In this document: piece by piece, positions 1-64,000 of the stretch | Position numbering within the stretch: position 1 is the first letter of the stretch | How the letters are laid out: each line of letters begins with the position of its first letter | NCBI RefSeq assembly: GCF_001625215.2 | Contig: NC_030385.2 | Span: forward strand, 3,775,135 to 3,839,134 | Origin: Daucus carota subsp. sativus | Taxonomy: Eukaryota; Streptophyta; Magnoliopsida; Apiales; Apiaceae | Reading direction: 5' to 3' | DNA: 64,000 nucleotides | The notes under the pieces: model-generated | The model's input: only the letters and a program-made list of their open reading frames with translations | Told to the model about the DNA's origin: nothing | The model's database searches: none | Made by a program: the position numbers and the translations under genes

Positions 1-260
1 TATGATCATTTATGAAATTAATATTGAATAACATGTGCAATGTCCTGTGTTTTTCTTTATTGGTCATTGGATGATGTTATGCTGTATTCAAATTCTGAAG
101 GCAGTCTTGATATTTTTTCTTGCTTTTGGAAGTTAAAGACAACTACCAGAGATCCATTTTCTTGTGTATAGGCAACAAAACATGAAACTTGAAAGTGAGC
201 ATTTTCAGAAATGAATAGCTCATTCATATTGAATAACCTTGACTTTATCTTACTGTACAG

Positions 261-362
261 GGAGAAGCACTTGGCAACAGTGGAAAGGGTTTGATAGAAC
301 CATTGCAGGCTGTCGGAAACAAAGGAAATGCAGGGTTGGGATGGGATCATGGCAGAAGATAG
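261..362 (+). CDS. G-patch domain protein, last exon (5' part outside window)
   Basis: A splice acceptor (TGTACAG) ends at 260. It is followed by 33 open codons in phase 0 that read GEALGNSGKGL, then EPLQAVGNKGNAGLGWD, and end in HGRR and a TAG at 360-362. The spacing of glycines (G-x-x-L-G-x-x-G-x-G-L with a closing GNKG-x-x-GLGW) is that of a G-patch, a short glycine-rich module of RNA-processing proteins that often activates DEAH helicases. Only the C-terminal end of the gene lies in the window; no other exon is recognisable in bases 1-250. The open frame on the opposite strand over the same bases is a shadow. The family call rests on the motif alone, so the exact protein is unknown. Confidence 0.65.
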   Translation, partial: GEALGNSGKGLIEPLQAVGNKGNAGLGWDHGRR

Positions 363-1299
363 CTAATCCACTTCAACTAAAGCATTTTAAGGAATTGTGA
401 TTGCCTGGTGGCAAAAGCATCTGCTCCTCCCTTAACATGTCAGGATCATAGGTTTTAATCCTTCCTCGCCCTCCCTTATACTTCAAAATAATACTCATAG
501 TTTGAAATGTAAAATGTCTGAGCAAAGCAGATGCTTCTTTTGAACTTCAAATTCCCCCCAACTATAATGTTATAATGGATGAGTATGAGTATCGATGGTC
601 TAATAATTCTTTCCCTCATTATTTACGTGAACTTATGATTCTTACAAAATAAGTTATTACCCTGTAGAATGCATTATACTATAAATATGCTGCGTGAGCC
701 AATGATGCTTCCAAATTAATCTTTTATTTGTCACATGCCTGGTGTTCAACAAGTAACTAATACGCTTCACCGCAAACATATAGCTAGAATAAAATGATAT
801 TTTCTATCAGCCATTCAAAGTTGTCTTGCTTGTATATATATTTTTATAGAGCTACAAGTCGAAGTCCACATCTAATTATTGGTGTTCTGTGGCAAAAGAT
901 GACTCAAGCTTATCTCTTGTTTTGTATGTTTAAGTTTGGAAGAAGCAAGGAACATCTGGGGAAAAATGGTGATCAAGAGTGGGATTGTCAATTAATTAGT
1001 AAATTAATGGCGTCTTTAGAGCCGAAAGAGGTAAAGCTAAACAGGTCATTAACCTTGAAATTAGTGAAGAACATTCGAAAGAGACCAACTTGAAAATACT
1101 TTGGATGATGAAAGACAAATAGCTACATCAAGATTGATTCAGCCCACTCGTGCTTATGGATGAAAAACATAAACTTTCTCTTCGGCTTAGTTTATGCAGC
1201 AGCCCACCCAGATATTAATTAAACATGACGGTAAAATAACAAAAAGGAGAAGCGCAAATTGAAAAGAGGTTTGAACGGTCAAATAACTATTAATTATTA
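363..1299. other. Intergenic, no supported gene
   Basis: AT-rich DNA downstream of the G-patch exon. A 99-codon open frame at 794-1093 has no recognisable domain and no clear splice or promoter context. I see nothing else that can be named. Confidence 0.6.
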
Positions 1300-1535
1300 C
1301 TCTCTTCATTCTAAATTAGATGAGCTCGTTAACTACGGGAACTCAATTTAAAGTTCATTGGCCGTATAGCTATATTATTTATTTTTAAAATTTTATTTTT
1401 GCAAATAAAAATTTAAATATGAAATTTTCGTTTACAAAAAAAATTTAAGAAAATAAATTTCGAAACTAGACGGTCAATGCACCTTAAGTTAAGTGTCCAA
1501 AGTCAACTAGCTCATCTAATTTGGGATGGAGGGAG
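1300..1535. mobile_element. Stowaway-like MITE
   Basis: Inverted ends: CTCTCTTCATTCTAAATTAG on the left pairs with the reverse complement of the right end (CTAATTTGGGATGGAGGGAG), followed by a shared GATGAGCT. The element is flanked by TA at 1298-1299 and 1536-1537, the target duplication of Tc1/mariner-derived Stowaway MITEs. It has no coding capacity. Confidence 0.8.
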
Positions 1536-1938
1536 TAAAAAAATGTTAGAGAATTTAATAAACTAAGAAATTATTAGCAAATATGTGGGGATAAATAGTG
1601 AAACATCCACTTAACAATAAATTAATTGTTCACGGACACGGCTAGTGTTTTGACGGGGAATTTTATATGTATATAAAGTTGAGATTGCGATTTGCACTGG
1701 TACCTAATAATACTGCATCTATCAGATTACCTGTGCAACTTGGATGATAAAGATTACTCTTATTTGTCAAGTTGTTATTTTGGTCTAAATTCAATAATAT
1801 TTACAACATAAATGTTTATTAATTGCCACCTGAAACAAAAAAGTTGTTATAATTTCCGGAGTGAAAAGATAAAATTGCCATATTTCATAATATTCTTTAC
1901 AGGTTTATTCAGATTAATTGATTTAGAAGAATAGTAAA

Positions 1939-2243
1939 TGTTGTGTTTGGTTGGGGTGAAAGAAAATGAAAGGAATGGAATGAGATTTGAACTATAATTT
2001 AGTTGAATGTATGATAATTTCATTCTCTTCACATTCCATTCCTATCACCCTTGACTAGAGTTCAAACCCTCCATTTTGTGAAGGAATGCTCCATTCCTTA
2101 TCATACTTATTTTCTATCCAAATCTCATCATACAAAATTTGTCCCTCACTCACTATTTTCAAAGTTATACCTCCTACATTTTATTCATTTCTTTTATTTA
2201 TACTCATTCTATTTTATTTCATTCATCCCAACCAGACACAACA
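1939..2243. mobile_element. MITE with TGTTGTGTTTGGTTGGGGTG ends
   Basis: About 305 bp. The left end reads TGTTGTGTTTGGTTGGGGTG and the right end is its inverse with two mismatches. The interior repeats the word GGAATG/CATTCC several times. The target duplication is unclear, so the superfamily is uncertain. Open frames inside it (for example at 2051-2311) are not genes. Confidence 0.65.
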
Positions 2244-2698
2244 TAAGTATTTTGGACAATGGGAGTGGGGTTATGAAACAAATGATGTGGGCACATAATC
2301 ATATTTTTTGAGACAACGAGGTTGAATGGTTGGTTCATGATTTCATACGAATCTTACCTTAATAATTGCAAAGATTATAATACTCGTTATGTTTCTCACT
2401 TACGTCTTTCAATTTTGTAGAAGTTAAATTGACAAAATTTTGATTGAAAAATAAAAATATTTATTTATTATTTAAAAATCAGAAGTTACATTTTAAAGTA
2501 TATTAAATGTATTTATAGTCATATATTTTATATTTTTCTAATAATATAATAAATATAAATTTTAATCAAAATATAATTAATTCAGAAACATGTAGCATGG
2601 GAGGGAAGACATAATTCAAAGAAAAATTAATGGATTCAGGAGCTTACACTATATGCAGGGATATGATGACAAGTACAGAGCTGCTCTAAAATGATATA

Positions 2699-2947
2699 CA
2701 CCCTCCGTCCCTCTCAATTCTTAACATTGGGGACGGGGCGTGACACGGACTTTAATGCTCTTATAAAGTATAATTCTATAACATTTTTTTAAAATTTTAT
2801 TTTTCAGAATATAAATTTGATGTTTAAATTTTAATTCAGACAAAGAAAATTTTAGAAAAAAGATATAGAACTATGTTTTATAGACGCATTAAAATGCGTG
2901 TCGAACAGTGAAAAAGAAATGTTAAGAAATGACAGAAACAGAGAGAG
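2699..2947. mobile_element. Stowaway-like MITE (diverged)
   Basis: The left end, CACCCTCCGTCCCTCTC followed by AATTCTTAACAT, pairs with the inverted right end CTCTCTCTGTTTCTGTC followed by ATTTCTTAACAT. TA dinucleotides flank both sides (2697-2698 and 2948-2949). Confidence 0.65.
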
Positions 2948-3018
2948 TACTTGATATCATTAGGTTCATCAATAGTATATGAATTTTATGTGAAATTCTG
3001 AATTTGATCAATAACTTG

Positions 3019-3158
3019 TTTGGGAGTTTGAATTTGGATTTCATTTAAATCCAGATATTCAAATACTAATATAAATCTGAAAATTTGAAATGACAACTAA
3101 AATCCTGTCATTTGAATTCCATCATTTGAAATAAAAATGCACGTTTCCAAACGGTCTC
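3019..3158. mobile_element. Short MITE, hAT-like ends
   Basis: About 140 bp between TGTTTGGGAGTTTG and the inverted CACGTTTCCAAACG. The interior is built from repeats of CATTTGAA/ATTTGAAA. The target duplication was not resolved. Confidence 0.4.
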
Positions 3159-3161
3159 TTA

Positions 3162-4128
3162 GGAAATTTACAAAATATACTACTTTTTGGATATTATTTA
3201 CAAATATACTACCTTTCTCTAAAATCTTGTAAATATATCATCTTTTGGATATTATTTGCAAATATATCACCTCCTCTAATTCACCTTTTCATTTCTTTAT
3301 TATTTATCTCTTCTCCTCTCACTTTACTCTCTCTCTCACTCGAGAATCAAATCAAGTCGCTCCGAACACCTCCTGTCTGTTGCCGACTGCCGGTCACCTG
3401 CTGGACTATCCGCTTGAAATTCGATGGGTCAACTATTATAAACGTCATCGTCGTATTTCGCTTCAACGCGCGGGACCTCCACTTCGTAATCTTCCGATTG
3501 GCCACCCCATTCCGGCGTCTCGCCACACTACTATATGGGTCCGACCCGGACACACTTGGGCTCTTCGTCAACGATGTCGTCTGGTCGGCCTGCACAGGCT
3601 TGGTTACCACACCCCAGTAGTGCTATAGTTCAGCATGAGTAATTCACTAATTAGTATCCCACTTCGTGTTATTTCAGAAATTCATCTTAATACCACACCT
3701 CAGTAGTGTTGTAGTTGTGAGTGAGTAATTCACTAATTAGTATCTCACTCCGTGTTATTTTAGAAATTCATCTTAATAACTTAGGTGGGTTTGAGGGTGC
3801 CTTTAAACACCTCCAATTCTTTTTTTCTTAGTTGATTTTAGTTGGTTGTTCCTGAGTTGATTTCTATTTTGTTGTTTTAGTTGCTTTTTAGGTTGTAATA
3901 TTTGGTCTCGCGAGATATTCATTTTTCTGTCTTTGCAATCAATTGCAATTTATTATGCAAATAAATATAATTTTCAATATTTTTTCAAAGTTGCATCTAT
4001 GGTTACATATTGTTGGTAGCAGTTGCAAATATGGTTGCATATACAACCACCGTATTTTTATAAATATTTTTGGAACATAATTTCTTGCAAAATTCTTTTA
4101 AACTTGGATATTTATAAAAAAAAAGCCC
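3162..4128. mobile_element. Non-autonomous inverted-repeat element, long relative of 10124-10461
   Basis: The left end, GGAAATTTACAAAATATACT, matches the inverted right end of the 338-bp element at 10124-10461. The right end (ATTCTTTTAAACTTGG, a T/A run, then AAAAGCCC) matches that element's other end. Both carry the word GGTTGCATATACAACC or GGTTGCATATGCAACC beside CACCGTATTTTT. The interior at about 3330-3610 is clearly richer in G+C than its surroundings and holds open frames on both strands that I do not recognise, perhaps a captured gene fragment. A tandem duplication sits at 3606-3778. No clear target duplication is seen. Confidence 0.5.
3606..3778. repeat. Two-copy tandem repeat, 86-bp period
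   Basis: Copy one starts at 3606 and copy two at 3692. Each begins with ACCACACC(C/T)CAGTAGTG and includes AGTAATTCACTAATTAGTAT. The copies differ at only a few bases, so the duplication is fairly recent. Confidence 0.85.
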
Positions 4129-4879
4129 TTATTATTACATAAAAGAGATTTATATGTTTTTATTATAATAAATAATTATTATATATATATTTATAACTCA
4201 TCATTTTCAACTAATATATAGATATTGATGTGTATTAATATTTTTGGGGTCAAAACAACAAACATAAAGTTGATAATATTTTCTAATTACTGAAATTTGT
4301 TCATAAACATAATATTAAATTTTTACAAAGATGAACTAAAAGATGAACTTCATATATAACATATATGACAACACTAGAAGTTAATTGATAAAAAACATTG
4401 CACATGTTCATGTTAAAAATTATTTTTCAAATTCATAAAGCTATATAAAATATTTATATACATGAAAAAATTATTTTATATAAAAGTTGAGAGATATTTA
4501 ATAATTAATAAAATGGGACGCACTGAGTAAATTTTAAACATGTTATTGCAAAAATCACTTTCAAATTACAATCCACCGTTTTCACTTTTCCCTTACCACC
4601 CCCGTACTTTCTGAGTACTTGTCAAGTTTATGCCCTATGCTTTTGTTACTACACTTGCAGCTCGAACGCATTGATGATAATTATATGCACCCCATAAGAA
4701 TAAATATAAATCATTATCATAAGACAAGTACTGGACCCCCGCAAAGTTGATCCTTTCCATGCTGTGGTGCCCCCAGCCAAGACGTGACTCCATCAGCTGG
4801 AAGCTTTCATTCCCCAAACAAAATAACCAAACAGTTTTGTAAAGTGTCACAATCATTTCTTTCACCAATTGTGTGTCTT
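4129..4879. other. Intergenic, nothing recognised
   Basis: AT-rich, with no coding region, RNA gene or bounded repeat that I can support. Confidence 0.6.
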
Positions 4880-5050
4880 TGTGGGTGTTTGTTTAACACT
4901 TATAAATTCATCTTTTGGGATTATAAGTTAAGAGCAATTATTCATACAGTTTGTGTAATAAATCAAGAAACACTTATAAAAAGTCAGAAATACTAGTTTT
5001 TGTTTCAGGGTTTCTAAAGCACTTATTTTAAACTCACCCAAACGGCCACA
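4880..5050. mobile_element. MITE, same family as 31537-31784
   Basis: The inverted right end reads GTTTGGGTGAGTTTAAAATA followed by AGTGCTT. This matches the left end of the nested MITE at 31537, which reads GTTTGGGTGAACTTAAAATA followed by AGTGCTT. The left end (GGGTGTTTGTTTAACACTTA) is a diverged version. Limits are approximate. Confidence 0.55.
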
Positions 5051-8000
5051 TATCTCTCCATTCATTGCATTTTGTGCTATATTATCATTGTTGTTACACT
5101 CGAATGAAAATGTCCTAATGAGCCCATCATTTCGTAAAAATGATCCGACGACTCGAACAGATCGGATATTTATTGGATCGGTTTCGGACATCGAAATATC
5201 GAAATGATGACTTGATCGAGTACTCGAAAATCAGATATAAACAATCTTGCTTGTAAAAGTGTTACTCTATTATGAAAACTAGAAGAAACTTCTTTAAGCA
5301 ATAGGGTGATTTGATTCTTGTCTTCAGCTTCATTTTTACATCAAATAATTGAACAAAAATAAATAAATATAAATATAAAAGTCTGTGTCCTGCACCATTT
5401 TTAGTCCTTCCTTTTCTTCCCCTTTTTATTCACTTCTTCTCTCATCTCGTGATTAGATTCCGAAACAAACTTTAAAGAGAATTCTAAGTGGGAAATAATA
5501 TTAATATTAATCACCCTGCAGCATCCATAAAAGTCACGAGGTTTAGCCTTAAACAAATACTAATCTAAATCTATATCCATATCGTCAAGCAATCAAAAAT
5601 CCAAATCATATATATTCTCTTCCCATAGCCCCTTGTCACGCGACATCACGTGATCGCTTTTTTCATTTATTATTTAAAAATTACTAAATGGATCTGATTT
5701 TATTGTACCTTAACTATTCAAATTGTGAGTGTCTGATCTTATGGATTGTTCATAGTCCGCCATGTGCATGCAACGTTTGCTGGTTTCTGATCATTTTGTC
5801 GCTCACTGTTCACCACTAGAAATCCCGTCATAAAACCCGACAAACGATTGGAACAACATAATTTTTCGTATTGTGTTTTATATGATTGTGGAGAATTCAA
5901 CTGCTTATAGCAAATTTAGGACAAAAATTTGAAATATAAATTTATTATTTATTATCCGCATAATTCAACAATCATCTGTCAGAATCTCGCTAAAATAATT
6001 CCCGGGTTAGTTAGGTAGATGATATATGTGAGATAAGATACTATAGCACGTATATAAGAAATCTACCAGTAAAGTGAAGCGGATAGAAAATTCATTGGAT
6101 GATATGATTGGAGTCTTAAGTTGTGATAACAAAAAAAACAAGTATGAAGTAGCTAGGGAGCCTCATATATAAATCATATACTATGTTATAAAAGAGAATG
6201 CAGATCTTGTCATGACACACTACAGATTACAGAAGTTGTATTCAGTTTATGTCTAGGAGATTTTAGATTTAGATCCAGATCCAAGGCTAGCATTTTCAAA
6301 TTTAATTACAGTATGCTTAATTTTAGGTTTTGACTCTTTTTATATTTAATATTATGATAATTATTACTTGTCGTTTAAATCCATTACAAGTAAAAACTTT
6401 CTAGGTTTAGTTTTATCAGACTTTTTTTTTTTGCAGTTTATGTTCTCTCTAAAGCCTGAAAACTTGAAGAAAATAAAGCCTGAAAACTTGAAGAAAAGCT
6501 AGAAAATACTGGATTAAAATCAGCTTTTTACGAGATTGAATTGAAATAGTTGCAGTTTAATTGACATGCTAAGTTGGAGAAATTTCTGGGTAAATGTACT
6601 GTTTAACATTGTTGTTGTAGATAGTAATACTAGTTTTTTTACTGCAAAACAGATGAGAAACTATTTGATAAATCAGAACGCAGTTTTTCCGAATATCAGT
6701 TTTTAATCAGAAATCTCTTTTAGAAAAAGTTTGACCTCCCATGTTTTTAGAAAACCTGCTTTTCAATTTTGTAGAAAGCTATTTCAGATTTCATTATCAA
6801 ATCTCAACAAAAATATTAATTTTTTTATATCTTAACTCAAAATAAGCAAATATTAAAAAAAAAATCAAAATATCAACACTTTTTTACCGACATTTGTTTG
6901 CACAGGCCGAGAGAGTTTATAATATGTGGAGGCAAATATTGTGTCAATTTTCCATCGATCGAAAATGAGAAGCATTTGTCACTTCAATTTTCAACTATAA
7001 ATTCCTCAAAATATATCTAATTAAATATATATTCTCTCTGTCCTAAAGTAAGAGTCATTTTGACTTTTTATACACAATTTGAGATATAAAAAGAATATGC
7101 TTGTATATATTATTTTTCAAATTTTCTTTTTTTTGAATAAAAATATAGATATTAAATTTTTATTTAGAAAAAAAATTGAAAAATAACATGTGAGCACGGT
7201 TGATAAGTCAATGGTTAAGAGTTTTTCTTTCGTCCAGCGAATTTCTTAGAACATATACTCATTTTGTAAAGTTATAAATCATATTTGTCAAAAAAAATGG
7301 CACTTAACCCATATAATTTGATCGCTACATTAACAATTTAAATGGGCATAGTAACTGGTCGGTCACTCCCTTTTTAAGTATGGGTCTGATTATTGTATCA
7401 AAATTAAGGATTACAAATTATAATTGTTTCTAATGTATACCTTTTCTTAATAAACGGAATTTTATTTTAATAGAATAGCAAAGATATCAAATTTCAAATT
7501 TCAAAATTTGATCATTATAATATAATATTTTTATTTAATAATAATTATTATACTATTATTAAAATCATGAAAAGGCTTCTGTTTTTGTCAGGATTTTGTT
7601 ATGTAACGACTATCCCAACAACATAATTATATCGCCAACATATTATTTATTTTAATTTTCAGAAAAACAAAGAAGGTGGGGGAACATTGTCAAGACAAAC
7701 GCAAATGACCTCATAATGATATTGTTGGTCGTAGAATATATTGCACAAGATGGATTGAATGCAATACTGATAAATTCGAATATTAATTATAATAATAAAT
7801 ATAAGATTAAAGTTTATTAGTAGATGAAATGTAATGCTTGAAGAACACAAAAGTTAACTTCATAAAATAATTATTTTATTTATTTTGTTGTGTTGCTTCA
7901 ACTTCAAGAAAATGTTTCTTGAACTTCGGTTCTCTCAAGAGTTACAATGGTGCTTTCTCTAAACAGAAGCAATAGAATGGGTGATGCTTCCCTATATGAC

Positions 8001-9645
8001 TAATAATAATAAAACATCATTGTCAACATGGGTCTTGTACGAATGCAAAGCAAACTCTGCTTTGCAGCTACTAACAAATTGCAGCCCATATGACTTTCCT
8101 AAATTGCTAATAAACAAAGATTACATTGTATAAAAGACAACCTAAAAAATATTCTATTTTAAGCTTATCAAATCCCAATAGATGGTGACTTGACAACTTC
8201 TTGAATCGACGATCCATGATTTGTTAACTTTTAAGCTTCTGTCGTAGTTATTGCAGGTGTGCTACAAAACTAACTTCTGCAGCATCCTTGAGTTATGGAC
8301 ATCTTTATTTGTCACAAGGCTTGACTTGATGAAGATTCAAATCAAAATCTTATCTCCGATGAGAGTGGCTAAGAGACACCAACGCTTGCTGTCAAATAAT
8401 GGACTTTAATGATAGTGATTCCTTATAGATGATGCTGTCAGGAAATCCAAGCCTTGCTGTCATATTACATACTAAACTTGATGTCTGCGGAGTTTCCTTA
8501 ATTCTTGTTGACATTAACTTTTCTTTATTCTTGTTGTCATTCCAATGTGCGACTTGAGACTTGAACAAATAAATGAAGTTCTTGCAAGGGCATACTTATT
8601 ACATGACAGTTAATATGAAACTACATAGACATACTCTGGCTGGGACAGTATGTTCTACTTAGACAAACTAAGTAAATAAAATATTAAGTTGACTGCTATT
8701 TATCACCCATAAATCTTTAACAGATATCATCGTCACTACTATCATTTAAATTAGAGGCAATAATAAAACGATCGAAACACAAGAGATTGTTAAAAAAATA
8801 TTAACAAATTAATTTAAATTAAAATTATTTCATGACAAAAAAATTAAAATTATTTAACTTAAACTATGTTATACTTCTATATATATAAATTTGTTAAATA
8901 ACTATTAAAACAACCAACACTACGAGACACGAACTCCAACTAGCGTTACACGTAGCATATATATTAAACTTCTAAAATAATTATAAATAAAAAAATTATA
9001 TTTATTAAGATTAATAATAATTTTATTTAAAAATAATAATTATTATAGACCTATGAACAAATTTCTATGTTGGCCAGGATTTTGTAATATAATGACTATC
9101 CCACCGGTAGAAATATATTGCCAACAAAATTAATCATTTTATCTTTTAAAACTCAATTAATTTAGAACACTCTGTAACATTCTAATTATATTTTAGACTT
9201 CAGATAAATAAGGAGTCCATATTAATATTATTATTCAAATTTATATTAATACAAAATTCAGACTATACTATTTACAAGTTTAGGATAAAGACGAAATATG
9301 TAATTGTAACACTGACATGGTAAATGTAATAGTTTTGCATATTACCACATAAACATAAGATATTGTCATAAAAAATTGAGTACAAATTAATTTTAAATTA
9401 AAATAATTTAACTTAAAACTCTATTAGATTTTTATATTAATTTATCAAACAACTACGTAAGAACTATTACTAACACTGTTAATTTGTCAAATTATTGTTG
9501 TAACAAGTATTACTAACACCAACTTCAAATAACGCTACACATAACATATCTGTAGACTTCTAAACAATTATAAATTAAAAGAAATTAACTTTTATTAAAA
9601 ATTAAAAGAATCTGCAAACCAACTTATATTTGTTGCTGCTGAATA
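5051..9645. other. Intergenic; decayed repeats, no gene
   Basis: No protein-coding region can be supported. A 24-bp perfect tandem pair (AAAGCCTGAAAACTTGAAGA plus four bases) lies at 6451-6498. The stretches about 7530-7650 and 9020-9145 are diverged copies of each other (both contain CAGGATTTTGT(T/A)AT followed by GACTATCCCA). The stretches about 8760-8990 and 9360-9600 are another diverged pair. These look like old tandemly arranged repeat copies. A repeat-like block at 8160-8620 has retrotransposon-like composition but no readable protein. Confidence 0.5.
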
Positions 9646-9928
9646 ATCCCTCTGTTTCATATTACATGTCCACTATTGAGAAAAAAAAATTGTTTCAAAT
9701 TACTTGTCCATTTCAACTTTCAATAAAGTGTAGTCAATATTTGTGTTTCCAAGATGAGTTTTATACCACATCTTACTAAATTATATTTCCTGGATCAAAT
9801 ATATACCACATATTATACTTGGTCAATGCAATAAATACAATAATAAATGAAAGATTTCTACAAAAGTTAATTTTTCTTAATATGCGTAATTTGTTCAAAA
9901 GTGGACATGTATTATGAAACAGAGGGAG
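9646..9928. mobile_element. Stowaway-like MITE
   Basis: The left end, ATCCCTCTGTTTCATATTAC, pairs with the inverse of the right end (CTCCCTCTGTTTCATAATAC), each followed by ATGTCCAC. TA flanks lie at 9644-9645 and 9929-9930. Confidence 0.8.
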
Positions 9929-10123
9929 TATGTTTTTATCTCTTTCGAAGTCATAAATAACATAATGATTTTAGTAAACTTAAACTAAAACATTTCATTC
10001 TGAAATAAATTCATATCATAACATGATTTTTTTTTTTTTGGAAAAAATCAAAATTTAGATAATATCAAATGTTAAGAGAAAATTTTATTTCTCGGGCTAA
10101 AAAAAGAAAGAAGAGAAAATTTT

Positions 10124-10461
10124 GGGTCTTTTTTTATACATAACCAAGTTTAAAAGAATTTTTTCAAAAATACTACCACCTTTTAAAACAAATTACAAAA
10201 ATACTATATTCCTCAAAATATTTTCAAAAATACGGAGGTTGCATATGCAACCATATATGCAACTGAATTCATGATTTCAAGTTCCAGTTTCCAAATATAT
10301 ACTAGAACTTGAAATTAGGAATTGGAGTTGTATATATGGTTGCATATGCAACCACCGTATTTTTGGAAATATTTTCAAAAAGATTGTATATTTGCAAGAT
10401 TTTAGAGAAGTTAGTATTTTTGCAAATAAGATTGAAAAAATAGTATACAAGGTAAATTCCC
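10124..10461. mobile_element. Fold-back element with 8-bp target duplication
   Basis: 338 bp running from GGGTC to TTCCC. It is flanked on both sides by the direct repeat AAAATTTT (10116-10123 and 10462-10469). The two halves pair: GGTTGCATATGCAACC occurs at 10237-10252 and again at 10338-10353, each set in inverted context next to GTATTTTTGGAAATA-type sequence. An eight-base duplication suggests a hAT-type or MULE-type insertion. A longer relative is at 3162-4128. Confidence 0.65.
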
Positions 10462-10710
10462 AAAATTTTATTTCTAAATAACGATATTGTAAATAAATAT
10501 ATTAAGAAAATAATAATATAATCAAATAAAAATAATATAACAATTATGACAAATAATAAATTTAAAAATTGTTTAAACTCGTACTTGACATCCATCATAA
10601 ACTGATATTATTAATTATAATATTAGAAAGATAAAAGAAATAAGATAAACTTCGTTTTAATCTCCTCCCACACCCACGTCCACGAGCCCCACACCCTCTA
10701 CCTCCATTAA

Positions 10711-10718
10711 TATAAATA
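10711..10718 (+). promoter_or_regulatory. Probable TATA box of the LRR receptor kinase gene
   Basis: TATAAATA sits about 370 bp upstream of the start codon at 11086. It is followed by a pyrimidine-rich stretch, implying a 5' leader of roughly 340 nt. The site is positional evidence only. Confidence 0.45.
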
Positions 10719-10944
10719 GTATTAAACAAATCCCAAAACAGGCATCTAAAATTCCATATTTCTCAGTGTCCCTGCAAAACATAATGGCCTAGCTGTTCTT
10801 GGATCCGGAGTTTCTGGGTCTTTCATCTCTTATTTTTTATCTCCACAACACACTGCTACACACTACACTACTAGTAGTTGGTTTATTATAATATACACAA
10901 GAAAGAAAAGAAGCATAACCATTGATAGATAAACCCACAAAAAC

Positions 10945-11013
10945 ATGATTTGGTTTTTCTCTCATTGTCACTCCTTTCTAGGCTCATTTTATCCCTTTCC
11001 TTTCTCTGCCTAG
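10945..11013 (+). other. Upstream ORF of 22 codons in the receptor-kinase leader
   Basis: An ATG at 10945 opens 22 codons and stops at TAG 11011-11013, 72 nt before the main start. The peptide is rich in Phe and Ser. A shorter one (ATGGCCTAG) lies near 10783. If the leader is unspliced, both would be met by scanning ribosomes before the receptor-kinase start and could reduce translation. Conservation is unknown. Confidence 0.35.
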
Positions 11014-11085
11014 TTTCATTGGGGTTTGCATTTGTATTAACTCCAACAACATTAACAAACTGCAGCATCAACTTAGTTTCTTGTA

Positions 11086-14000
11086 ATGCCTGCTCATCTA
11101 TTTTTTACCACCTTCTTTTCGGTTTTAGTACTGGCTTCCTCAGCTGTCAACCCTCAAGGCCAGGCTCTTCTGTCATGGAAGAAGGGATTAAAAGGCTCCG
11201 CGGAGGATAGTTTACGCGACTGGGACGCGTCCCACGACACTCCCTGCAAGTGGTTTGGCGTTTCTTGTGACCAAAACAATCAAGTGGTGGAGCTGAGCTT
11301 GAAGTATGTTGATTTACTTGGAAATGTTCCGAGTTATTTTAACGCGTTAGGATCGTTGAAGAGGCTGGTTTTGTCAGGGACGAATCTCACCGGTTTGATC
11401 CCGAAAGAGATTGGTGGCCTTCAAGAGCTGGTTCATTTGGACTTGAGTGACAATGCATTGACAGGTGAAATCCCAAGTGAGATTTGCCACTTGCCTAAGC
11501 TTCAACAACTTCTTCTCAATTCAAACCATCTTGAAGGATCGATACCAGATGAAATAGGCAATCTTTCGAGTTTGATTTGGTTGATTCTTTATGATAATCA
11601 AATCAGCGGTGCAATTCCAAGTACTATAGGAAACTTGAAGAAGCTTCAAGTGATTAGAGCTGGTGGCAACAAAAATCTTGAAGGTCCATTACCACAAGAA
11701 CTCGGAAACTGCACCGACTTGTCTTTGATAGGCCTTGCGGAAACAAGCATATCAGGATTCTTGCCTCCCACTCTAGGCCTCCTCAAGAAACTCGAAACTC
11801 TTGCCATCTACACTTCACTTCTCTCCGGTCCAATCCCTCCTGAGCTCGGTGACTGCACCGAGCTCCAGAACATCTACTTATACGAAAACTCATTATCCGG
11901 ATCAATTCCAAAACATCTTGGAAATCTAAAGAACCTTCAGAACCTCTTGCTGTGGCAGAACAACTTAGTCGGCACTATTCCCCCAGAGCTCGGAGACTGT
12001 ACACAATTGCTCGTCATCGACATCTCAATGAACACATTAACAGGAAGCATTCCCACAACATTTGGAAACTTGACCTTGTTACAAGAAGTTCAATTGAGCG
12101 TCAATCAAATATCCGGTCCAATTCCAGCTCAATTAGGCAACTGTCGAGGCCTTACTCACATCGAGCTCGACAACAACCAACTGATCGGTTCAATTCCTTC
12201 AGAATTCGGGAACCTCGAGAACCTCACCTTATTGTTCCTATGGCAAAATCAGCTCCAAGGCGAAATTCCTGCCTCCTTATCAAATTGTCATAACCTCGAG
12301 GCTATCGACTTGTCGCAAAATGCACTGACAGGTCCGATTCCCAAAGGCATTTTCCAGTTACAAAATCTCAACAAATTCTTGCTCTTGTCAAACAACTTAT
12401 CTGGTGTAATACCACCGGAGATCGGAAACTGCTCGTCGCTTATTCGATTAAGAGCAAACGACAACAAGCTGACCGGATCAATTCCGCCGCAGATAGGGAA
12501 TTTGAAGAACATCAATTTTCTCGATCTCGGATCCAATCGTCTCAGCGGAGTAATTCCACCGGAGATCTCCGGTTGCCGGAATCTCACATTTCTGGACTTA
12601 CATTCAAATTCAATCGCCGGAATTTTGCCGCCAAATTTGAATCAGCTCAATTCTCTCCAATTCTTAGACGTATCGGATAACATGATAGAAGGAGGATTGA
12701 ATCCGAGTCTCGGCTCGTTGAACTCACTCACCAAACTCGTTCTCGCGAAGAACCGAATATCCGGTCCGATTCCCGATCAACTCGGTTCGTGTTCAAAGCT
12801 TCAGTTAGTTGATTTAAGTACTAATCTTCTCTCCGGTGAAATTCCGGCGAGTATTGCGAAGATTCCAGGTCTTGAGATAGCATTGAATCTCAGCTGGAAC
12901 AAACTCTCCGGCGAGATTCCCTCTGAATTCGGTGAGTTAGATAAGCTTGGAGTGTTGGATCTCTCGCACAATTCTCTCTCCGGAGATCTTAAATATCTCG
13001 CGGATCTTCAAAATCTGGTGGTACTCAATATCTCGCATAATAATTTCTCAGGCCACGTGCCGGATACTACATTCTTCTCGAAACTCCCACTGAGTGTCCT
13101 AGCCGGCAATCAGGCTCTGTGTTATTCTGGTAATCAATGTCCTGACGATAAATTTGGATCTTCAAAACACGGTGGTGCCAGAGTGGCAATGATTGTGCTA
13201 TTGTGCGCGGCGTGCGCATTACTGTTATCTGCTCTCTATATCATCCTAGCTGGAAGAAAACAGGACCGCAAGTCCCACGACAACGACCTCGAAAGCCAAG
13301 ATGATGTGGAATTGGGGCCCCCTTGGGAAGTTATGTTGTATCAGAAGCTCGACTTGTCGATTGCTGATGTGGCAAGAAGTTTGATAGTTAACAATGTGAT
13401 AGGTCGAGGCCGGACTGGAGTTGTTTACCGTGCAACAATTTCATCAGGGCTGGTGATCGCGGTTAAAAGATTTAGAGCGTCGGAGAAAGTGTCAGCGTCA
13501 GCATTTTCGTCTGAAATTGCCACGCTGGCACGTATCCGACACAGGAATATTGTGAGGCTATTGGGATGGGCAGCTAACAGAAAGACAAAGTTGCTGTTTT
13601 ATGATTATTTGGGGAATGGTACATTGGGTTCATTTTTACATGAAAACAATGGAGGAGTGGTGGATTGGGAAATTCGGTTCAAGATTGCGTTAGGGGTTGC
13701 TCAGGGCTTGGCTTACTTGCACCATGATTGTGTACCAGCGATTCTCCACCGCGATGTGAAGGTGCAGAATATACTTTTAGGAGACCGGTATGAGCCATGT
13801 TTAGCGGACTTTGGCCTTGCCAGGCTCGTGGAATATGACCATGGTTCGTTTTCTGCCAATCCGCAAATTGCAGGATCTTACGGCTACATGGCTCCAGGTA
13901 ATTTTGTAAAATCTACTGGAATACACTTCTTACTGATAATAGTTAGTTACTTGGACAAGCTAGAATATGATCATGTTAAATGTTTGAGTTTCTTGAAAGA

Positions 14001-14886
14001 CATATGGTATGGGAGTATTTTAACTTATTGATAAGTTAAAGAAATGTTGATTAAGAAAGGGGGAATTGCATGTGAAATGTCTCAATTATATGTTTGTCTT
14101 GGTATATATGGTATTATGCTGAATGCAAAATGCCATTTTGCATCCACGCTACTAAACATAACTTGAAAATTACTAAACATGTTCATTTGTGTGGTCATAC
14201 ACCTAATACTGGCTCTGTTGCTGAATCCACAACCCAATCTCTCTGGCATAAGAATGTCAATTACATACATGGCCTTATCCTTCCCTTGCTCGAATTTGAT
14301 GTATCGTCTATTTTTCCGGGTAAAGTAAGATAATCAAAGAGTAATTCTAGGGCTTTGCTGATGGTTTTTGTTGGTTACTGCAGAATATGGTTCCTCTGTC
14401 AAGATCACTGAGAAGAGCGATGTCTACAGCTACGGTGTGGTCTTGCTTGAAATCATAACAGGGAAGGAACCGGTTGTACCAACATACCCGGAAAGCCAAC
14501 ATGTCAACCAATGGGTCCGCGCTCACTTGAAAAGAAAGCAAGATCCAGTTGACATCATAGATGCAAAGCTTCAAGGCCACCCTGATGCACAGATACAAGA
14601 AATCATACAGGCTCTCGGGATAGCTCTTCTATGCACCAGTGAACGCGCAGAGGATCGCCCCACAATGAACGATGTTGCCACATTATTGAAAGAGATACGT
14701 CATGATTCACCTGCTGGAAATGAAGCCATCAAGCCTGCAGCCAGCAAGTTGCTGTCGAAAACATCGGATGTTGCATCATATACTTCCACCTCAGTGACGC
14801 CAGCTCAGTTGATGCAATTCAAAGGGTCATCAAATTCCTCTCTGGCTTACTCATCATCCTCTGCAAACTATCCCTCCAGGAATTAA
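11086..14886 (+). CDS. LRR receptor-like Ser/Thr kinase, RGI/RGF-receptor type
   Basis: Exons 11086-13897 and 14384-14886 give 1104 residues. The join restores MAPEYG across a GT..AG intron inside the kinase activation segment. Order of parts: signal peptide (about 1-22); a cap with LLSWK and a CxW pair; about two dozen plant-type LRRs with I-P-x-x-(I/L)-G-N repeats; a transmembrane helix (about 699-722); then a kinase with a glycine loop GRGRTGVVYRA (about 773), IAVKRF lysine, HRDVKVQN catalytic loop (about 889) and DFG. HRD shows an RD-type, probably active, kinase. The layout and GSYGYMAPE, CTSERAEDRP and LLKEIRH motifs resemble the clade XI receptors RGI1-5, which perceive root growth factor peptides at the plasma membrane and control root meristem size. 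The closest appear to be RGI3/RGI4-like, judged from memory. SKM or IRK-like receptors are an alternative. Confidence 0.88.
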
Positions 14887-16336
14887 TCAGCATTAGTGTT
14901 TTTTATTAGGATTATATTATATAGTTAGCAGAGTTGCTTAAGTATTGCGTTTGTAAAGAGATTTAATTAGGAAAGTGTTCTGCACTAGAGAGCCCAAGTA
15001 TAAGAAAAATGATCGTATAACCACCTAACAGTAATGTTCTCCCTAACTAGTGCATGAAGCCATTTCTTTATATTAATAAAACCTCTAGCAGATGTTACTG
15101 ACCTGCCTTCATATCTGATCTAAGAACATCAAGCATATAGACCGGAGCAGAACCAGGGAGCATTTTGATATAAAAAGTCTACAATTTTGAAAATAATTTG
15201 AATCAATACGCTTGATATTATCTTGGTATCTCACTAAAATCCTGGTTCCGCCCCAGTATATAAACCATATCATTCTACGACATCGGTCTGGACTTCCGGT
15301 GGACCAGGCCTTTCGGTACAAAAAAACAATACCGTCGCTACCAAATTCAGATACTTGTGCCCCAGCTTAGAGAAAAATCTTTAAAAAAGATTAGACAAGT
15401 CATTTCTATCGTTTCTTGATAAAGGGAAAGGGACATAATAATTAGATGAATAATAATCAACATGTAGAGATACATGTGTAGAAGCCCTGTGTTCTTCATG
15501 TAGTTGCAACAATGATGATTTCTCTTTCCTAAGAAAACAGTGGAGGGAAAGAGACGGATATAGATGTTTTTGTTTCCATACCCCCTCCATTATTTCTGGC
15601 TGTCCTACCCCTGATGCAGAACAATATGTGTTGTGTTATCTATTCACTTCATAGTTGCAAAAGCATGTATGAAAGAAGTGTATACCAAAATATTTGAAAA
15701 TGAAAGTTCTCAGAACACAAAGCTAGCTAACGCACCTGAAATCCGTAATCTTGGACAGGAACAAAAACAGCTGCAAAGCTACTTAAACAGGGAATATCCT
15801 CGGACATTAGATGAAAGCCAGGTAAAAGTACAAGTACATAATCAGATGAAAAGTCACCCCTTAATCTGACCGCATGGCTGTTTTCCAAAGTTGCAATTTA
15901 CATCTAAAAATGCCTTTCCCAACATGCTATCAAGTATATTAACATAATGATTAATGAGCATAGTCGGACAAGAAATAAGGCCATAGAATTTGATGTCGCC
16001 AGCAATTTTACTCAAGATAAAAGAATCTAGAGTCGACACTCAAAGAAACTACAGATAGATCTCTCTAGGAGTAGGCATTTTAAAGGGTCGTGTGCACCTG
16101 AGAAAACTAGCCTGCTAGCACCAGATCCTAGTATCTAGTATGGAGCAATGAAGACATCTAGATAACCCTGACTTGGCGCAACTAGCTTGAAATAGTATCT
16201 AAACTCTGAAGCCCGAATTTGTCACACCACTCTGTTTACTTTCCCGTAAAGATAAACATAAATCAAAATGTACAGAAGAATACGAAAATAGAGTGTTCAA
16301 ATATTTTTCTAAAACTTGCATATACTAGACTTGACT
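14887..16336. other. Intergenic space with 3' UTRs of convergent genes
   Basis: The receptor kinase and CDC48 point towards each other here, so both 3' UTRs lie within this stretch. The words GAACCAGGG (about 15153) and CCTGGTTCCG (about 15241) form an imperfect inverted pair. An open frame at 15633-15869 is not recognised as a protein. Nothing else is supported. Confidence 0.5.
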
Positions 16337-20519
<4,183 letters not shown>

Positions 20520-22648
20520 TATTTTTAAAACCCTGCCTTGTCATGATGTGTCTAACTATTTGAGGTGTAATTTTCTTTTTGTTTGATAGTATTATAATTT
20601 TCTTTTCGAGTTGTTTGATGCTCCTCCCGCGGCGAACCCTCCTGAAATGACGTCAATAACCCTGTCGGAGGTGTCTGGGTTTGGCTGGTGAGGGTCTTCA
20701 CGCAGAGCGAAGTGCGATAGTTTGCCATTTTGAATTTTGTTCTCAATTAAGTTGTGGAGCTGATAGCACCTGTCCGTTGTGTGGCCTGTATTCTCATGAT
20801 AATCGCAGTATTTGGAGCTTGGAGGCTTGTTAGGGTTCATATCCCTTGCAGGGAGTTAATTCGGATCCATTTTGATGATTGACAAGATGGTGGTTATCTC
20901 AGTGTTTAACTTTGTGAAATCCTTTTCCTCCCTGGGGGGCGAGGAGGCCAAGAGCCCCTGGACCGTGGAGGCGCTGGGGCGCGGAGGTGTTTTGTTGGGA
21001 GTCTGGCTTTTTGCCGCCTTGGGATATGCGGCCCTTTAGCCTCCTCGGTTCCCATTTGTTTCCTGGCCCCGGATGCTTGTCCCATTTTTTGGAGTGAGGC
21101 GAGGACATCTAGATGCTGCCAACAGCTTCCTGAATTGTAAGCCTGTGCTCAAAGATCTCCATGGCGGCTTGGAGCGTCCGAGGGTTCTTTTCGAAAAATT
21201 CCTCTAATATTCTTCCGTGGCGGGACTTTTCAACCCCGGCCGCTAGGTAATTGATAGCCAGCTCATCGATCAGATTTGGTATAACTATCACTTCATTTCT
21301 GAATCGGGCTAAGAAATCCCTGAGAGACTCAGATGGCATTTGGCGAACCGTCATTAGTGTGGCAGTGATTTTTCTCTCTTTTGTTGCTTGAGAATCATGT
21401 TCGGAACTTGTTTTTCAGGATTCTCCATGAGTCAATGGACCGGGGAGGCAGGTTCTCAAACCACTCTAGCGCCGTGCCGCTAAGGCAAGTTCAAAAGAAG
21501 CGACAACATGATATTTCCAAGTGTCCGAAATAGCTCATTCTACCATCAAATTGCCTGATGAGGTCTGATGGAGCCGTGGACCCATCAAACTGGCCAATAG
21601 ATGGAATTTTTTGGTGCTTATCTAATTTGTAGCTTTCAATCTCCTCGGATATGGGGCTTTCAGATGGAGTTTCTAGGCTTCCAGAGCTTGTTTTGATTTG
21701 GTTCCTTAGCTGTGCGAGCTCCCTTTTGATTTTCGCGAGCTCGGGATTCGCCTTGGACTTGGATCTAGCTTCTTCCTCTTCCTCCTCGTCATCACGTGCT
21801 GATTTTTTCTTATGAGGGCGGGAGTTATAGAAGCCTACTGAGTCTGCTCTGGTGGAGTACTGGCTGTTGGCCGAGGGCCTCCACGAGACCTCCTCGTCGT
21901 CTCTGGTTTGATACTATTGGGGGGCGTTGCCTATCTCTGCCTCGAGACGGGAGATCTCTCTTTGTTGTCTCACCTTGGCGGCGAGTAGGTGCCTCTTAGT
22001 GTCGAGGGCTTGGAGTTCATCTTCGAGGTTCACCGTCTCATGTGCCTTCACTCGCTCCTCGTGTTGCTTTAGAGCTTTTATCCTCTCGAGATGGAGGCGA
22101 GCATCGCTGGTTAGAACATGATTTTCCTGTGGAGTGAGAACGGTCCTTTTAGGGTCGTGTTTTCGTCCTCCTCCCTCCCGTAGGGTCGGAGTACGCCGGA
22201 GCGGCTACAAATCCTTCGGGTTAGGTCTCTTCGAACAGTAACTTTTTAGGCTGTAGATTGCTTCCCAGGTCGATTTCTAGAGAACTGAGCGCTTTTGTCG
22301 GCCTAGATTTGGGCGGATCGCGAGCTCTTCCATCGTTATTCGCCTCCGGCCATCTTCTGGTCGGGATGGTAGATCTTCGTTGCAAAATAACGGAGTCCCC
22401 TCCTTCTAGCGCCAAATGTTGATACTTACAACCTTATGTTTATATATTATCCTTTTACTCTTCTATTTTTCAACCCCTGTACCAGAGGTCTCTCCCTCTA
22501 TTTATACTCCCATAGTTATGGGCTTTACAAGTGGGTTTTTACTAGTGGGCTTTTCCTATCTGGGCTGAGGCCCAACAGGGATATGGGACATCTGTATCCC
22601 TAATCTAAGTTGGTGTAACTGATGGGTATTAACATTGTTCTATCACCA
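20520..22648 (-). mobile_element. Ty3/gypsy retrotransposon fragment: 5' LTR and decayed gag
   Basis: Read on the minus strand. An LTR of about 232 bp (22648-22417) begins TGGTGATAG and ends AAGTATCAACA, followed after two bases by a primer-binding-like TGGCGC. Then come gag pieces in shifting frames. One at 21354-21109 (LRDFLARFRNEV) is typical retrotransposon gag. One at 20840-20592 carries a zinc knuckle of the form C-D-Y-H-x-x-T-G-H-T-T-x-x-C. Frames are broken by stops and shifts. No protease, reverse transcriptase or second LTR is visible, so this is a truncated or non-autonomous copy. G+C is higher than in the flanks. It lies immediately upstream of the first recognisable CDC48 exon. 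Confidence 0.75.
22417..22648 (-). repeat. LTR of the gypsy fragment
   Basis: Bounded by TG..CA on the minus strand (TGGTGATAG to ATCAACA) and followed by TTTGGCGC. The partner LTR is missing, so the limits rest on the TG/CA rule and the adjacent primer-binding-like site. Confidence 0.55.
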
Positions 22649-23526
22649 GTTTTTTATGTGCGCAGGTGAACTGTGATTCTACTATTGTCAGGGATGTTGG
22701 TATCGATCAGATTGCTCGAGAAATTTTTGTAATTATTTTATATTATCAAGAATATTTATATTCTATCTATTAAGCAATTTGAAAATAAAACGGCTATTTG
22801 CTTAACTTATTTTTCGTTTCACAATCAGGTTGTAGTTGTCAGTTGGGGTGTTTGTCCCGACGGTGTTCCAGTATTTTATTTTCAATAAAATCTTATTGTT
22901 TGTCAAAAGAAAAGGAAAAAGATTAAACTTATTATAAAAGATGTACACCTCAAATATCACAATTGATTTCATTATTTTTCTAATAAATATTTGTAATTAA
23001 AAATTGAGTTTATATTATACCTCATCCCCGAATTTGAGATGTACACCTCAAATATCATTAAAAAAATTGATATTAATGTTTATTATTTTTTCCGCATCAT
23101 ATAAAATATCAATTGATAATTCTAGAAAGAATTAGTATCGCACGAAATAAAATTTCTGCATCTATTTACAATTCTATCACAAAATTGTATTACAAACTCT
23201 AGATTACCTAGAACTAGGTAGTTATTTGGGATATTTTTTGGGATATCTAACATTTTGCTTATGATTTTATATTTTTTTTTTAGTTAAAAAAATTGATAAG
23301 CATTTGAGTATAATTAAATTTTAACCATCAATTATAACCATAATTCAAAATACTGATTATTTAAGGATATTTTAAAATCTTAATTAAATATCCAAAATTT
23401 TAACACATTTATTAAAATCTAAGTTAAATATATTTGATATATTTTATTCATTATTAATAAATCTGAATAACGGAAATCGGAATCTTAAATATTGGCGTTT
23501 GGATCAACAATTTATTATTTAAATGG
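22649..23526. other. Intergenic, no supported gene
   Basis: Mostly AT-rich. Two short stretches look exon-like on the plus strand: GTGAACTGTGATTCTACTAT onward from about 22665 after TGTGCGCAG, and GTTGTAGTTGTCAGTTGGGG onward from about 22829 after ACAATCAG, ending in a TAA. I cannot assign them to a family. AGATGTACACCTCAAATATC occurs at about 22938 and again near 23037. Confidence 0.4.
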
Positions 23527-23535
23527 AATTCATTT
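23527..23535 (+). repeat. Left target-site duplication of MULE 1
   Basis: AATTCATTT, identical to 31249-31257 at the other end of the element. Confidence 0.85.
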
Positions 23536-23624
23536 GAGAAATTGCCCTATATATCCTATTTTTATATATCTGATGCCCGAAATAACCAATATCGCTGTAG
23601 GGACCCAATTTACCCACAAGACCT

Positions 23625-23641
23625 CGCATCCAAGAAATGCG
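23625..23641. repeat. Single CGCAT-N7-ATGCG unit in the left end of MULE 1
   Basis: CGCATCCAAGAAATGCG, perfect, and extended by one more pair at each side (TCGCAT..ATGCGA), about 90 bp inside the left end. Confidence 0.85.
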
Positions 23642-24481
23642 AGTATGATGTAAAATAAAACCCTCAGCTGCTCCTACTTTCCTTCTATTTCGCTCTCCTG
23701 CTAACCCAACATATACACACAAACCCAACATATACACACAATTCACGCTCAATTGAACAAAGTGCCTTCTTATATATATCCTCTCCGTTGTCGGTGCTTT
23801 TCGAAGATTTTTTACTGTCAATGAAGACTATATCAATTTAGGAGATCAACTTCGACTATATGTAAGTTTTAATATCACTTTTGGGGCTTTTTCATATTGA
23901 ATTGGCTTGAATATATTGTGATATAGTGACATTTATAGGTTTTGTTGGTGAAATTTAGTTGATATTTGTTATATTGATTCCGTCTTTGAATTATTTGTTG
24001 TTGCAGATTTTAGTGTTGATGCAGATGCTTGTGTTGATTTTAGTGATGATATTGTTTTGTTGAGTAAGACTAAGGTCTCGTTATGGCAATTATCACTAGA
24101 AATTCATGTTTCCAACTCAATTGGATCAATTCATGTTTATATGTATGTTGATTTTCAGTATTATCTGTTATTTAGTTAAATATGCATAATAACTGCATAG
24201 GATTTTGATGCCAATTTATCAGAGTTGTGTATTCTGGTCATATTTCAATTTTATTAGTTTATATGTGTTGTTGTAGCAATTATATAGTGTTTATATCGTT
24301 GTGAAATACAATTTTAGAACTTAGGAAATGCAGCTTAACTATATAACTACCTCTGAACCTACTTAGAATACAACTATGAAGTTGCTTCGGTTGTAATTAT
24401 TTTAACTAATTTAAGGTTGTTTAGTTAGTTTTACAGCTTTTATATATAATATCATGTTTGTATTGGTTGTCACTGCAGATT

Positions 24482-26967
24482 ATGGATCCTAACGATGAAT
24501 TAACCATGCATCCTGGGCCTAAGATTCCTTCTGTGCTCCACTTACAATCAAGTCATAGATCATCTACTGTTTGGGATGTTTGTGGTGGTGATGCTCACAG
24601 ATCTAGACGGCGTAATCCTACACAAGCTAGATTTCCTCCTTTACATGAGAGCATGATTCCTATTCTAGAGGACTTAAGATTTGATGGGGTTTCTAGGCTT
24701 TCCTGTGTAAATATTGACTGGAGCTTAATTACTGCATTGGTGGAACGTTGGAGACCTGAAACACACACATTTCACTTACCATTTGGAGAGTCCACCATTA
24801 CCTTGCAGGATGTTGCTGTTCTACTTGGTTTACGCATAGATGGTGACGTAATTACTGGCACTACTGGTGGATTTGAGGGCGGCTGGACAAATCTAGTTGA
24901 GAAGATTTTTGGAAAAAAACCTAAAGAAGATAAAGAGTTAAAGGGTGGACGGTTACTATTGAGCTGGTTGACTTCAACTGTCAAAGAACTACCTGCTGCT
25001 CCATCTGATCAAGATATCCAACGTTATACTCAGTCCTATATTCTACAATTGATTGCAGGGATTCTATTTACTGATAAATCTGGAGGTCTTGTGCACTGCA
25101 TGTACATCCCGTTGATACAAGACTTTGGGCGTTGCAGGAATTTAGGTTGGGGGGCTGCTGTACTCGCATATTTGTTTAGGGAGTTGTGTAAGTCCTGCAG
25201 GTCTGGAGTTGAGGAGATGGCAGGTTGCGTTCTTTTATTACAACTGTGGGCTTGGACCAGGTTGCCGTTCTTAGCACCCGTTCCTCGTGGTCCAGTTTCG
25301 GAAACTTTGGATAATCCTTTATGGAGTGGTCGAGCAGGTCCTTATGGAATGAGATGGTGTTTTCATTTAAAATTCACCGATACAAGTTCACATGTCCTCT
25401 CCACTCTTCGGTTGTCTTTCGATGCCCTTTCACCCTCTCACTTTGAATGGCAGCCATATACGGAGGGCGTTCTTTCAAATCTGTCCGAGCATTGCAGAGA
25501 AGGTTCTGAAATTTGGTGTTATAAAGGTCCTTTGATTTGTTTTCACATCGTTGAGCCACATTTACCGGACAGATGTATGAGACAGTTTGGAAAGGTCCAG
25601 GAAATACCAGTTAATGAAGAATATTCGAAGGCACTTCATGAAATAAATTTACAGGGGAAACAGTCCACGAACTGGATTTCTATGCATGAGCAGCATATTA
25701 CACATTGGAATCATCGACAAGAGCATTTGATTGGTGTTACTGCTCATTCTGGTGTCGGGGTTGTTGATGGATATTATGAGTGGTATACAAACATTACCCG
25801 CCGGTTTCATACTCGTATTGCTGGCTCACACTTTTATACAGTAATTCTACTTTCTTTTCTTAACTGGTCTTAATTAAGTAGTGTGATTAAGTAGTTTGAT
25901 GGATATTTCTTATTGCTCGGTCGTCATTTCCTTAAGATGTAGTATGATTTTATTTGGTCAACTTACTTTATTTTTGTATGCTTATGTTGTTTTACAGCTT
26001 GATATGTTTGATCACATTGCTTCTATAGCAAGGGGCGAGATAGATGGAAGCATTGAAGATATTGCTCATTTGTGTGCACATGCAAGACAACTTGTTAAAA
26101 ATGCATTCAACTACGGTGTTTTTCAGGATTATCCTGTAAAAGATCGACGAGAAAAAGAAATTTTAAAGAGACCAAAGCCAAAAAAAGCTGGCCACAAAGG
26201 CGGACGTGGCGGAGTTAATGCACCGAAACAACAAGGGATTCAGGTTGATGATATACCTCATGGGGATAATGTGGAAGCTGATATTGTTGACGAGAATGTT
26301 GAAAATTTGCAGGGAGGTGAAACTGTGCCAGGTGGTGTACATCTAGAGCATCCTGAGATTCTAACAGAAGTTAATCCTACACCTTTTGGGTTACCTAACT
26401 GGAATTTATTACCTTCTGGAGACTTTTTACGGATGTCCAATGATGCCGTTTTATACCATTCGCCTGATCGATCAATTCCACATGATCCTGCACCTAATGA
26501 TCATTCCCCGATATCTCACCCCACATTTAACTTGATGTCTCAGTCCCCTCCTCGACCGCAATTAATGCAGCAGAAGCAGGTATCACCTCCTGCAGTCCTT
26601 GGTATGGTGACACCAGCCCCCGCCTTTACTGCGGGTTCCAGCTACGAACTACATACCTCAGTGCAGCGATATTCAGTTCAACCGCCACCTTCTGTAGTGC
26701 AGCAACCACCATCTGTAGTGCACCAACCACCACCACCTTCAGTCCAGCCACCTTTGGTGCAAGAACAGCCAGCTGCAGGTCATCACAATATGAAGTTGCG
26801 AGAGCGTAGAAGCCGACATATGAATTGTGGAACCCGTGGTAAAAAGGTTCCTGATTGCAAGCGACTCAGGTGCGATATAGTTTTGTATAAAGTTCTTCTT
26901 TTTTTATTTACATAGTTTAATAATCATCATGATATTTCTTCTATTTTTTTAAAGGTACAAGTACTAA
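24482..26967 (+). CDS. Plant mobile domain (PMD, MAIN-like) protein carried by the MULE
   Basis: Exons 24482-25840, 25998-26869 and 26955-26967 give 747 residues. An acceptor CACTGCAG lies four bases before the ATG, so at least one 5' leader intron is likely. The first 450 residues are a plant mobile domain: FPPLHESMIPILEDLRFDGV, a conserved W-R-P-E-T-H-T-F-H-L-P-x-G-E block, then T-L-Q-D-V-A-V-L-L-G-L. This is the domain of MAIN and MAIL1, nuclear proteins needed for silencing of some transposons and for genome stability; other PMD copies reside in transposons. Residues from about 500 on are basic (KRPKPKKAGHKGGRGG), then acidic, then proline-rich, ending HNMKLRERRSRHMN and RLRYKY. Two alternative last exons are possible (acceptors before 26955 and 27121). 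Its place between the element's ends, converging with the transposase, shows that it is cargo or an accessory gene of the MULE. Its role in transposition is inferred. Confidence 0.85.
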
Positions 26968-28080
26968 GGTAGCAACAATTACAAGTATTAGGATTACCTT
27001 TTGGTGAGTTTTATTTTCACTTTCTTTATATATTTTGTCCAGCTTTATTTTGCAGCTTTCATCCTTAAGATTGATTGGAATGTGGTACATCATTTGTAAT
27101 ATTTTTTGCTATATGTGTGCAGGAAGAATTATTAAAATAGCAGCAATTACCAAATATGAAGATGTTGATGTGAAGCTTGATACTCCAGTTGAAGAAATAA
27201 TAATAGAGCAAGGGACTGAAGTTGTTGAAAAATAGAAAATGGTTGATTAGTTCTAGTGATGCCACGCTTTTGTAGTTTTTGGAAAAGATATCTAGTAGTG
27301 TAAACTGGCACTTCTAGTATCTAATTGTAGTATATAATTGTACTTGATAATGCTCTGTAGTGATGAAAATTATCTAATATGAAAATGACCTTACTAGTTA
27401 CTTATTTGGTGCCATTCCTCCTATCGATTTTCTTGTTGTTTGCTGAAATTAATTCTGTAGTTTTGTACCCATTCTGTGTTCTTGAGATTGTGGATGCATA
27501 CACTACTGTACTAGTGTATACTGACTTCTTTAAAAGTTATAGGCCAACAACAAGAATATAACTGTTACAGCTGAATAACATAAACCAGAAAAAGTTTAAG
27601 TAAATTATTGATCAAGTATAATACCCTCTGCAAATTTGCAACTAAAGTACCAGGTCAATTTCAAAGAATCTGCATAAACTAATCATTAAAATATGAGAAA
27701 AAAAGGCAAGATCTAGTCAACAACATCTACACAGCAAGAAACCAGAATGAAGTTTCAATCTTCATCAAATTATCATATTCAATATCATAAACCCAAAAAA
27801 ATTGCAGAATATTACAGACCAAATATCTGCAATCCTCTTAACAACTCCGCATAAAAATTATAATTTTGCATATTAAAAATACCAATTGCAGGGCTCATCA
27901 ACCAAATTCTGCCAGACCATCATCATGTTCTAACCATTCATAGATTTACAGATTATTGTCAATAAATCTGCCACAAATTTAACATTCCAATAGCAGTGAC
28001 TACCATAAAAACATCAATATCTGAAATACAAACTAAGACTTTAAATCCTTATATTCTAGTACAAATAAAAACAGAATGAT
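26968..28080. other. Central intergenic part of MULE 1
   Basis: 3' ends of the convergent PMD and transposase genes. GTACAAGTACTAAGGTAGCA at 26955 and GAAGAATTATTAAAATAGCA at 27121 are diverged duplicates, each after an acceptor, so the last PMD exon has been duplicated. A short open frame at 27035-27235 follows the second copy but is not clearly coding. Nothing else is recognised. Confidence 0.5.
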
Positions 28081-30610
28081 CTATGGAATACTTGATGAAG
28101 CTCCGCTACAAGAAGTTCCTTTGCCTTTTCCCAGTGCTTGATAATCCATTTCATTCTTGTACCTTGTTGACTTCCTTCGCCCCGCTTTTTTTGTAATGTT
28201 CTCATCATCATGCAACACCAATGGAAAACCTATCAATGAAGGCCAGTCACTCTGATTTAAGATTGGTTGAAAGTGCCCTGCATAAACTTTTCTTGCATTC
28301 TCTAGCTTGTAACAGTCATCTATGAAGCTTGTGTATTGCAATCCTACATTAGCACAACATGCAAGTACATGGGAACATGGAATATGATATGTTTGCCACT
28401 TGTTACAAGTGCAAATGTGATCATGTAATTGCACAATTTGTTTGTTCCCACCCTTTTGACCATGTTTCATTGTAGTAACCTCAAATACCAAAGTATTCCT
28501 ATCAAACAATCTCACATGATGTCCACTTGCACGCTTTATCCATTTGGCAAGAATCTGATTTGCATGTTTGGTGAACTCATTCCCATTAATGCTTTGTTTC
28601 TCAATCTCCACCCTGCGTTGGTCAAAGTAGCTAACCACCTTATAAAATAAGGAAGTAACTAATGCAGTGATCGGGAGTTTTCTCGAAGCTTTAATGGCAT
28701 TGTTCCAACTTTCAGCCATGTTCGTGGTCATGATACCATATCTCTTGCCTCCATCATATGCCAAAGTAGACTGTATTGGGTTGATTTCACTAAACCACTC
28801 ATCAGCTCTTGGCTCAACTGCCAATAATGCATTCCAATGCAAATTTGACTTGGCCACAGTTAATTGGCTACACATTGCAACCACCCTATCCTTCAAATTG
28901 ATTTTCTTGAACTTCTTGGCAAAGTTAGCTGCTAGGTGTCTCACACAAAATCTATGATGCCCAAGTGGCTCACACCAACCAACTGCAGGGTTGTTCATAG
29001 CAGAAATGATTCCCGCGTGTCTATCAGAAATGACGCACACTCTTGTTCGCTCTGCAACTACTACCCTTCTCAATCTCACCATGAACCAAGTCCAGCTTCC
29101 TACATTTTCCCCCTCGACAATGGCAAAAGCAACCGGAAGAAGGTGGTAGAAGCCATCAATCGCTGTAGCTGTAAGCAAGACCCCACCATACTTTCCATAT
29201 AGATGTGTACCGTCAATCTGAAGTACCGGTATGCAGTGTGCAAATGCATCTATGCAAGGCTGGAATGTCCAAAAGACTCGCTTGAATCTCACCACCTATA
29301 ACATATTTCACACAATTTGAATTAATTAAAGGGTTAGAGTTCACTGTTCCTTCTTAGGTTTTAGAAATATTTATAAAGACTGATAAAAAGTACAACGAGT
29401 TAGGATCCATGTCATGTCATGCTACCTCAGATATAGGCTGTCTCATGTCATGCTCCTTGAAGTACCAATCAATCTGTGTGCCAGGATTGGAAATCTGTAG
29501 AGCATTTAAAAACAAAGGAAGTTTCTGATACGACTGCTCCCAAGACCCATAAACTGTATTAGTAGCAATCCTTCTTGCATCTCTAACCTTCTTCTTTGAT
29601 GGTGTATAACCAAATTCCTTCACAATGGTAGACACTAACACCTTATCTGAAACTGAAGGATCTGCAGCTATAAGGCCAGTAATGATTTGTGCAATATTTG
29701 TAGAATTCAAATTGTGATGATCTTGTGATATAGACTGATTGAGACAAGTGTGCGGTCCCTTAGTGGACATAATTTCAAAACAACTATGTGTTGCCCTCTT
29801 TCTGGCCCTCAACTTCCATCGACAACCTGTTGTTGCCAATTTGCATTCCAAATCCCAAGTCAATGGATCAGACCTTACCACTTTGAACTCTTGATGATTG
29901 GCTATATGAACACGCTTTACCACCTCCAACAACTCCTCTTTTGTCTTAAATACCATTCCCCTTGTCAACTCTGCTGGATTATGCAGATCACCAACCTTTT
30001 GCATAATTGGCTCCTTATATGAAATTACCATTGACGAGCCATCAAATGACCTATAATAAGGTATATCATCATCTCTAAACTCACTACTTCCTCTTGAGTT
30101 GCCTTCACTATCTACCCGAGACATATATAGTGACCTACTTGTACTACTGCTTGAAGTATTCTCACCTTGCACACTTTGTGAGTTGTGTGAAGTTGAAGTA
30201 TTTTTAGAACTTTCACCCGTTTTCGAACATTGAACCACATCATTCGAATTTTGGACCGTATCAATTGAAATCTTTTCCACATAAAGCTCCACATGAACCT
30301 TACTACCCGAACCATCTAAAGATTCGAACATATACTCAACGTCATCATCATCAACAATTGGAGCAACAACAAACTTGTTTGTCGTAGTATTTAAAACTCT
30401 ACGCAGCAGTTTCAACTTGTACATACTCGGATCAATAAACAATTTTGCATACAAAAGATCCAATAATCCTCCAAACTTCAAATTGAAGAGCAACTTCACA
30501 AATCGAATAGGATCTTTATCGTACGTAGAACCAATAACACTATTACTGATAATGTTACCATCATAATACAACCAACACATCACATAATTTGAATTAGAAC
30601 CAGAAGCCAT
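28081..30610 (-). CDS. MULE transposase (MURA-like, DDE with SWIM zinc finger)
   Basis: Two exons, 30610-29426 and 29295-28081, give 799 residues with phase 0 at the join (PISE|VVRFKR). Order of domains: an N-terminal region of unknown role with a Ser-rich linker; a Mutator DNA-binding zinc module (GMVFKTKEELLEVVKRV, then C-x(5)-C with WKLRARK, then H-T-C); a DDE core with D423 (QIDGTHLYGKY), D486 (VISDRHAG) and E590 (TTNMAESWNNAI); and a SWIM finger (C-T-C-N-K-W, then P-C-S-H-V). All catalytic and zinc residues are present and there are no stops, so it is probably active. MURA enzymes cut both element ends and join them to target DNA, making 9-bp duplications like those seen here. Its upstream region is the motif-rich right end of the element. 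The product should act on MULE 1 and on the derivative next to it. Confidence 0.93.
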
Positions 30611-30812
30611 TATCAGTACATTATTGGAAATTAGGGTTCAAAATACTCGTGGCCGAAAAGGAAGAAAAATAAGAAGAAATTACATGCTTATATCTAATTT
30701 ATAATGAAGCAAACAAACGAGAGTAAAAGATTGTACCAGAGCATGTTTGTTGACACATTGTTGTGAATAGGCAGTAGACAGACGAAGAAAAGGGTAAAGT
30801 AATGTCTTTACA

Positions 30813-31160
30813 CGCATTTTTTATATGCGTAATCACAAAACCGCATCTCCTGGATGCGAATGCCAGAAAGATACACGCATTGTTTAAATGCGAATTCACA
30901 CATTCGCATTAGATGGATGCGTTTCCTTTGTCAAATTTGATTTATAAGATTAACTAAAAACGCATTAGACATATGCGTATGTCGACCCTCGCATTACCCA
31001 TATGCGAATATCTAATTCTGGATTACATAATTAAAAGAAGACGCATCCTGCAAATGCGAATATGAGGCTTGTGAATCTGGGGTGAGGATTTTGGTAGGGT
31101 ATATCACGCATCTTATGAATGCGTATGCGAAGAATGGAATACACGCATCTGCTGAATGCG
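30813..31160. repeat. Array of nine 17-bp palindromes CGCAT-N7-ATGCG
   Basis: Perfect half-sites with exactly seven spacer bases at 30813-30829, 30842-30858, 30876-30892, 30905-30921, 30961-30977, 30990-31006, 31042-31058, 31107-31123 and 31144-31160. Spacers differ in every unit. Start-to-start distances are 29, 34, 29, 56, 29, 52, 65 and 37 bp. A tenth perfect unit is in the other end of the same element (23625-23641). The array lies in the promoter and leader side of the transposase, between its start codon and the element end. The constant geometry with variable spacer is what a dimeric DNA-binding protein would select; a role in folding or small-RNA production is the alternative. Confidence 0.92.
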
Positions 31161-31248
31161 TGTTTGTCTGGTTAATTTGGGCCCCTGCCGCGCCCCTGGT
31201 TAATTTGGGCAACAATTATTAAAAAACAGTTATTTTGGGCCTTCACCC

Positions 31249-31257
31249 AATTCATTT
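31249..31257 (+). repeat. Right target-site duplication of MULE 1
   Basis: AATTCATTT, matching 23527-23535. Only 19 bases separate it from the duplication of the next element. Confidence 0.85.
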
Positions 31258-31536
31258 CCTCATTAAATATCATAACTATATACTCGGGTGAAAGCCCAAA
31301 ATAATTATTTTTTTAATAATTAGTGTCTAAATTAAACGGGGGCGGTGTATGTGCCCAAAGTAACCAGACAAACTCGTATCTGCTGAATGCGTATATACCA
31401 TTCTCCGCATACGTATCCATAAGATGCGTGATATACCCAAAATCTCAGCCCAAATACGCATCCATCGAATGCGAATGTGTGAAATCGCATTTTAAAAATG
31501 CATGTATTTTAAGGCATACGCATCCAGGAGATGTGG

Positions 31537-31784
31537 GGACTGTTTGGGTGAACTTAAAATAAGTGCTTCTTACTTAAAGTAAAGAAAGTAAAGTAGAAGT
31601 TAGAATTTAGTTAAGACTTATAAGTGATTAAAGTGTTTGGTAAAAAAGTAGAAGTCATCAAACAATAGTTGAAATTCTTAACTTTTTGTAAGTACTTCTC
31701 GACTTTTTACACAAACGGTACGAATAACTGCTTCTAACTTATAATTTCAGAAGGCGGGCTTAAAAAATCCACCCAAACACCTAC
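31537..31784. mobile_element. MITE nested in the non-autonomous MULE
   Basis: 248 bp from GGACTGTTTGGGTG to CACCCAAACACCTAC, flanked by GTGG on both sides (31533-31536 and 31785-31788). The uninterrupted version of the same site is visible in MULE 1 (GGAGATGCGGTTTTGTGATT on the minus strand near 30842), which proves the insertion. Its internal end sequence matches the MITE at 4880-5050. Confidence 0.8.
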
Positions 31785-31896
31785 GTGGTTTATGATTACG
31801 CATATAAAAAATGCGTGTAAAAGAAAAGTACTTTACCCTTTTCTTCGTCCGTCTACTGCCTATTCACAACAATGTGTCTACTGCTTATATATTATA

Positions 31897-32208
31897 CTCC
31901 CTCCGTCCCAATAAATAGTATACGTTTGGTGTGGACACGGAGACCAAGAAAAAGTGTAAAAAATGAGTAAAGTTAGATAAAAAATGAGTAAAGTGGTGGG
32001 ACTCATTTGTATTTAATTATAGATGTGTGATAGTGGAGGAAAGTAGTGGGTGTAATAGTGTTTATATTATTATAAAATGAAGATAGTGGAAGAAAATAGT
32101 TGGTGTAACAGTGTTTTACATTATTAAAAGTTGCTATTTTAGGAATGTATAGAAATGATGAGACGTCCCAAAGAGGAAACTGTATAGAAATGACCGGGAC
32201 GGAGGGAG
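31897..32208. mobile_element. Stowaway MITE nested in the non-autonomous MULE
   Basis: Starts CTCCCTCCGTCCCAATAAAT and ends in the inverse GACCGGGACGGAGGGAG. It is flanked by TA at 31895-31896 and 32209-32210. MULE sequence homologous to the transposase leader continues on both sides. Confidence 0.9.
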
Positions 32209-32802
32209 TAACGATTATATCAGCTGCCTTAACATACATGCTCTAGTACATTCTTTTGCTCCCGTTTGTTTACTAAAATCAACACATAATACATATCCAC
32301 AGAAAATATCCATATACAATCTGTTTATAAACACATATAAATAAACAACAAGCATCTGCATCAACAAATGATTCAAAGACGGAATCAATATAACAAATAT
32401 AAATTAAAATTCACCAACAAAACCTATAAATGTCACTATATCATAATATTCAAGGCAATTCAATATGAAAAACCTCAAAAGTGATATTAAAACTTACATA
32501 TAGTCGAAGTTGATCTCCTAAACTGATATAGTCTTCATTGACAGTAAAAAATCTTCGAAAAGCACTAGCACGAAGAGGATATACAAGACACTTTGTTCAA
32601 TTGGGCGTAAATTGTGTGTATATGTTGGGTTAGTAGGATAGGGAAATAAAGGGGAAGTAGAAGTAGTCGAGATAGTTTTATTTTACATCATAATCGCATT
32701 TCTTGGATGTGAGGTGGTGTGTAAATTGGGCACTTACAGCTACACTGATTATTTCGGGCATTAGTATATACAGTGAGGATATATAGGGCAATTTCTCTAT
32801 AT

Positions 32803-33031
32803 ACTCCCTTCGTTTTGAAATATAGGTCATTTGACTTTTTTGCATGTATTTTTAAATTTTTTGACCGCAAGCTTAAAATCATTATTTTTAAAAATTTTAT
32901 TTTATGAATAACAATATCAAGCATATATTTTTATTCGAAAAAGAAAATTTTGAAAATAATCGTTTTTAACATATGATCAAAGAACTTAAAAATATTTGAA
33001 AAATGCGAAACGACTTACATTTCAAAACATT
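32803..33031. mobile_element. Stowaway-like MITE, hit at its edge by the non-autonomous MULE
   Basis: The left end, CTCCCTTCGTTTTGAAATAT, pairs with the inverse of the right end CATTTCAAAACATTGACG. Its first bases (CTC) form part of the 9-bp duplication TATATACTC, so the MULE inserted exactly at the MITE border. Confidence 0.6.
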
Positions 33032-33290
33032 GACGATATTTTATAATTTCTCATCGTTCTCATTCTGGTTAATCTCATTTTCGTATCCTTTTGTTCACAT
33101 TCTTTCTTTTTTCTATGAACCTTCCGAACGCCCCCGGATTTGGAGAATGAAAAATTTGTAGTTCAACCAAATACAGCCGCCTAAATAAAATCCGAAGATA
33201 CAGTCACATCAAAAGAGTGTAGGGTTAAAAGTTCAATATATATCCCTTCGTGCATTTCACCTTTGAGTGTCACAGCTCACAGAGTAAGAA

Positions 33291-34921
33291 ATGGAGTCGA
33301 GAACTGCAGCTGCGTTTATGACGATGATGATGATGATGTCTGTTATGGTTTGTCTCAAGATGATTACAACAAACGCAACCGAGTCAACTCAATACGAGTC
33401 ACCCGAGTACACACTGGTTCACTCCGAGTCAGATTATGAAATCAGGCTCTACCGAGTCGCTGCCTGGATGATCGCTCCTGTTAAATCTCAAATCTCCTTC
33501 GAAAAAGCCACTCGTAATGGCTTCCACAGGTCTCTCTCTCCCTCTCTCTCTCAGTTATTCAGTTATGTAATTGATTTTGACTTTTTGCTTATAATTTTTA
33601 TTGTATACATAAATTTGGTGTAAAGCCGTGGAAATTTATTATTAATCTGTTTGTTTGTAAAATGTAATTGATTCTGTATTTCTGTTGCATTAAGAGTACT
33701 ATTTGTTATCATTTTTTTTCCCGAGATGATGTGCTGTAGTTATTTGCTTCCATTTCTCGATAATCGATGTGTGTGTATTGTGTTTAGGTTTTAGTAGATA
33801 ATAATGTGAAGACTAGCTGAGGTAATTGATAATCGATGGATAGGGAAAAGAAAGGGGAATAAATCGTAGTTATATTATGTGTTGTTGTTTGTGGGAGATC
33901 AATGCCGTCCTTTGTGAGATAGGAGGTGTGTTTGCCAGCCGATAGGATAAGTCGATAATTAGAACGTTTAGCCCTTGTATGTGCTGTTTATTTTGTGTTC
34001 TATAGCTATTTCTAAGTCTAAAATTATAACATGCATGATTTTAACATCTTGTTCAATTTAGTTAGGATTTTGCTGGCAGAAGTCAACAAACAACAAGCTA
34101 GAACTTCTAAATGCTTCAGCTATTTTGAAATTGCAAGAATTGCATATCACACTTTACTTGAGGTTTTTGCTGGCAGAAGTCAATAAACAACAATATAGAA
34201 CTTCTAAATGCTCCAGCTATTTTGAAATTGCAAGGATTGCATATCACACTTTGTATTTTAGGGCGACTGATAACCGGAGATAGTATACAAGTTTTTGTTT
34301 TATGTCTATCCAATGTAATTTTTCAGGTCTGAGTGTATTGCTGGTTAGATAACTACCTTACTGCCATGTGCTTATTTTTATCAATATAGGAAACAAAGAA
34401 GTTTTGGATATGTAGAATGATTTTTTTGAGTGAGAGCATTAACATATATCCAGCTATTTTTACTGTTTTTGCACAACAGGTTGTTTCAGTATATTGAAGG
34501 TGCAAACTTAAACTCGTCTCGTGTCCCAATGACAATCCCCGTCTTGACAAGCATAGTCCCAGGAGCAGGACCACTTCGTTCATCGGGTTACTCTGTGCAG
34601 TTCTATTTGCCTGTTAAATTTCAAGCAACCCCTCCACTTCCTCTCCCAGAATTGGAACTTGAACCTGATCACTGGAATAGCCGTTGCATTGCTGTGAGAA
34701 AGTTTTCTGGATTTGCCAAGGATAAAAACATTGTCACCGAGGCAGAAAAACTGGCCATCAGCTTGAGCAGGTCTCCGTGGGCAAATTATACTTCTTCTGA
34801 AACTGAATATGCCTACTCAATCGCCCAGTACAATTCTCCTCTGCGTTTCATAGGGCGATTAAATGAAGTGTGGGTGGAAGTCGATGGCTGTCAATCTAAC
34901 CTTCTTATAGCTGCTTCCTGA
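33291..34921 (+). CDS. SOUL haem-binding family protein, secreted type
   Basis: Exons 33291-33529 and 34480-34921 give 226 residues (splice restores GFHRLFQYIEGANLN). Residues about 8-27 are hydrophobic and Met-rich, a likely signal peptide. The codons there are an ATGATG run. The SOUL fold follows: YESPEYTLVHSESDYEIRLY, a VPMTIPVLTSIVPG block, a YLPVKFQ strand, and a C-terminal RFIGRLNEVWVEV. SOUL/HBP proteins bind porphyrins and may act in tetrapyrrole carrying or buffering. Plant members with a signal peptide resemble animal haem-binding protein 2, and their substrate is not settled. The length fits the family and both exons are clean. The single intron contains a tandem duplication. Confidence 0.9.
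34071..34251. repeat. Two-copy tandem repeat (98-bp period) in the SOUL gene intron
   Basis: TGCTGGCAGAAGTCAACAAA at 34071 is repeated as TGCTGGCAGAAGTCAATAAA at 34169. The copies stay alike for about 83 bp. Confidence 0.85.
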
Positions 34922-35609
34922 GATTATACGGATTTCATGCTCTCATTTCGAGTGTACATGATGACGCACTTTGGTTCTTGTTTGGTGTATTTGCAGTAAT
35001 CTAGTAGACAGTGATGTCCCTTCTAATTCATATCTCAGCAAATCTGAAATAAGACATCACTGTATCTAAATATGCTTCATATTAGTGGTGTATATGGCCT
35101 TTTCGTTGAAAGTCCGGAAAACTATATATTGATCCAACTAGACAGGTTGCATTGATCTGGAGTTTGGATCAGTTCATAACTTCATATGATACTTGCTGTA
35201 CGATTTGAGGAGAAGTCATGGTCATATGAATGCTTTCCAAGCATATGATAATTTAGCTTCCAAGTTCTCAGTGTCTACCATTTTTTTAGGTTAATCGTCT
35301 GCCATCTAATGTTGCATGCTGAAGAGATCAAGAAACTGAGAATACAGAGCAATCAATGTCGACATCCCGTATTAGCAAGCTACTCCTACATTGCCTTTAT
35401 ATTTTTAACTGAAGCAATAGAAATGAGCAAGAGGAGTAAACAAGAGGAAAGCAGACCGAGTACCAGTGTACTTCTGTACTAATTATCACCAAATTGTCGC
35501 TTTCCAAGATTCAGCCTAGTTAAAAACATAATTTCTATAATACATATCCGTTCTACTTAAATTATTAAAATCCAAATTTCAGCCTAGTTACCAACATAAT
35601 TTCTATAAT
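34922..35609. other. Intergenic with a 68-bp direct repeat
   Basis: 3' UTR of the SOUL gene and AT-rich DNA. CAGCCTAGTT followed by ACATAATTTCTATAATACAT occurs at 35512 and again at 35580; the second copy abuts the next transposon. CAGTGATGTC and GACATCACTG near 35010 and 35050 form a small hairpin. No gene is seen. Confidence 0.55.
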
Positions 35610-35706
35610 ACATATTCCAGGGTTTGGGCCCCAAATAACCAAATTTAGGGTGAAAATGCCCCAAATAACAAAATACCTGAAAAATGGCCCTCACTAACCA
35701 ATAGAG

Positions 35707-36781
35707 ACGCGTCTGGTGTAGCGTTTTTGTTAAAAAAACGAAAACGCTACATCGTGTAGCGTTTTATACTTTTTTAAACCTGACAAACGCTGCTACAAGT
35801 ACCGTTTAAGTTTTAAATTTTTTATTTAAAACACAAAACGCTATTTATATTAGCGTTTTGAGTAAAGCTTGCGTGGCCAAAGAGGGGGGTAGGGGCTTAA
35901 TGAGTTAACAGGCACAAAACGTTACTTCAACTAACGTTTAGGCCAGTTTACCTTCTTTTAATTTTCCTATTTTTATTTCTAATTTTTTTTTAATTTTATT
36001 GATCTATTTTATTTTGTGTTTAATTTATAATATCAAAAATGCTATACAAAAATACTTTTAGTTTTTAAGTATAAATTAATCATTCTAGAGCCCAAACATA
36101 AACCCTAAATGTTAATGATTGTTAATTTACTTTTTAAAACTGGTTTCTCAGCCTTTACAGCCTCGCATTAATTAGGGTTTAGGCTCGAGGGAGTAGGGCC
36201 TCTCAATCTTAAACCCTAACCGTCGGCCAATTTAATATACAGTACGAACTAATCATTCTGTAACCCAAAACTAAACCCTAAATGTTAACGGTTGTAAATT
36301 TATTTATTCCGCCGGCGTCTCGGCTTCAGGGCCTTCGGCCCTTCAGCCTCGCTTAATTAGGGTTTAGGCTCGAGGGAGTAGGGCCTACCGGCCCTACACC
36401 CTCAATCCTAAACCCTAACCGTCGGCCAATTTAATATACAGAACGAATTAATCATTCTGCAACCCAAACCTAAACCCTAAATGTTAACGATTGTAAATTT
36501 ATTTATTCCGCCGGCGTCTCGGCTTCAGGGCCTTCGGCCCTTCAGCCTCGCTTAATTAGGGTTTAGGCTCGAGGGAGTAGGGCCTACCGGCCCTACACCC
36601 TCAATCCTAAACCCTAACCGTCGGCCAATTTAATAAACAGTACGAATTAATCATTCTGCAACCCAAACTTAAACCCTAAATGTTAAACGTTAATTCAGTT
36701 AGCGTTTTTCTTTATTTGAAATATGAAAACGCTTATGCGTGTAGCGTTTTGGTTTATAAAAGAACGCTACTGCATTTGCGT
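35707..36781. repeat. Eight 17-bp units with CGCTA/TAGCG or CGTTA/TAACG half-sites
   Basis: Clear units: CGCTA-N7-TAGCG at 35745-35761 and 35839-35855; CGTTA-N7-TAACG at 35920-35936; CGTTA-N7-TAGCG at 36688-36704; CGCTT-N7-TAGCG at 36730-36746. Degenerate ones: 35707-35723, 35788-35804 and 36765-36781. Most are extended by runs of A before and T after (AAAACGCTA..TAGCGTTTT). The geometry, 5-7-5, is the same as in the MULE at 23536-31248, but the half-site is different. They lie only in the two end regions, not in the central tandem array. Confidence 0.8.
36060..36690. repeat. Tandem array with 199-200 bp period, about three copies
   Basis: The word AATCATTCTG(C/T)AACCCAAA recurs at about 36251, 36451 and 36650, with a diverged first copy near 36079. 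Each unit holds CGCCGGCGTCTCGGCTTCAG, GGGCCTTCGGCCC and CCCTAAACC/TTAGGGTTTAGG. The last two full copies are almost identical. Telomere-like words occur singly and are not a telomere tract. Confidence 0.85.
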
Positions 36782-36875
36782 CTGTACTTGGTACCGAGGG
36801 CCATTTTTACAGAAATGGTTATTTGGGGCATTAAGTCTGATATTTGGGTTAATCAGGGCCATCTTTCCATATTCC

Positions 36876-37745
36876 ATTCTATGTTATACTCATACATATT
36901 AAATTTAATTTAATTTAAAAATCACTGGTATATCAAAAAAGAAAAAAGGTTAATTATCTAATTGGACACTCACTCTGCACCAATATATCATCTGGGTCAC
37001 TTTCAAATTTTCGATTTCATTTGAGACACTGTTTTTCAGAAGTTGTATCAGTCTTGAAAATAAAAAAAATAAAAAGTTAAAGTCGAAAACAAGTCGAAAA
37101 CAAGTCGATAGTTTGAGAAGTGTTACTCATGCGGATCTAACACAATAGGCTATAAAGATTATGTACTATTAATTGAATTTCTGCGTCCAAAAAATGGTTA
37201 TATATGGATTATTAGGGGTTTTCATAATTCATCTCTTCCATCATCAATTTTACCAATTTTTTAGACGCTGAAATTCAATAGATCGTACATACATAATTTT
37301 TATAGTCTATTCTGTTAGATCCCAATGAGTAACATTTCTCAAACAGTCTTTTTGATTTGGAATTTAACCTTTTATTTCTATGACTAATACAATTTCGATA
37401 AATGATCGTTTCAAATGAGACCGAATTTGAGAGCTGACGATGTTGATGTGAAGTGAGTGCCGGATTATATTATTTTAACCCATATATCAAAATTGAAATG
37501 ACATATTTTTTTAATCTATACCCGAACACCTCTGACCTTTCTCAACACAAATTACACTAGACAACAAGAAGCCGCCTTTGGTAGTACTCGTTTCCATTTC
37601 TTCCTTATTTTTGTTTCCAGCCCCAAATTCTTATACATATCAATCTTCGCAGCACTAATCTTTTCCGACGAGAGCGAGAGCCTTGCTCAATTCACAGCTT
37701 ATTTCATATATTATAAACCCCCTTTGTATACAGTTGAGTTGAAGA
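36876..37745. other. Intergenic / promoter of the plastid membrane protein gene
   Basis: AT-rich. CATATATTATAAACCC, about 35 bp upstream of the next ATG, is too close for a normal leader but could be a weak TATA element. No gene is seen. Confidence 0.45.
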
Positions 37746-40700
37746 ATGGCAACTAAGGGTGGCTCTCAATTGTCCTCTGTTTTCACTTCCTTTTCTTCTC
37801 AGTCTCGACCCAGATCAATTTCCTCAAAGGTATGATTTTTATTACAATTCCATCTTGTTCCATGCTTTATTTCCCTTAAAGATTGTTTCTTTTTCACTCA
37901 ATGCTTGTCTTTTTTCGATTTTGAGCTATTGTAATCAAACAGTTCTCAGTTGTTCTATATTATAATGTATGTTGGTAGTCAGGGAATGTTGTTAACTTTT
38001 AGATAGTATTGTCTTTATATTGCGATATCTATGGTTTATGCTGTGTTATGTTGTTGCATTAGGCATTTGGGAAGTGGGGACCTTGCATTTCGAGGTGTCT
38101 TAAGTTATACAAGGTTTTACGCATGATTTTCAGAATTTTAATAGGAGGTGTGTTGCGTTATTCGTATGTTGAAAATAATATCTGGACGACACTTAACAGG
38201 ACTAGTAGTTGTGGTACTGTACCTATTTTCATGTGGGATATTAGTTTGATGTGATTTTTGTTTTCCAAGTCGACTACAAATGATACTAACATTGATGGCT
38301 CTGTTTGTTGTATTTATGACGGTGAACTGTGTTTCTTTCGGTTTATATCTGGTTTACCCCATGTTTTTAAGATCTCAAAAGAAGAGTGTATTGGAACTTT
38401 AACCTCATTCCAATAAGATTTCGTTCTTGAACAATTACTCCATATTTTCCATTGAACCACGTTATTTTTTCTCTGTGTTAGTATAAGTGGCTTATTTTTA
38501 CCCACAATTATTTTTCTTGATGCGTGGGGGTTCAGTAGTGAACCTAGTACTATTTTGTCATCTTTTTAAGGATAGTACAAATTCTTTGTCTTCAGGTGAA
38601 TTTATCACTAAAGTTGTTTGGATGCCAGCTGGACAAGCCGCAGAGAAATTTTAGAGGTTAGCACTTCTAATTGCTATATTGCATCCATCTATGCAATATT
38701 ATCAATATTTGATGCAGAGTAGCTATTTGATGCCTCTCTTAGCCGGAGGTTCTAAAATATTTCATTTTGAATTCTATTTCAAATGTTGTATTGTTTACCA
38801 TTCCTCTTCTTGATAGGTTAAGTCTCATTAGAATGAGTGGTTAAGTGTTATTGGGATGATTATCATTAAATAAAGCCTCTAGGCGACAGTTATGTTTCCA
38901 TAAGTTTGATTTTGCAGTTAAGACACTTAATTGTTGATCTGGTTAAGTCCATGTTTTGAACACTGTTATTTTTTGCCTTCCAATTCTGACTTGTGCAATC
39001 TTATCAAGTAGTGAGTTCGTGCCTAATAGTACCCAAAATGTTGAAAGCAAAGAAAGGATTTGCAAAGAGGCAATGTATATTATCTACTTCGTCAGAAGAA
39101 GTAGCACAGTATAGTGATGTTGAATCAGATGCTTCAGATCAAGAACAAGATGATAATCTCACTGAAGAAGCATCTTCTGCCTACGCTGAAGGAGGTGGAG
39201 GAAAGCCAGGTCTTATTTCCTTTTATAATCATCCTTACAAACTAGAAGCAAATGTACTTAAATACAGTACTAACAGCAATCAAAGCAAAGTGCTGTGGTT
39301 TGTCGGCCCTGCTGTTCTTGTTGCCTCTTTTGTTTTTCCTTCCCTTTACCTCCGCAGGATACTTTCTACTGTCTTTGAGGACTCTTTGTTAACAGGTTCA
39401 AAATCTTCACTTTATAGCTACTTCTTAACATGTACACTATTGTCTTATGTTCGTAGCCAATTTTCTTAATGGACACAGAAAGTGATTGAATCATGAAGCA
39501 CGGGAAAAATGGGGTTTTGGAGGGAACGACTGTTATATATATGTACAGGGTCCAATATACAAACCATGTAAATTTACAACTGAGCAAATTTGCATGATTC
39601 ACTATATATAACCCTGTAAAATACATCAATTAACAGAAATAAGATTCATAGTAGAAATTTTGACACATAAATTTCAGTTAACAATACATGTATGATTGAC
39701 AAGGAATACTGAACAAGGGTCATTATATAACACAATAAGATGCATTCAAAATACAAATTAATTTAGTGATTTTCAGGTTTGTTAGGCCAACTTCTGTTCG
39801 TATTTGAACTGCCGCCTATATATATTACAAATTTATTAAATCTGAATGTTTTGGTTAGTTCTTGCCAGATTTTGACATTCATGAAGGACTATATTATTCT
39901 ATGAGTGTCCTAGTAAACTAATTCAGTGTAAGCTGACTATTATGTCACCAGTATGTATGTGAAAAACATTATATATGTATGCTTTTTCTAAGATTGTAAT
40001 TTAATGGTTAGTATCTGTGCTTTGTCTTGATGAATAACCCATACCTCTCTCTGCAGATTTCCTCATCCTATTCTTTACAGAAGCTCTCTTTTACTGTGGG
40101 GCTGCGCTGTTTCTTTTTATAATAGACCATTTACAAAGGCCTGTAGAGCAGAAAATAACTACAAATAATAGAAACCCCCCGCCCGAGCGGGAGTACCAAA
40201 TCACTTCAGTTGCTGTCCTGGTACTTAGTCTTGTAATACCAATGGTAACTATGGGTCTGGTTTGGCCGTGGACAGGTCCTGCAGCTTCTGCTACACTTGC
40301 TCCTTACCTTGTTGGTATTGTTGTGCAATTTGCATTTGAGCAGTATGCAAGATATGTGAAATCACCATCATATCCTGTTGTTCCTGTGATCTTCCAGGTA
40401 ACAACCATTGCTAAAAATTGACTCAATTTGGTGAAGGGTACTTGAAAAGTAGAATAGATGGTTTTGTTAGGTAATTTAACGAATGGTAAGAAATAATTTA
40501 TTCTAGTTGTCGATGTATTTAAATTGCTGGAATAATTAATGTTATGCTTTGAGCCTTTTAAATTGTATGTCTTAGAATAGAGTTAGTAAACTCAGCAACC
40601 AATATCTCTACTCTTTAAGCCGAAGTCATTAGAGTCAAGTAGATATGTTTGATGATTATCTAATTAAAGGTGGATTCCGATTGGGGCATGGTACTTAAGC

Positions 40701-41520
40701 AAGCAATAGTTGTTTACTTCTGCAAGAAATTATGCTTATCCTAAACACCAGTACTGAATGTTCATTGGGTACACTACTGAATGTACTTCAGTGCCTTGGG
40801 GTAATCTGTTTTTGGATCGAGATACCCACTTCAATCTTACAGATCGAAATAAATTATGACTAGATAAATGATCCTTGTAAAAGAGACCCACTAATTCCTT
40901 TAAATATTGTGTGACTAGGCGAATGATCCTTGTGAAAGCGACCCACCTACACAAGGTTGGAAAGAAGGATAGTAAGGCAAACATTATTTATTGGGCCTCA
41001 ATCTTTTACTTGGTGCATCATATTTTAATTTTAGTGCATGGTCAGAATGACCCTAGAATGCATATCTTTTAAGTTAATACTTGTTCAGGCTGTTTACTCC
41101 TTATTAAAATCCTAGAAGACATGATTGATAGTACTTCCATGTAGCGCCTAGTCGTAATTCTGCCTTTTTAATTAGTAGCTGAGTCCGGGCAACTATGATA
41201 TGATTTTTGTATAGAAATATCTTTTTGATTGAATTTTCTGACTCTGCTGAGAGAGCCGGATATATTCTGAACTGAACAAGTCTAATCTTCAAAATGCTTT
41301 GCAGGTGTATAGATTGCATCAGTTGAATAGAGCAGCGCAACTGGTTACAGCTCTTTCATTTACAGTGAGAGGAGCTGAGATGACAACACACAACATAGCA
41401 ATCAATAGTTCATTGGGTACACTACTGAATGTACTTCAGTGCCTTGGGGTAATCTGTATTTGGTCCCTTTCGAGCTTCCTTATGAGGTTTTTGCCCTCTG
41501 CCATCATTACTGAGCAGTAA
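37746..41520 (+). CDS. Plastid-targeted multi-pass membrane protein of unknown function
   Basis: Five exons, 37746-37829, 38596-38656, 39009-39395, 40057-40397 and 41305-41520, give 362 residues with all phases joining. The N-terminus is Ser/Arg-rich and lacks acidic residues for about 60 positions (SSVFTSFSSQSRPRSISSK), which fits a chloroplast transit peptide. An acidic linker follows (VESDASDQEQDDNLTEEASS). Then come about five hydrophobic segments: VLWFVGPAVLVASFVFPSL, FLILFFTEALFYCGAALFLF, VAVLVLSLVIPMVTMGLV, an ATLAPYLVGIVVQFAFEQ segment and a C-terminal VICIWSLSSFLMRFL. I recall Arabidopsis proteins of this shape labelled as ribonuclease BN-like or unknown, but cannot confirm the match and assign no function. 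Intron 4 contains a copy of part of exon 5. Confidence 0.75.
40757..40816 (+). repeat. Exon-5 fragment duplicated inside intron 4
   Basis: TTCATTGGGTACACTACTGA through GTGCCTTGGGGTAATCTGT at about 40760-40810 repeats the coding sequence at about 41410-41456 of exon 5 nearly without change. It is not flanked by a usable acceptor and donor. A second small repeat (AATGATCCTTGTGAAAGCGA and its copy) follows at about 40868 and 40922. Confidence 0.8.
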
Positions 41521-42155
41521 GATGTGAGTGTGTGACTTTTACTCCCTGCGGTAGAGGCACATTGGCGGTTAAATTAATTGGTTCTTTAAGCTGTTCTTTG
41601 AAGCTCTGATGATTCTGAATAGAGATCTTTTTAGCAAAATTTTTAGTGTATCATTTAGCTGACAGAGAAGTGACTGTTGCTGTTTACAGTGAATGTTGGC
41701 CTCTCATGGAGGCACGGAAGCAGTTTTAACTGTCAAAAATAAAATTATTTTTTAATTGCTGGTATATATGAAGGTCCTGATTTAAAGCTCAAAATCTGCT
41801 CTGGAGAAGTGATTGGTCTGTCAAAGCTAGGAAAAAAGTACTGCTATTTCTCTGAGTGTCATTGTATAGCAAAAACAAAATCTTGTAACCAACAGTTTTT
41901 TTCGCAGCAATATTTTTGTTAGAAATTCGTTCTTTCTGTCCAGCTGGTACCATATTATTCTTAGCTTCTGCAGGATTTCCGACACCTAGCTTGCTATTGA
42001 TACATGAAGTTATAGCTAGTTTGCAATTGGAGTCTGTTATTTTGATCAAAATTTACTTGAGAAGAATATATATTAAAAGAGTAGTGTTACTGGTTTATGT
42101 GTGTACACAGGTCTTATTATTATTAGTATCATTATTATGAGGGTCCAGGTTATGC
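41521..42155. other. Intergenic, 3' UTR of the plastid protein gene
   Basis: No coding region, RNA gene or bounded repeat recognised. Confidence 0.5.
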
Positions 42156-42379
42156 TAGGGGCCTGTTAAAAATCATACAGTTTCCTGGCCGTTGGATGGC
42201 AGCCAGGATTAAAACAAAATTTTAGTATGTCTAGCGCTTTCTTTATGTCCAGCACTAGACGGGGGAAACCCATTTTTCCCCCGGCCAGCGCCAAGAAAGC
42301 GCTGGACATACTAAAATTTTGTTTTAATCCTGGCCGCTGGATATGTATCCAACGGCCTATGATTTTTAACAGGCCCCCC
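42156..42379. mobile_element. Fold-back MITE, near-perfect palindrome
   Basis: About 224 bp. GGGGCCTGTTAAAAATCATA on the left is mirrored by TATGATTTTTAACAGGCCCC on the right. The arms continue through AGCGCTTTCTT and GTCCAGC to a short centre (GGGGGAAACCCATTTTTCCC). No convincing target duplication was seen. Superfamily unknown. Confidence 0.75.
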
Positions 42380-44848
42380 ACCCATTATTATTACTAACGA
42401 GTGAAACCAATCATATATTATCAACTAGATTTGGGATATTCTAAAACAGACAAGTGTACATGTAAAATTTTACAATCTGTGAGAGCTCAAAACATCAAAT
42501 GCATTGTTAGATGTGCAGAAAGTTGTTGGATTTGATATATTTTCTGCAGTATGTGTTGTTCATATGCAATCACTGGTAACATAAAAAAATAATACAAGAG
42601 GTGATGTGCATGTAGAACAGATCCTGCAAACAAAACATATTTTTGGACCCTCTGTCCCAATTTTTTACTTTTTGGCCAAAAAGATTTCATATTACATATT
42701 GTTTAGACAGATAGAAATATAATTTATTTTGTTAACTAGAGTAGGCTACCAAAGCCACATGACTTAAGGTCACAAGTCATAATAAGCCCAAGTCAACTTC
42801 TTATATCCAAATTAAATACTGTAAAGGATAACCTGTGTGTGATTAGTAGAGATGCAAGATCTGTATTCTGATTTGGGTTTCAGGTCCATTTTCAACAAAC
42901 AATTATAAATTGCTATAAGAAAGAATTTTTTGATAGTTCTTGTCCCTTCTGTAGGAGTAGTTATTCTATAACAAAAAAGTGTTATGACTTCCTAATCACT
43001 GTTATAATAATCTCCAATTATCAACCTTCTACTTTGGATTTATGTCTTCCTTATAATTTCTTAATCTTTTCTTGTAGCAGCATAATTACTTCTTATTCTA
43101 AATTCTTAGAGTTGGTATGGTTTAGGTGAGTTTCTAATTGTTTCTACTTCAAGTGGAAGATTATACATAAAGCCTAGATTATGAAGAAGACAAAAACCCT
43201 TAAATTGAATGACCCATATGTGTTGAGTTGGTTGGACAATAATCAGTCTATGAGCTTAATAATAACTCTATGCTTTGTGTATGTTTCAATAAAAAAAAGT
43301 AGGTGAAAGTGAAAAATAAAGCAGAAGGTTGGATTTTTTGTGTGAAGGTAATTTTTACAGACAACCTTGAATTCTAGAGCATGCATATTTGCAAAGTGGA
43401 AGTAATTGTCAGATATGCAAGTGACTAAAGCACTGGGGTAATGTTTATCTTGCTGTATGAAAAACTTTGCTTCTTTGTCTGGGGCTCTTGGGGGGACAGT
43501 TTCAGTGGGCTATAAGTTATATGTTGATCATAACCGAAACCAAACATATCCCGTATATCTCATATCTCATCAGTAACTGTGGTCCGGGATATTTATCAGT
43601 TATCACCTACTATAAGGAGTAAAGAGACTGTTTTCGTGAATACCTGAGTCCTACTTGTCGACTGAATACATAGTTGCTTGTCTTATAATAAATTAATCGC
43701 TGAAAAAGGGGCGAAGATAGAGCTAGTAACCATGAAAACCAAGTAACATAGATGTTCCTAATCTGAGGAAAATTATTCTTGATGTCAACTTCTTTATCTT
43801 TACATGGTTTGTATTTTCTTCGGAGAATCTTGTTCTTTATATTCCATTCTCTTTGCGTGTGTTAATAAATCGTGTCTCGTTAGCTCAATTCTAATACATT
43901 TCCTGCTAGAGGATAAATAGATTTTACTTCTTAAATCCTGAATTTCAGATTGACAAACTGATGCTGGTCTCCACTATTCTAGAATTCTATTCATGTGGTT
44001 GGTTATCTCCTGTGTTTTCTTCTTATTGTTAAGTACAGATTAGGTGAGAGTTGGTAATTTAGGGAGAGTTAATATCACAATTATAGCAAAACTCCATACT
44101 TGACTCTTTGAGGGGATGTGGCACCAAAAGTCTCCTCAATTCATGATGATAATTAATTGTTATGAAACTATCAATAAATCCAAGTCAAAAGCTTCTTAAT
44201 GAATGATGAACAAGGGTAAATTACTGTAGATTTAATTGATTGCACCATCAAGTAGTCTAGTTAATCTCTCTGTTGTGAAAGGATGATATCATTTTGATGC
44301 TATTGTGATGCATGCAACCTCAACAAGTAGTATAGTGGAATTATACCTAGTAACTTGAAAGTTTGTGGTTTGTTTGTCTACGTCTCTTACAAGTCCAACT
44401 CAATCTAATAGTTAGGAGTATATTCAGATGAATCTTACATGTCTTTCCTTGGTAGAAACTAGAATGATGTCTAATCTTTATGTATGTATTGATATATAGA
44501 AAAACAACACAAATACAGCCCTTAGACAGAGCCCCACAGTTTTTTCTCAGGCACAAGTTGGAGTCCCCAGTAGCTTTTTGCTTATTTTTTTCTGCATGGC
44601 CATCACAGCACCTTATCTTCGTACATTTTCCATTTGAAAAGCTATAGGAACATGCTCCATAGTTTCATGATTGTCTTTACAAGGATAAAAAAATATCGGC
44701 AACCTTTTCAAGAAGATAAAAATATAGAGAAGCAAAGTCGAGGGGAAAGGTTTTATGTTTAGTTAATTATGCAGTTAATTGCATGCATAGGCACATAATT
44801 ACTGTTAAATTTTCTTGACAGGATGATTAGGAGCCCCACATACAAACC
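42380..44848. other. Long intergenic stretch, nothing recognised
   Basis: AT-rich sequence with scattered short open frames in no consistent family. I find no RNA gene or bounded transposon. Confidence 0.5.
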
Positions 44849-44855
44849 TATATAA
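44849..44855 (+). promoter_or_regulatory. Probable TATA box of the LRR receptor-like protein gene
   Basis: TATATAA about 200 bp upstream of the ATG at 45050, followed by a leader with a very short ATG frame near 44982. Positional evidence only. Confidence 0.4.
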
Positions 44856-45049
44856 CCCTGCTGGTCTTTAAAGTTTAGTAAACCCATCTTTGTTCAATGT
44901 GGATTAGTTCTTAAATAAAGTTATACCTCTGAAATCTTCTTGTCATCCTAAGTCTGTCAAGCTTGATCATATTTTTTTCATGATCATGTCACTGTGAGAC
45001 TCTTTCTATCATATCTGATAACTTGAAATCTTTGAAAGGCAGCAACCAA

Positions 45050-47920
45050 ATGTGTTATTTGATGTTCATTTTCTCTTTACTTGGTGCCATTTCTGTGGTC
45101 ACTCTTGCTGGTGATCCGACTACTGATTCGTTCTGGCTTCTGAGAATTAAATCAGAACTTGTTGATCCTGAAGGAGTTCTAGAGAACTGGTCAACAAGTA
45201 ATGATTTGTGCTCTTGGAATGGATTGGTATGTTCAGAAAATCTTACTCGTATATTGGTTCTGAATCTCACAGGTTCAGGATTATCTGGTTCTATATCTTC
45301 TGAATTGTCTCGTCTCACTTCACTACAAACAATTGATTTGTCAATGAATGATCTCACTGGCGCAATTCCTCCAGAGCTTGGGCAGCTTCAGAATCTGAAG
45401 GAACTACTTCTGTATTCAAATTCTCTCTCCGGTGTGATTCCTCCAGAGATAGGTCTTTTGAAGAAACTGCAAGTTCTGAGGATTGGAGATAACATGTTAT
45501 CGGGACAAATTCTTCCTGTCATTGGCAATTTGAGTGAGTTGAGAAATTTGGGACTTGCTTATTGCCAACTTAATGGAAGCATTCCGATTGAAATTGGTAA
45601 TTTGAAATATCTAAATTCTCTGGACTTGCAGAACAACAGTCTCAGCGGTCTCATACCACAAGAGCTAAGTGGCTGCATACAGCTTCAGAGATTTACAGCA
45701 GCAAACAATAGGCTTGAAGGAGAAATTCCTGCTTCGATGGGAAATCTTAAATCATTGCAGATATTGAATTTAGCTAATAACAGTCTTTCTGGATCAATTC
45801 CTATTGAGTTGTGTGATCTCTCCAATTTACAATACTTGAACTTACTAGGAAACAGACTGAGTGGGTCAATCCCATCGGAAATCAACCAACTGAGCCAGCT
45901 CGTGAGTCTAGACTTGTCAAGCAATAATCTGCTAGGAGCCATTGTGCTCAATTCCCAAATGAGGAACCTCGAGGCTCTAGCTCTATCTGATAATTCTTTG
46001 ACTGGTAGCATTCCCGCCAACCTTTGTGGTAAAGATTCAAACTTGCAATACATTTTTCTGTCACAGAATAATTTATCTGGAAACTTTCCATTGGAGCTAC
46101 TGAACTGTTCTTTACTTCAAGAAGTTGATCTCTCTGACAACAACTTCGAGGGAGAACTGCCAGCTGGTTTGGACAGACTAGAGCATCTGACAGATCTTGC
46201 ACTAAACAACAACAGCTTCACAGGAAGTCTACCTCCTCAAGTTGGTAACTTGAGTTACTTGATGACACTTTTTCTTTTTGGAAACAAGATGACAGGTAGA
46301 ATTCCAGTTGAAGTTGGGAAATTACAACACTTGAGCATTTTATATCTCTATGAGAACCAGATGTCAGGAAGTATACCAGTAGAGATTACAAACTGCTCAA
46401 GCTTAACTGAGATTGACTTTTTTGGGAACCATTTTTCAGGTTCCATTCCTTCAACAATTGGGAAACTTACTAATCTGAAATTCCTTCTTCTGAGGCAAAA
46501 TGATTTGTCAGGGACCCTTCCTCCAAGTTTAGGATACTGCAAAAAGCTTCAAAGATTAGTTTTGGCTGATAACAAGCTCTCAGGGTCACTGCCCCCAACA
46601 TTCAGATTCCTTTCTGACCTTTTTCTAATCACTCTTTACAATAACTCATTTGAAGGTCCTCTTCCTGAATCTCTTTATCTTTTGAAGAACCTCAACATCA
46701 TTAATTTTTCTCACAACAGATTCACTGGTAGCATAGTTCCCCTTTCTGGCTCGACTTCTCTCTCCGTATTGGACCTGACAAACAATAGCTTCTCAGGTCC
46801 TATTCCTTCAAGACTAGCCATGTCGAAAAATCTGACCCGGCTGCGCCTTGCACATAATTTTTTCACAGGCTACATTCCTTCTGAATTTGGCCAGATCAGT
46901 ATGCTCAGCTTTCTTGATTTGTCATTCAACAATTTCTCCGGAGAACTGCCTCCCCAGCTATCTAAATGTGAAAAGTTTGCTCATCTTCTGCTCAACAATA
47001 ATCAATTTTCTGGCATGATTCCCACATGGTTAGGAGGCTTGCAAGAACTCGGTGAGTGTGATCTGTCAGCCAATAATTTCAATGGAACAATACCAGCAGA
47101 ACTTGGTAAGTGTTCAAAATTACTCAAGCTTTCTCTTCATAGCAACAAACTTTCAGGCAACATCCCACCAGAGATTGGAAACCTTACTTCTTTAAATGTC
47201 CTGAACCTTCAAAGAAACAATCTTTCCGGATCCATTCCTCCCACAATCCAGCAATGTAAAAAGCTCTATGAACTGAGACTCTCCAACAACATCTTATCTG
47301 GTCTAATACCACCAGAATTGAGCACACTTACCGAGCTTCAAGTGATTTTAGACCTTAGTTATAATTCCCTCTCCGGAGAAATCCCATCTTTCCTTGGAAA
47401 CCTTGTGAAATTAGAGAGACTAAACCTCTCTTTTAACCAACTTCGCGGACAAGTTCCCTATTCACTTGGAAAACTGACCAGCCTTCACATGCTCAACCTT
47501 TCAAATAACCATCTTCAAGGCCAAATCCCCTCAACTTTTTCAAGATTCCCACTAAGCACATTCTTGTCAAACGACAACTTATGCGGCCCACCATTAGTAC
47601 CCTGTTCACAATCATCTTCTTCTACTGAGAAAAAGTGGCTATCAAACAGTCAAGTAGCTGGAATTATAGTGGCCATTGTGTTTACAGCTACAGTCATATG
47701 CCTAGTATTGCTCTACATAATGCTAAGAATATGGTGCAACTGGAGAAAGGTCGCGATTTCAAGCTCAGAAAATGGTCGAAGTGAGAAAGAAAGACCAGAG
47801 GAGAAATGGGGTCATGGAAATGGTGATGCAATAAGGAGCCTTGATCAGTACTGGAATGTTAACACCATGGAAAAGAAGGGTCATTCCATGACACCATCAT
47901 GCATTTTCAACCTCGGATAA
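45050..47920 (+). CDS. LRR receptor-like protein with transmembrane helix but no kinase
   Basis: A single exon of 956 residues. The ATG at 45050 is preferred: the frame is open upstream only from a TTG at 45023, and the ATG is followed directly by a signal peptide (MFIFSLLGAISVVTLAG). An N-terminal cap with C-S-W-N-G-L-V-C leads into about 30 plant-type LRRs (L-x-G-x-I-P-x-x-(I/L)-G-N). A short cap, then a transmembrane helix (VAGIIVAIVFTATVICLVLL, about residues 880-900), follow. The roughly 70-residue cytoplasmic tail has no kinase and ends SMTPSCIFNLG. The ectodomain resembles GSO1/GSO2-type receptor kinases more than typical RLPs. The frame closes cleanly and no kinase remnants are seen in the next 1.7 kb. 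It may act as a co-receptor or decoy that needs a partner kinase such as SOBIR1; that is inference. Confidence 0.85.
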   Translation: MCYLMFIFSLLGAISVVTLAGDPTTDSFWLLRIKSELVDPEGVLENWSTSNDLCSWNGLVCSENLTRILVLNLTGSGLSGSISSELSRLTSLQTIDLSMNDLTGAIPPELGQLQNLKELLLYSNSLSGVIPPEIGLLKKLQVLRIGDNMLSGQILPVIGNLSELRNLGLAYCQLNGSIPIEIGNLKYLNSLDLQNNSLSGLIPQELSGCIQLQRFTAANNRLEGEIPASMGNLKSLQILNLANNSLSGSIPIELCDLSNLQYLNLLGNRLSGSIPSEINQLSQLVSLDLSSNNLLGAIVLNSQMRNLEALALSDNSLTGSIPANLCGKDSNLQYIFLSQNNLSGNFPLELLNCSLLQEVDLSDNNFEGELPAGLDRLEHLTDLALNNNSFTGSLPPQVGNLSYLMTLFLFGNKMTGRIPVEVGKLQHLSILYLYENQMSGSIPVEITNCSSLTEIDFFGNHFSGSIPSTIGKLTNLKFLLLRQNDLSGTLPPSLGYCKKLQRLVLADNKLSGSLPPTFRFLSDLFLITLYNNSFEGPLPESLYLLKNLNIINFSHNRFTGSIVPLSGSTSLSVLDLTNNSFSGPIPSRLAMSKNLTRLRLAHNFFTGYIPSEFGQISMLSFLDLSFNNFSGELPPQLSKCEKFAHLLLNNNQFSGMIPTWLGGLQELGECDLSANNFNGTIPAELGKCSKLLKLSLHSNKLSGNIPPEIGNLTSLNVLNLQRNNLSGSIPPTIQQCKKLYELRLSNNILSGLIPPELSTLTELQVILDLSYNSLSGEIPSFLGNLVKLERLNLSFNQLRGQVPYSLGKLTSLHMLNLSNNHLQGQIPSTFSRFPLSTFLSNDNLCGPPLVPCSQSSSSTEKKWLSNSQVAGIIVAIVFTATVICLVLLYIMLRIWCNWRKVAISSSENGRSEKERPEEKWGHGNGDAIRSLDQYWNVNTMEKKGHSMTPSCIFNLG

Positions 47921-49672
47921 ATCATCATTCGCAAGGTATTCGTTACCTTTGTTTCTAGTGTAGAATCTTGTTATTGATTCCTTGATTTGTATCAGATTTT
48001 GTTGTTTGATAATTATAGCGGTGTGTGCATGCATGGCAGTCTGTTCTCGTTATCAAGTGGATGAGTTTCAGAGCTCCATATATAATTACAGTTATGTAAA
48101 ACGGTTGTAGAATCAGTATGATTGATCTTTGACAACTCTTATATCATTTAGCTAAACTACAACTCCAGTATTGATTCTTCGCATCGTTTTTTAAGTGTAA
48201 ATGTGCTATTCTTTGACTATTTGTTCCGGGCGAAACCATTTCTGTGCAAAAGATGGTAATTTTGCTATCAAGATGTAATGATCAGTCATTTTCTCCTGAT
48301 CTTCGTGCACCATCCATCTATAAATAAATTTTAGACTATGCAATATGGATTCAAAGAGAACCAATACTAAAAATGAAACCACTAAGGTTCGGCTGGGAAA
48401 CTCTTTTTTACATAATTTTTTAGGATCTAAATTTAAATTGCATCGTTATGTGTTCAAAAATAATTTCTAAATATAATAGACAAATAAAACATATTTTTCA
48501 TGTATGATTATGCTGCAGAACTCTAACTATAAATAAAATAATGATTTTAAAATTCTATAACTAATGTTTGTCCGTGAAACATTACCCTATAATGTAATCT
48601 GTGCAGCTAAATAATAAGATGTATATACCGAGCAACACTCAACAAACGAATTTGATTGATATAAAATAAAAAGTGTCAATCATAAATTAAGTTCAAACTT
48701 TGACAAGATAAAATATGCTTTACTCAATGAAATTGACCGAAAATGCACTTAAATTATAACCAAACCAAACATACTCAATATATCAATATATCTGAGCTTT
48801 GTCTTCAAAGAGCTCCACAATATTTCAAACCTCCTCTCGCTAATGCATCTGTCAATTTCTGAGCTGAACCTTACTCTTAAAGCATAACACCATAATACTC
48901 ATAATCTCAACAAACCACGAGACCGAGTCTCAACTACTCCAGTACGCCGTCTCCAAGCATTCTTATCTACCGTTATAGCACCTGTGAGATTCAAGGCTTC
49001 TATGTCCAAACTTAATTGATCAGCTCATGTCTGCCAAGGCCGACTTCTTTTCTCTTGTCCCGAACTGATATGTGTTCGACTCTCCTAACCGGTTCTTTTG
49101 GCCCCAACCGATATGTGTTCGGCTCTCCTAACCGGTGCTGAGTTACATTTGCGCCGAACATGTTTATACCAACGTAAACGTCCCTCCCTTATCATTTTAG
49201 ATATAGACTCAACACCTTAAAAATGTCGAAAAGTAACATTCGGTATATGATCTGTAACCTGTCATATTATAAAATTTTCATAAATACAGAAGAAATCATG
49301 CCCTAAAGGGTTTTATCAATAATATGACATCCAAAATAATCACCTGCTTTCTAAATATATACTATAAATTAAAATACTCCCTTCTTTAATATTTGTATGT
49401 TTTAACTCATCATCAGGTAGTTTGAAGTGTTCTTACCGTTTAGTTAAATATATTATATTCAAAATTAAATATCATAAATAAAATATCAAAACAATTATTA
49501 ATTTTAAAATAATATAAAATCTGAAATCCTACACAGAAAACCCATTTTAGAAAACAGATGATTCAATATAATGAATTTTTGCTCCCAAATATTTATATCT
49601 TCTTCAGGCAGTATAAATCATTTTTTATTGGGTGACCTTTAAAAAAGAAGTTAACAAGTGTCACACATCAAT
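47921..49672. other. Intergenic, no gene
   Basis: 3' UTR of the receptor-like protein gene, then AT-rich DNA. GATATGTGTTCG(A/G)CTCTCCT followed by AACCGGT occurs twice in tandem at about 49068 and 49118. Nothing else is recognised. Confidence 0.5.
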
Positions 49673-49744
49673 GGTTCTATGGTCTAGCGGTTAGGACATT
49701 GGACTCTGAATCCAGTAACCCGAGTTCAATTCTCGGTAGAACCT
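49673..49744 (+). tRNA. tRNA-Gln (anticodon CUG)
   Basis: A 72-nt cloverleaf. The acceptor stem GGTTCTA pairs with TAGAACC. The D arm has GGTCTAGCGGTTAGGAC and the anticodon loop is CTCTGAA (anticodon CTG). The T arm is CCGAGTTCAATTCTCGG. There is no intron. A run of T starts at 49746, the RNA polymerase III terminator. CAA precedes the 5' end, common upstream of plant tRNA genes. Confidence 0.95.
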
Positions 49745-50090
49745 CTTTTTTCCACATTTTTCCAAAATCACCAGAAAGACAGTTCATCCATGCTTTCCAA
49801 TCTTATTTACATACATCAAATTTCATATTGCTCATTACTAACATATTTATTTTCCTTGGCGATTCTTCAGTAAGGTAACTTTCTCTGCAACACTTTCACT
49901 TATATATATTTGCTCACTGTTGCTTAAAACCTCTAGTTTTCCCAAATTTAAAACATCTAGAAGATTCCAGAGCTAAGCTATGCGCACAAAGTGTTTGACA
50001 AAACGCCTGAGTGGATTAAATTTATAATTTTGTTTTGAATATTGAATGTGTTTCTCATACATTTAACTATTCTATTTGATCTTGTTAGAA
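49745..50090. other. Spacer between tRNA-Gln and the DPH7 gene
   Basis: Pol III terminator T-run at its start, then the presumed promoter and leader of the DPH7 gene. No other feature is seen. Confidence 0.5.
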
Positions 50091-51473
50091 ATGGATGTGG
50101 CTGATTGCTTTCTAGACGGCAATGCAGACGTGGTCGAGTTCTGTCCTCGCGAATCATTTCAACACTTGCTAGCTGCTGCAACTTACACCCTTAAAGAGGG
50201 CGATCACCCGAGCCGCTCTGGTAGTATTTCTTTATTTGATGTTAATGCTGATGCTGGTGGTGGTGGTCGCGGTCTTGACTTGCTTTATAGAGTCGAAACT
50301 TCGGGTATCTTTGATATGAAGTGGAATCCGGTTGAGGATAATGTGTGTCCCTTGCTGGCACAAGCTGATGCTGATGGTCACGTAAGGCTTCATCGTATTG
50401 AAAATGCGGGAGACAAAACGGTAGCTAATGGTGAGTTCAGTTGACAGTTTCTTGATTTCTGGTTATTGATTCTAATACTATAAGATCGGGGTGAAATGAT
50501 TTAGTTTTGGGCTTTTGGGTAGACAAGTTCACATTGTGCTATACTAAAATTAAGTCACCACGTATCTTGGGAATTATTATCATGGATTTGACCAACTTAC
50601 TAGATCAGTTCTATACGTTCATGCAAACCATGAATTGAACTGCTACTAGTGAATAGCTTGAATAGATAATTGGTGGCTTACTATTTAAATAAACGAATTG
50701 GGATATTGATAGGATGATATTGCCTGAAAAATGTGTCGAACTATATGCTGGATGCAGGTAATTTAATGACAGAGGTGAATGATAAAGAAATTAGTTCATC
50801 TATGTGCTTATGCTTGGACTGGAATCCCTTAGCAACATCGATCTCAGTGGGACTCTCCGACGGGTCAATATCGATTATCTCCTTTCTTGAGTCTCAACTA
50901 GAGATAGTACACGAATGGAAAGCACATGAATTTGAAGTCTGGGCTACTTGCTTTGATCATCACCAGCCAAATCTTGTGTACACTGGTTCAGACGACTGCA
51001 AATTCAGGGGCTGGGATTTGCGGAGTTCGTCAAACTTGGCATTTCAGAATTCTAGAGCTCATCAGATGGGGGTATGTTGTATATCAAAGAGTCTAACTGA
51101 TCCTCATACACTACTCACTGGTAGCTACGACGAATATCTAAGAGTATGGGATGTTAGATCAATTTCAAAGCCTGTAAACGAAACTTCAATCTCTTTAGGA
51201 GGAGGGGTTTGGAGAATCAAACAGCATCCTTTTGTACCAGGCATAGTCTTGGCTGCTTGTATGCACAATGGCTTTGCAGTTGTCAAACTCAAAGGAGACG
51301 GAGCTGAAGTAATTGAAACATACAGTAAGCATGGATCACTTGCATATGGAGCAGATTGGCAAAAAAGAAGCACATCTCATGAAGGTGGAAAGAAGAGTAC
51401 TGCAGTAGCTACTTGCTCGTTTTATGATCGGTGCCTGAGGATATGGGTGCCTGAGAGCACTATTGCTACATGA
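50091..51473 (+). CDS. DPH7: Diphthine methyltransferase/methylesterase homologue (WD40)
   Basis: Exons 50091-50430 and 50758-51473 give 351 residues; the splice restores VANGNLMTEV. The ATG at 50091 begins MDVADCFLDGNADVVEFCP. The protein is a WD40 propeller: DMKWNPVEDN, LDWNPLATSISVGLSDGSIS, HEFEVWATCFDH with YTGSDDCKFRGWDLR, LLTGSYDEYLRVWDVR, a GGGVWRIKQHP turn and a last blade CSFYDRCLRIW. The GGGVWRIKWHP-like signature and length are those of DPH7 (yeast RRT2, human WDR85). That enzyme removes the methyl ester from the methylated diphthine intermediate so that diphthamide can be completed on elongation factor 2 in the cytosol. A full retrotransposon begins 22 bp after the stop codon, so the natural 3' UTR is split. 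Confidence 0.88.
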
Positions 51474-51490
51474 TAATTCTTCTATATGGG

Positions 51491-51495
51491 GAGAC
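51491..51495 (+). repeat. 5-bp target duplication, left copy (GAGAC)
   Basis: GAGAC directly before the 5' LTR; the same five bases follow the 3' LTR at 57027-57031. Confidence 0.9.
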
Positions 51496-51829
51496 TGTCA
51501 TGAATACAGAAGCAACCAAGGACTTAATCAAATATGCAAGGCGACTTAAGAAGGGCAAGGAGGACATTTCAGTTGTGGGAGTCAACAACGCTGGTCAAGG
51601 GACAGAAGAGTAAAATACAGCTGCAAACACACAAAAGGAGTGCGTAGGGTGTGAGGAGGATTATCGGAATATTCTGAGTTGTTATTTCTTTATTTTCTCT
51701 GGAGAGATCTGGGCCTCTCGAAAGCTCAGCTTATCACATTTTCTGTAATTTGTGCTTGGATTGTTAGTGATTTGGTGGTGAAGTGAATCTACGTATTGAA
51801 TTGCTTAATTTCATAGTCAGTTCATTACA
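51496..51829 (+). repeat. 5' LTR
   Basis: 334 bp from TGTCATGAATACAGAAG to CAGTTCATTACA, matching the 3' LTR except at 51789. Confidence 0.95.
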
Positions 51830-51854
51830 AAGTGGTATCAGAGCCATAGATCTG

Positions 51855-54800
51855 ATGGGGCCTCCGACAGTAGCGCAGCGAATCGATCAGTTAGAGGAGA
51901 AGGCGACTGAAATGGAAGAAACGATGGCAGAAATGGTAACGAAAGCGGTGGAGCGTGCGATGGACGCGCTTCGTCACTCGCTCACGGAACTCATTCTTGA
52001 GAGCCAGTCAAAAGCAGATCTGAGGATGGGGACTGAGTTCGAAGCGATTTCTGGGCGTCTTGAGGGTAGGATCAGCCGGAGTAGGGAGTTCCAGGAGCAA
52101 CTCATTAATACTATGCGAAATGACCAGCTCAAGTTCCAAACTGAGCTTAAGTCCTCTCTTGCTGGTTTGCACCTCCAACATCCACCCGCTGGAGAGAAGA
52201 TGGATGGCAGTGTTAATCGAGCTGGGGTGGTGCCACCTGGGTTTCCGGCGTCGTCAGGTATGCACCAAATCCTTACTCCAGAAGTAGTCCATACAGATCG
52301 GGGTAAAGATGAGGGGTTGCAGAGTTTTGGGGCCAGTTGGGGGCGAGGGCAGGGTGGTGGTTATGTCGCAGGAGGGTCCGGGGGCGGACCGGGGCACTGG
52401 CGTTATCGCAAACTCGATATGCCTATTTTTGATGGTGAGGATCCGGATGGGTGGATCTTACGGGTCGAGCGCTATTTCCAGTTTTATAAGATGTCAGAAG
52501 AGGAGATGCTGGAGGCAGTCGCTGTTGCCTTGGATGGCGATGCCCTACGCTGGTACCAGTGGGAAAATAAGAGGCACCCTATTCGCCGTTGGAGCGATTT
52601 AAAGGGTTTTATACTGCGTCAGTTCCGCTCCATTAGTGGTGGCTCTCTTTATGAACAGTGGCTTGCTACCACTCAGACATCCACCGTGGCTGAGTATAGA
52701 CGGAAATTCATTGAGACGGTATACCCATTGGATCGTGTGTCGGAGGATCTCTTGCTGGGTCAATTCATAAATGGCCTCAAGGAGGACATTCGGGCGGAAG
52801 TACGGTTGTTAAGCCCCTTGAATTTGGAACAGGCCATGGAAATCGCGGTAAGAGTGGAGGAGAAGCATCGCGTATCCACTAGCAAGAAATTGGGGTGGAA
52901 TTCCTTCAAATCTGGGTCTTCTGCTCTGTATAATAAGAGCCCCTCGGTAGTGGTCCCTTATGCTTTAGGCAGCACTCCCACTTCTCCTTCCAGCCGTAGC
53001 TCTCCTGTTGCAGGGTCGGAGTCTCAAGGGTCGGTGCAATCCCCTAAATCTGTATCTCATATGTCTCGCACAGTTGGGGAAGTGCGCAGATTAACGGATA
53101 AGGAATTGCAGGACAAAAGGGCCAAGGGCCTGTGTTATCGATGCGATGAAAAATGGGCACAGGGCCATAGATGTAAGAAACGGGAGTTGAGTGTCCTCTT
53201 GACAGAAGATGATGAGGATGAAGTAGATGGCACGGATTGTGTGTTACAGCTATCACCGGGGGAAAACCTTAACGGGGAGATTTCCCTCAACTCAGTAATC
53301 GGGTTATCTAATCCAAAGACCATGAAATTGCGAGGTTTGATTGGACACAGTGAGGTGGTGGTCATGATCGACCCGGGGGCCACTCACAACTTTCTATCCT
53401 TAAGTCTCATCAACGCAGCAGGTATACATGTGACTCCAGCGGGCAGTTTTGGCGTCTCCCTTGGCAATGGGGAGGCCATTCGAGGGGAAGGGGTGTGCAA
53501 ATCAGTCTGTTTACAGCTAGATGGGGGAATGGAAGTAGTCGAGGATTTTCTACCCTTGGGGTTGGGCAGCTCCGATGTCATCTTAGGAGTACAATGGCTA
53601 GAGAAATTGGGGACAGTTTTAACAAACTGGAAGACTCAGGTCATGAAATTCGAGGTGGCAGGCGAACTCATTACGCTCAAGGGGGATCCGACATTGATAA
53701 AATCGAAAGTGTCACTCAAATCAATGCTCAGGTTACTTAAAAAAGAAGAGATGGGGTTCTGGGTGGAGTGTAGTAGCTTAGAATCGAGCCAGGCACAGGC
53801 AGAGTCTGTACTGCACACCAAGGCCATTCCTGATTTTCTCGCAGCAACACTAGACCAGCATAAACAAGTGTTTGCAGATCCTGTTGGACTGCCTCCAGTC
53901 AGAAACCATGAACATACAATTTGCTTAAAGAAAGGGAGTAACCCAGTGGGGGTTCGACCCTATCGCTATCCACAATCTCAAAAAGACGAGATTGAACGGC
54001 TAATCACTGAGATGCTAGCAGCTGGGATAATCAAGCCGTCGACTAGTCCATTCTCTAGCCCGGTGCTCCTCGTCAAAAAGAAAGACGGGTCGTGGCGGTT
54101 TTGTGTTGATTATAGGGCTCTCAATAAAGAGACGGTGCCGGATAAGTACCCTATTCCAGTGATAGACGAGTTGTTGGATGAACTTAACGGTGCTAGAATC
54201 TTTTCGAAGTTGGATCTCAAGTCTGGTTATCATCAAATACTGGTCAAACCTGAAGACACACACAAGACAGCGTTTCGCACGCACGACGGGCATTATGAAT
54301 TCTTGGTTATGCCTTTTGGATTGATGAATGCTCCGGCAACATTTCAATCCCTAATGAATGACGTGTTTCGGCCTTGTTTGAGGAGGTTTGTGTTAGTTTT
54401 TTTTGACGATATATTGGTGTATAGCAAGTCGGAGAGGGAACACGCTGATCATATGCAGGTGGTACTTGGTATTTTAGCCAAACATTCATTGTTTGCAAAT
54501 TTTAAAAAATGTGAATTCGGGCAGTCGAAAGTGGGATATTTGGGACATGTGATATCTGCCCAGGGTGTTGGGGCTGATCCAGAAAAGGTGCAAGCTGTAG
54601 TTGAATGGGCGGTTCCCCAGAATTTACGGGACTTGAGGGGTTTCTTGGGTTTAACTGGGTACTATAGAAAATTTGTGGCTAAGTATGCCCAAATAGCACA
54701 GCCTCTTACTGATCAGCTGCGGAAAGACAATTTTGGCTGGACTGATGCAGCCAGTGAGGCTTTCTCCACACTCAAGACTGCTATGGTATCTGCCCCTGTA

Positions 54801-56810
54801 CTGGTGTTACCTGATTTTACTCAGACCTTCGTGTTGGAGTCTGATGCCTGTGGTTATGGCATCGGGGCAGTTTTGATGCAACAGGGACGTCCGATAGCAT
54901 ATTTTAGTAAGCTGTTAGGGAGCAGAGCACAACAGAAGTCAATCTACGAAAAAGAACTCATTGCAATTTGCTTGGCCATTCAAAAATGGAGACATTATTT
55001 GCTTGGGAGGCACTTTATTGTTCGAACTGATCAACAAAGTCTAAAGTTTATTACTCAGCAAAGAGAAGTGAATGCTGACTATCAGAAATGGCTTACAAAG
55101 CTACTGGGGTTTGATTTTGAGGTGCAGTATAAACCAGGTGCATCTAACCGTGTGGCGGATGCCCTTTCGCGTAAACAAGTGGGGGAAGTCGCTTTGCAGT
55201 CGTTACATGGAGATGTTTTGTTGACTGACCATGGCGTGCAATGGACAAAGTTAGAACAAGAGGTCCAGGAGGATTCAGAATTACGTCTGTTAGTGGAGAA
55301 CTTGAAAAAAGGGGAGGAGGTACAAGCTGGTTTTCATTTAGTTGACAGCAGACTCATGTACAAGCAACGATATGTTATTCCACGTCATTCGACGTATGTA
55401 CCCATGCTTTTGAAAGAATATCATGATTCTGTCATAGGTGGTCATGCCGGGGAATTAAAAACTTATTTACGGATGGCTCAAGACTGGTTTTGGAAGGGGA
55501 TGCGCCGAGACATTAACACTTATGTCAAGCAGTGTAGTGTTTGTCAGCAGCAAAAACATCTGCAACAATCCCCGGCGGGATTACTACAGCCACTCTCAAT
55601 TCCCATGTTGGTCTGGGAAGATATCAGTCTCGATTTTGTGGAAGGACTGCCATTGTCTAAAGGGGTGAACACCATCTTGGTAGTAGTGGACCGTTTATCG
55701 AAATATGCACATTTTATTGGGCTTCGTCACCCATTTGATGCCTTCACTGTGGCTTCAGTTTTTGTTAAAGAAGTCGTTCGCCTACACGGGTTTCCAGGGT
55801 CAATAGTTTCTGACCGTGATCGAATTTTCTTAAGCACTTTTTGGAGGGAGTTGTTCAAACTCCAAGGCACGGATCTGAAACGCAGTACTTCTTACCATCC
55901 CCAGACGGATGGCCAGACGGAGATAGTTAACAAAGCCTTGGAGACATATTTAAGATGCTTTGTTGGGGACAAACCACGTTCGTGGGCGCAGTGGCTTCCC
56001 TGGGCTGAATTTTCTTATAATTCCTCTCCACACTGCTCAACCAAACTGAGTCCTTTCAAAGTGTTATATGGAAGAGACCCCCCTCATGTGATGCGTGTGG
56101 GCAGAGGGCAGACCCCTGTTGACAGTTTAGATGAATTACTCCAGGAAAGAGATGCAATGCTGGCTGAGCTACATTTTAACTTGATTAAAGCTCAACAAGT
56201 GATGAAGAGAGCTGCTGATGCTAAGCGGAGGGAAGACGAGTTTGCTGTGGGAGATCTTGTGTACTTGAAATTGCAGCCTTACAGGCAACGCTCCCTTGCG
56301 AGGCGACCCTTTGAGAAGTTGTCACCCCGTTTTTATGGCCCATTTCGTGTTCTTCAACGCATTGGCAAGGTTGCCTATAAACTGGATCTTCCGCAAGATA
56401 GTCACATTCATCCGGTGTTTCACATTTCTCAGCTCAAGAAATCAGTGGGTGGGGTTCAGGTGTCACCAACCTTACCTCCCCAACTTAATTCTGACATGGA
56501 ATTACTAGTGGAACCGGAAGAGGTACTGGAAGTGCGTCAAGTGCAAGGGGGTTCGAACTCTAGGTTGGAGGCATTGATCAAATGGAAGGCATTGCCTGCT
56601 TATGAAGCCACTTGGGAAGAGGTTGCCCTGGTTACTCAACAGTTTCCTAACTTCCACCTTGAGGACAAGGTGAATCTTTGGGCCGGGGGTAATGTCATGA
56701 ATACAGAAGCAACCAAGGACTTAATCAAATATGCAAGGCGACTTAAGAAGGGCAAGGAGGACATTTCAGTTGTGGGAGTCAACAACGCTGGTCAAGGGAC
56801 AGAAGAGTAA
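51855..56810 (+). CDS. Gag-Pol polyprotein of the chromovirus
   Basis: 1651 residues in a single frame. The ATG at 51855 follows the primer-binding site; the frame is open further upstream only into the LTR. Order: gag with a coiled coil; zinc knuckle C-Y-R-C-x(7)-G-H-R-C; protease DPGATHNF; reverse transcriptase with FFDD in place of YVDD; RNase H (ESDACGYGIGAVL, YEKELIAI); integrase with the HHCC module (GGHAGELKTYL, C-x-x-C), a DDE core (SLDFVEGLP, SDRDRIF, QTDGQTEIVNK) and a chromodomain (LIKWKALPAYEATWEE). The last 39 codons and the stop lie inside the 3' LTR, so the LTR also encodes the C-terminal end. No stop or frameshift is seen, and gag and pol are not separated. Confidence 0.95.
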   Translation: MGPPTVAQRIDQLEEKATEMEETMAEMVTKAVERAMDALRHSLTELILESQSKADLRMGTEFEAISGRLEGRISRSREFQEQLINTMRNDQLKFQTELKSSLAGLHLQHPPAGEKMDGSVNRAGVVPPGFPASSGMHQILTPEVVHTDRGKDEGLQSFGASWGRGQGGGYVAGGSGGGPGHWRYRKLDMPIFDGEDPDGWILRVERYFQFYKMSEEEMLEAVAVALDGDALRWYQWENKRHPIRRWSDLKGFILRQFRSISGGSLYEQWLATTQTSTVAEYRRKFIETVYPLDRVSEDLLLGQFINGLKEDIRAEVRLLSPLNLEQAMEIAVRVEEKHRVSTSKKLGWNSFKSGSSALYNKSPSVVVPYALGSTPTSPSSRSSPVAGSESQGSVQSPKSVSHMSRTVGEVRRLTDKELQDKRAKGLCYRCDEKWAQGHRCKKRELSVLLTEDDEDEVDGTDCVLQLSPGENLNGEISLNSVIGLSNPKTMKLRGLIGHSEVVVMIDPGATHNFLSLSLINAAGIHVTPAGSFGVSLGNGEAIRGEGVCKSVCLQLDGGMEVVEDFLPLGLGSSDVILGVQWLEKLGTVLTNWKTQVMKFEVAGELITLKGDPTLIKSKVSLKSMLRLLKKEEMGFWVECSSLESSQAQAESVLHTKAIPDFLAATLDQHKQVFADPVGLPPVRNHEHTICLKKGSNPVGVRPYRYPQSQKDEIERLITEMLAAGIIKPSTSPFSSPVLLVKKKDGSWRFCVDYRALNKETVPDKYPIPVIDELLDELNGARIFSKLDLKSGYHQILVKPEDTHKTAFRTHDGHYEFLVMPFGLMNAPATFQSLMNDVFRPCLRRFVLVFFDDILVYSKSEREHADHMQVVLGILAKHSLFANFKKCEFGQSKVGYLGHVISAQGVGADPEKVQAVVEWAVPQNLRDLRGFLGLTGYYRKFVAKYAQIAQPLTDQLRKDNFGWTDAASEAFSTLKTAMVSAPVLVLPDFTQTFVLESDACGYGIGAVLMQQGRPIAYFSKLLGSRAQQKSIYEKELIAICLAIQKWRHYLLGRHFIVRTDQQSLKFITQQREVNADYQKWLTKLLGFDFEVQYKPGASNRVADALSRKQVGEVALQSLHGDVLLTDHGVQWTKLEQEVQEDSELRLLVENLKKGEEVQAGFHLVDSRLMYKQRYVIPRHSTYVPMLLKEYHDSVIGGHAGELKTYLRMAQDWFWKGMRRDINTYVKQCSVCQQQKHLQQSPAGLLQPLSIPMLVWEDISLDFVEGLPLSKGVNTILVVVDRLSKYAHFIGLRHPFDAFTVASVFVKEVVRLHGFPGSIVSDRDRIFLSTFWRELFKLQGTDLKRSTSYHPQTDGQTEIVNKALETYLRCFVGDKPRSWAQWLPWAEFSYNSSPHCSTKLSPFKVLYGRDPPHVMRVGRGQTPVDSLDELLQERDAMLAELHFNLIKAQQVMKRAADAKRREDEFAVGDLVYLKLQPYRQRSLARRPFEKLSPRFYGPFRVLQRIGKVAYKLDLPQDSHIHPVFHISQLKKSVGGVQVSPTLPPQLNSDMELLVEPEEVLEVRQVQGGSNSRLEALIKWKALPAYEATWEEVALVTQQFPNFHLEDKVNLWAGGNVMNTEATKDLIKYARRLKKGKEDISVVGVNNAGQGTEE

Positions 56811-57026
56811 AATACAGCTGCAAACACACAAAAGGAGTGCGTAGGGTGTGAGGAGGATTATCGGAATATTCTGAGTTGTTATTTCTTTATTTTCTCTGGA
56901 GAGATCTGGGCCTCTCGAAAGCTCAGCTTATCACATTTTCTGTAATTTGTGCTTGGATTGTTAGTGATTTGGTGGTGAAGTGAATTTACGTATTGAATTG
57001 CTTAATTTCATAGTCAGTTCATTACA
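56693..57026 (+). repeat. 3' LTR
   Basis: 334 bp, starting TGTCATGAATACAGAAG; overlaps the last 118 bp of the gag-pol frame. GAGAC follows at 57027-57031. Confidence 0.95.
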
Positions 57027-58755
57027 GAGACGGATCAGACATATCTGCTTTAGTGAAGCAGGTAACCTTACCTGTATTTGGTGTTTTGTGGTCACTGGTC
57101 AAGTTATTTGATAGTTTTTATTTACATTAATGATTACAGCTAAGACATTCAAGCTGTTTGTGTCAACTACAAAATGTTGTCTGGTTTTACCAGAACTTGT
57201 TTCTTGAAAATCAACATACATATACTTTTATAATGGTGGAACTGTAGTGCATATCTTATGAGTTGTTTGTATTGCACTCTAATTGTATTGCCCAAAGTAT
57301 GATAGTAAATCATTCATTTGATGTGAAATGCTCCTTAGATCAGCAAGGAACAACTTCCGGAGTTACATTACAATGGTTACTACCAGTGATGTGCTATTGT
57401 CACAAAACAGTGCTTTAAACGGAAGCGAAACTCAATGCTGAGCAATGAGCATATGTTCGATAACGAGAGAACAGTTTCTATGCTTTCATCTTTATTTCAA
57501 AATTTTCTCCGGTGGTCTATCGGAACTGTTCCTGTTTCATGTCGCCGCAACACTGCAGGTATATGTTCCGATTTTAGGATATAAATAAGAGCGTAGAATA
57601 CATGTTGTAGATATTGTAGCAGATAATGATATAAAATCTGTTCTTCCTGGCTGCTTAACCAAGGAAGTTGCTTAAAATCTAAACTATACAAGTGAACACG
57701 GAAAATATGCAGGATATACTTATTTCCAATAAAATTACTGATTGTTTACCAAATAAACCCCAGGTTATAAAATAGGGCAAATGCAAAGCTTAAACGAAAG
57801 GCCAGTACATACTATCTTTTCCGTTCCGAAAACAGTTAACTGCAATGTATCATCTCAAAGCTGTCTTGAATACCCGGCAAAATGTTCAGGCATTATATGC
57901 TTAAATCCTACAAAGCTGGGTTTCGCTCGTCTCGCCGCACCGGATTCTTGGGTGTCTCGGGGAATTTTAGGGATTCATGTTAAATAACTAAATTTATAAT
58001 TAGTTGATTACTTAATAAGTATTTTATGATATAATAATTGTGTTATCAAATAATTATTATGTAAGATCATGAACTTAATTATTTGAGTATTTATATTCTT
58101 AATATATTCATATTTTCTGTCAAAAATAAAATAAAATAATATATTCATATTTGACGGATTTCCCACACTCGATTCTCATATTTTTAAATTTGTGGAATGC
58201 ATGTATTTCTGTATCTCCATACCGCGCACTCTCATGCCTGCATCCGCACCCGCATTGATGCTTCCCAGCTTAATCATATCAGCAGACTTTAGAATGATGA
58301 GATTGTAGTGTATAGAGTATAATTTGTCAAATATGCTATGGTTTATGTATGATACGTGAAAGGATTTAAATTACCAAAAATGCTGAAAATACCGAAAACT
58401 AGATTTCTTTAAGTCGAGTTGGAAATAAACCGAAGATGAATGTTACCGTATTTCTTACTTCAGCACCCTCTTAGCCAGTTCACCATACAATTGGCTAACA
58501 CAAATAAATTCTCTGGAATATAATCTTTTTGCCAAAGCTAGTTCTTTCCCTGGCAAAAAGTTTCAGTTGCTGTAAATAACAAAAGAGCTAATTCTGTAAT
58601 AACAAGGTACTTTATTTACTATCATACAAAAATAATGAATTATAATCCATATATAGTTCTCATGAATGAACTACACCCTCTAAATGGTTAAAACTTGTAG
58701 AAGCAGGATACACATTATAGCTGAGGATGTTACCAAAATGAACAATCTGCTAGGC
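57027..58755. other. Displaced DPH7 3' region and subtilase promoter; no gene
   Basis: Continuation of the target site after the retrotransposon (GAGACGGATCAGACATATCT). No coding region is recognised. The last 90 bp resemble the upstream region of the second subtilase at 63510-63600, showing that the promoter was duplicated with the gene. Confidence 0.5.
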
Positions 58756-58763
58756 TATATAAA
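58756..58763 (+). promoter_or_regulatory. TATA box of the first subtilase gene
   Basis: TATATAAA, 64 bp upstream of the ATG. TAGGCTATATAA is repeated before the second subtilase gene (63591-63602), as is the surrounding AATGGTTA, GAGGATGTT and ACAATCT, so the core promoter is conserved between paralogues. Confidence 0.65.
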
Positions 58764-58826
58764 CTCGAGGGTTGTAGGGTTTTATACCAGTTCTCCAGTA
58801 AAGCTAGTTGTAGACTAACACAAGCA

Positions 58827-62160
<3,334 letters not shown>

Positions 62161-62419
62161 TCTTGAACAAATGTTCTACCTCTTCTATGTATAGTTCTAC
62201 CTCTTCTATGTATAACCATCATATTTATAAATAAAAGAATATAATCATATTAGTTTAACGTATAATATCGCGGTTCAGTTTAGTTTCATCTTGTGCTGAA
62301 GATCATATAAAAAAACTAGAACCAAGCCATAGATGCTGATTATTCTCAACTTTTGTTTAATTTTTTCAGTTCAGTTTTTGCTCAGTCCTAACATGAGCGC
62401 CCTCCTTACACAAACATTT

Positions 62420-62960
62420 GGGAATATAGTTCTACAAGAAGATTCAAATTATGACATAGCTCCCGGAACAGCCCTTGATAATTCACTGATTTCCAGAATT
62501 GCACTATTGCAGTGTGCAAAGCATGAAATCACGATGACTGTCCCAATTTCTTCCATACTTCGTAACGTTTGCTCAGACTTCCATCAATTCTAAGGATGGG
62601 AATGCAACTCTCTTTTATATAAAATCAATTAGGCAATGAACAAACTCTGCTTATTACATTGGAAATTATTTTTTGCATCTCAACAATAAAGCTGCAACGC
62701 GATGCGAATTAATCAAAGATAATTGTAGGAATCTGCTATTCAAAGGTCTGCAACATCTGCAAACTACAAGCGAGCAGCAAAACATTTATCTACTAGTACT
62801 TATGAGTCTTTTCTGCGAGAACTGATTGTCGATCATGTACAGGAATTACTTAGTTAACATGTTAATCTCTACTTGTACAGCCAGATGTTACTTAGCTGCC
62901 TTGATCAAGTCATAACTTCCCACCTGGGATTATTCAGTCATCCGATCAGCTACAACAGGT
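62420..62960 (+). pseudogene. Subtilase gene remnant
   Basis: Pieces of the neighbouring gene in the right order with large deletions. Near 62448: ATGACATAGCTCCCGGAACA and onward (cf. YYGLALGTAIGGSPTSRIAAYK of exon 4). Near 62585: TCTAAGGATGGGAATGCAAC (exon 6 end). Near 62730: AGGAATCTGCTATTCAAAGG (exon 7). Near 62880: CAGCCAGATGTTACTTAGCTG, where the GTSMSTPH block is lost, then GCCTTGATCAAGTCATAACTTCC (exon 8). Frames are broken and the catalytic Ser region is missing. Confidence 0.85.
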
Positions 62961-63595
62961 CAATAATATCGTAATATATTAAATAGACGAGGCGGTCCAT
63001 AATATCGGAATATATTAAATAGTCAAATAAATAAATTCATTATTTTTAATAATTTACATGAAAAATAGTAAATGTCCAATGGAAAATCATATGAGAACTA
63101 ACCAATTTTGTAATTATTATTTTATAAGAAAAATTATGGGGGAAGATTCTCTTTATCAATAAAGAGCCATTTGATGAATACATCCAGATTAAAATTGAAG
63201 AATGTAGATAACTGACAAGAAAGTTCAGTACTATACCGAATTCTTTAAATTTGTCATAACAATTTTCTGGCCTCAACTGAAGATTTAGCGATAGTACTAG
63301 GAACTTTCTGTCAAATTTAGCAAGTCCTCTGGGCATCACAAGCTCGAATCACATTATCAAAATGCTTAACGGTAAAGAGTGTAGTTTATGCTTTCTCACA
63401 TATGTAGTATCTTCACAATGCGTGACAGATTAAAATTACTAAAAATTCTGAAAATGCTGAAATTTAAGATTAAGAAATGAGCTGGAGAAGAAGGTTGCCA
63501 TATTAACCTCAGAGCCCTTTGAATGGTTAGAAACTTAAACAAGGAGCAAACACATTACTGTAGAGGATGTTTCTGAAATAGACAATCTTTTAGGC
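62961..63595. other. Spacer between subtilase remnant and second subtilase gene
   Basis: AT-rich. CGGT or GGTC followed by AATATCG(T/G)AATATATTAAATA occurs twice near 62960 and 63000. The last 90 bp match the promoter of the first subtilase gene. No gene is seen. Confidence 0.5.
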
Positions 63596-63602
63596 TATAT
63601 AA
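63596..63602 (+). promoter_or_regulatory. TATA box of the second subtilase gene
   Basis: TATATAA, 65 bp upstream of the ATG, in the same context (TAGGCTATATAA) as that of the first gene. Confidence 0.6.
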
Positions 63603-63666
63603 TAAACTTGAGAATTGCAGAGTTTGCTCACCATCTCACCAATATTGTTCGCGATTATTACAGGCA

Positions 63667-64000
63667 ATGGCAAGACTTTCCATTTTCTTCATTCCCTTAC
63701 TATTTTTATTCATCTCGGTTACATATGCAGATTCTGATGATGGATCAGACGAATCTGGAGTTTATATTGTTTACATGGGAGGGAAAGGCTCGTCGACTTC
63801 TGGCACTTTAAGAGATGATCAAGCTCAACTTATGGACTTGTTCTTGAAAAGGTTCATATTAATATGTACTACATCTTTGTTTCCATTACGATGAGTCCTC
63901 TTCAAACTATTAATCTCCGCTCTCTTGTTGCAACAGAGATGCTGTGGTACAGGTATACAAACACGGCTTCACAGGATTTGCGGCTCACATGTCTAAAGAG
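63667..64000 (+). CDS. Subtilisin-like protease, SBT5/CRSP-like, 5' part only
   Basis: Exon 1 63667-63851, then intron, then exon 2 from 63937 to the window edge. The N-terminus is MARLSIFFIPLLFLFISVTY, a signal peptide. It is followed by GVYIVYMGGKGSSTSGTLRD and, after the splice (LKR|DAVVQVYKHGFTGFAAH), the propeptide. It is closely related to the gene at 58827 in both protein and intron positions, so the locus grew by tandem duplication. The catalytic domain lies beyond the window. Confidence 0.88.

Follow-up and report, generated by a model that had tools for sequence, protein, structure and literature searches.

A transposon has to tell its own copies from the DNA of its host. Several described systems resemble the locus analyzed here in part. 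In CACTA elements (En/Spm with TNPA; soybean Tgmt*), subterminal repeats are described as asymmetric, family-specific arrays of short motifs that can form palindromes and are presumed targets of a protein of the element (PMC2613891). Tgmt* has 12 such repeats at the right end and 2 at the left (PMC2613891). The VANDAL elements of Arabidopsis, the targets of VANC proteins, are MULE-type and contain non-coding motif arrays that vary by family (PMC5735166, PMC10398659). Muta1, a MULE of Aedes aegypti, has nine subterminal repeats of 12 bp in tandem and TSDs of 8-9 bp (PMC5225508), and MULEs of grasses and Amborella are described as carrying the plant mobile domain (PMD; PMC5418596). The locus compared with these systems is an array of palindromes, CGCAT-N7-ATGCG, in a 64,000-nucleotide stretch of Daucus carota subsp. 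sativus DNA (the whole analyzed stretch is herein referred to as the window).

A PMD-carrying MULE and its neighbors in the window

The array lies in the element E1 (Table 1), which has the termini GAGAAATTGCCC and GGGTGAAGGCCC and the TSD AATTCATTT (23527-23535 and 31249-31257). The ends are degenerate inverted repeats, with 74 of 111 columns identical and a score of 105 versus a shuffle maximum of 48.5. Both ends follow one plan: 13-mers at 9, 39-40, and 67-68 bp, then a palindrome at 89-90 bp. MULEs are expected to have 9-11-bp TSDs, terminal inverted repeats, and a MULE-type transposase. Exact 9-bp TSDs were found in E1 and in its neighbors E2 and E3; the terminal inverted repeats, in degenerate form, and the transposase were both found in E1.

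Both genes of E1 are open once spliced by eye, with their Pfam domains. The transposase (799 aa) matches PF10551 (MULE; 7.6e-17), PF03108 (DBD_Tnp_Mut), and PF00872, and its D/D/E positions were picked out by eye. It also contains a C-x6-C-x23-H-x-C finger (residues 256-289), which we take to resemble WRKY fingers. The predicted structure of this zinc finger was weak (pLDDT 64.5), and a fold search with that model gave no clear match. The second gene encodes a 747-aa protein, for which the sole match among the Pfam profiles at E ≤ 1e-3 was PMD (PF10536, E = 1.2e-83); as it is coded within the TSDs, E1 is a PMD-carrying MULE. Thus, the earlier note's identification of the element as a MULE that carries both genes was borne out by the TSD, the termini, and the Pfam domains. 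A pattern scan of 30610-30860 gave two TATAAA-like matches, one falling within the unit at 30813 and the other being the box in Table 1. The array stands upstream of this box, on the transposase side.

Table 1. Coordinates of the features in the window.
Feature	Position	Strand	Remarks
E1	23536..31248		7713-bp MULE; exact termini and exact 9-bp TSD
Diverged 13-mer counterparts, three	23544..23615	+	9-11 of 13 bases; left-end offsets 9, 40, 67-68
Single unit CGCAT-N7-ATGCG	23625..23641		90 bp from E1 left end
PMD gene of E1	24482..26967	+	exons 24482-25840, 25998-26869, 26955-stop; splice sites by eye
Transposase gene of E1	28081..30610	-	exons 30610-29426, 29295-28081; splice sites by eye
TATAAA-like box	30698..30703	-	upstream of E1 transposase ATG; pattern scan only
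Nine exact CGCAT-N7-ATGCG units	30813..31160		starts 30813, 30842, 30876, 30905, 30961, 30990, 31042, 31107, 31144; last starts 89 bp from E1 right end
Terminal 13-mer GCCCAAATTAACC, three	31170, 31198, 31228 (31170..31240)	-	right-end offsets 67, 39, 9
E2	31286..32797	-	internally deleted E1 relative, inverted; TSD TATATACTC; directly beside E1
E3	35620..36867		non-autonomous MULE, 1248 bp; TSD CATATTCCA; like terminal 13-mers

The nine perfect units of the array and the tenth at the other end of E1, as reported in the earlier note, were all found to be exact. In total, the window contains 12 exact 17-mers, 10 in E1 and 2 in E2 (31457 and 31799); none are expected from dinucleotide shuffles. 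No one-mismatch units were found in E1. When spacers of 0-30 bp were allowed in the window, 12 matches were found at 7 bp, 1 at 4 bp, 2 at 13 bp (both overlapping units of E1 or E2), and none at any other length. A general palindrome scan of the window (arm 5, spacer 3-15, at least three within 800 bp) gave four entries, each from the E1-side array or an array in E3, and the same scan of 15 Markov-regenerated windows gave zero.

The idea that the array is private to E1 did not hold. As expected of other copies of the family, E2, of which the earlier note says nothing, carries seven units (two exact, five with one change), and short MULEs elsewhere in the genome carry theirs. The terminal units are situated 90 and 89 bp from the ends in E1 and 87 and 90 bp in E2, which looks like a decayed copy. 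Two inverted-repeat insertions were also found in E2 (31895-32210 and 31541-31779); one has CTCCCTCCGTCC ends and presumably resembles a Stowaway MITE.

Geometry and placing of the palindromes in the genome

Across the 441-Mb genome, the pattern was found 834 times with N7, versus 71 times with N6 and 35 times with N8; control searches with the reversed pattern gave 18 (N7), 13 (N6), and 18 (N8). The proposed strict constancy of the dyad geometry was supported. Among the N6 matches listed, 31 of 50 places represent one fixed sequence, CGCATAATCGGATGCG, with the spacer AATCGG (e.g., C1:12442553-12442568), which therefore probably belongs to another repeat.

For N7, the matches listed comprise 50 of the 834 sites, all on contig 1 and forming 18 places, all of which were fetched. 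At least two exact units were found in 12 of these places and one in the other 6. These places, picked by N7, contain 52 units with a 7-bp spacer and none with spacers of 3-6 or 8-11 bp. The half-site centers are 12 bp apart, which is about one helical turn and not two, as had been stated earlier. The view that the spacer is free holds for the most part (45 distinct spacers among the 52 units), with the exception of the positions two bases from the dyad center, where Y (46 of 55 distinct sites) and R (48 of 55) predominate. In one place (L045, 1413-2060), dense TGCAA/TTGCA inverted repeats with several spacings were seen, unrelated to the 17-mer.

TSDs were searched for as exact 9-bp repeats located 80-99 bp outside terminal units with up to two mismatches. 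Such a pair was found in 6 of the 18 places, versus 0-2 of 18 for other distance windows, the 80-99-bp window having been set after E1 and L041 were seen. Five of the six (L041, L044, L050, L052, and L056) have MULE-like termini on both sides. The sixth, L053, was rejected as a TSD-bounded element because its 9-bp repeat fails to fit its own termini. The terminal sites of the five TSD-bounded MULEs are 82-91 bp from the ends, and 2 of the 10 terminal units have one mismatch. In a looser search for end words, with no null beside it, at least one was found in 13 of the 18 places; this search revealed no recognizable terminus in the other five (L045-L048 and L057).

Seven elements of 521-860 bp follow the plan of E1, including two (L053 and L055) delimited by end words only. 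At the GGGTGAA-like end, the first exact site is at 89 in five of the seven and a mismatched one is at 82 or 89 in two, with more sites behind; at the GAGAAAATGCCC-like end, five have an exact site and two a mismatched one at 89-91. Pairwise alignment of the seven elements gave similarity limited to short stretches, mostly near the ends. Thus, the half-site, the spacer length, and the position were kept while the rest was replaced. The earlier expectation that the 17-mer would be confined to one family failed in that it is common beyond the close kin of E1, and held in that the definable hosts are MULEs with like ends and the same placing; the family is therefore wider than noted.

Two coding sequences were observed at these places. 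A 29-residue piece of a PMD C-terminus (E = 1.2e-4) lies inside a short CGCAT MULE (L050, 4689-4775), a hint that this element may derive from a PMD-MULE. Another MULE-type transposase, with 26-30% identity to that of E1, lies outside the short element of L052 (613-2410).

Divergence and alternative spellings of the half-sites

Between E1 and E2, changes were found at 5 of 70 half-site positions, 4 of 42 spacer positions (the unit with the inverted spacer excluded; 11 of 49 with it included), and 75 of 660 other positions, without difference. In family A (L043, L056, and L058), the corresponding counts are 1/110, 5/77, and 21/1119. Close copies therefore give no sign of selection. Half-site deviations number 0 of 100 in E1 versus 5 of 70 in E2 (p = 0.011), a gap that could be explained by age together with the selection of exact units. 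The contrast between half-sites and spacers appears over longer distances, between units and between elements. Between the copies 30813 and 30876 of a tandem block, 20 of 20 half-site bases are shared and 19 of 30 others (p = 0.0016). Units were located via exact half-sites, which biases toward this contrast; the lack of one-mismatch units in E1 speaks against such a bias. The claim that half-sites evolve more slowly than spacers thus finds no support in E1 versus E2, the latter seemingly a decayed copy, and holds across barely alignable elements, where half-sites are retained and spacers are not.

The E1 unit 31144-31160 and the E2 unit 31375-31391 have spacers that agree at 7 of 7 positions when inverted and at 0 of 7 directly, and their flanks are collinear (identical at 17/20 and 18/20 positions). 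The pattern resembles a minute inversion between the arms; such events at palindromes have been reported from plastid DNA (PMC2903610).

In E3, six inner units were found near AAACGCTA-N7-TAGCGTTT, with the distance from CG to the dyad matching that of E1. The cores at 35745 and 35839 are exact, and the units at 35788, 35920, 36688, and 36730 have one or two changes. The change in 35920 is matched in both arms (CGTTA..TAACG); in 36688, a Watson-Crick pair became T/G, with both half-site classes kept. At 87-88 bp from each end stands an imperfect terminal unit, ACGC-N10-GCGT, which is itself one base shorter than the rule. E3 also contains 199-bp tandem repeats (36068-36706), with the telo-box-like AAACCCTAA seven times on the plus strand and TTAGGGTTT three times.

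Genome-wide, CGCTA-N7-TAGCG was found 797 times, versus 23 times for the reversed pattern. The AAACGCTA half-site with the 7-bp geometry is carried by L059, a relative with transposase and PMD, in six exact CGCTA-type matches and nine imperfect ones nearby. The transposase ORF of L059 shows 40% identity in the first part and 56% in the second (46/88 in the zinc-finger domain), and the PMD ORF shows 36%. Both ORFs lie between like terminal 13-mers, as in a PMD-carrying MULE; a target duplication of L059 was sought and not found. Its CGCTA-type arrays lie close to each end and also upstream of the internal transposase ATG, from -292 to -167. E1 has its transposase promoter at one end of the element and L059 has it inside; thus, in these two elements, the arrays accompany both ends and the transposase promoter. 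A third flavor, TTACGCTA-N7-TAGCGTAA, was seen at another locus (L060, 381-1329; enclosing element not delimited).

What is new is the re-spelling of a palindromic site code among related PMD-MULEs. We tentatively propose, at well short of an even chance, a lineage of PMD-MULEs whose dyad code is re-writable: all would share the dimer geometry CG-N13-CG, and their spellings (AYWCGCAT, AAACGCTA, and TTACGCTA) would co-evolve with the reader protein of the element itself, so that each family would mark and mobilize or un-silence only its own copies.

Candidate readers of the sites and comparison with known systems

The 55 distinct sites, among which units of one element are kin, show a symmetric degenerate extension, AYWCGCATNY-NNN-RNATGCGWRT (left A41, Y45, W46; right W48, R48, T40; inner Y46, R48). 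No pairing excess over shuffles was found in them at dyad distances 1-3 and 9-12, the test covering positions outside the half-sites since the sites had exact half-sites at distances 4-8. A protein reading the halves separately predicts such symmetry, whereas a selected stem would predict covariation. Mirror symmetry without covariation outside the half-sites is therefore easier to reconcile with a protein dimer than with hairpins. This supports the compatibility with dimer binding that the earlier note had seen and disfavors the stem-loops it had offered as an alternative. A stem-loop function, be it as a cruciform in DNA or a hairpin in RNA, is in our estimate very improbable, as is template switching as the process that keeps the palindromes perfect. 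Such a reading would suit the folding of the ten 21-base units (each -4.1 to -6.2 kcal/mol as DNA), the exactly inverted spacer between E1 and E2, and the like changes in both arms of the E3 unit 35920. However, besides the missing pairing excess, a function by pairing alone would not need the half-site sequence to recur as it does, and the E3 unit 36688 lost a Watson-Crick pair while retaining its half-site classes.

We consider it rather probable that a protein encoded by the element, most likely its transposase, binds the palindromes as a dimer and that these sites serve in transposition and in autoregulation. A half-site (about AYWCGCATNY) would be contacted by each monomer, with the spacer length of 7 bp set by the dyad. 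Within the terminal repeats, one site at a near-fixed 82-91 bp from either end would place the protein in the transposition complex; the additional sites, multiplied upstream of the transposase gene, would allow the same protein to control that gene. The near-fixed distance from both ends in the short elements argues for the role in transposition. A case for self-control comes from the arrays at the transposase promoter, a link based outside E1 on one element, L059, without a detected TSD. As the reader, the transposase with its zinc-finger DNA-binding domain is the likeliest candidate, at just under an even chance; the PMD protein, acting in an accessory role, comes second and is unlikely. 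The transposase may instead recognize the terminal 13-mer, present thrice per end, with the palindromes read by the PMD protein, a division of labor like that of TNPA and the transposase in CACTA elements (PMC2613891). Also weighing against the preferred reading are the equal rates of change in half-sites and spacers of E1 and E2, the five places without a recognizable terminus, the six with a single exact unit, the imperfect terminal unit of E3, and the weak model of the zinc finger.

Binding of the dyads by a host transcription factor, the site of which was adopted by the elements for the transposase promoter, appears rather improbable. The arrays upstream of the transposase genes in E1 and L059 agree with it, but the distance of the sites from the left ends is near-fixed as well. 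Moreover, the same spacer occurs in another spelling at 797 sites, and the one large element examined with these sites is a PMD-MULE, which a single host factor does not predict. Anti-silencing is plausible, if somewhat unlikely, and is compatible with the dimer sites preferred here: the PMD protein or the transposase would bind the array, strip silent marks, and let the element be expressed, the differing code freeing each family alone. PMD genes captured by MULEs have been suggested to serve this role (PMC5418596), the targets of VANC consist of short repeated motifs that lie in non-coding DNA and diverge between families (PMC5735166), and reductions in methylation are reported for MURA and TnpA (PMC10398659). 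The differing half-sites of related PMD-MULEs also point this way. Against it, the 82-91-bp distance from both ends in the short elements suggests transposition and not chromatin only, and VANC21 motifs are described as lying in one orientation, without dyads (PMC5735166).

The candidate recognition sites are short, symmetric, present in hundreds, and found in at least two spellings in one genome, each in an element with transposase and PMD. With genes in hand for two spellings, it becomes testable whether a DNA-binding protein of transposons switches its specificity and what role transposon-borne PMD genes play.

CACTA elements are described with CACTA termini, 3-bp TSDs, and a repeated motif of 7-17 bp (PMC2613891). 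In contrast, E1 has a 9-bp TSD, a strict 7-bp spacer, and a MULE transposase with PMD, and its termini and TSD rule it out as a CACTA/TNPA element. Unlike the palindromes here, the repeats of Muta1 are direct and lie within long TIRs (PMC5225508). In the PMD-MULEs of grasses and Amborella, the PMD is described as fused to the transposase (PMC5418596), whereas the PMD of E1 is a separate gene. The VANC21 motif of VANDAL elements, YAGTATTAY, is described in one orientation (PMC5735166), whereas the half-sites of E1 are inverted and its accessory gene is PMD by Pfam. The VANDAL/VANC trait of non-coding arrays of short motifs that differ between families is present here as well, with CGCAT in one family and CGCTA in another.
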